Source: Gammaproteobacteria bacterium
Lineage (GTDB): Bacteria; Pseudomonadota; Gammaproteobacteria; UWMA-0217
Assembly: GCA_027081275.1 (NCBI GenBank)
Contig: JALWKV010000251.1
Location: 1-34,065, forward strand
Direction: 5' to 3'
DNA: 34,065 nt
In this document: piece after piece, positions 1 through 34,065 of the stretch
Layout: every line of letters starts with the position of its first letter
How positions within the stretch are numbered: position 1 is the stretch's first letter
The notes under the pieces: model-generated
Told to the model about the DNA's origin: nothing
Database searches by the model: none
What the model saw: the letters and a program-made list of their open reading frames with translations, nothing else
Translations under genes and position numbers: made by a program

Positions 1-81
1 GAAGATAAACCCGCGATAGCGAAACTCCTTGCCAATACCCACTATATAAGTAAGGTAATACGCCCTTTTCCACTCTCGCAT
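1..81 (-). CDS. possible partial ORF running off the left edge
   Basis: On the minus strand an ATG at 81 opens a frame of 27 codons with no stop before the window edge. The residues include RAYYLTYIVGIGKEFRYRGF. It starts 42 bases after the stop of the DUF302 gene and in the same direction, which would fit an operon. There is no good ribosome binding site before the ATG, and 27 codons is too short to judge coding quality. I do not recognise it; it may be non-coding. Confidence 0.2.
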   Translation of the reverse strand, partial: MREWKRAYYLTYIVGIGKEFRYRGFIF

Positions 82-123
82 CTCAAAAGCGGCGGGATGA
101 CGGGCAATGGTGAGAAATCCGGG

Positions 124-519
124 CTATTTTTCCGCCAGCGCGGCAACGGCCGCCTTCAGCTTGTCGGTCGCTTCCGCGGCGACGGCATCCGCGGCCGCGC
201 TGCCGGCCAGGCCGAGTACGGCCGGCGGATTCATGAAATCGATTATGGTCTTGCCATCGACCTCGCGCGCGACGATCGTGCAGGGTAGCAGCACGCCGAT
301 CTGCGGCGTCTCACCGATCATGGTCTTGGCCATTTTCGGGTTGCAGGCGCCGAGAATGCGGTACGGCGTCATCTCCTCATCGAGCTTGTTCTTGACGATG
401 GCGGCGACATTGACGTCGCTGACGATGCCGAGATGCTGTTCCATCAGCGCGGATTTCAGCGTCTCGATCGCTTCGTCGATAGGCTGGTTTATCTCGGTCG
501 AGAAAAAGTAGTCGCTCAT
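124..519 (-). CDS. DUF302 domain protein
   Basis: A 131-residue soluble protein with the DUF302 pattern: an N-terminal segment YFFSTEINQPIDEAIETLKS, then a region ending in LGACNPKMAKTMI, then a segment GVLLPCTIVAREVDGKT. DUF302 proteins are small alpha/beta proteins of unknown biochemical role, common in sulfur- and metal-metabolising bacteria; some carry signal peptides, but this one does not. The C-terminus is Ala-rich and helical. The ATG at 519 is preceded by a strong GGAGAG site, which supports this start. It lies downstream of the cytochrome gene but is separated from it by a perfect terminator-like hairpin, so it is probably transcribed mostly on its own. Confidence 0.85.
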   Translation of the reverse strand: MSDYFFSTEINQPIDEAIETLKSALMEQHLGIVSDVNVAAIVKNKLDEEMTPYRILGACNPKMAKTMIGETPQIGVLLPCTIVAREVDGKTIIDFMNPPAVLGLAGSAAADAVAAEATDKLKAAVAALAEK

Positions 520-610
520 TGGTCTCTCCTTCAGGGTGAATATCGATGGCGGGAATCATCCACCATCACGCAAACGCGAGATAATGATTTTCCGCAGTCT
601 GACGCCAATA

Positions 611-637
611 GAAAAGCCCCGCCAAGCGGGGCTTTTC
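611..637. terminator. bidirectional intrinsic terminator
   Basis: A perfect 12-bp stem (GAAAAGCCCCGC / GCGGGGCTTTTC) with a 3-base loop CAA. The stem ends in A and T runs on both sides, so it can act in either direction. It lies about 45 bases past the stop of the cytochrome gene on the minus strand and is its likely terminator. Confidence 0.85.
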
Positions 638-682
638 TTATCGTTGCCAGAGGCCCTGTGGCCCCTGGCTGAAGCGATCGAT

Positions 683-1294
683 CTACTTGCCACCGGCGGC
701 GTAGAATTCGATCAGCGCTTTCTTCTGGTCTTCGTTGAGCTTCATGAACTTCTTCTTCATTTTCTTCGGCATCGGGCGCTCGCCCTTGCTCAGCTCCTCG
801 AATTGCTCTTCGAGGTACTCTTTCCACTGACCCGCCAGAATCGCGGCATCGTCCTCGGCCAGCGAACCACCTTCGGAGTGGCACTTCTCGCAACGCTTGT
901 CGTGGATCTTGGCGCCCTTCTTGGCCAGCTTGGCGTCGAACTTGTTGTTCGCCGGCATGAATTTCTGCTTGGCATAATATTCCGCGACAGCTTCTGTCTC
1001 TTCCTCGCTCAGCGACTTGGCCACCTCGTTCATGTCGGTTTCCGCGCCATCCTTGGGCTTGTACTTGTCACCTTTGCGGTCGCCGCTGCGATACTCTTCC
1101 ATCATGTCGGTAATGGTCGCGGCGGAGAAGCCGGCGATCTTGGGCACCTTCGGATCTTCACTATTGCCATCCTTGCCGTGGCAGGCAGCACATTTCTCCT
1201 TGGCGATCGCGGCGCCATCGGCAAACGATGCGGCCGGCATGGCGATCAGTGCGGCCAGGGCGGCCACGACAGTCAGTTTTTTCAGTTCAATCAT
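683..1294 (-). CDS. di-haem c-type cytochrome, cytochrome c4-like
   Basis: A 203-residue exported cytochrome. Residues 1-25 form a signal peptide (LTVVAALAALIAMPAASFA). Two CXXCH haem sites follow, CAACH at 35-39 and CEKCH at 135-139, giving two tandem cytochrome c domains. Candidate axial methionines are in KFMPANN (about residue 113) and in the Lys/Met-rich C-terminal stretch. The length, two-domain layout and an SLSEEETEAVAEYYA-type segment before the first Met match the cytochrome c4/c553 family, periplasmic electron carriers that feed terminal oxidases or accept electrons from dehydrogenases. A flavocytochrome c haem subunit is the main alternative, but no flavoprotein gene is adjacent. 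An AGAGGA ribosome binding site supports the ATG at 1294. Confidence 0.9.
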   Translation of the reverse strand: MIELKKLTVVAALAALIAMPAASFADGAAIAKEKCAACHGKDGNSEDPKVPKIAGFSAATITDMMEEYRSGDRKGDKYKPKDGAETDMNEVAKSLSEEETEAVAEYYAKQKFMPANNKFDAKLAKKGAKIHDKRCEKCHSEGGSLAEDDAAILAGQWKEYLEEQFEELSKGERPMPKKMKKKFMKLNEDQKKALIEFYAAGGK

Positions 1295-1403
1295 TCTTTG
1301 GTCCTCTTGGAAAATCAGTGCAATAGCGGTGCCGTCCCGATATGCAGACAGACAGGCAGCTTGGAATATACAGTCCCATCAAGGGTTTGTATATCGCCCA
1401 CCT

Positions 1404-1439
1404 CGTCCATTCAACACCTTTTACATCCCTGAATGGGCG
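1404..1439. repeat. inverted repeat between ftsH and the cytochrome gene
   Basis: CGTCCATTCA (1404-1413) and TGAATGGGCG (1430-1439) match in 9 of 10 positions around a 16-base spacer. The element lies 24 bases past the ftsH stop and 110-145 bases upstream of the cytochrome start. It has no T run, so it is a weak terminator candidate. It could instead be a regulator site for the cytochrome gene. Confidence 0.4.
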
Positions 1440-1462
1440 ATGAACCAGAAGCGATCCGGAAA

Positions 1463-3376
1463 TTATTCCTGACTTTGCCCCGCCTTGCTTCCGTGCTCAC
1501 AGGCACCGGCGATCTTGCGAACATCTTCGCCGGTCAACGTCTCGCGCTGCTCCAGTTCGGCCGACAGCCTGTCCAGCGTCTCGCGACACTCCTGCAGGAT
1601 CTGCCGCGCCCGCTCCCGCCCCTCTTCCAGCAGGCTTCTTACCTCCGCGTCGATCGCCTCGGCCGTTTCCTCGCTGTAGTTGCGCTCTTCCATCGTCGGC
1701 GCGTTTTCGAGGTACTGGAGCTGCTGCTGACGGCCGTAGACCACGGGCCCCAGCTTGTCGCTCATGCCCAGTCGCGCCACCATGCTGCGGGCGATCTCGG
1801 TGGCCTTCTCCAGATCGTTCGAGGCCCCCGAGGAGATGCTGCCGAGGACGATCTCCTCGGCGGCGCGCCCGCCCAGGAGTATGGCGATCTGATCCTTCAT
1901 CTCTTCGGTCGTAGAGAGAAATCTCTCCTCCACCGGCAGTTGCAGGGTAAAGCCGAGCGCGCCGATGGCGCGTGGAATGATCGTGACGCGGTGGACCGGC
2001 TCGCCGGTGGGCACCGCCAGCGCCACCAGCGTGTGGCCCGACTCATGCACGGCAACGCGGTGCTTCTCTTCCTCGTTGAGCGCGCGCTGCTTCGCTTCCG
2101 GCCCGGCGATGACCCGGTCGATGGCGGCCTCGAAGTCATCCATCGTGATCTCGCTGCGGTTTTCCCGCAGGGCATGGATCGCCGCCTCGTTGCAGATGTT
2201 TTCCAGATCGGCGCCGACGAAGCCGGGCGTTCTCTGGGCCACCACCTTGAGGTCGACATCGGCCGCGAGCTTCATCTTCCGCGCATAGAGCCGAAGGATG
2301 CCTTCACGCGCGCGCAGGTCGGGCTTGTCCACCGGAATGCGGCGATCGAAGCGTCCGGAACGCAGCAGCGCCGGATCGAGAATCTCCGGCCGGTTGGTGG
2401 CGGCCATGACGACGACGCCGGTGGAGGAGTCGAATCCGTCCATCTCCGTCAGCAGCTGGTTGAGCGTCTGCTCGCGCTCGTCATGGCCGCCCATCACCGG
2501 CCCGGCCGAGCGCGAGCGGCCGATGGCGTCGATCTCGTCGATGAAGATGATGCAGGGGGCCTTCTGCCGCGCCTCATCGAACATCTCGCGCACGCGGGCG
2601 GCGCCGACACCGACGAACATTTCGATGAACTCCGAGCCGCTGATGTTGAAGAACGGCACGTCGGCCTCGCCCGCCACGGCCCTGGCGAACAGCGTCTTAC
2701 CGGTGCCCGGCGGTCCCACCAGCAGCACGCCCTTCGGCGCGCGGGCGCCCATCTCGGTGATCCGCGAGGGATCCTTGAGGAACTCGACCGTCTCCTTCAG
2801 CTCCTGCTTGACGTCATCGTAACCGGCGATGTCGTCGAAGGTGACCTTGGGACGGGAGTCAGGATGGACGCGCACGCGGTTGCCGATATTGAGGAACCCC
2901 TTGCCCATCGTGCCCATACGCTTCGCCATCCACCCCCACAGCAGGAACAGGAAGCTGAATGGCAGCACCCAGTTGAACAGGAAGTTGCTGAGCCAGTTGT
3001 TGGAATGGCGGACAGTGTACTTGACGCCCTGCTTGGCCAATTTCTCCGCCAGCTCCTGATTCCACAGCGGCACGGTAATGAAACGCTTCTGTTCGCCGGT
3101 TTTCGGGTCGATCTCCTTCAACGTGCCGACGATGGCCTTGTCGGTCACCAGCGCCTCGGTCACCTCTTGCTTTTCGACAAGCTCGAGAAACTCGCTGTAG
3201 GGAATCTCCGCCCGCTTCGCCTCTTCCATGCCCTGAAAAAACTGAAACAGCACGAACAGCAGGATGAGATAGAGGATGATATTGAACTGCGGGTTCTGCC
3301 AGAACGACTCCTTGCTCGTGTTGTTGATCTCGATGTCTGGCTTGTCCGAATGGTTCTTGAAGTGCGTCTGCTTCAT
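1463..3376 (-). CDS. ftsH: ATP-dependent zinc metalloprotease FtsH
   Basis: A 637-residue membrane AAA protease that degrades misfolded or surplus membrane and some soluble proteins. Transmembrane segments lie at about 31-48 and 131-152, with a periplasmic domain between them. The AAA module has Walker A GPPGTGKT at 221-228, Walker [10 protein letters not shown] at 275-283, pore motif FVG near 255 and an arginine-finger region [10 protein letters not shown]. The protease site is HESGH at 444-448 with Asp521 ([12 protein letters not shown]) as third zinc ligand; most FtsH proteins have HEAGH, and the Ser is a mild variant. It is not next to rlmE or folP as the housekeeping copy often is, so it may be a second FtsH. 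It follows the haem lipoprotein gene by 66 bases in the same direction, suggesting co-transcription. No clear Shine-Dalgarno precedes its ATG. Confidence 0.95.
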
Positions 3377-3442
3377 TGGCGTGGGTCCGGTTGGCTGTGG
3401 CGCGGTGCGGCGAGGCCCCTGACGGTTCGAGGCCGGTGACGG

Positions 3443-4075
3443 TCAGAGATCCTTGACGATGACGACCGCGCCGCGAATCTGACCGAGCGAGTAGCCGGTG
3501 GCCTTGTCTTCGGGATACAGCTCCTTGAGTTTTGCCGCAACCTCCGGCTTGAGCTCCGCGCCGTGGCAGTTGAGGCAGACCTTGCCGGCCGGCATGGCCT
3601 TCATGAAGCGGAACTGCTTCTTGCCGTCGACCTCGACGATGGTGGCGAAGGCCAGCGCCTTGGGGTCGTCACCTTTGGCTGCGCGGGCGTCGAACTCCTC
3701 CAGAATCGGCCTTTGCCACTCGTTCGGCGCGTTGTTGGGGTTGCGATTCTTCAGACTGACGCGGCTCAGACGCACGCCGTGTCGCGTGGCGACCTCGTTG
3801 GTGATGGGGATGGCCCGGGTGTGACAGACCGACAGCGCATTGACCGGGCCACCCTCCTGCATCGCCTTTTTCAGCTCCCCCTTGAGGCTCCCGACGAAGT
3901 CCTTCGTGATCTTCCTGGCGCTGACCACCTCACGCTCCATCAGCGCCTGCTGTTCCGGCGTGGACGCCGCCGTTGCGTTCCTGGTCTGTTCGGCTTTCTG
4001 CTCGCTCTGCTGACCACAGGCCGTTACCGTCATGGCTGCGATTACTAGGGTGGCTATCGATATCGTCTTGTTCAT
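3443..4075 (-). CDS. DUF3365 haem-binding lipoprotein
   Basis: A 210-residue predicted lipoprotein. The signal peptide ends in a lipobox VTAC with Cys20, then a Gln/Lys/Thr-rich linker to about residue 45. The DUF3365 (Tll0287-like) domain follows: SVCH at 82-85, the segment RVSLKNRNPNNAPNEW, and one covalent haem site CLNCH at 167-171. Proteins of this family hold a c-type haem in a PAS-like fold and are thought to be redox or gas sensors, alone or fused to histidine kinases and cyclases. Here the domain stands alone and is probably anchored in the periplasm. A good GGAAGAA site precedes the ATG. ftsH follows on the same strand. An extended -10-like TGCTATTCT lies on the minus strand near 4157-4165 and may be its promoter. 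Confidence 0.88.
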   Translation of the reverse strand: MNKTISIATLVIAAMTVTACGQQSEQKAEQTRNATAASTPEQQALMEREVVSARKITKDFVGSLKGELKKAMQEGGPVNALSVCHTRAIPITNEVATRHGVRLSRVSLKNRNPNNAPNEWQRPILEEFDARAAKGDDPKALAFATIVEVDGKKQFRFMKAMPAGKVCLNCHGAELKPEVAAKLKELYPEDKATGYSLGQIRGAVVIVKDL

Positions 4076-4223
4076 TTGCGTTCTTCCAGTAGTACAGGTT
4101 TAGGGGATGTCACTCGGGCGCACGGGCCAGTGCGCTGGTGGCAACGATGCCGTCTTCAAGAATAGCAAACGTGCCGCGGCGGGGAAGTTGGCCGGCCAGC
4201 GCCGGGGGAATCGGTCGGCACGC

Positions 4224-5507
4224 TCACTGGTCGCCGATGCGTCGCGACAGCTCCTCGAACTTGCGCTGCATCTCCAGATTCTCGAACGGAGCGATGTCGG
4301 GAATCTGGATGCTCATGACGGCGGTGAACGCCTCCTGGCTGACCTGCATCAGCCGCACCAGATCGGCGCCGATGCGCACGGTGTCATAGGTGTTGCGGGC
4401 CACGCGGTAGTCGCGCAGCACCACCTCGCGCGCCCGCTCGACCCGCTTTTTCTGCGCCTCGAGCTGCTGGCGGTAGAGCCGCGCCACCTTGAGCGTCAGG
4501 CGCTGGGCGGCGATGTTCTGGCGCACGATCGCCTTGCGCGCCTCGGAGCGTTCGTCGGAGAGCAGCCGCAGCGAGGCCGCCTGCACCCGCCGCGTCTCGG
4601 CCAGCACCCTGTCGATGCGCGGCAGGTAGCTCTGCGTCAGCTTGTCGAGGTAGCTGTCCTGCATGTAGAGCACGAATTCGAGCAGCGCGACATACATGCC
4701 GTAGTAGCGGCGCGCCTGACGCAGCTCCTCGCCCGAGGCCTGCATCAGCGCCATCAGGCGGGTGGTGATGGCCGAGAGCGTCTGGAAGGTGACGGCCATG
4801 CCGATCAGATCGTCGGCATCGACCCGGGCCAGCAGCGCCGTGAGCTGGGCGTCGTCGAGCGTCAGCCCGGCCTGGCGGAAGCGCCGCTGCAGGTTGGCGC
4901 GTTCAACGGCGATGGCGCCGCGATAGTCGGCAATATCGGCCTCGATGGCGGCGATGCGCTGGTCGAGCGCCTCCCGCTCCGCTTTCAGGGCCGTGACGCG
5001 CTGCTCCCGGAGGTCGCCGATGGCGTCGTTGAGGTCATCGATCTTGTGCTGGAGCTGCTCGATATTGGCGCGGTGTTCGAGGATGTGCGGATCCTCCAGC
5101 AACCGCGCCAACGTCGCGAAGACGTCGCCACGCTCCCGCCGCAGCGATTCCCGGTCCTCGCCGAACCAGCGCGATTCCGGCGCGGTCTCGATCCGCGCAT
5201 CCAGCTCGCGCACTTCATCCAGCCGCTTTAGCGTCTTGCCCCAGATGCGGCGCAGCTGCTCGCTGCGCTGGGCCTCGATCTCCTCGTCGGTCACTGCGCG
5301 GGGCTCGGCGCCGAACCAGCTCTCGCGGTAGGCGCGGGTGCCGTCGACCGCCTTGCCGCCGTATTCCCGGGTGGCGTCGAGCAACCGGCCGCCGTAGTCA
5401 CGGGCGCGCTCGATGGCACTGTCGACCGACGTCTTCCAATCGGCGGTCGCGGAGCCTCCCGGCACGAGACAGAGCAGCAGCACAAGGGGTTCGATGCTTC
5501 TTTTCAA
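4224..5507 (-). CDS. exported coiled-coil protein of unknown function
   Basis: A 427-residue protein not matched to any family I know. A signal peptide covers about 1-22 (cleavage after SATA). Residues 36-57 hold two 11-residue repeats, RDYGGRLLDAT and REYGGKAVDGT, with a partial third, which would form an amphipathic helix. The rest is almost entirely helical and charged, with long coiled coils near 140-210 and 300-380, and ends in IPDIAPFENLEMQRKFEELS. The start is a TTG at 5507, chosen because it gives the positively charged MKRS before the hydrophobic segment and has GGGAA six bases upstream. A periplasmic scaffold or envelope role is plausible. It is 148 bases upstream of the haem lipoprotein gene on the same strand, so co-transcription is uncertain. 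Confidence 0.7.
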   Translation of the reverse strand: MKRSIEPLVLLLCLVPGGSATADWKTSVDSAIERARDYGGRLLDATREYGGKAVDGTRAYRESWFGAEPRAVTDEEIEAQRSEQLRRIWGKTLKRLDEVRELDARIETAPESRWFGEDRESLRRERGDVFATLARLLEDPHILEHRANIEQLQHKIDDLNDAIGDLREQRVTALKAEREALDQRIAAIEADIADYRGAIAVERANLQRRFRQAGLTLDDAQLTALLARVDADDLIGMAVTFQTLSAITTRLMALMQASGEELRQARRYYGMYVALLEFVLYMQDSYLDKLTQSYLPRIDRVLAETRRVQAASLRLLSDERSEARKAIVRQNIAAQRLTLKVARLYRQQLEAQKKRVERAREVVLRDYRVARNTYDTVRIGADLVRLMQVSQEAFTAVMSIQIPDIAPFENLEMQRKFEELSRRIGDQ

Positions 5508-5598
5508 GGCGGTTTCCCGGTAGCCGGACGGCGCGCCCCTTCCCTCTGAAATTGGCGTCGACTCATCCGGTTCGAATGGTAGGAAGGGGATTTCCTAA

Positions 5599-5604
5599 TA
5601 TGAT
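5599..5604 (+). promoter_or_regulatory. candidate -10 for the cyclase-FHA gene
   Basis: TATGAT in an AT-rich island (TAATATGATATT) about 105 bases before the cyclase gene. No good -35 is seen at the right distance. A small hairpin (AGGA / TCCT) lies just upstream, and a TTGAG-N6-CTCAA dyad lies at 5633-5648, which could be a regulator site. Confidence 0.35.
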
Positions 5605-5707
5605 ATTCTGTGACGGCTTTAACAATAAGAGCTTGAGATACAACTCAACGCGGGGTCCAGTTGGGGAGTGAATCCGAGAGTGTTTGCTTCCCGCCAATGC
5701 AGTCACA

Positions 5708-6610
5708 ATGAAAGCACCACAAAGAGAAGAATATACCATCATGTTCGCCGACGTGGCGGACAGCACCGGGCTCTACGAGCGCTTGGGCGACATCGAAGCG
5801 CAGTTCACCATTTCACAGTGTCTGGGACTGGTGCGGGATCTGGTGGAACGCAATCGTGGCAGCGTCATCAAGACGGCCGGCGACGACAGCATGTGCATGT
5901 TCGACAAGGCGCACGACGCGCTCGCCACCGCCGTCGCGATACAGGAGTCGCTGGCCGACGAGGAGATGGGATTCAACGATCTCAAGATCGCCATGCATAT
6001 CGGCGTCCACTCCGGCATCGGCCTGCTGACCGAGGGCGATGTCTTCGGCGACACCGTCAACGTCGCGGCGCGCGTCACCTCGGAAGCCAAGGCCGAACAG
6101 ATTCTGACCACCCGGGACACGATCGACCGCCTGCCCTCCGACATCGACCTCGTCTATCGTCCCTATGACAAGGTGCAGGTCAAGGGCCGCAACGAGCCGG
6201 TCGAAATCTACGAGGTGCTGTGGAAGGGCAACGCTACGGAGCTCACGGGCATTCTGCAGCTTCCGCCGGATCGGGGCGTGGCCGGCAACACCCGGCTGGT
6301 TCTGCGCCACTGCGGCCAGGAATTCACGCTGAAGCCGGAGGACACGCCCTTCATCATTGGCCGCGATCTCGAATGCGACCTGACCATCAACGGCACGATG
6401 GTGTCGCGCCAGCACGCCATCATCGAATACCGCCGCAACAAGTTCGTCCTCCGCGACCAGTCCACCAACGGCATCTATATCCGCCTGCAGCAGGGGCTGG
6501 CCTACTACATCCGCCGCGAGGAGACACCGCTGACGGGCGAGGGCGAAATCAGCCTCGGCAAGCTGGTCGACGACCGGCCGGCGCTCAACATTTTCTTCAA
6601 GGTCATCTGA
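5708..6610 (+). CDS. class III adenylate/guanylate cyclase with C-terminal FHA domain
   Basis: A 300-residue soluble protein. Residues 8-170 are a class III cyclase catalytic domain: FADVADSTG with metal Asp15, KTAGDD with Lys55 and metal Asp59, and GDTVNVAAR with Asp115, Asn118 and Arg122. The Lys/Asp pair favours ATP, so cAMP is the likely product. Residues about 195-300 are an FHA phosphothreonine-binding domain with GRD (218-220), SRQH (233-236) and STNG (252-255). An FHA domain usually docks a protein phosphorylated by a Ser/Thr kinase, but no kinase gene is in the window. The ATG at 5708 starts four codons before the family's conserved start region; a TTG at 5684 would add eight residues. 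The lipoprotein gene begins 11 bases after its stop. Confidence 0.9.
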   Translation: MKAPQREEYTIMFADVADSTGLYERLGDIEAQFTISQCLGLVRDLVERNRGSVIKTAGDDSMCMFDKAHDALATAVAIQESLADEEMGFNDLKIAMHIGVHSGIGLLTEGDVFGDTVNVAARVTSEAKAEQILTTRDTIDRLPSDIDLVYRPYDKVQVKGRNEPVEIYEVLWKGNATELTGILQLPPDRGVAGNTRLVLRHCGQEFTLKPEDTPFIIGRDLECDLTINGTMVSRQHAIIEYRRNKFVLRDQSTNGIYIRLQQGLAYYIRREETPLTGEGEISLGKLVDDRPALNIFFKVI

Positions 6611-6621
6611 CCACCGCGACC

Positions 6622-7281
6622 ATGCCATTCCACAAGCCAATACGAGCACTGCTCGCCCTGCTGCTTGCCGTCGCCCTTGGCGGCTGCGAGCAGCGCGAAA
6701 TCAAGGTGGACAACCTGCCCTGGCAGATCAGCGTCAACGAGGCGGGGCACCTGCGGGTGTTCGACGTGACACTGGAGGAGTCGACGCTGTGGGACGCGGT
6801 CAGAACCTGGCGCTCCCATCCCCGGGTCGGCATCTTCAGCAACGAAGCCGGCGATGCTCCCGAGTCGGTCGAGGCCTATTTCGACAAGGTGAAGCTGGGG
6901 CCGATCACGGCGAAGATCGTCGTCCGCCTCGCCACCACACCCGAGCAGTTGCAGATGCTGTGGGCCGGGCGCTACAACCGCAAGCCGCAGCCGAGCGGCA
7001 CCTGGATGTTCGAACTGGGAGACGAACAGCTCAAGGCCGCGCACCAGCTCAAGATCGGCGAGATCACCTATATTCCCACCCCTGCCAGCGACGCCGAGCT
7101 GATCACCAGACGCTTCGGCAAGCCCGCCACTTTGCGGAAACTAGAGGAGGAACGCTCGTTGTGGCTCTATCCGGAAAAGGGGCTGGCCATCATCCTCGAC
7201 GAGAACGGCAAGGAAGTCTTCCAGTATGTGAATCCGGATCGTTTCGGTGATCTGGAAAGGCGGTTGAAAGCGCTAAAGTAA
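6622..7281 (+). CDS. lipoprotein of unknown function downstream of the cyclase
   Basis: A 219-residue predicted lipoprotein: residues 1-18 are a signal peptide with lipobox LGGC, followed by a mature part starting CEQREIKVDNLPWQIS. I do not recognise a family. The mature chain is a mixed alpha/beta soluble domain with a short repeated-looking region around WRSHPRVGIFSNEAG and a C-terminal stretch EKGLAIILDENGKEVFQYV that resembles lipoproteins sensing or scaffolding at the envelope. The ATG at 6622 is chosen because only it gives the signal peptide; the frame is open much further upstream inside the cyclase gene. It is 11 bases from the cyclase stop, so the two are very likely one operon. Confidence 0.8.
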   Translation: MPFHKPIRALLALLLAVALGGCEQREIKVDNLPWQISVNEAGHLRVFDVTLEESTLWDAVRTWRSHPRVGIFSNEAGDAPESVEAYFDKVKLGPITAKIVVRLATTPEQLQMLWAGRYNRKPQPSGTWMFELGDEQLKAAHQLKIGEITYIPTPASDAELITRRFGKPATLRKLEEERSLWLYPEKGLAIILDENGKEVFQYVNPDRFGDLERRLKALK

Positions 7282-7357
7282 TTGCTGCCGGAGGGGCCCC
7301 ATCGATGCGCGGAACATGCCGTGGGAGGCGGGCTGCGCGAATCGCGGGCAAAAAGAA

Positions 7358-7375
7358 GCCGCCTCGGAGGGCGGC
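7358..7375. repeat. GC-rich hairpin before an orphan Shine-Dalgarno
   Basis: GCCGCC, loop TCGGAG, GGCGGC. It is preceded by AAAAAG and followed within 11 bases by an AGGAGG site. There is no T run, so a terminator is unlikely. The arrangement looks like an mRNA leader that protects a highly translated message. Confidence 0.5.
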
Positions 7376-7402
7376 GAAATAACTCAGGAGGAGTCACATC
7401 CA

Positions 7403-7456
7403 ATGAATGTACGCGTACAGTGTAATACCGTCATCCCGGACTGTCCCCGGTCTTGA
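7403..7456 (+). CDS. mini-ORF behind a strong Shine-Dalgarno
   Basis: An ATG at 7403 lies 11 bases after AGGAGG and reads 17 codons (MNVRVQCNTVIPDCPRS) to a TGA. The reading frame runs into the REP-like inverted repeat and stops in it. It may be a leader peptide, or the surviving 5' end of a gene cut short when the repeat arrived. I see no evidence that it makes a functional product. Confidence 0.25.
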   Translation: MNVRVQCNTVIPDCPRS

Positions 7457-7463
7457 TCCGGGA
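7434..7463. repeat. REP-like inverted repeat
   Basis: TCCCGGA (7434-7440) and TCCGGGA (7457-7463) in the context GTCATCCCGGAC...TTGATCCGGGA, a pattern common in intergenic palindromic repeats of proteobacteria. Only one copy was noticed in this window. Confidence 0.5.
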
Positions 7464-7500
7464 AAACGTACCGTTCATCACGACCAGTGGGCAGGCTGTC

Positions 7501-7513
7501 ACAGAATTTCTGT
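7501..7513. promoter_or_regulatory. operator-like dyad upstream of rpfE-like gene
   Basis: ACAGAA-T-TTCTGT is a perfect dyad 115 bases before the rpfE-like start. It could bind a dimeric regulator. No promoter hexamers were clear nearby. Confidence 0.35.
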
Positions 7514-7627
7514 TTCCTCCTCTACTCGAGGCCGACAATTCATGCCACCGATTAAGGAAATACGCCACATTGCACGCGCAAGATTCCTGTCGTTCGACGG
7601 GCATTTCAACCAGCTTGCCTGCCGACA

Positions 7628-8626
7628 ATGCAGCTTGACCTGATTCTGCCCGGCCTGTTCGACCGCCTGGGAGAGTGGGCGCAGAGCTACGCGCTACTGC
7701 CCGAGTTTCCGCAACTGCAATCGTTGCTCGCCCGCGCGCGCGTCGATCGTGCCGCGCCTCGGGGGCTGGAGGCTTCGATCTGGCGTCATTTCGATCCACT
7801 CTGGTCAGCGCCGGAGCCGCTGCCCGCCGCGCCGCTGATCGGCGCCAGCGCCACGGCCAACGTCCTGCATGCAACGCCGGTGCATCTCGAAGTCGGCATG
7901 CGGGATCTCATCCTCTCACGGCCGGAACCGCTCGACGCCGACGAACGTCGTGAACTCGCGGAGACGATCGACGAACAGCTGCACACCACTGGTCAACGCT
8001 TCATCGTCGACACTTTCGGCAACGGCTATCTGGCGCTCGACGAAGCGCTCGAGATCGTCACCACCCCGCCGTCGCTGGTGGCGGGAGAGGGCATCCGCGA
8101 CCACCTCCCGAAGGGCACGGACGCGGCGACGCTCCATCGGTTGATGACCGAGCTACAGATGGTGCTGCACGCGGCGCCGTTCAATCGGCGGCGGGAACAG
8201 CGCGGCCTGAAGACGGTCAATGCGCTGTGGCTCTGGGGCGGCGGCAATGCCGACCGGCCACTGCAGGCCGCTCACGATCTGCTGCTGACCGACAACCCGT
8301 TCGCCACGGCCTGCGCCGCCGCCACGGGTCAGCAACACGCCGCGCTGCCGGCACGATTCGAGACCGGTCACGTCGACGGGGCCGAGCGGGTGCTCGTCGT
8401 CGATGACCGGCTGCTGGCGGCAGTGGAAAACGACGACATTCATGGCTGGCAGCTGGCGCTGGCCGCTTTCGAACGTGACTGGCTCGCGCCGATGCGGGAT
8501 GCGATCCGCAGCGGTCGACTGGAACGCGTCACCATCGATCCCTGCCATGGCCGCGTTTTCGCGGTCTCGCGCGCCGACCGCTGGAAAATCTGGCGTCGCC
8601 CGCGCCCGCTGGTGGAACTGTCATGA
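7628..8626 (+). CDS. rpfE: RpfE-type regulatory/phosphoglycerate mutase-like protein
   Basis: A 332-residue cytoplasmic protein. The best family mark is NALWLWGGG (about 198-206), typical of the RpfE group first noted beside recJ in Xanthomonas. Other family-like segments are MTELQMVLHAAPFNRRRE and the C-terminal SGRLERVTIDPC...WKIWRRPRPL. Members are sometimes labelled as phosphoglycerate-mutase related, but the biochemical role is unknown and the link to diffusible-signal regulation is weak. Its stop overlaps the recJ start by four bases (ATGA), so the two are translationally coupled; this pairing is itself conserved and supports the call. The start has a weak ribosome binding site. Confidence 0.8.
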   Translation: MQLDLILPGLFDRLGEWAQSYALLPEFPQLQSLLARARVDRAAPRGLEASIWRHFDPLWSAPEPLPAAPLIGASATANVLHATPVHLEVGMRDLILSRPEPLDADERRELAETIDEQLHTTGQRFIVDTFGNGYLALDEALEIVTTPPSLVAGEGIRDHLPKGTDAATLHRLMTELQMVLHAAPFNRRREQRGLKTVNALWLWGGGNADRPLQAAHDLLLTDNPFATACAAATGQQHAALPARFETGHVDGAERVLVVDDRLLAAVENDDIHGWQLALAAFERDWLAPMRDAIRSGRLERVTIDPCHGRVFAVSRADRWKIWRRPRPLVELS

Positions 8627-10395
8627 CGGCACGCCGACTGCGACGTCGTGCCAGCGATGAGATCCCGCTGGCGCTATCCGATCTTCACCCGCTACTGGCG
8701 CGGGTCTATGCGGCGCGGGGCGTACGCGGCAGCGACGAGCTGGACTACAGCCTGCGCCGACTTCCCGACATCTGGCGGCTCAGGGGCATTCGCAAGGCGG
8801 CGGAACGACTGCAGGCGGCGCTGCAGCGAGACGAATCGATCGTCATCATCGGCGACTACGATGCCGACGGCGCCACCAGCACGGCGCTGGCGATACGCGG
8901 CCTCCGCGCCATGGGCTGTCGCCGGCTGGACTACCTGGTGCCCAACCGTTTCGACTTCGGCTACGGGCTGTCGCCGGAGATCGTCGATCTGGCGGCCGAA
9001 GCGAAGCCCGACCTCATCATCACCGTGGACAACGGCATCGCCAATGTCGCCGGGGTCGAACGAGCCCGGCGCCACGGCATCGATGTCATCATCACCGACC
9101 ACCACCTGCCCGGCCCAAAACTGCCCGCGGCGACGGCCATCGTCAACCCGAACCAGCCCGGCGACCCCTTCCCAGGCAAATCACTGGCCGGCGTCGGCGT
9201 CATGCTCTGCCTGCTCATCGCGCTGCGACGACTGCTGCTGGACGCCGGCTGGTTCACGCAGCGCGGCATGACCGTGCCGAAGCTGGCCGCCTGGCTCGAT
9301 CTGGTGGCGCTGGGCACCGTCGCCGATGTGGTGCCGCTGGATCATGTCAATCGTCTGCTGGTGGAACAGGGGCTGCGCCGCATCCGCGCCGGTCAGGCCT
9401 GTCCCGGCATCAACGCCCTGCTGGAAGTGGCCGGCCGCGACCCGGCCACCGTTCGCAGCAGCGACATGGGCTTCTGCGCCGGCCCCCGACTCAATGCCGC
9501 CGGTCGGCTGGAAGACATGGGAACCGGCATCGAGTGTCTGCTCACCGACGATCCGGCGACGGCGCGCCAGTACGCCACCGAGCTGGACAAACTGAACCGG
9601 GCGCGCCGCGAGATCGAGGCGGACATGCAGCAGCAGGCGCTGCGGATCTGCGAACGGCTGGCACTGGACGAGCGCCGCCTGCCCTGGGGGCTGGCTTTGC
9701 ATCACGACGACTGGCATCAGGGCGTCGTCGGACTGGTGGCCTCGCGGCTGAAAGAGCGCTATCACCGCCCCGTGATCGCCTTTGCCACGGCGGAGGGCGG
9801 CGCCTCGCTGAAAGGTTCGGCGCGCTCGATTCCTGGCCTGCACATGCGCGATGCGCTGGAGCGCATCGACAGCCGCCATCCGGGGCTGATCGAGAAGTTC
9901 GGCGGCCACGCCATGGCGGCCGGGCTGTCGCTGCCGGCGGCACGGCTCGACGACTTCCGCACCGCTTTCGACCAGACCGTGCGGGAAATGCTGCCGCAAG
10001 AGGCGCTGGAGCCGGTGGTTGCTTCAGACGGCCCGATCGAACCCGCCGACCTGGCCATGGAAACCGCCCGCCTGTTGCAGACTTGCGGTCCCTGGGGACA
10101 GGGCTTCCCGGAGCCGGTCTTCGACGGCCGATTCCGCATCCGGCAACGGCGAATACTGAAAGAGAAGCACCTGCGCTATCAGCTCCTGCCCGAGAACGGC
10201 CAACGCCCCGTCGAGGCCATCGTCTTCAATGTCGAGCCGCAGGAGTGGCCAGACGAAGGCGAGACGATGCACATCGCCTACCGGCTCGACATCAATCGCT
10301 ATCAGGGAGTCGAATCGCTACAGCTGATGATCGAGGCGCGCATCGACAGCGAAACTGTGCCCTCTTTCCCTACGACTGACGGCGACCCAGGCTAG
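8623..10395 (+). CDS. recJ: single-stranded-DNA-specific exonuclease RecJ
   Basis: A 590-residue 5'-3' exonuclease of the DHH superfamily that acts in RecF-pathway recombination, mismatch repair and base excision repair. Residues 78-83 are DYDADG (motif I), VDNG follows at 135-138, DHH is at 159-161, and the GGHAMAAGLSL segment (DHHA1 domain) is near 425. The C-terminal part is the OB-like domain with GQGFPEPVFDG. The length is close to the 577 residues of the E. coli enzyme. The start ATG overlaps the rpfE-like stop by four bases. The ComEA-like gene begins 40 bases after its stop. Confidence 0.97.
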   Translation: MTARRLRRRASDEIPLALSDLHPLLARVYAARGVRGSDELDYSLRRLPDIWRLRGIRKAAERLQAALQRDESIVIIGDYDADGATSTALAIRGLRAMGCRRLDYLVPNRFDFGYGLSPEIVDLAAEAKPDLIITVDNGIANVAGVERARRHGIDVIITDHHLPGPKLPAATAIVNPNQPGDPFPGKSLAGVGVMLCLLIALRRLLLDAGWFTQRGMTVPKLAAWLDLVALGTVADVVPLDHVNRLLVEQGLRRIRAGQACPGINALLEVAGRDPATVRSSDMGFCAGPRLNAAGRLEDMGTGIECLLTDDPATARQYATELDKLNRARREIEADMQQQALRICERLALDERRLPWGLALHHDDWHQGVVGLVASRLKERYHRPVIAFATAEGGASLKGSARSIPGLHMRDALERIDSRHPGLIEKFGGHAMAAGLSLPAARLDDFRTAFDQTVREMLPQEALEPVVASDGPIEPADLAMETARLLQTCGPWGQGFPEPVFDGRFRIRQRRILKEKHLRYQLLPENGQRPVEAIVFNVEPQEWPDEGETMHIAYRLDINRYQGVESLQLMIEARIDSETVPSFPTTDGDPG

Positions 10396-10435
10396 AGTGC
10401 CGGCCTTCCGACAAGCTGATTCAGGGAAGAATGCA

Positions 10436-10714
10436 ATGAAACCATTGAAGACCATCCTTTTCACCCTCCTCCTCTGCCTCTGCGGCGCCGGTTTCGCCAG
10501 CGAAGTCGACATCAACAGCAGCGACGCGGAAACCATCGCCGCCAGCCTCAAGGGTATCGGCATGAAGAAGGCCAGGGCCATCGTCGCCTATCGCGAAAGC
10601 AATGGCCCCTTCACCTCGGTCGAAGAGCTGGTTCAGGTCCGCGGCATTGGCGCCAAGACCGTCGCCAAGATCCGCGACGATGTCGTGATCGGCAAGAACG
10701 CAACACGGGAGTAA
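10436..10714 (+). CDS. ComEA-like helix-hairpin-helix protein
   Basis: A 92-residue exported protein. A signal peptide covers about 1-22 (ILFTLLLCLCGAGFAS), followed directly by the helix-hairpin-helix DNA-binding domain: VDINSSDAETIAASLKGIG, KKARAIVAYRE and VRGIGAKTVAKIRDDV. This is the soluble ComEA form of Gram-negative bacteria, which binds incoming double-stranded DNA in the periplasm during natural transformation. An AGGGAAGA site precedes the ATG at 10436. Many gammaproteobacteria carry such genes without being known to be competent, so the role is inferred. Its placement after recJ, a single-strand nuclease gene, may be coincidence. Confidence 0.9.
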   Translation: MKPLKTILFTLLLCLCGAGFASEVDINSSDAETIAASLKGIGMKKARAIVAYRESNGPFTSVEELVQVRGIGAKTVAKIRDDVVIGKNATRE

Positions 10715-10728
10715 CGCAGGGGCGGATA

Positions 10729-10760
10729 CTGTGTCGCCCAACGCAGTTCGGGCGACACAG
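10729..10760. terminator. strong stem-loop after the ComEA-like gene
   Basis: CTGTGTCGCCC (10729-10739) and GGGCGACACAG (10750-10760) form a perfect 11-bp stem with a 10-base loop, 15 bases after the stop. There is no clean T run (GTCTGCTAGATTT follows), so termination may be partial. Confidence 0.55.
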
Positions 10761-10803
10761 GTCTGCTAGATTTGCCGGCCGGAATCCGTCCTCGAAGCGC
10801 ATC

Positions 10804-12429
10804 ATGGATCTGCCCCGGCTCTATCACACCGTCAAGTACCTCAAGCCCATCCAGATCACCAGCCGCATCTGGAAAAAACTCTATCGTCCGAGAATTCCGC
10901 AACGACCGGCGCCGCCAGTGCGCCAGCCAGCGGGCAACCACCCTCTCTGGTGCCGTCGCAGGCCGTCGATGCTGGGCGCGACGCGATTCCGTTTCCTCAA
11001 CCACGAAATGACGCTGACCAGCCGCGACGACTGGACGCAGCTCAGCGACGACAAGCTGTGGCTCTACAACCTCCACTATTTCGACGACCTCGCCGCCGAC
11101 GACGCAGCACAACGTAGCGACTGGCATCGAGCGCTGATTCACAGGTGGATCGAGGAGTGCCCGCCCGGAACAGCCGTCGCCTGGGATCCGTATCCGACAT
11201 CGCTACGCATCGTCAACTGGGTCAAGTACCTGCTGGCCCGGCGGGACCGCGATGAAACCATCTTCGCCAGCCTAGCGATGCAGGCGCGGGCGCTGTGCCA
11301 CGATCTCGAATGGCATCTGCTCGGCAACCACCTCTTCGCCAATGCCAAGGCGCTGATCGTGGCGGGCCTCTTCTTCGACGGCAGGGAAGCGGCCGAATGG
11401 CTGAAAACCGGCAGCGCCATCATGCGTGAACAACTCGACGAGCAGATTCTCGATGACGGCGGTCAGTTCGAGCTGTCGCCGATGTACCAGAGCATCATGA
11501 TCGAAGACCTGCTCGACCTGATCCAGTTCGACCGCAGCTACCCCGGCATTCTCGACACGAACCTGATGCATCAGATCCGCGACTGCGTCATCCGCATGCT
11601 CGGCTGGCTGGAGGTGATGACGCGTCCCAACGGGGAAATCGTCCAGTTCAACGATGCCGCCCAGGGCATTGCCCCGAAGCCGGCCTGGCTGTTCGACCAT
11701 GCGGCGCAACTCGGCCTGAACTGGCCCCGTCTGCCCGAGACGCCACTGATCCACCTCCAGGACAGCGGTTACATCCGCATCCGCAAGGGGCGCTTCACGC
11801 TGTTTCTCGACGTCGGCCCGATCGGCCCCGACTACCTTCCCGGCCATGCCCATGCCGATTCGCTCAACTTCGAGCTTCACCTTGGCAGCGCCCCGGTGAT
11901 CGTAGACTCCGGTACGTCCTGCTACGGGACCAGTGAAGAACGCCAGCGCCAGCGTTCGACCGCCGCCCACAACACCGTAGAAATCGACGGTCTCTCCTCA
12001 TCGGAAGTGTGGGGCGGCTTCCGCGTCGCCCGTCGGGCCCGCACCACCATCACCCGCATCGACGTCAACGACACCATCACCGTCGAAGCGCAGCACGACG
12101 GCTACCAGACCATCGCCGGAAAGAGCCTGCATCAACGCCGGTGGGAAGTGGGGAACAACATCGTGACGATCACCGACACACTGCCCGGCGCGTTTCGGGA
12201 GGCGATTGCCCGGCTGCACCTGCACCCGACAGTCGCGGCTCATCAGACAGCTGCCGACGTAATCGAACTCAAAACACCCTCTGGCGAATCACTCGAACTG
12301 GTAAATGGAGGCTGCCGCATCACCCAGAGCAGTTACCATCCCGAGTTCGGGGTCGGCCTTCCCGCTGGCTGCATTGAAAGCCGGTTTGCCACGACACCCC
12401 ATCGAATCCAGCTTCATGTAAGCGAGTAG
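10804..12429 (+). CDS. heparinase II/III family protein
   Basis: A 541-residue protein with no signal peptide. The N-terminal half is the alpha/alpha toroid (KLWLYNLHYFDDLA near 80-95, DLEWHLLGNHLFANAKAL near 160-178, QFELSPMYQSIMIEDLL near 220-236). The C-terminal half is the heparinase II/III beta-sandwich with GHAHADSLNFELHLG (345-360), STAAHNTVEIDG and EVWGGFRVARRA. The His and Tyr in these motifs are those used for uronate elimination in the family. Such proteins are frequent in exopolysaccharide clusters, where they may trim or edit the polymer. Its neighbour is an O-antigen ligase-like gene. The ribosome binding site is weak. Confidence 0.88.
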   Translation: MDLPRLYHTVKYLKPIQITSRIWKKLYRPRIPQRPAPPVRQPAGNHPLWCRRRPSMLGATRFRFLNHEMTLTSRDDWTQLSDDKLWLYNLHYFDDLAADDAAQRSDWHRALIHRWIEECPPGTAVAWDPYPTSLRIVNWVKYLLARRDRDETIFASLAMQARALCHDLEWHLLGNHLFANAKALIVAGLFFDGREAAEWLKTGSAIMREQLDEQILDDGGQFELSPMYQSIMIEDLLDLIQFDRSYPGILDTNLMHQIRDCVIRMLGWLEVMTRPNGEIVQFNDAAQGIAPKPAWLFDHAAQLGLNWPRLPETPLIHLQDSGYIRIRKGRFTLFLDVGPIGPDYLPGHAHADSLNFELHLGSAPVIVDSGTSCYGTSEERQRQRSTAAHNTVEIDGLSSSEVWGGFRVARRARTTITRIDVNDTITVEAQHDGYQTIAGKSLHQRRWEVGNNIVTITDTLPGAFREAIARLHLHPTVAAHQTAADVIELKTPSGESLELVNGGCRITQSSYHPEFGVGLPAGCIESRFATTPHRIQLHVSE

Positions 12430-12545
12430 CGATAACTTCTTGAAATATCGGGGTCACATGCCTTTTCTTGAACCAGGTCGCTCACAACATCCAGAATCTG
12501 CTCTAGAGTTATACAATCTGGCGCCGCTACTGGCGAAAAGGTTCA

Positions 12546-13859
12546 ATGCTACTTACCGTCCTCATTATCCTGCTGTTCGTCGTCATCTCCTACTACTCGG
12601 AGATGGATCTGCTGGGCCTCTGGCTCGTATTGCTCGTTACCCATGGCATCTATGTCAAACTCGCGGGTGAGACGTTCCAGAATGCCCCCGCGATCATGGG
12701 ACTCTATGTCATATTCGCGGTGTTCACCCGGCGCGGACGCGAATACTGGCGACACAAGAAACTGAACAAGAGCGTCCTGCTGCTGTTTGCAGGCCTGTTC
12801 ATCATGATGATCGTCACCGGTTTTTTCGGTATCAACCCCGAAAACTCCATGTTTGCAATGCATCTCTACATGAAGGGATTTGTGCTGACGATCCTCATCT
12901 ACCTTTTTGTCGACAACAAGAAAGATGTAGAAAAACTCGCCCGCTACTACCTGGCCGGCGCAATGATCGGCGTTGCCTGGATCGCCTGGGAATACTTTAC
13001 CGACACAATGAGTGGCGGGGACGAATGGACAAAGCGAGCCGCCGGACTGCGCGCCGATCCCAACGAGACGGCAATGTTACTCGTCGTCGGCATTCCGATA
13101 GCCTGGTATCTTGCCCTGAACGCCAGCACACGCTACTGGAAAGCAGCATACTATGCCGCCGTGCCACTGATCATGTGGGGAATGGTGCTCACCGGCTCAC
13201 GCGGCGGATTGCTGGCACTGACGCTTGTCATTGCCTTGATCATCATGAACAAGCCGTCAGTGAAAAAGATCCTGAGCTCCCTGCTCTTGCTGATCGGGAT
13301 TATCGCCAGCACCCCTGGGGTGCTCCTAGACAGAACCGACCAGTTGGTTGGTGAAGAGAAAGACTCATCAATACAGGAAAGAACAGACCTGCTCTTGACC
13401 GGCCTGAAAGTGGTCGCCCAAGAACCGCTCCTGGGCGTCGGACCCGGCAATATCGGCCAGGCGATCGTCGCCTACAAATATCGCGGCCATGCCGAGGCCG
13501 AGGTACCCTCGTATCTGTTTGGCGAAGCCTTCACCGTAGCCCACAACCTGTTCCTTGAAATGTTTGGAGAACTCGGCGTCATCGGCGGAATTCTGTTCCT
13601 CGGCGTCATTTTCTTTTCTCTTCATGGTTACTGGAAAGCCCATCGCCGAGCACGAAAAAAAGGAGAATACTTCTCTTTGGCCTACGCCCTCTTTACGGCG
13701 ATGGCCGGGTTCCTCTTTGCCGGACTGTTTCTCTCCCAGGGCAAGGAATCGGTGCTGTGGTTTCTTCTTGGAATGGGGCTTGCCTATCCCGCCAGCAAAC
13801 GACACAGAAAAAAACGCAAGAGGGTTGCTGCCTCCCAGACGTCATTGTCGTATTCATAG
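12546..13859 (+). CDS. O-antigen ligase/polymerase-like membrane protein
   Basis: A 437-residue polytopic inner-membrane protein with about ten or more hydrophobic segments. The Wzy_C/RfaL core is visible: GLRADPNETAMLLVVGIPIA in mid-protein, the LTGSRGG motif near 215, and a large periplasmic loop after it ending in LGVGPGNIGQAIVAY and FTVAHNLFLEMFGELG, the family's conserved loop and following helix. It probably polymerises or ligates a lipid-linked glycan on the periplasmic side. Wzy and WaaL cannot be told apart from sequence alone. AAGG lies just before the ATG. The C-terminus is a Lys/Arg-rich cytoplasmic tail. The DNA here is less GC-rich than its neighbours, which could mean transfer. 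Confidence 0.88.
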   Translation: MLLTVLIILLFVVISYYSEMDLLGLWLVLLVTHGIYVKLAGETFQNAPAIMGLYVIFAVFTRRGREYWRHKKLNKSVLLLFAGLFIMMIVTGFFGINPENSMFAMHLYMKGFVLTILIYLFVDNKKDVEKLARYYLAGAMIGVAWIAWEYFTDTMSGGDEWTKRAAGLRADPNETAMLLVVGIPIAWYLALNASTRYWKAAYYAAVPLIMWGMVLTGSRGGLLALTLVIALIIMNKPSVKKILSSLLLLIGIIASTPGVLLDRTDQLVGEEKDSSIQERTDLLLTGLKVVAQEPLLGVGPGNIGQAIVAYKYRGHAEAEVPSYLFGEAFTVAHNLFLEMFGELGVIGGILFLGVIFFSLHGYWKAHRRARKKGEYFSLAYALFTAMAGFLFAGLFLSQGKESVLWFLLGMGLAYPASKRHRKKRKRVAASQTSLSYS

Positions 13860-13950
13860 GCAGGTTCCAGTTTCTTTGCCCCGGCGTATACCTTGATAGG
13901 CCCCGGTATCGCGATAAGAAAATAGTGGCGATATTCATCACGCTCACGGG

Positions 13951-13978
13951 CTGACTCCTTCCCCCGTTCCCTTATAAT
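13951..13978 (+). promoter_or_regulatory. lysS promoter
   Basis: A perfect -10 TATAAT (13973-13978) with a -35 CTGACT (13951-13956) and 16-base spacing. The first in-frame ATG of the long frame (13977) overlaps the -10, which is evidence that translation starts later, at 14022. Confidence 0.7.
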
Positions 13979-14021
13979 GCGTCCCCTCACTCACCCCAAG
14001 ACTCAGGACGGACGCCAAGAC

Positions 14022-15509
14022 ATGTCTGATACCCAGCAGGACAACAAGCTGATTGCGGAACGCCGCGAAAAACTGAAGCAGCTGCGCGACCGGGGCGTCG
14101 CCTTCCCCAACGACTTTCGCCGCAATGTGGTCGCGGGCGAGCTGCACGCCGAGTACGACGACAAGCCGCGGGAGTTCTTCGAGGAGAACGAGGTTCGCGC
14201 AGCCGTGGCGGGCCGCATGATGGCCAAGCGCCTGATGGGCAAGGCGAGCTTCGCATCGATCCAGGACATGTCCGGTCGGATCCAGCTCTATGTCCAGCGC
14301 GACGCGCTGCCCGATGGCGTCTATGCGGACTTCAAGACCTGGGATATCGGCGACATCATCGGCGCCGAGGGCAGGCTGTTCAAGACCCAGAAGGGCGAAC
14401 TCAGCATCAAGGTCGACGACATTCGCTTGCTGACCAAGTCCCTGCGCCCCCTGCCCGAAAAGTTTCACGGGCTGACAGATCAGGAACAGCGCTACCGCCA
14501 GCGCTATGTCGACCTGATCATGAATGAACCGGTGCGCAAGACCTTCCGCCTGCGTACGCAGATCATCAACTTCATCCGCAACTACCTCAACGATCGCGGC
14601 TTTCTCGAAGTGGAAACGCCGATGATGCAGGTGATCCCCGGCGGCGCCACCGCACGGCCATTCGTCACCTACCACAATGCGCTGGACATGGAACTCTACC
14701 TGCGCATCGCGCCGGAGCTGTACCTCAAGCGCCTCGTCGTCGGCGGCTTCGAGAGGGTGTATGAAATCAACCGCAACTTTCGCAACGAGGGGCTGTCGAC
14801 GCGCCACAATCCCGAGTTCACGATGGTCGAGTTCTACGAGGCCTATGCCACCTACCTCGACCTCATGGACCTGACCGAAGACATGCTCCGGCAACTGACG
14901 CAGAGCGTGCTTGGCACGACGACGATCAGCTACCAGGGAGACAGCTACGATTTTGGCGCTCCCTTCACCCGCATGACCGTCGTCGAGTCGATCCTCCACT
15001 TCAACAGGGACATCTCGGCCGCGGACCTCGAGAATCTCGACAGCGCGCGCGGCATTGCCGAAGGTCTCGGCATTCCGCTAAAGGAGAGTTACGGGCTGGG
15101 CAAGATCCAGATCGAAATCTTCGAAAAGACCGTCGAACACAGATTGATGGATCCCACCTTCATCACCGCCTACCCCGCCGAGGTCTCACCACTGGCCCGG
15201 CGCAACGACGAAAACCCCTTCGTCACCGACCGCTTCGAGTTCTTCGTCGGAGGGCGCGAGATCGCCAACGGCTTTTCGGAGCTGAACGACTATGAAGACC
15301 AGGCCGAGCGCTTCCGCGCCCAGGTGGCGGAGAAGGAAGCCGGAGACGATGAGGCCATGCACTTCGACGCCGACTATATCCGGGCGCTGGAACACGGCAT
15401 GCCGCCCACCGCGGGCGAGGGAATCGGCATCGACCGGCTGGTGATGCTGCTGACGGACTCACCGTCCATCAGGGACGTGCTGCTGTTTCCCCACATGCGG
15501 CCGGAATAG
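14022..15509 (+). CDS. lysS: lysyl-tRNA synthetase, class II
   Basis: A 495-residue enzyme that charges tRNA-Lys. The N-terminal OB-fold domain starts at [20 protein letters not shown] and includes [19 protein letters not shown]. The class II core has motif 1 ([16 protein letters not shown]), motif 2 ([19 protein letters not shown]) and motif 3 ([19 protein letters not shown]), with catalytic Arg residues in motifs 2 and 3. The start at 14022 gives [18 protein letters not shown], which matches family N-termini; an upstream ATG lies inside the promoter -10. In E. coli lysS follows prfB in an operon; here it precedes prfB and rfaH sits between them on the other strand. A tRNA-Lys gene lies 2.1 kb downstream. 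Confidence 0.97.
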
Positions 15510-15519
15510 GCGGCAGGCG

Positions 15520-15548
15520 CCTGCGGGCAGCCAATCCGCGCCCGCAGG
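15520..15548. terminator. stem-loop between convergent lysS and rfaH
   Basis: CCTGCGGGC (15520-15528) and GCCCGCAGG (15540-15548) form a perfect 9-bp stem with an 11-base loop, 10 bases after the lysS stop. There is no T run, but the position between convergent genes suits a shared transcription end. Confidence 0.5.
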
Positions 15549-15580
15549 ACCTCGCCCTGGATATCGAGGCGGCGCCGCGC

Positions 15581-16102
15581 CTACGCGCTCTCCTTGACGA
15601 GATTGTCCGCTTCGATCTTGAGCACCGTATCCCTGCCCAGCAGGTTCAGCATAAGCATGACCCGCTCTTCGCCATTGTCGTTCTCGATGATGCCGCTCAA
15701 GCCCTTCAATGGACCTTCGATGACAGCCACCTTCTCGCCCTTCTTGAACGTCGTCTGACGCCCCTTGTTCAGGCCAAGAAGATTGTCCTGGTTGGCGATC
15801 AGCGCGGCGACGAGATCACCCGGAACCTGCGCTGGATACTCGCCGAAACGGACCAGCTCATGCACCCCCCGGCTCGAGCGGATCGGCGCGAAATTGTCTT
15901 CGAACATGACAAGCCGGATGAACAGATAGCGGGGAAAGAGCGGCTCGATACGGTTGGTCCACTTGCCCCGCAGACGTTTCTTGACCTTGATGAGCGGGAG
16001 AAAGACCTCGTAGCCCTGTCGCTCGAGATTTTCCCGAGCAACCTTCTCCTGCTTCGGCTTGGTGTGGACGGCATACCACTTTGCTTTTGTATGTCTTGTC
16101 AT
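15581..16102 (-). CDS. rfaH: transcription antitermination protein RfaH
   Basis: A 173-residue NusG paralogue. The NGN domain spans about 8-105 with WYAVHTKPKQEKVARENLER, EPLFPRYLFIRL and SSRGVHELVRFG, and the KOW domain is at about 120-165 (KKGEKVAVIEGPLKGLSGI). The hydrophobic segment EERVMLMLNLLGRDTVLKIE matches the RfaH form rather than NusG. RfaH is recruited to RNA polymerase at ops sites and prevents Rho termination in long operons, mostly polysaccharide and surface-structure operons, which fits the polysaccharide genes nearby. The start at 16102 has a GGGGGAAC site; a longer frame to 16138 has none. I found no convincing ops site in front of the polysaccharide genes in this window. 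Confidence 0.92.
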   Translation of the reverse strand: MTRHTKAKWYAVHTKPKQEKVARENLERQGYEVFLPLIKVKKRLRGKWTNRIEPLFPRYLFIRLVMFEDNFAPIRSSRGVHELVRFGEYPAQVPGDLVAALIANQDNLLGLNKGRQTTFKKGEKVAVIEGPLKGLSGIIENDNGEERVMLMLNLLGRDTVLKIEADNLVKESA

Positions 16103-16272
16103 TGATGTTCCCCCGACTTTCTGATCATGTTGTAACAAGGCCGAAGTCTAGTGGATTGCCCTACCGCTGAGCGTGATCTGGTTCGCGTGGCGACAGGCGT
16201 CAGCATTCCGGCGACGAACGGAACGATCGTTCCCGCATTCCCGACCAGGGGATGCAGAGGAAACAGCCGGCG

Positions 16273-16302
16273 TTGGTGTCCAATCGACGAAGAAGCTACA
16301 AT
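16273..16302 (+). promoter_or_regulatory. candidate prfB promoter
   Basis: -10 TACAAT (16297-16302) with a weak -35 TTGGTG (16273-16278), 18-base spacing, about 30 bases before the prfB ATG. Confidence 0.45.
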
Positions 16303-16332
16303 GCACGCCCCTTGAACAGACGGCCAACAAGC

Positions 16333-17428
16333 ATGGAACTCAATCCACTCTACAGCAAAATCAAAGACCTGCAGGCTCGCCTCGAGAGCCTTAGGGGGTA
16401 CCTTTGACTACGCCGAAAAGCAGGATCGACTGGAAGAGGTAAATCGGGAACTGGAAGACCCGGATATCTGGAACGATCCGGACAGGGCGCAGGCGCTCGG
16501 ACAGGAGCGGGCCCGGCTGGAGGGGATTGTGGAAGTCATCCGCAAGCTCGAGGCTGGACTCGAGGATGCGAAAGACTTCCTCGACATGGCCGAAGAGGAG
16601 AACGATGCCGACACCGTCTCCGCGGTGGAGTCGGATCTGGAAGAGTTCGAGCGGGAAGTTGCGGCGCTGGAGTTCCGCCGCATGTTTTCCGGTGAAATGG
16701 ATGAAAAGAACGCCTATCTCGACATCCAGGCCGGGTCCGGCGGCACCGAGGCGCAGGACTGGGCCGAGATGCTGCTGCGCATGTACCTGCGTTGGGGGGA
16801 GCGCCACGGCTTCGAGACGCAGCTGATGGAGGTCTCGCCTGGAGAGGTGGCGGGGATCAAGAGCGCCACCGTCTACTTCAAGGGTGACTACGCCTTCGGC
16901 TGGCTTCGAACCGAAATCGGCGTCCATCGCCTCGTCCGCAAATCCCCGTTCGATTCCGGCAATCGCCGGCACACCTCGTTTGCCGCGGTATTCGTCTCCC
17001 CCGAAGTCGATGACGATATCGAGATCGACATCAACCCCGCCGACCTGCGCATCGACGTCTACCGCGCATCCGGCGCCGGGGGTCAGCACGTCAACAAGAC
17101 CGAGTCGGCGGTGCGCATCACCCACCTGCCGACCAATACCGTCGTACAGTGCCAGAATGGCCGTTCGCAGCATCAGAACAAGGATCATGCGATGAAGCAG
17201 CTCAAGGCAAAGCTGTACGAGCTGGAGATGCAGAAGCGCAATGCCGAACAGCAGGCGCTGGAAGATAGCAAGTCGGATATCGGCTGGGGCAGCCAGATCC
17301 GCTCCTATGTACTGGACCAGTCACGCATCAAGGATCTTCGCACCGGCATCGAAACGGGCAACACTCAGGCCGTGCTGGATGGTGATCTCGATCAGTTCAT
17401 CGAAGCGAGTTTGAAGTCCGGCCTGTAA
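16333..17428 (+). CDS. prfB: peptide chain release factor 2 with programmed +1 frameshift
   Basis: RF2 recognises UGA and UAA stop codons and triggers peptide release. The gene is read in two frames: 24 codons from the ATG at 16333 to an in-frame TGA at 16405-16407, then +1 into the frame starting GAC at 16406, giving about 364 residues (E. coli 365). After the shift are coiled-coil domain 1, the codon-recognition motif SPF ([15 protein letters not shown]) and the catalytic GGQ loop ([19 protein letters not shown]). Annotating only the downstream frame would lose the true N-terminus. The ribosome binding site is weak. In many relatives prfB is next to recJ or lysS; here rfaH lies between lysS and prfB. 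Confidence 0.97.
16390..16408 (+). promoter_or_regulatory. RF2 autoregulatory +1 frameshift site
   Basis: CTT AGG GGG TAC CTT TGA C. An internal Shine-Dalgarno-like AGGGGG (16393-16398) lies three bases before the slippery CTT (16402-16404), which is followed by TGA C, a poor terminator context. When RF2 is scarce, the ribosome pauses at TGA and slips to GAC. This is the classic bacterial arrangement; only the TAT codon of E. coli is TAC here. Confidence 0.95.
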
Positions 17429-17647
17429 TACCCTCCCCTCTAACGACACCATCTCAAGACAATAGGGTTCTTACGGCCATTCTTTCCGCAGAAAACCGTA
17501 CGGGCGGACATCGACATCTGAGATGCAGACGGAGTCGAGGAAAACATGGGAGAGAAAGCGATCACCGCTACAGCGGCCAGACAAACACAGCCTGATCACA
17601 CTGCTCCGGAAAGGAGCCCTGCAATGCTGCAACTGCGTGGGGAAAAA

Positions 17648-17723
17648 TGGTGGGTCGTGAGCGATTCGAACGCTCGACCATCGCATTAAAAGTGCGGTGC
17701 TCTACCAGCTGAGCTAACGACCC
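17648..17723 (-). tRNA. tRNA-Lys (anticodon TTT)
   Basis: A 76-base cloverleaf on the minus strand: acceptor GGGTCGT / ACGACCC, D arm GCTC-AGCTGGTA-GAGC, anticodon loop CTTTTAA with anticodon TTT, T arm GAGCG-TTCGAAT-CGCTC, discriminator A and an encoded CCA. It is very close to E. coli tRNA-Lys. The first pair of the anticodon stem (C27/A43) is mismatched, where E. coli has a G-T pair. Confidence 0.97.
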
Positions 17724-17741
17724 GTCCTGAAAGAGGGCGCT

Positions 17742-17769
17742 ATTATAGTCGTTCCGTCGCAGATCACAA
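17742..17769 (-). promoter_or_regulatory. tRNA-Lys promoter
   Basis: On the minus strand a perfect -10 TATAAT (17742-17747) and a -35 TTGTGA (17764-17769) with 16-base spacing, 18 bases before the mature tRNA. The -35 starts in the last codon and stop of queC, so the tRNA can be made independently of the que operon. Confidence 0.75.
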
Positions 17770-18477
17770 CCCCCTTTTCGGCCCACGCCGATCCTGGCGG
17801 TAGCGGCTCTGCACGTATCGGGTCGCATCCGGCAGGCCGGCGGCTTCGAAGCCGGCGCGGCGCAGGCGACAGGCGTCGCATTTGCCGCAGGCGCGGCCCT
17901 GCTCGTCCGCCTGGTAGCAGCTGACGGTGTCGCGGTAGTCGATGCCCAGCTCGACGCCGCGACGGATGATATCGGCTTTCGAAAGGTCGATCAGGGGCGT
18001 CTGAATGCGTAACTGATGACCTTCGACGCCGGCCCTGGTGGCGAGGTTGGCCATGGTTTCGAAGGCTTCGATGAAGCCGGGCCGGCAGTCGGGGTAGCCG
18101 GAGTAGTCGACGGCATTGACGCCGATGTAGATATCGGCGGCCTCCAGCACCTCGGCCCAGGCGACGGCGATGGAGAGGAAGACGGTATTGCGCGCGGGGA
18201 CATAGGTGACGGGGATGCCCTCTCCCGGTGCTACGGGCACGTCGATGGCCCTGTCGGTCAAGGCGGAGCCGCCAATGCCGGCGAGGTCGAGGTCGATGAT
18301 GCGATGCTCCCGGGCACCGAGCTTGTTGGCGATACGGATGGCGGCATCCAGCTCGGCGCCGTGGCGCTGGCCGTAGCGGAAACTGAGGGCGTAGCAGTCG
18401 TGCCCGGCCGCCCTGGCGATGGCCAGCACGGTGGCCGAATCCATGCCACCCGAGAGCAGAACGACGGCATTGCTCAT
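17764..18477 (-). CDS. queC: 7-cyano-7-deazaguanine synthase QueC
   Basis: A 237-residue ATP-dependent enzyme that converts 7-carboxy-7-deazaguanine to preQ0, a queuosine precursor. The N-terminal PP-loop motif is [12 protein letters not shown] at about 5-16, followed by [12 protein letters not shown]. The C-terminal zinc site is the four-Cys cluster of SCYQADEQ...[11 protein letters not shown]. The start at 18477 overlaps the queE stop by four bases (ATGA), so the pair is translationally coupled; a longer frame to 18555 runs inside queE and is not supported. The queE-queC-tRNA-Lys order also occurs in pseudomonads, where the tRNA follows the que genes as here. Confidence 0.97.
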
Positions 18478-19124
18478 CGGCCCGGCTCCTCGCCCCAGAG
18501 GAGCTTGTGCAACTGGAGCTGGAAGCGGGCATCGACGCCGTCGGCCAGCATCCATTCCGCCAGATCGGCCGGGGCGAGCTCGCCGTGGACCGGCGACAGC
18601 AGCACTTCGCAGCGCGAGCCGAGATCGTAGCGCGTCATGATGTCGCGCGCCCAGTCATAGTCACCCCGGTCACAGACGACGAACTTGACCTGATCGCGCG
18701 CATTGAGGTGCTCGATGTTCTCGTAGCGATTGCGCGCCTCCTCGCCGGAGGCTGGGGTCTTCAGGTCCATCACCTTGGATACACGCGGATCGACACCGGC
18801 AACGTCGATGGCGCCACTGGTCTCCAGCGAGACGCTGAAGCCCGCGTCGGCCAGCTGCGTCAGCAGCGGCAGGCACTGTTTCTGCGCCAGCGGCTCGCCG
18901 CCGGTGACGGTGACGTGCCGTGCCGGCAATGCCCGCACGGCGGAAACAATCTCGTCCAGCGTCATCCACTCGCCGCCGCTGAAGGCGTATTCGGTATCGC
19001 AATAGCCGCAGCGCAGCGGGCAGCCGGTGAGGCGGACAAAGGTAGTCGGCCAACCGGCGCTGCGCGACTCGCCCTGCAGCGAGCGGAAGATCTCGGTGAC
19101 GCGGAGACGAGGCTGCTCTGACAC
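18474..19124 (-). CDS. queE: 7-carboxy-7-deazaguanine synthase QueE
   Basis: A 216-residue radical SAM enzyme that rearranges 6-carboxytetrahydropterin to 7-carboxy-7-deazaguanine. [12 protein letters not shown] (9-20) is the family N-terminus. The 4Fe-4S cluster motif is CPLRCGYC with Cys35, Cys39 and Cys42 (CX3CX2C). [11 protein letters not shown] is the SAM-binding GGE motif. The start is uncertain: GTG at 19124 avoids overlap with the upstream gene, while GTG at 19148 would overlap its end by 16 bases. The upstream dioxygenase gene stops just before it on the same strand. queD is not in the window. Confidence 0.93.
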
Positions 19125-19132
19125 CGTTGCCG

Positions 19133-19804
19133 TCAAACCTCGGCCCACATGCGGAACAGATTGGCGTAGGCGATGTCGAGCTTTTTCGTATCCTCGTCGG
19201 TCGGCGCCTTGCGCAGCATCTTCTCACGCACGCTATTGATGCCGAACAGCACCTCGCGCTGCTCGGCGCTGCGGATCATGCTCTGAATCCAGGTCACCAT
19301 GACACGACGCTCGCCCGACCTGACCTCATTGACATGGTGCAGACTGTGAGACGGGTAGACGACGGCATGGCCGGCCGGCAGCTTCATCACCTTCTCGCCA
19401 TAGGTGGTCCGCACCACCAGCTCGCCCCCCTCATAGGATTCGGGTCCACTCAGAAAGACGGTGGTCGAGACATCGGTACGAAAATAGTGGGGCGCGCCCA
19501 TCACCGGATCGTCGATATGATCGCCATACTGCTGGCCCACGCCGTAACGCGCATAGAACGGCGCGCCAACCTTGTTGGGCAACGCGGCATTCTTGAACTG
19601 CGGATGGCGCATCAGATTACGCAGCACCAGATCATTGAGCCGCTTGTAGATATCGGACTTCTGGTCCATCTCCTCGTTGTTCTTGACCAGCTGAGCCGCC
19701 GAACCGGCCGACAGCTTGCCATCGACGAATTCGGCCTGGTCGAACAGCTGATTGACGGTTTCGAGGTCGCGGGGACCGAGTACGGAAGGGATGATGACCA
19801 GCAT
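19133..19804 (-). CDS. 2-oxoglutarate/Fe(II) dioxygenase, PKHD-type hydroxylase
   Basis: A 223-residue protein of the YbiX/PiuC group. The double-stranded beta-helix core has the metal triad: HID in YGDHIDDPVMG, and the distal His in SHSLHHVNEVRSGERRV, whose Arg residues would bind 2-oxoglutarate. The N-terminus LVIIPSVLGPRDLETVNQL and the segment FKNAALPNKVGAPFYARYGVGQQY match the family. Members are tied to iron uptake or thought to hydroxylate unknown substrates. GAGGAG before the ATG at 19804 fixes the start; a longer frame to 19909 lacks one. The gene is nine bases from queE, so it probably shares its message. No TonB receptor is nearby, so the iron link is not supported here. Confidence 0.92.
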   Translation of the reverse strand: MLVIIPSVLGPRDLETVNQLFDQAEFVDGKLSAGSAAQLVKNNEEMDQKSDIYKRLNDLVLRNLMRHPQFKNAALPNKVGAPFYARYGVGQQYGDHIDDPVMGAPHYFRTDVSTTVFLSGPESYEGGELVVRTTYGEKVMKLPAGHAVVYPSHSLHHVNEVRSGERRVMVTWIQSMIRSAEQREVLFGINSVREKMLRKAPTDEDTKKLDIAYANLFRMWAEV

Positions 19805-19975
19805 GATTGTGCTCCTCGGCGAATGGGAAACGGAGGCGCGACAGATCGGGCCACGCCGTCTGCCTGACGGAGCGAAGAATAGCAAAATCCGCGCGGACTG
19901 GCGCGGCAAGAATCGATTGCCAGCGACAGGCCCACTAGCGCTCGCCCATCGCCGGCAACGGCGCGACTGTTGGCG

Positions 19976-20371
19976 TCAGAACGCCTGGTTCGTCTGCTCC
20001 CAGCCGAAGGTGCAATCCAGCTCGGCGCGCACCATCTTGATGCCGGCGAGACCGTCATTGACAATGGCGGTGAGCGGCGGGCGGTTGCCGAGCCGGTTGA
20101 TGGGTTTCTTCAGCCAGTTGATGCCGGCGCTGACATTGTGCGGATAGGCCGTGCGCAACCCTTCCGAGATGCCGACCAAATGCTCGATGCGCTCGTTGAG
20201 GTCATCGGTATCCGGAAATGCAGTACCGGTATTGAAGCGCTCCATCTGCCGAAACGGGACATCGAGCCCCAGCGCGGTGTGAATGTCGCGTGTGCTCAAG
20301 CCCCAACTGTGCATCATTCGCATGATTGCCCGGGTCAGCTCGACCCGATATTGTTCGTGATCAGTATCCAT
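19976..20371 (-). CDS. MbcA/ParS/Xre antitoxin-like protein, no toxin partner seen
   Basis: A 131-residue protein. The N-terminal half (MMHSWGLSTRDIHTALGL) looks like a helix-turn-helix of the Xre type. The C-terminal half, RIEHLVGISEGLRTAYPHN then INWLKKPINRLGNRPPLTAI, matches the MbcA/ParS/Xre (DUF2384) domain that in RES-Xre toxin pairs binds the toxin. No RES-domain protein is next to it; the upstream neighbour is a 95-residue unknown. An ATG at 20392 would overlap the neighbour's stop (ATGA) and add seven residues, but the 20371 ATG has a better site (GAGAGG). It may instead regulate the flavoenzyme operon it ends. Confidence 0.7.
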   Translation of the reverse strand: MDTDHEQYRVELTRAIMRMMHSWGLSTRDIHTALGLDVPFRQMERFNTGTAFPDTDDLNERIEHLVGISEGLRTAYPHNVSAGINWLKKPINRLGNRPPLTAIVNDGLAGIKMVRAELDCTFGWEQTNQAF

Positions 20372-20388
20372 GGTTTGTTGCCTCTCTC

Positions 20389-20676
20389 TCATTTATCGGA
20401 CTGTTTCAGCCCATCTATCGAAACCACGTTACTGGTTTGTGGCTCGTCCACGTAGCGCGGACGCTCTTTCAGTTCGATGCCGCGCGCCTCTGCCAGTTCA
20501 CGCTCCCGCTCGGAGATGCGCGCCAGGCACTGACGAATCTCCTCCACGGTGGCGTCGCTGATGCCACGGCTCAGGCCCGGCGCGGGCGGCGTGGTGTCCC
20601 TGACCACTGATGACAATGTCTTGCGCATCATCATCATGATCTCCTGCTCTTTCCTGAGTTCTTGTTCGTCACTCAT
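20389..20676 (-). CDS. small conserved-looking protein of unknown function
   Basis: A 95-residue protein with no signal peptide or membrane segment and no family I recognise. A Met-rich patch (EIMMMMRKTL) at 13-22 is followed by a Pro-rich linker (TTPPAPGL), then a helical part SDATVEEIRQCLARISERERELAEARGIE likely to be a coiled coil. Its start overlaps the end of the flavoprotein gene by eight bases, and its stop overlaps or abuts the antitoxin-like gene, so the three genes are one transcript. The tight packing supports a real gene. Confidence 0.65.
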   Translation of the reverse strand: MSDEQELRKEQEIMMMMRKTLSSVVRDTTPPAPGLSRGISDATVEEIRQCLARISERERELAEARGIELKERPRYVDEPQTSNVVSIDGLKQSDK

Positions 20677-22069
20677 GTTTCAAGCCTATCGGGTAGTCTG
20701 GCTGCTGCTCGATCTGCGACGCCAGGTTGTTGAACGCCGCCTGCAAAGCTTCCTCTACAACCGGATGATAGTAGGTCATCTCCAGCGCGTCGAATACCGT
20801 CATTTCCTGCTGGATCAGCCAGTTGAGGAGGTGCCCCAGGCTTTCGCCCTTGACCGCGATCATCACGCCGCCGAGCAGCTTGCCGCTCTGCTTTTCGGCA
20901 TAGACGCGGATGATGCCCTTGTTCTTGCCCATGATCAGGGCGCGGCCGACAGGACCCATCGGCATCTCGCCAACGACGATATCGTCGCGATCCTTCAGTT
21001 CCTCCCAGGTGGCGCCGACGGTAACGATGTTCGGATCGCAGAAGGTAATGGCCAGCAGCGGCTTGCGGACGAAGCGCTCGGAGGAAAGCCGCGCCGCGTT
21101 GTAGCCGGCAATCTTTCCCTCATCGCCTGCCTCATGGAGGATCGGCACATCACCATCGACATCGCCGGCGATGTAGACCGGCAGATCGCCGACCCGCATG
21201 GTGGCGCGGTCGTACTCGGGCAGCCCCCGCTCGTCGAGCGGCACGCCCAGATTCTCCAGCCCCAGTCCTTCGACATTGGGCCGCCGGCCAATGCAGACCA
21301 GCACCCTGTCGACCTCGACCTGACGCTCGCCGACCTTGACCTGGATCATCTCGCTGGCCGGCGCCAGCTCCGCCTCCGCGCCGAGCCACATCGGGAACTC
21401 CTTGCCGATGATCTCGATGGCATGCCGGTTGACGACCTCATCGCACAGACCGGAGATCCGCTCCATCGCATCGACGCCGATCACCTCGACGCCGACCCGC
21501 GCCAGCGCCTGCCCCAATTCGAGACCGATCACGCCCAGCCCGAGCACGACGACGGAATCGGGCATTCTCTCCAGTTCGAAAAAGCTATCGGTGGTCATCA
21601 CTGCGTCGCCGAGCTCGGCCCAGGCCCGCGGCAGGATGGGAGACGAGCCGGTGGCGATCACGATCGCCTTCGCCTCGATCTCTTCCTCGTTGACGACCAG
21701 CGTATTGGGGCCGGTGATGCGGGCATAACCCTCGATCAACTCGTCGTCGAGATGGTCCGTGGTGCTGCCAAGCACGCGATCGACGAAGGTATCGCGCAGG
21801 TCGCGCACATGCTCCATCATCTCTTCGTGATCGATGCTCAGCCCATTGCCGCCCATGATGCCTTCACGCTTGAGAATGTGGCGACGGTGAAAATCTTCCG
21901 CCACCTGAATGAAGGCCTTGGACGGCATGCAGCCCACCCGCGCGCAGGTGGTGCCCAGCTCGCCGCCGTTGATCAGCACGAAGGATTTGCCGGCCCGGCG
22001 CACCTGCCCCATGGCATTGAGCCCGGCCGTTCCGGCGCCGATGATGGCGACGTCTACTTTTCTTGTCAT
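20669..22069 (-). CDS. dihydrolipoamide-dehydrogenase-like pyridine nucleotide-disulfide oxidoreductase
   Basis: A 466-residue FAD enzyme. The FAD-binding motif GAGTAG is at 11-16, and the redox disulfide is in CARVGCMPSK with Cys42 and Cys47. The NAD(P)-binding segment is VVVLGLGVIGLELGQAL at about 170-186, and YIAGDVDG is the second FAD motif. The C-terminal interface has YYHPVVEEALQAA, in the place of the usual HP(T/x)xxE catalytic pair. It belongs to the Lpd/mercuric reductase superfamily but is not next to 2-oxoacid dehydrogenase or lipoyl genes, so the physiological partner is unknown. A frame extension to 22144 adds an unlikely N-terminus and is not used. Confidence 0.92.
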   Translation of the reverse strand: MTRKVDVAIIGAGTAGLNAMGQVRRAGKSFVLINGGELGTTCARVGCMPSKAFIQVAEDFHRRHILKREGIMGGNGLSIDHEEMMEHVRDLRDTFVDRVLGSTTDHLDDELIEGYARITGPNTLVVNEEEIEAKAIVIATGSSPILPRAWAELGDAVMTTDSFFELERMPDSVVVLGLGVIGLELGQALARVGVEVIGVDAMERISGLCDEVVNRHAIEIIGKEFPMWLGAEAELAPASEMIQVKVGERQVEVDRVLVCIGRRPNVEGLGLENLGVPLDERGLPEYDRATMRVGDLPVYIAGDVDGDVPILHEAGDEGKIAGYNAARLSSERFVRKPLLAITFCDPNIVTVGATWEELKDRDDIVVGEMPMGPVGRALIMGKNKGIIRVYAEKQSGKLLGGVMIAVKGESLGHLLNWLIQQEMTVFDALEMTYYHPVVEEALQAAFNNLASQIEQQPDYPIGLKHE

Positions 22070-22263
22070 GGTGTCGTGATTGTCCGTTGAGCAAATGGCG
22101 GTAAGATAGCAGAGTTGTTCTGACAGAGGAAAAACCCGTAGCAAACCGCACGTTTGCGCCGACCGGCCGTTTCCCCTGACGCCGCCGGGACATTGCGGCG
22201 AGCGGCAAGCGGTCGGATAGACTGCCGGTTACCCTTCGTCCATAGCCACAGGAACCAGACACA

Positions 22264-22593
22264 ATGCTATTCACGCTCTATCTCGACGACCACGCCATTC
22301 CAATCAACGTACCCGATGCGCTGGTGCAGGAAGCCGGAGACATCTTCGACAAGATGGACGCGGACATGGATCGCGGCTGGCAGATGGGCCGAAAATGGGT
22401 GGACGAGCCCGATCTCGAGCAGCGCTGCCAGGTTGCGGCGCACCGCCTGGTCACTGCCTGGGAAACGGGCAATCAGAAACTCGGCATGATGATGGCCGGC
22501 TACATCATGGCCCGGGCGCCGATGGTGCGGGTGGCGCGGGTACCTACCGACGGGGAGATTCAGGACATCGAGCTGCTGATGTCAACGGAATAG
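22264..22593 (+). CDS. small protein of unknown function
   Basis: A 109-residue soluble, acidic protein: MLFTLYLDDHAIPINVPDAL, then a helical region with several Asp and Trp residues (DKMDADMDRGWQMGRKWV) and a C-terminal helix QKLGMMMAGYIMARAPMV. I do not recognise a family. It is divergent from the flavoprotein gene, about 195 bases apart. AGGA lies ten bases before the ATG. The codon pattern looks like its neighbours, so it is probably real. Confidence 0.7.
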   Translation: MLFTLYLDDHAIPINVPDALVQEAGDIFDKMDADMDRGWQMGRKWVDEPDLEQRCQVAAHRLVTAWETGNQKLGMMMAGYIMARAPMVRVARVPTDGEIQDIELLMSTE

Positions 22594-22614
22594 GCCGAAA
22601 AACGCACCTCTATC

Positions 22615-23247
22615 TCAAACGGCCGGCGCTCCGGCCGGCATCTGCTGCATGCGCCACTGCAGCCGCTTTTTCATGGCGTAGCAGTTGTCGGCGTTCTTCA
22701 CCATGTAGTCCTTGCCGGCGGGAATGAAGCCCAGCGATTCGTAGAAATGCTTGACGCGCCGGATCTCTTCCGGATCGCGGTCGCTGCCGTACTCCTGCGA
22801 CAGCGGAAACGCCTTCAGGCCGATCAGGGCATGTTCGATGTCGATGGTAAGACTCATCTGCTTCATCAACTCGTGCCCTATCCCCTCGCCGCGACGATCC
22901 TCCAACACCAGCACCTCGTCGACATAGACAAGACTGTCGCACTGCGGCTGCCGGCAACTGCCTTGCTCGTTGCCCACGGGAAGATAGCAGATGCCATCCT
23001 CGAACACGGTTTCGCGGAAATCGGAGATATCGGGCGAAATGGTGTCCATCAGCGTCGCAATGTCGACACGGTCCGCGCGCGCCGACGCCAGATCGATGCG
23101 ATGGCCGCGGATCGTGCCCACCTCCACCTCGGTCGCCTCGTCGTCGTCCCACTGCATTGCGCGACCGGTGAACTCGATGACATAGGGGGCCAGCTCCTCG
23201 TCGGCAACGGGTTTGACGATGAATTCGAATTCGAGCGGCTCGCTCAT
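22615..23247 (-). CDS. GNAT-family-like acetyltransferase
   Basis: A 210-residue protein. The central part has a GNAT-like core: VYVDEVLVLEDRRGEGIGHEL (acetyl-CoA-binding motif RRGEGIG), then a helix, DIEHALIGLKAFPL and a terminal segment HFYESLGFIPAGKDYMVKN, the typical FYESLGF ending of GNAT proteins. The first 90 residues are acidic and less usual, and four Cys/Gln-rich residues near SCRQPQCDSLV hint at a local disulfide or metal site. The substrate cannot be told. The start at 23247 has GGAG six bases upstream; a longer frame to 23271 has none. It is convergent with the preceding 109-residue gene, 22 bases apart. Confidence 0.8.
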   Translation of the reverse strand: MSEPLEFEFIVKPVADEELAPYVIEFTGRAMQWDDDEATEVEVGTIRGHRIDLASARADRVDIATLMDTISPDISDFRETVFEDGICYLPVGNEQGSCRQPQCDSLVYVDEVLVLEDRRGEGIGHELMKQMSLTIDIEHALIGLKAFPLSQEYGSDRDPEEIRRVKHFYESLGFIPAGKDYMVKNADNCYAMKKRLQWRMQQMPAGAPAV

Positions 23248-23270
23248 AAGGAGCTCCAAGGAAGGTTGCA

Positions 23271-23284
23271 TTAGAAAATTCTAA
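23271..23284. promoter_or_regulatory. operator-like dyad TTAGAA-AA-TTCTAA
   Basis: A 14-base element with 6-bp arms and a 2-base spacer, 24 bases upstream of the GNAT-like start codon. It overlaps the only AT-rich stretch in that promoter region. It could be a binding site for a dimeric repressor. Confidence 0.45.
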
Positions 23285-23392
23285 TATTAAGCGTAGTCGA
23301 GCCGGGAGCGGGTGGCAACCGCCACGATTGACAAACATCAAGGGCCCGCACCAGGCCAGACGCCTTGCCGTGACGCAAGCCGCGTCGGCCGG

Positions 23393-24442
23393 TCAGAAGG
23401 TTCGCGCCTCGATCAGCGCGGAAATGCCGTCTGCGTCATCGGCCGTCGGCGCCATGGCAAGCAGCTCGTCCATGAGCCGGCGCCAGTGGTTCCGCAGCTG
23501 CTCGGCGGCTCGCGCCAACACTTCGGTATCACCGTCGGCATCCCACTGCCGATAGGCCGCGACAAGCGTGGGCGAAAGGTGTCGGCGCATCGGCCCGAGC
23601 GTGCCGAAATGAAAGTGCAGCAACTCCGGCCTCCCCTGCTCCAGCAGCCACGGCAGCGTCGAGACGGCATCGGCGAGGTTGTCGCGGACGGCACGCAGCT
23701 GCAGCTCGGCCTTGCGCCCCGCCGCCGCCATCAACAGCCCCTGCCATGCCGATTCGATGTCACGCCCGACCATCACCTCGCCGATCTCGTGCCGCAGCAC
23801 CGCTTCCATCTGATCATCGGTGAGCCGCTCCAGCCCCGCCCGCAGGTCGTCATCGAGGCCATAGCAGACCAGCGCTCGCCCCAACGGCGTATCACAGCGG
23901 TTCCAGCGCCACTCCTGCACCCGCTCCCACAGCAGACGCTGCAGCGCCTCGCGCCGGAGAAAGATGGTGTTGTCGCGCGTCATCGCCGGCGGCGAAACCA
24001 GATCACGGGCCCACTCCCGCCCCGAAACGAGCACCGTCATGCCATCGAACTCCTGCCGGTCGAGCAGCTCGGCAAGAAAGAAGTGGGCCGCCGCGTTCCT
24101 GCCCAGGCCGCTGCTATAGACGAATCCATCCCGCACCAGCGAGTCGTTGACGCTGCGCAGCTCGAAGGGATCGACGCTGGAGCCGTTCAGCGGCAGCGGC
24201 CGAAACTCCTCGCCCTCGATCGACTCCCACCACTGTTCGCGCCGACGCACCCACTCACCCACTTTGCCGGAGTCGAGCTCGGCATCGAGCGGCAGACCAT
24301 GCTCCCACCGATAGAGCTCCCGCATCTTCATCAGATAGGTGCAGAGCGTGTAATCGCCGGCGTGGGCGGCATCGGCAATGTGGCAGTTGTGCCGCACGGC
24401 TTCGAGCAGGGCCGCGGATGGTTCTGGCTTGACGTTGTTCAT
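23393..24442 (-). CDS. conserved-looking protein of unknown function
   Basis: A 349-residue soluble protein, mostly helical, with many Trp and Arg (ELYRWEHGLPLDAEL, WVRRREQWWESIE, HWRRLMDELLAMAP). Features that might help place it are an N-terminal segment LLEAVRHNCHIADAAHAGDYTLCTYLMKMRELYRW, the acidic GEVMVGRDIESAW, and LRHEIGEVMVGRD. I do not recognise a domain and claim no function. The start at 24442 (MNNVK) was chosen because frames further upstream (to 24679) read through an intergenic repeat and give low-complexity Pro/Gly/Ser sequence. MPDRS at 24457 is another possible start. Confidence 0.75.
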   Translation of the reverse strand: MNNVKPEPSAALLEAVRHNCHIADAAHAGDYTLCTYLMKMRELYRWEHGLPLDAELDSGKVGEWVRRREQWWESIEGEEFRPLPLNGSSVDPFELRSVNDSLVRDGFVYSSGLGRNAAAHFFLAELLDRQEFDGMTVLVSGREWARDLVSPPAMTRDNTIFLRREALQRLLWERVQEWRWNRCDTPLGRALVCYGLDDDLRAGLERLTDDQMEAVLRHEIGEVMVGRDIESAWQGLLMAAAGRKAELQLRAVRDNLADAVSTLPWLLEQGRPELLHFHFGTLGPMRRHLSPTLVAAYRQWDADGDTEVLARAAEQLRNHWRRLMDELLAMAPTADDADGISALIEARTF

Positions 24443-24526
24443 CGATCGATCGGGCATCCCGGCATGCGGTGGCGATAGCATCAGAAAGGGTGTCATCATC
24501 CGCTCCCCGGGGAGGCTGGCGCAATA

Positions 24527-24616
24527 CCCCTCTCCCCGCGGGGGAGAGGGTTTGGGAGAGGGGGATAAACCATTGTTTTCACCCTCTCCCCAGCCCTCTC
24601 CCTCAAGGGAGAGGGG
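24527..24616. repeat. inverted pair of CCCTCTCCC-type intergenic repeats
   Basis: Two related copies, 24527-24564 and 24581-24616, face each other. Each is a small hairpin (CCCCTCTCCC / GGGAGAGGG) followed by a second GGGAGAGGGG block. Together they can form a long hairpin between two divergent genes. The pattern is a widespread bacterial intergenic repeat; ORFs reading through it give PSP/GEG-rich false protein. Confidence 0.8.
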
Positions 24617-24741
24617 CCATATTACTTCTGCAACAGCCTTCCCGGCGTAGCGGCCAATAACAACACTATTTCCGACCAATTTACTCTGTATTTTTTATGC
24701 TACCATCCCACCCCCTGCAGACCAATTCCAACTTCCGAACC

Positions 24742-25329
24742 ATGGCTATACGACTGAAGACAAAGTGGCACAACAAAGAGAAAGAGCGCACGGTCGAGGA
24801 GATCGCCAGCGCGCTGGCCTTCTCCATCTGGCGCATCGGCATGGAAGGCGTGCTGCACCTGGAAAACGACGATTTCGAGACCACGTCCAACTCCCAGCGG
24901 ATGGACGTGGTGGCCGTGTTCGTGATCTTCATGACCCATCTGATCGACCGCATGGCCTATTCCCGCCTGACGGACGAGGAGCGCGCCGCGCTGGTCACGG
25001 CGCTGGCCAAGAAACTGGCCGCCTTCATGCAGGAGAACCGCGAGGAAGTGGAAGGGCCGGGCGACTACACCACCGGCTTCATCGATGCGCTGAATAACCT
25101 GATGTCCGACTACGCCGAGTGCAACTGGACGGAGTCGGGCGGCCCCGGCTTCACCATGCGCCGCACCTTCGGCGATCACGTCACCGAGGTCATGGGCGAC
25201 AAGTACAAGAAGTGGATCACCACCTACATCATCGACGTGGAACTGCCGGAAACGCTGACGCTGCTGAACCGCGCCGTCAAGCAGCTGCTCAACTGGGACA
25301 TCGAGCACAAGCCCAAGGGCGACTTCTGA
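24742..25329 (+). CDS. protein of unknown function
   Basis: A 195-residue soluble protein: an N-terminal segment IRLKTKWHNKEKERTVEEIASALAF, a helical core MDVVAVFVIFMTHLIDRMAYSRL with some hydrophobic character, and a C-terminal region GPGFTMRRTFGDHVTEVMGDKYKKW. I do not recognise a family. The start at 24742 (MAIRLK) is likely, as the frame upstream of it holds little coding pattern. A strong terminator follows its stop, so the gene ends its transcript. It is divergent from the 349-residue gene. Confidence 0.75.
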   Translation: MAIRLKTKWHNKEKERTVEEIASALAFSIWRIGMEGVLHLENDDFETTSNSQRMDVVAVFVIFMTHLIDRMAYSRLTDEERAALVTALAKKLAAFMQENREEVEGPGDYTTGFIDALNNLMSDYAECNWTESGGPGFTMRRTFGDHVTEVMGDKYKKWITTYIIDVELPETLTLLNRAVKQLLNWDIEHKPKGDF

Positions 25330-25355
25330 ACGGTCGTTCAGAATCAGGCAGATAC

Positions 25356-25391
25356 AAAAAAGCCCGTTCGGCGCGGCCGAACGGGCTTTTT
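25356..25391. terminator. bidirectional intrinsic terminator
   Basis: AAAAAAGCCCGTTCGG, loop, CCGAACGGGCTTTTT: an 11-bp GC-rich stem flanked by A and T runs, 27 bases after the stop at 25329. It sits between convergent genes and can serve both. Confidence 0.9.
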
Positions 25392-25442
25392 CATGGTTCC
25401 GATCAGACTGGGCGGATGGCTACCCGGCCAGCCCGAGACCGA

Positions 25443-25637
25443 TCAGGATATCCAGGCGGTATAGCCTTCGGTGTTCTTGGCCTGGCCATCTGCGTAACCG
25501 GCTTCGTAGGCTTCCGTGATGCGCTGCTCTTCACGCTTGGGATGCCCCAGATAACCGACCTGCCAGCCGATGATGTAGTCCTTGTCGACACCCTTCTCTT
25601 CCATCACGTCGGTTGTTGCACGGTATTCGTCGTTCAT
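25443..25637 (-). CDS. small acidic protein of unknown function
   Basis: A 64-residue protein (MNDEYRATTDVMEEKGVDKD...) with a central segment IIGWQVGYLGHPKREEQ and a C-terminal TEAYEAGYADGQA helix. I do not recognise it. A longer frame reaching 25721 lacks a ribosome binding site; the ATG at 25637 has GGAGACGACT just before it. Its own promoter is visible upstream (25680-25708), and a bidirectional terminator follows, so it looks like a small, independently expressed gene. Confidence 0.7.
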   Translation of the reverse strand: MNDEYRATTDVMEEKGVDKDYIIGWQVGYLGHPKREEQRITEAYEAGYADGQAKNTEGYTAWIS

Positions 25638-25679
25638 AGTCGTCTCCAAACCATTTGAAAAATTGCCGAATCTGGCGGC

Positions 25680-25708
25680 TGTATAACCCATTGAAAGGTC
25701 AATCTCAA
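25680..25708 (-). promoter_or_regulatory. promoter of the small acidic protein gene
   Basis: On the minus strand -35 TTGAGA (25703-25708), 17-base spacer, -10 TATACA (25680-25685), 43 bases before the ATG. Confidence 0.65.
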
Positions 25709-25928
25709 CCAGAATCTTCACGCACTGCGCGGGGCGCCAACCCCCAGAGCCATTACAATGGGGCGTGATGCTATATCAACAGATCCTGATGCAGCAATAT
25801 CCCCATCGGAGGGTATGACGCAGGGCAGGGTTGCTCGCACAGATCCCGGAGACATTTCCTGTATCCGGCCGAAACAAAGCCGGTAAACTCTGCGCCATCA
25901 CCATGAAGACAAGGACGAGCGCAAAGCC

Positions 25929-26705
25929 ATGAGCCGCCTAGCCGCCTATATCGGCCCCGACATTGCACTGCAGGACTTGCTTCTCCACCCGCCCAACAGC
26001 CTCTACGCCCAGGCGCGGGAGTCCCGCGAGACCTTCCATATCAGCTTCAACGCCGACGGTTTCGGCGCCGGCTGGTATCAGGACAACGAGCCGCTGCGCT
26101 ACATCCAGACCTCGCCGATCTGGCATGACCGCAATCTCATCGCCCTGGCCCGCTCGCTGCGCAGCGAGCTGTGGCTGGCGGTGGTGCGTGGCAGCCACGG
26201 CAACAGCGACGCCACGCCCTACAACGCCCAGCCCTATCTGAACGATGCGCTGATGTTCATGCACGACGGCTTTGTCACCGACTTCAATCGGAACCTGAAG
26301 CCCGCCTGCCTCAGCTACCTGTCGCCGGAGATCGCCAGCGAGATCCAAGGCAACTCCGAAGCGGAATACCTCTTCGCCCTGCTGCGCCAGCGCATGGCCG
26401 ACCCGGACCGGCTCAGCGTCGAGCACGCCATTGCCGACATTCTCTCCAACCTGGAAATCTCGCTGCGCGACATCCCCTCGGTGATGAACATCGTCGTCTC
26501 GGACGGCAACCGGCTGATCGCCGCGCGCCACGCCACCTCGCACGACTGCGCCAGTCTCTACTACACCACCGACGACAAGCATTATCCCGGCGGCCAGCTG
26601 CTGGCCTCTGAACCGCTCGACGACAGCGGCAGCTGGGAGCCGGTGCTGGAAAACCACCTCGTCATTCTCGAACGCGACAAGGTGCCTCGCGTCTCCCGGA
26701 TCTGA
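25929..26705 (+). CDS. EgtC/YafJ-like class II glutamine amidotransferase homologue, catalytic Cys2 replaced by Ser
   Basis: A 258-residue Ntn-hydrolase-type protein. Its start, MSRLAAYIGPDIALQDLLL, is the family's start MCRxxAYLG with Ser at position 2 where the catalytic Cys normally stands. The GATase core is otherwise recognisable: ARESRETFHISFNADGFGAGWY (the DGFGxGWY motif), AVVRGSHGNSD, NAQPYLNDALMFMHDGFVTDF (HNG-type motif with HDG) and ASEPLDDSGSWEPVLEN at the end. Family members include EgtC of ergothioneine synthesis and uncharacterised YafJ-type hydrolases. No egtB or egtD is in the window. Ser can act as nucleophile in some Ntn hydrolases, so activity is uncertain. The next gene begins nine bases after its stop. 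Confidence 0.88.
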   Translation: MSRLAAYIGPDIALQDLLLHPPNSLYAQARESRETFHISFNADGFGAGWYQDNEPLRYIQTSPIWHDRNLIALARSLRSELWLAVVRGSHGNSDATPYNAQPYLNDALMFMHDGFVTDFNRNLKPACLSYLSPEIASEIQGNSEAEYLFALLRQRMADPDRLSVEHAIADILSNLEISLRDIPSVMNIVVSDGNRLIAARHATSHDCASLYYTTDDKHYPGGQLLASEPLDDSGSWEPVLENHLVILERDKVPRVSRI

Positions 26706-26714
26706 TCCGCATCG

Positions 26715-27794
26715 ATGCGGCGAACACAGGACATTGCCCGCGCTCGCCGCACCCCGGCGATCGCCGCGCTGTGCCTGCTGCCCCTGCTGCCCCTGATCGC
26801 CGGCCCGGGCGAGGCAACGACGCCCGACCACCTGCCGCCCATCCTGCAACAGCTCGATGAAATGGAGGGCTGGAGCGCGCCGCCGGTGGTCGACCGCTCC
26901 GCCGAGGACGACGAAGCCGAAGAAGACGAGGATGAGGACGAGGAGGAGCTCGGCGACATCAGCACCGAATTCGAACGACGCCACCAGCAAATTCTTGAAA
27001 ACCTGCAGCAGACCGCCGTCTGGCTCGACAGCTTCTTCGGCAGCGACCGCATCGACGAGAACCAGACGGCGGAGTCGGAACTACGAATCTCGTGGGAGAA
27101 TGGTTTTCTCGAGTCGGAGAACCCCAACACCCGACTGAAGATGCGCGGCAAACTCCGCCTGCCCAACATGCACTACAAGCTGCAACTGGTGTTCGAAGGC
27201 GAACCCGATGCAAATGACCTCTCGGGCCTGGATCAGGAAAACGCCAGTTCGGCGCTGCGATACAGCGTCACCCGCAACGCGCTGCGCTCGATCGACTTCG
27301 ATGTCGGCTTTCGCGGCGGCCTTTCCGATCCACGCCTGTTCACCCGACTGCGGATGCAGAAGCTGCTGCTGAACAACAGGCAACAGCTTCACCGCCTCAC
27401 CCCGGCGGTCACCTGGGACAGCCGGCTGGGCTGGGAGCTGTATGTGCGCCATGACGCCGAATTCAAGCCGCGCGACAAGCTCTTCTTCCGCGCCACGACC
27501 AAGCCTGGCTGGTCGCAGGACGCCGACGGTTACACGCTGCAACAGGACTTCACGATCTTCTACGAAGCATCACCCCACCGCTTCATCGCGCTCGACTGGC
27601 TCAACGACGCAGTCGTCCATCCCTACTCCGACCTCACCTCGCGCATTCGCGTCCGCCATCGCCGCGCACTGCGTGAGAACCAGCTCTACCTCGAATTCGC
27701 GCCGGGCCTGCGCTTCGCCGAGGAGAACGATTTCCGCACCCAGTGGGAGGGATACATCTCCCTTGAAGTGGTATTCTCGCCGCACTCGAAGTAA
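26715..27794 (+). CDS. exported protein with acidic linker, possible outer-membrane barrel
   Basis: A 359-residue protein. The first ~35 residues form a signal peptide (TPAIAALCLLPLLPLIAGPGEA). Residues 56-75 are a run of Asp/Glu (AEDDEAEEDEDEDEEEL), then a short helical region and a set of alternating beta-strand-like segments (LRISWENGFLESENP, LKMRGKLRLPNMHYKLQLVFEG, FDVGFRGGLSD, YLEFAPGLRFAEEN) ending in EGYISLEVVFSPHSK. The latter half is consistent with a beta-barrel or periplasmic beta domain, but I do not know the family. It follows the EgtC-like gene by nine bases and precedes nadC by 18, so the three may be one transcript. Confidence 0.7.
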   Translation: MRRTQDIARARRTPAIAALCLLPLLPLIAGPGEATTPDHLPPILQQLDEMEGWSAPPVVDRSAEDDEAEEDEDEDEEELGDISTEFERRHQQILENLQQTAVWLDSFFGSDRIDENQTAESELRISWENGFLESENPNTRLKMRGKLRLPNMHYKLQLVFEGEPDANDLSGLDQENASSALRYSVTRNALRSIDFDVGFRGGLSDPRLFTRLRMQKLLLNNRQQLHRLTPAVTWDSRLGWELYVRHDAEFKPRDKLFFRATTKPGWSQDADGYTLQQDFTIFYEASPHRFIALDWLNDAVVHPYSDLTSRIRVRHRRALRENQLYLEFAPGLRFAEENDFRTQWEGYISLEVVFSPHSK

Positions 27795-27812
27795 CCCGGC
27801 CGCCTCCGACAA

Positions 27813-28643
27813 ATGAATCTTCTGCAGGATCTGGAACAGAACGTCCGCATCGCGCTGGCCGAGGACATCGGCGCCGGCGATGTCACCGCCAGCCTGATTC
27901 CGGCCAAGGCGACGGCATCCGCGACCGTGCTGCTGCGCGAAGAGGCGGTCGTCTGCGGCCGTCCGTGGTTCGATGAGGTATTCCGCCAGATCGACCCCGC
28001 CATCGACATCGAATGGCAGGTGGAGGAAGGCCGCCGCGAACGGGCCGATACCATCCTCTGCCGTCTCCGGGGCAACGCCCGCCACCTGCTCGCCGGCGAG
28101 AGAGCGGCGCTGAACTTCCTGCAACTGCTGTCCGGCACCGCCACAACGACCCGGCGCTACGCCGACGCGCTGGCGGGCCTGACGACGCAGGTGTTCGATA
28201 CCCGCAAGACCGTTCCGGGGCTGAGGCTGGCGCAGAAGTACGCGGTGGCGACCGGCGGCGGACGCAACCACCGCATCGGGCTCTACGACCAAGTGCTCAT
28301 CAAGGAAAACCATATCGCCGCCGCCGGCTCGATCACGCAGGCCGTGGCCAACGCCGTGGCCCGCTATCCCGAGCTGCTGGTGGAAGTGGAGACGGAAAAC
28401 CTCGACGAGTTCGAGGAAGCGCTCGTCACCGGCGCCCATGTCATCATGCTGGACAACTTCAGCCTCGACGAAATGCGGCGCGCGGTCGAGATGAACGCCG
28501 GCCGAAAAAAGCTCGAGGTCTCCGGGAATGTCACCCTCGACACCATCCGCGATATCGCCCTGACCGGGGTCGACTACATTTCCAGCGGTGCGCTGACGAA
28601 AGACGTGAAGAGCATCGACCTTTCGATGCGCTTCACAGCCTGA
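27813..28643 (+). CDS. nadC: quinolinate phosphoribosyltransferase
   Basis: A 276-residue enzyme that condenses quinolinate with PRPP to give nicotinate mononucleotide in NAD synthesis. The family marks are EDIGAGDVTASLIP near residue 16, ARHLLAGERAALNFLQLLSGTAT, TRKTVPGLRLAQKYAVATGGG, HRIGLYDQVLIKENH and the C-terminal VSGNVTLDTIRDIALTGVDYIS. The catalytic Arg, Lys and Glu residues of these motifs are in place. It stands apart from nadA and nadB, which is common. A perfect palindrome lies 35 bases after the stop. Confidence 0.96.
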   Translation: MNLLQDLEQNVRIALAEDIGAGDVTASLIPAKATASATVLLREEAVVCGRPWFDEVFRQIDPAIDIEWQVEEGRRERADTILCRLRGNARHLLAGERAALNFLQLLSGTATTTRRYADALAGLTTQVFDTRKTVPGLRLAQKYAVATGGGRNHRIGLYDQVLIKENHIAAAGSITQAVANAVARYPELLVEVETENLDEFEEALVTGAHVIMLDNFSLDEMRRAVEMNAGRKKLEVSGNVTLDTIRDIALTGVDYISSGALTKDVKSIDLSMRFTA

Positions 28644-28678
28644 GCAGCCCCTGGGAAACGGCAATGGCGATCCCTTTA

Positions 28679-28694
28679 CGGCAATGCATTGCCG
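28679..28694. repeat. perfect 16-base palindrome after nadC
   Basis: CGGCAATGCATTGCCG, self-complementary over its whole length, 35 bases past the nadC stop. No T run follows, so it is not a typical terminator; a CGGCAATG half-site also occurs about 20 bases earlier. Confidence 0.45.
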
Positions 28695-28892
28695 GCAAGC
28701 GCGCCCTCTGAAAACCGTTCGCTCCGCCTGGCGCGCCACTCATCCCCGCCAACCGACCCGCCTCGAAAAAAACGCCGGCCAGATCCCGCCGCCGGCGGCA
28801 AAGCCTTGCCCATAATACCTTCCACAGCACGAGGCGGGCAGCGACAGACGCCTGACTCACCTCCCGAAAAAACAAGAACAACAAGGTGATTC

Positions 28893-29600
28893 ATGAACGC
28901 ACTGATCAGACGCGCACTCCCCCTGGCCATCGCATCCGGATTCGCTCTTTCGGCGAGCAGCGCCATGGCGATCGATATCGGCCTCGGCGCCAAGGCGGGC
29001 ACCCAGGGTTATGGACTGGATCTCAGCGCCGGCATCACTCCCAAGCTCAACGTGCGCGGCGGCTTCACGCAGTTCAGCTTCAGCTATGACGGCGAGCTGG
29101 AACAAGATACGTCGGCTGGCGGCGCCAGCATCAACAGCGCAGCCACCTACTCGACGACGTTCGACTTCAACACCGTCGCGCTGCTGGTGGACTACCACCC
29201 CTTCGCCTCGGGTTTCCGCCTGACGACCGGCGCCATGCTCAACAACAGCAAATTGCACGGTGCGGCAATAGCCGGCGACCAGACGATCGAGATCGGCAAC
29301 TACACTTCCACCCAAGGTGCGGACCTGCGCGCCGATGTCACCATCACCTTCCCCAAGACGGCGCCCTATCTCGGCATCGGCTACGACTCGTCGCGCTACT
29401 CGAAGAGCGGGTTCAGCTTCACCTACGACCTCGGGGTGATGTTCCAGGGCGAACCGACGGCGAAGGTTGAACTTTCAGGCGCGGACGCGAGCCAAGTGCC
29501 ACAGGAGGATCTCGATCGCGAGGTGGCGTCGGTGAACGAGACACTGTCCGATTTCACCATCTACCCGGTGATGAACCTCGGCCTCAGCTACACGTTCTGA
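28893..29600 (+). CDS. outer-membrane beta-barrel candidate
   Basis: A 235-residue exported protein. Residues 1-26 are a signal peptide (ASGFALSASSAMA). The mature chain has alternating amphipathic strands with aromatic ends (GYGLDLSAGITPKLNVRGGF, FSFSYDGELEQ, TTFDFNTVALLVDYHPF, SGFRLTTGAML) and ends in MNLGLSYTF, the terminal-Phe signal used by the BAM machinery. It is most like small uncharacterised OmpW/OmpA-type barrel proteins. AAGGTGA precedes the ATG. It is convergent with the downstream gene, with a hairpin between them. Confidence 0.85.
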   Translation: MNALIRRALPLAIASGFALSASSAMAIDIGLGAKAGTQGYGLDLSAGITPKLNVRGGFTQFSFSYDGELEQDTSAGGASINSAATYSTTFDFNTVALLVDYHPFASGFRLTTGAMLNNSKLHGAAIAGDQTIEIGNYTSTQGADLRADVTITFPKTAPYLGIGYDSSRYSKSGFSFTYDLGVMFQGEPTAKVELSGADASQVPQEDLDREVASVNETLSDFTIYPVMNLGLSYTF

Positions 29601-29618
29601 CAGCGGCCCCGCGGGTAT

Positions 29619-29644
29619 CGCGCCGGGGACCTCCCCCGGTCGCG
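29619..29644. terminator. stem-loop between convergent genes
   Basis: CGCGCCGGGG, loop, CCCCGG-T-CGCG: a 10-bp GC stem with one bulged T, 19 bases after the barrel gene stop. No T run, so a partial terminator at best. Confidence 0.5.
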
Positions 29645-29646
29645 AG

Positions 29647-30462
29647 TCAGCGGGTTTTCAGGAGCGCGTCGAAGTCATCGAGCACGCGTCGAAACGACTT
29701 CACCGATGCCGCCGACGGCTTCACGCATTGCTGCTGATAGGCAGCGACACTCCGCGACAACCGCTTCATCGCGTCACGCCACAGCGTGAAATGGGTCGTG
29801 ACCTCGATCAGCGGGGTTCGCCCAAGCTCACTGGTCAGATCCCCGATCTTTTCCACATCGGCGCACAAGGCCCGCAACGCCTCCTGTTCGGGCAACAGCT
29901 CGGTATTGTCGACGGTCTTCGCCAGCGCCGTCTGCAGAATCCCTATTTCCGGCGGCAATCCGGTCTTCACCTTGAGCGGCTTGAGCCCCAGACCAAAGCG
30001 GATATCGACGGTCGGCTCGCCACCGTCAGCCTCACTGCTTTCCTTTCCGGCTTCCCCTGTCGCGGGAACGGCCTGTTCTACCGCAGCCGGCGCTGCTCCA
30101 GAGGGTTTCGCCTCCGCGTCTTCGCGGAACGGCTCTGGAGCGGGTTCGGCGGGTCTGGCCTCGGCTGGCGACGTTGTGGGTGGCGGCGGCGCCACTTCCC
30201 TTTTCGGCGGGGCCGGTGGTGGCGCAACGAAGACCGGCAGCGGCTTGGCGGGAGACGCCTCGGGCTGCATGACCTGACCGTCCGGATAGGTCTTTGCCAG
30301 CGGCAGATCGGCCAGCGGATCGGCCGATCGCTCCGGCGCCTGCGACGCCTTCCCGTCGGGAGGCGTAACAAAGATGGGTTCCGCCGCCAGCACGGCTCCG
30401 ACAATCGCGACAAGCCCGAGCAGGCTCCACGCCAGCGTTCGCTTTTGCAATGACATATTCAT
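29647..30462 (-). CDS. exported or membrane-anchored Pro/Ala-rich protein
   Basis: A 271-residue protein. A signal sequence or membrane anchor (TLAWSLLGLVAIVGAVLA) covers about 9-26. Residues ~30-160 are a low-complexity linker rich in Pro, Ala and Glu (VFVAPPPAPPKREVAPPPPT), then a helical C-terminal domain from about 170: PPEIGILQTALAKTVDNTEL, LRALCADVEKIGDLTSELG, SVAAYQQQCVKPSAASVKSF. The long linker would let the C-terminal domain reach across the periplasm, in the manner of TonB, but no TonB C-terminal motif is seen. Start codons at 30456, 30462, 30471 and 30483 are all possible and none has a clear ribosome binding site. Confidence 0.65.
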   Translation of the reverse strand: MNMSLQKRTLAWSLLGLVAIVGAVLAAEPIFVTPPDGKASQAPERSADPLADLPLAKTYPDGQVMQPEASPAKPLPVFVAPPPAPPKREVAPPPPTTSPAEARPAEPAPEPFREDAEAKPSGAAPAAVEQAVPATGEAGKESSEADGGEPTVDIRFGLGLKPLKVKTGLPPEIGILQTALAKTVDNTELLPEQEALRALCADVEKIGDLTSELGRTPLIEVTTHFTLWRDAMKRLSRSVAAYQQQCVKPSAASVKSFRRVLDDFDALLKTR

Positions 30463-30641
30463 GCAGCCCATGATTGGCGGCAAGACCAGTCCGCCCGATG
30501 CGAGCGAATGCCAACGCCGCCTGTTTTTTTTAGGAACAATACCCGCGGACTCCCCAAGAGATCCGGTACCAGATTATGATTATGCAAGCGTGTTGCCGAA
30601 GTCCGGACGGAAGGAAGAAAGCGTGGACGCGCCTTCGCCGC

Positions 30642-31022
30642 TTACGCGGCCTGTTCGGGAATGGCCCCCGCCACCCGCACGATATTGTTGCGCTCGTCGA
30701 CGTAGATCAGTTTCGGCTTGTGCCTTGCCGCCTCCGCTTCTTCCATTTCGGCATAGGTACAGATGATGACAATGTCATCGACGGCGGCCTTGTGCGCCGC
30801 GGCGCCATTGACGGAGATCATGCCGCTGCCGGCCTCGCCACGAATGGCGTAGGTGGCAAAACGCTCGCCATTGGTGACGTTGTAGATCTCGATACGCTCG
30901 TACTCGTGAATCCCGGCGGCATCCAGCAGCTCGGTATCGATGGCACAGGATCCCTCGTACCCCAACTCGACATTGGTGACGGTGACCCGGTGCAGCTTGG
31001 ATTTGAGAAGCGTAAGTCTCAT
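30642..31022 (-). CDS. panD: aspartate 1-decarboxylase
   Basis: A 126-residue pyruvoyl enzyme that makes beta-alanine for pantothenate. The self-cleavage site Gly24-Ser25 is in [18 protein letters not shown], as in the family, and the N-terminus [16 protein letters not shown] with Lys9 is intact. The active-site Tyr region ([18 protein letters not shown]) is present. GAGGTGG precedes the ATG. It follows panC by 189 bases on the same strand but has a promoter of its own, so beta-alanine supply may be set separately from the rest of the pathway. Confidence 0.95.
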
Positions 31023-31053
31023 CTACCACCTCGATTCAGACGCATGGAGATCT

Positions 31054-31082
31054 ATTATGGGGGATGGACAGGGAGTGTTCAA
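31054..31082 (-). promoter_or_regulatory. panD promoter
   Basis: On the minus strand -35 TTGAAC (31077-31082), 17-base spacer, -10 CATAAT (31054-31059), 32 bases before the panD ATG. Confidence 0.65.
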
Positions 31083-31211
31083 ACAACCCCGACCCGCCCT
31101 TCATCTTCCCGAGACGCCAGAGAGCACGACTCGAAAGAAGCACGAACTGGCACCATTTGACGCCATCTCCCGCCAAATACCTCGAAATGAATCGATATTG
31201 GAGAGACACTC

Positions 31212-32054
31212 CTAAACACGCAGGTTGTCGATGAGGCGAGTGTTGCCGAGCCAGACTGCCGCCAGCACGATGAGCTCGGTGTCCCGCCCGGTTGCCGGCT
31301 GCAAGTCGGTCGCTCTGCAGATTTCGAGATAATCGACGCGAAAACCGCCCGATCGCAGCAGTTCGGCGCCTTTCGACTCGATTTTCCGGAAATCGCGACC
31401 GCCGAGCCGCACCACCTCGGCCACCTTCTTCAGCACCTCGTAGAGACGTGGCGCCTTTTCGCGCTCCGCCTCGCTCAGACGGCTGTTGCGGGAACTCATC
31501 GCCAAGCCATCCGCCTCCCGCACGGTCGGCTCGGACATGATCGTCACCGGCATGCCCAGATCAACGACCATCTTTTCGATCATCCGCAGCTGCTGGTAGT
31601 CCTTTTCACCGAACACCGCGATATCCGGCTGCACCAGATTGAACAGCCTCGCGACCACGGTCGCGACGCCGGAAAAATGCCCCGGACGCGCCGCGCCTTC
31701 CAGTCGTTCGGTCACGACGGGCACGTCGATTCGCGTCAACCTGTCGGCCTCGTCGGGATAGAAATCGTCGGGGTCGGGCGCGTAGAGCAGGCCGACGCCG
31801 GCGCGCTCGAGCAGCCGGGCATCCGCCTCCAGCGTGCGGGGATAGGCGTCGAGATCATCTTGGCGATCGAACTGCAGCGGGTTGACGAAGATGCTGACGA
31901 CGACGAAATCGGTGAGCGCGCGGGCGCGGCGCACCAGCGACAGATGGCCCTCGTGCAGGTTGCCCATCGTCGGCACGAAGCCGATGCTCTTGCCTGCGCC
32001 CGACTGCGCCTTGAGCAACGCACGCAGGCGGCGCGCCTCCTTTATCTGCTGCAT
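31212..32054 (-). CDS. panC: pantothenate synthetase
   Basis: A 280-residue enzyme that joins pantoate and beta-alanine using ATP. The N-terminal nucleotide motif PTMGNLHEGHLSL contains the HXGH pair (HEGH). FGEKDYQQLRMIEKMV and AMSSRNSRLSEAERE (the KMSKS-equivalent loop) follow. The start at 32054 gives the usual MQQIKEARRLRALL N-terminus and has a GAGGGAG site; a frame extending to 32261 runs into panB and is not real. panB ends 34 bases upstream, so the two are co-transcribed. Confidence 0.96.
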   Translation of the reverse strand: MQQIKEARRLRALLKAQSGAGKSIGFVPTMGNLHEGHLSLVRRARALTDFVVVSIFVNPLQFDRQDDLDAYPRTLEADARLLERAGVGLLYAPDPDDFYPDEADRLTRIDVPVVTERLEGAARPGHFSGVATVVARLFNLVQPDIAVFGEKDYQQLRMIEKMVVDLGMPVTIMSEPTVREADGLAMSSRNSRLSEAEREKAPRLYEVLKKVAEVVRLGGRDFRKIESKGAELLRSGGFRVDYLEICRATDLQPATGRDTELIVLAAVWLGNTRLIDNLRV

Positions 32055-32088
32055 CTCCCTCTTCCCCTGCCCGACCGGGCGACGTCGG

Positions 32089-32904
32089 CTACTCGAACAG
32101 ATTCGACGGCGCCGGGAAATCTCCCGTCCTGACGGCGGCGACATAGGCCCGCACCGCATCCTGTATCGAGGCCTGCCCTTCCATAAAGTTCCTGACGAAC
32201 CCCGGCGCCCTGCCGGGCGTAATACCGAGTATGTCCTGCAGCACCAGAATCTGGCCATCACAGCCGGCGCTGGCGCCGATGCCGATCACCGGGATCTCCA
32301 GCGCGGCCGTGATCTCGTCGGCCAGCCGCGCCGGCACACACTCGAGCAACAGCACATCGGCGCCGGCCTGCTGCAGCGCCACGGCGTCGCGGATCATCGC
32401 CTCGGCCTGCTCGGGATCACGCCCCTGAACGCGGTAGCCGCCGAGCTTGTGCACCAGCTGCGGCTGCAGGCCGATATGTGCGCAGACCGGCACACCATGC
32501 TCGGCCAGCTTGCTGACGACCTCGACCTGCCGGGCATCGCCCTCCAGCTTGACCATCTGCGCGCCGCCCTCCTGCATCAGCCGGGCCGCCGACGCCATCG
32601 CCTGCTCCGTCGAGGTGTAGCTCATGAACGGCATATCCGCCATCAGCAGCGCGCGGCGACAGCGGCTGGCGACGGCGCGGCTGTGATAGACGATGTCATC
32701 GACCGTCACCGGCACCGTGGTCTCGCGCCCCTGCACCACCATGCCGAGCGAATCGCCCACCAGCATCACGTCCACCCCCGCCTCGTCGAGCACCGCCGCG
32801 AAGCTGGCGTCATAGGCGGTCAGACAGGCGATTTTCTCGCCCTCGGCCTTCATCCGGCGCAGGGTCGAAACGGTGACGTGGCGGCTTGTTGCGTGGACAC
32901 TCAT
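32089..32904 (-). CDS. panB: ketopantoate hydroxymethyltransferase
   Basis: A 271-residue enzyme that makes ketopantoate from 2-oxoisovalerate and methylene-tetrahydrofolate. The N-terminal TVSTLRRMKAEGEKIACLTAYDASFA and VMLVGDSLGMVVQGR carry the metal-binding Asp residues of the family. VCAHIGLQPQ, ECVPARLADEI and GIGASAGCDGQILVLQD follow in the usual order. It lies between the deoxynucleoside kinase gene (nine bases upstream) and panC, all on the minus strand. Confidence 0.96.
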   Translation of the reverse strand: MSVHATSRHVTVSTLRRMKAEGEKIACLTAYDASFAAVLDEAGVDVMLVGDSLGMVVQGRETTVPVTVDDIVYHSRAVASRCRRALLMADMPFMSYTSTEQAMASAARLMQEGGAQMVKLEGDARQVEVVSKLAEHGVPVCAHIGLQPQLVHKLGGYRVQGRDPEQAEAMIRDAVALQQAGADVLLLECVPARLADEITAALEIPVIGIGASAGCDGQILVLQDILGITPGRAPGFVRNFMEGQASIQDAVRAYVAAVRTGDFPAPSNLFE

Positions 32905-32913
32905 TGCGATGCC

Positions 32914-33558
32914 TCAGCGCGCATCGGGCAGCGGATTGAAGAAATGCCGCCCCTTGCCGATGGTGCGGATCCGCTCGAACAGCCGCTGGTAATCGTTTTC
33001 ATTGTGGGCAAAGTCGATTTCGGTGGCATTGACGATCAGCAGCGGCGCCTCGTTGTAGTAGTGGAAGTAGCTGGCGTAGGCATCGGCCAGCTGATGCAGA
33101 TAGGTGGTGTCGATGGGACGCTCGAAACGACGCCCACGCTTGCGAATCCGCCGCAACAGCACTTCGGTCGGCGCCTGCAGATAGACGACCAGATCCGGCT
33201 TGGGCGCACGCTCGATCAACGACTGGTAGATCTGGTCGTAGAGCCTGAACTCGGTATCGCTCAGCGTCGCCTCGGCGAACAGCCGGTCTTTCTCCAGCAG
33301 GAAATCGGCAACGATCCGGCTGTCTTCCCGCTCCACGTCGATGGACTCCACCTGCTGCTTGCGCTGCAGCAGGAAGAACAGCTGGGTGTGCAGCGCCATC
33401 TGCCGCGGATTGCTGTAGAACTTTTCCAGAAACGGGTTCTCGTCGGCCTTTTCCAGCACCAGACTGGCGCGCATGTCCTCGGCCAGACGCGAGGCCAGCG
33501 TCGTCTTGCCGACGCCGATGGGGCCCTCGACCACGATGTAGCGGGTTTCTTCAGTCAT
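32914..33558 (-). CDS. deoxynucleoside kinase
   Basis: A 214-residue P-loop kinase of the deoxyadenosine/deoxyguanosine kinase family. GPIGVGKTTLA is the P-loop near residue 12, EKADENPFLEKFY is the base-recognition region, ADFLLEKDRLFA carries the DR(S/Y)-like segment, and RIRKRGRRFE is the arginine lid. Family members salvage deoxynucleosides; in many gammaproteobacteria this gene sits before panB, often after folK, which is not seen here. The ATG at 33558 has AGGA before it, so it is preferred over the one at 33570. An IS30 element begins less than 100 bases upstream of the gene, where its promoter or folK would be expected. Confidence 0.9.
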   Translation of the reverse strand: MTEETRYIVVEGPIGVGKTTLASRLAEDMRASLVLEKADENPFLEKFYSNPRQMALHTQLFFLLQRKQQVESIDVEREDSRIVADFLLEKDRLFAEATLSDTEFRLYDQIYQSLIERAPKPDLVVYLQAPTEVLLRRIRKRGRRFERPIDTTYLHQLADAYASYFHYYNEAPLLIVNATEIDFAHNENDYQRLFERIRTIGKGRHFFNPLPDAR

Positions 33559-33656
33559 CTGATCCTGCATTCTCCGAGTGTCGGTAACTACTCAGCTCAC
33601 CCCTGAAAGCCGCCTTGGATTCAAGTCGTAAGTGCAACTCGATCTAGAGAGGATGG

Positions 33657-33683
33657 GTAAGCCGCGGTAGCATCACGGCTTAC
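33657..33683. repeat. hairpin in the IS30 leader
   Basis: GTAAGCCG (33657-33664) and CGGCTTAC (33676-33683), extended by GGAT/ATCC with a small mismatch, lie 27 bases before the transposase start. Such leaders can limit transposase expression from outside transcripts. Confidence 0.45.
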
Positions 33684-33709
33684 TCTATCCAGCAAGAAAG
33701 AGGAGCACG

Positions 33710-34065
33710 ATGAAAGGCTACACGCAGCTTACCCAAGAGGAACGATACCAGATCTATGCGTTGAAGAAAGCTGGCCACAGCCAGCAGGAAATCGCCAAAA
33801 CGCTATGCCGTAGTCCCTCGACGATCAGCCGGGAGCTGAGAAGGAACAAAGGCCTGAGAGGATTCCGGCCCAAACAGGCCCATAGGTTTGCACAGAACCG
33901 CAAGAAAGCGCGGCATCGAAAGCGGATACCGGACTCGTGCTGGGTGCGCGTGGATCAGCTGCTTCGGGAAGACTGGAGTCCAGAGCAGGTCAGTGGCTGG
34001 CTGGCCCGAGAAGAAGGGCTGAAGATCAGCCATGAGTGGATTTACCAGCATGTGTATGAGGACAA
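33710..34065 (+). mobile_element. IS30-family transposase, cut by the window end
   Basis: The first 118 codons of a transposase. The N-terminal helix-turn-helix is the IS30 signature: YTQLTQEERYQIYALKKAG then SQQEIAKTLCRSPSTISREL and RRNKG. It is followed by a basic segment (RKKARHRKRIPDSCWVRV) and WSPEQVSGWLAREEG, also typical. A GAGGAG site precedes the ATG at 33710. The DDE catalytic domain lies beyond the window. The left end of the element is probably near 33620-33645 (the CAAGTCGTAAGTGCAACTC region), but terminal repeats cannot be confirmed without the right end. Confidence 0.92.

What the first reader, a model, noticed from the sequence alone, without database searches (positions are those of the whole stretch)
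25929..26705. EgtC/YafJ-like amidotransferase with Ser in place of the catalytic Cys2
The second codon is AGC, giving MSRLAAYIG where the family has MCR. The rest of the glutaminase fold is well kept, including the DGFGAGWY and HDG-type motifs. Cys2 is the N-terminal nucleophile of class II amidotransferases. Either the protein is a binding or regulatory relic, or it is an Ntn hydrolase that uses Ser. No ergothioneine genes are nearby, and it is packed nine bases from an exported protein of unknown function.
Basis: partly seen in the sequence, partly recalled or inferred. Interest (0 to 1): 0.6.

Follow-up and report, generated by a model that had tools for sequence, protein, structure and literature searches.

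The report
Dead EgtC outliving ergothioneine pathway
This gene descends from EgtC, the enzyme that trims a glutamate during ergothioneine synthesis; the bacterium appears to have lost the rest of that pathway and the enzyme has lost its catalytic residues, yet selection keeps the protein intact, which suggests it now does a different, non-catalytic job.

Summary
ORF 25929-26705 encodes a 258-aa EgtC-like class II glutaminase starting MSRLAAYIG; ATG 25929 is the only ATG/GTG/TTG start in frame. Ser2 is shared by a second species (84% identity); a third genome of the family has Gly2, a fourth Cys2; all other homologues sampled but one (Ala2) have Cys2. The gene is EgtC by position: intact relatives have PhoRB-EgtD divergent from EgtC-EgtB...NadC; here it is AT-exported barrel-NadC. 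EgtB and EgtD are undetectable in all five genomes of the family. dN/dS against the sister species is 0.09, tighter than neighbouring nadC (0.16). Best reading: an EgtC-derived pseudoenzyme, orphaned by pathway loss and kept for a non-catalytic role; a Ser-nucleophile hydrolase is unlikely. Active-site loss recurs: 5 of 11 EgtC homologues without an adjacent EgtB are broken (three lineages), against 0 of 38 with one. Five orphans in three other families are followed by a KefB/C-type antiporter gene. The molecular role is not shown.

The parts
25929..26705 (+). EgtC-derived class II glutaminase homologue (258 aa), catalytically degenerate
   Evidence: ORF and start; GATase_4 and TIGR03442; best fold match EgtC; dN/dS 0.09 against G001
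25932..25934 (+). Codon 2, AGC = Ser in place of the N-terminal nucleophile Cys
   Evidence: AGC also in G001, GGG in G003, TGC in G004; Cys in 51 of 55 aligned homologues
26187..26198 (+). R87-G-S-H90 segment; family RSAT. Arg kept, Thr90 lost (H here, I in G001, R in G003)
26265..26267 (+). D113 of HDG; family Asn of HNG (oxyanion/thioester network)
   Evidence: N in all 38 homologues with adjacent EgtB; D, D, E in G000, G001, G003
26358..26360 (+). E144, family Asp of TDSE (mild change; Glu also in two otherwise intact homologues)
26715..27794 (+). Exported protein, predicted outer-membrane beta-barrel, no Pfam family; adjacent to this gene in four genomes of the family
27813..28643 (+). 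nadC, quinolinate phosphoribosyltransferase; the syntenic anchor shared with intact egtC loci
   Evidence: TIGR00078, 307 bits; synteny

Best explanation
The gene is the positional orthologue of egtC. Intact relatives carry phoRB-egtD divergent from egtC-egtB, with nadC a few kilobases on. In this family egtB and egtD were lost and the egtC gene stayed, now followed by an outer-membrane barrel gene and nadC. In the common ancestor of this genus and its sister genus (G003), after G004 split off, the N-terminal Cys was lost (now Ser or Gly), together with the Asn of the HNG motif (now Asp or Glu) and the Thr of the RSAT segment. The protein should therefore neither form nor stabilise the gamma-glutamyl thioester and should not be a glutaminase or gamma-glutamyl hydrolase. 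It still folds as an Ntn glutaminase and is kept under strong purifying selection, so it most likely acts as a cytoplasmic binding, regulatory or scaffolding pseudoenzyme. Shown: sequence changes, synteny, non-detection of egtB/egtD, selection, predicted fold. Inferred: loss of catalysis. Not shown: ligand or partner; my best guess is recognition of a glutamyl or amino-acid-like ligand, or of a protein partner, through the old pocket.
For: Residues 2/87/90/113/114/144 read SRHDGE here, SRIDGE in G001, GRREGD in G003, against CRTNGD in 35 of 38 homologues with adjacent EgtB. Tree puts G004 (Cys2) outside G003+(G000,G001), support 100/98. EgtB and EgtD not found in any of the five genomes of the family, found in most other carriers; no remnant at E<=1 in the fetched loci. 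Synteny with PhoRB and NadC. dN/dS 0.089 against G001, below nadC 0.160, the barrel 0.128 and the CarO-like OMP 0.151. Model pLDDT 93, EgtC best match, Z 32. Broken active sites occur in 5 of 11 homologues without and 0 of 38 with adjacent EgtB, Fisher p 2.4e-4 ignoring relatedness. Title of 4ZFL: EgtC C2A with natural substrate, so a Cys-less EgtC can bind ligand.
Against: No activity or binding data. R87, H112, G114 and the fold are kept, so residual or changed chemistry cannot be excluded. All genomes of the family are draft assemblies (150-670 contigs), so a missed egtB/egtD in one is possible, though not likely in all five. dS is near 1, so dN/dS is approximate, and only one close pair exists.
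Confidence: 0.75

Rival explanations
1. It is an active Ntn hydrolase that uses Ser2 as nucleophile, as penicillin G acylases do, with a new substrate; D113 and H90 belong to a remodelled active site.
For: Ser2, D113 and E144 are shared by two species; Met removal before Ser is expected (general knowledge); Ser is a known Ntn nucleophile in penicillin G acylases (PMC9140057); the gene is under purifying selection.
Against: The sister genome with the same gene order has Gly2 and Glu113. An acidic residue at the Asn of the oxyanion/thioester network should oppose a tetrahedral oxyanion (inference from the network in PMC6748925). Class II amidotransferases are listed with Cys only.
Confidence: 0.08
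2. It is a decaying relic of the ergothioneine pathway without function, caught before it is lost.
For: Pathway partners are not detected; active-site residues degraded; in G150, a separate case, dN/dS against congeners is 0.42 against 0.10 between them.
Against: dN/dS 0.089, lower than nadC; 84% identity over the full length with no stop or indel; intact in three genomes separated by up to 46% divergence.
Confidence: 0.07
3. It works with its neighbour: the AT-barrel pair (or AT-NadC) is a functional unit in which the cytoplasmic protein regulates envelope or NAD metabolism; in other families an orphan EgtC regulates a KefB/C-type antiporter in the same way.
For: AT and the barrel are adjacent in G000, G001, G003 and G004, with gaps under about 10 bases where the start is clear. 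Orphan EgtC homologues in G058, G150, G261, G356 and G329 are each followed by a CPA2 antiporter with TrkA domains.
Against: A protein without signal peptide cannot directly touch a mature outer-membrane barrel. The barrel occurs without AT elsewhere, next to NadC in two genomes of family f131. No co-expression or interaction data; adjacency may only reflect loss of the genes between.
Confidence: 0.1

Closest known systems
EgtC, gamma-glutamyl hydrolase of ergothioneine synthesis (TIGR03442; PDB 4ZFJ, 4ZFK, 4ZFL, Mycobacterium smegmatis)
   Same: Fold (Z 32, 225 residues, 1.6 A), full-length profile match, and gene position relative to PhoRB and NadC of intact egtD-egtC-egtB loci.
   Different: No Cys2, no HNG Asn, no Thr90; score below the equivalog cut-off; no EgtB or EgtD detected in the genome.
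Class II (PurF-type) glutamine amidotransferase domains such as GlmS, PurF, AsnB
   Same: Ntn fold and the Arg and Gly of the glutamine site.
   Different: Standalone, lacking the nucleophile and the network Asn; no synthase domain.
EgtC C2A mutant (4ZFL)
   Same: A Cys-less EgtC; the entry title reports it with natural substrate, a man-made parallel for binding without catalysis.
   Different: There only Cys is changed; here further pocket residues are changed and the change is natural.
Inactive Ntn-fold proteins such as the proteasome subunits listed as inactive in PMC9140057
   Same: Ntn fold kept for a non-catalytic role.
   Different: Different Ntn family, structural role inside a particle.

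Membership tests
EgtC (ergothioneine biosynthesis amidohydrolase) | N-terminal Cys2 nucleophile | tested here: not met
   Ser2 (AGC) here and in G001, Gly2 in G003
EgtC (ergothioneine biosynthesis amidohydrolase) | HNG oxyanion/thioester motif | tested here: not met
   HDG here; HNG in all 38 homologues with adjacent EgtB
EgtC (ergothioneine biosynthesis amidohydrolase) | TIGR03442 equivalog score at or above cut-off | tested here: not met
   181.4 against 218.65; weak test, since an EgtC flanked by EgtB and EgtD scores 217.4
EgtC (ergothioneine biosynthesis amidohydrolase) | EgtB and EgtD in the genome | tested here: not met
   No hit at E<=1e-5 in G000-G004; draft genomes
EgtC (ergothioneine biosynthesis amidohydrolase) | Descent from the egtC locus (fold, phylogeny, synteny) | tested here: met
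EgtC (ergothioneine biosynthesis amidohydrolase) | Hydrolysis of the gamma-glutamyl sulfoxide intermediate | not testable with these tools
   needs an enzyme assay
Ntn hydrolase with Ser nucleophile | Ser at residue 2 conserved through the clade | tested here: not met
   Conserved in two species of the genus, Gly in the sister genus
Ntn hydrolase with Ser nucleophile | Ser-dependent amide hydrolysis | not testable with these tools
   needs an enzyme assay
Pseudoenzyme (catalytic residues lost, fold and selection kept) | Catalytic residues lost | tested here: met
   C2, T90, N113
Pseudoenzyme (catalytic residues lost, fold and selection kept) | Retained by purifying selection | tested here: met
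   dN/dS 0.089 against G001, lower than nadC; one close pair only
Pseudoenzyme (catalytic residues lost, fold and selection kept) | Demonstrated non-catalytic role | not testable with these tools
   ligand and partner unknown

The most novel reading that the evidence does not exclude
EgtC has been turned repeatedly, in several gammaproteobacterial lineages, from an ergothioneine-pathway hydrolase into a pathway-independent regulatory protein: here into a Ser/Gly2 pseudoenzyme beside an outer-membrane barrel gene, and in other families into the cytoplasmic partner of a KefB/C-type cation:proton antiporter, where it would sense gamma-glutamyl compounds such as glutathione.
Probability: 0.2. Interest if true: 0.75.

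Novelty: new variant of a known kind. Interest (0 to 1): 0.5.

Why it matters
A gene annotated EgtC is taken as a sign of ergothioneine synthesis. This family shows that such a gene can persist under strong selection with no detectable pathway and no intact active site, so the annotation misleads, and the EgtC fold must have a second use. The pairing of orphan EgtC homologues with KefB/C-like antiporters makes that use testable: glutathione gates Kef systems (general knowledge), and EgtC's substrate is a gamma-glutamyl-cysteine conjugate.

Tried and rejected
Alternative start: no ATG/GTG/TTG upstream in frame before the TAA. Sequencing error: two species agree. Remnants of egtB/egtD in the window or sister loci: none at E<=1. 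G002 as evidence of gene loss: rejected, because its copy of the barrel gene is cut by the contig end where this gene would lie. EgtC-barrel partnership outside the family: none found; the barrel occurs without this gene in family f131. Promoter and terminator scan: nothing above chance. Order of G329: only one of six genomes carries the gene, so persistence of that broken copy could not be tested. Literature: no held paper links EgtC with KefC; the EgtC structure paper, looked up under a DOI recalled from memory, is not held. No Ser-for-Cys precedent in class II amidotransferases turned up in one search.

Full report
OBSERVATION. The ORF at 25929-26705 (+) translates to a 258-aa protein starting MSRLAAYIG. 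Codon 2 is AGC. An in-frame TAA lies 14 codons upstream with no ATG, GTG or TTG in between, so the start is the only one of those codons available. The gene is 9 bases from a downstream ORF with a hydrophobic N-terminal segment (26715-27794), followed by nadC at 27813.

WHAT THE PROTEIN IS. Pfam GATase_4; NCBIfam EgtC TIGR03442 over residues 1-252 at 181 bits against an equivalog cut-off of 218.65; PDB sequence hits to 3MDN and to EgtC 4ZFJ/4ZFK/4ZFL. An AlphaFold model from 49 aligned homologues has mean pLDDT 93 and matches EgtC best: Z 32, 225 residues, 1.6 A, above 3MDN (26) and GlmS (25). The sub-threshold TIGR03442 score alone means little: the EgtC of G051, flanked by both EgtB and EgtD, scores 217.4.

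IS SER2 CONSERVED? The order holds five genomes in the collection. The other species of the genus (G001, 84% identity) has Ser2; G003 (54%) has Gly2; G004 (about 50%) has Cys2. G002 has no hit, but its copy of the downstream gene is cut by a contig end, so that absence is uninformative. Of the other homologues collected, one (G150, another family) has Ala2 and the rest have Cys2. The protein tree puts G004 outside G003+(G000,G001) with support 100/98, so Cys2 was probably lost once, before the two genera parted, and the position has since become Ser or Gly.

MORE THAN ONE LESION. At positions 2/87/90/113/114/144 the 38 homologues with an adjacent EgtB read CRTNGD (35), CRTNGE (2) or CRSNGD (1). 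This protein reads SRHDGE, G001 SRIDGE, G003 GRREGD, G004 CRTNGD. In human asparagine synthetase the network Arg-48, Val-52, Asn-74, Gly-75, Glu-76, Asp-96 mediates substrate recognition and thioester stabilisation (PMC6748925). In the sequence alignment to EgtC, R87, D113-G114 and E144 fall on Arg, Asn-Gly and Asp; that these are the equivalents of the synthetase residues is my inference from the shared fold. Asp to Glu at 144 is mild, as it occurs in two otherwise intact homologues.

EgtC BY POSITION. In intact relatives the gene is divergent from egtD and directly upstream of egtB, commonly with phoB/phoR beyond egtD and nadC a few kilobases downstream. G003 has phoR-phoB divergent from AT-barrel-nadC; G004 has a Ppx/GppA-like ORF (named from sequence, not searched) divergent from AT-barrel, with nadC further on. 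Hence the gene is the egtC of that locus with its partners removed. EgtD and EgtB queries from G051 found nothing in the five genomes of the order at E<=1e-5 but found homologues in most other carriers. No remnant is visible in the fetched loci at E<=1.

SELECTION. Between G000 and G001, dN/dS (NG86) is 0.089 for this gene, against 0.160 for nadC, 0.128 for the barrel, 0.151 for the CarO-like OMP and 0.109 for panB (32089-32904); differences by codon position are 0.109, 0.078 and 0.415. dS is about 1, so the ratio is approximate, but the comparison with neighbours is direct. The gene is kept, not decaying.

RECURRENCE. In 369 genomes sampled evenly across the class, 49 carry a homologue at E<=1e-40. 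Of these, 38 have an adjacent EgtB and none has lost Cys2 or the HNG Asn; 11 have none adjacent and 5 have lost one or both, in three lineages: this family (three genomes), G150 (Ala2, HAG, NADGFG lost) and G329 (Cys2 kept, but R3E, NADGFG lost, HCG, TASE). Fisher p is 2.4e-4, ignoring relatedness. G150 and its congeners G261 and G356 have no EgtB or EgtD hit; G329, G058 and G359 have homologues elsewhere in the genome. Type II EgtBs that use cysteine and need no EgtC are known (PMC11993508); whether those distant EgtBs are of that type was not tested.

SECOND ASSOCIATION. The orphan EgtC homologues of G058, G150, G261, G356 and G329 (three families) are each followed by a CPA2 antiporter gene; the three read in full have Na_H_Exchanger, TrkA_N and TrkA_C domains, and the one scanned in NCBIfam scores highest with KefC/KefB models, below their cut-offs. 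In G261 and G356 only the first part of that gene is seen before the contig ends. Two of those five EgtC copies are broken. In the present family the downstream gene is instead a predicted outer-membrane beta-barrel (mean pLDDT 81; Foldseek matches are porins at TM 0.3-0.46), of a family without a Pfam model that occurs in 30 of 369 sampled genomes, mostly apart from this gene.

MECHANISM. Most likely a cytoplasmic pseudoenzyme. Shown: sequence changes, synteny, non-detection of partner genes, purifying selection, predicted fold. Inferred: no catalysis, since nucleophile, network Asn and pocket Thr are gone. Not shown: ligand or partner. A Ser-nucleophile hydrolase is disfavoured because the sister with the same gene order has Gly2 and an acidic residue at 113. 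A dying relic is disfavoured by the low dN/dS. The title of PDB entry 4ZFL (EgtC C2A with natural substrate) indicates that loss of Cys alone does not abolish binding, so a binding role is plausible.

VERDICT. No experiment supports a specific function.

Noticed in passing
L024:6210-9059, L111:5997-8787, L112:6327-9072, ends of L105 and L106: Orphan EgtC homologues in three other gammaproteobacterial families are followed, 35-100 bases on in the three full cases, by a KefB/C-type CPA2 antiporter gene; two of the five EgtC copies have broken active sites.
   Followed up: partly
window 26715-27794: Exported predicted outer-membrane beta-barrel with a WLDxFF motif; no Pfam family, yet relatives in 30 of 369 gammaproteobacterial genomes sampled.
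   Followed up: partly
window 28893-29600: Outer-membrane protein with weak similarity to the ornithine porin CarO (35.6 bits, cut-off 300).
   Followed up: no
window 24535-24609: Imperfect inverted repeat, 34-base arms 79% complementary with a 7-base loop, in the intergenic stretch; looks like a dispersed palindromic element, not tested.
   Followed up: no
L027:5517-6677: The EgtB next to intact EgtC scores higher with the selenoneine synthase SenA model (281 bits) than with EgtB (265), both below cut-off, so its product (ergothioneine or a related compound) is not settled by annotation.
   Followed up: no
residue 127 region, window 26307-26318: A CLxY motif (C127, L128, Y130) plus R57, H66, R155, D170, R180 and T203 is shared by all four homologues of this family and is rare elsewhere: a family-specific change that predates the loss of Cys2.
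   Followed up: no
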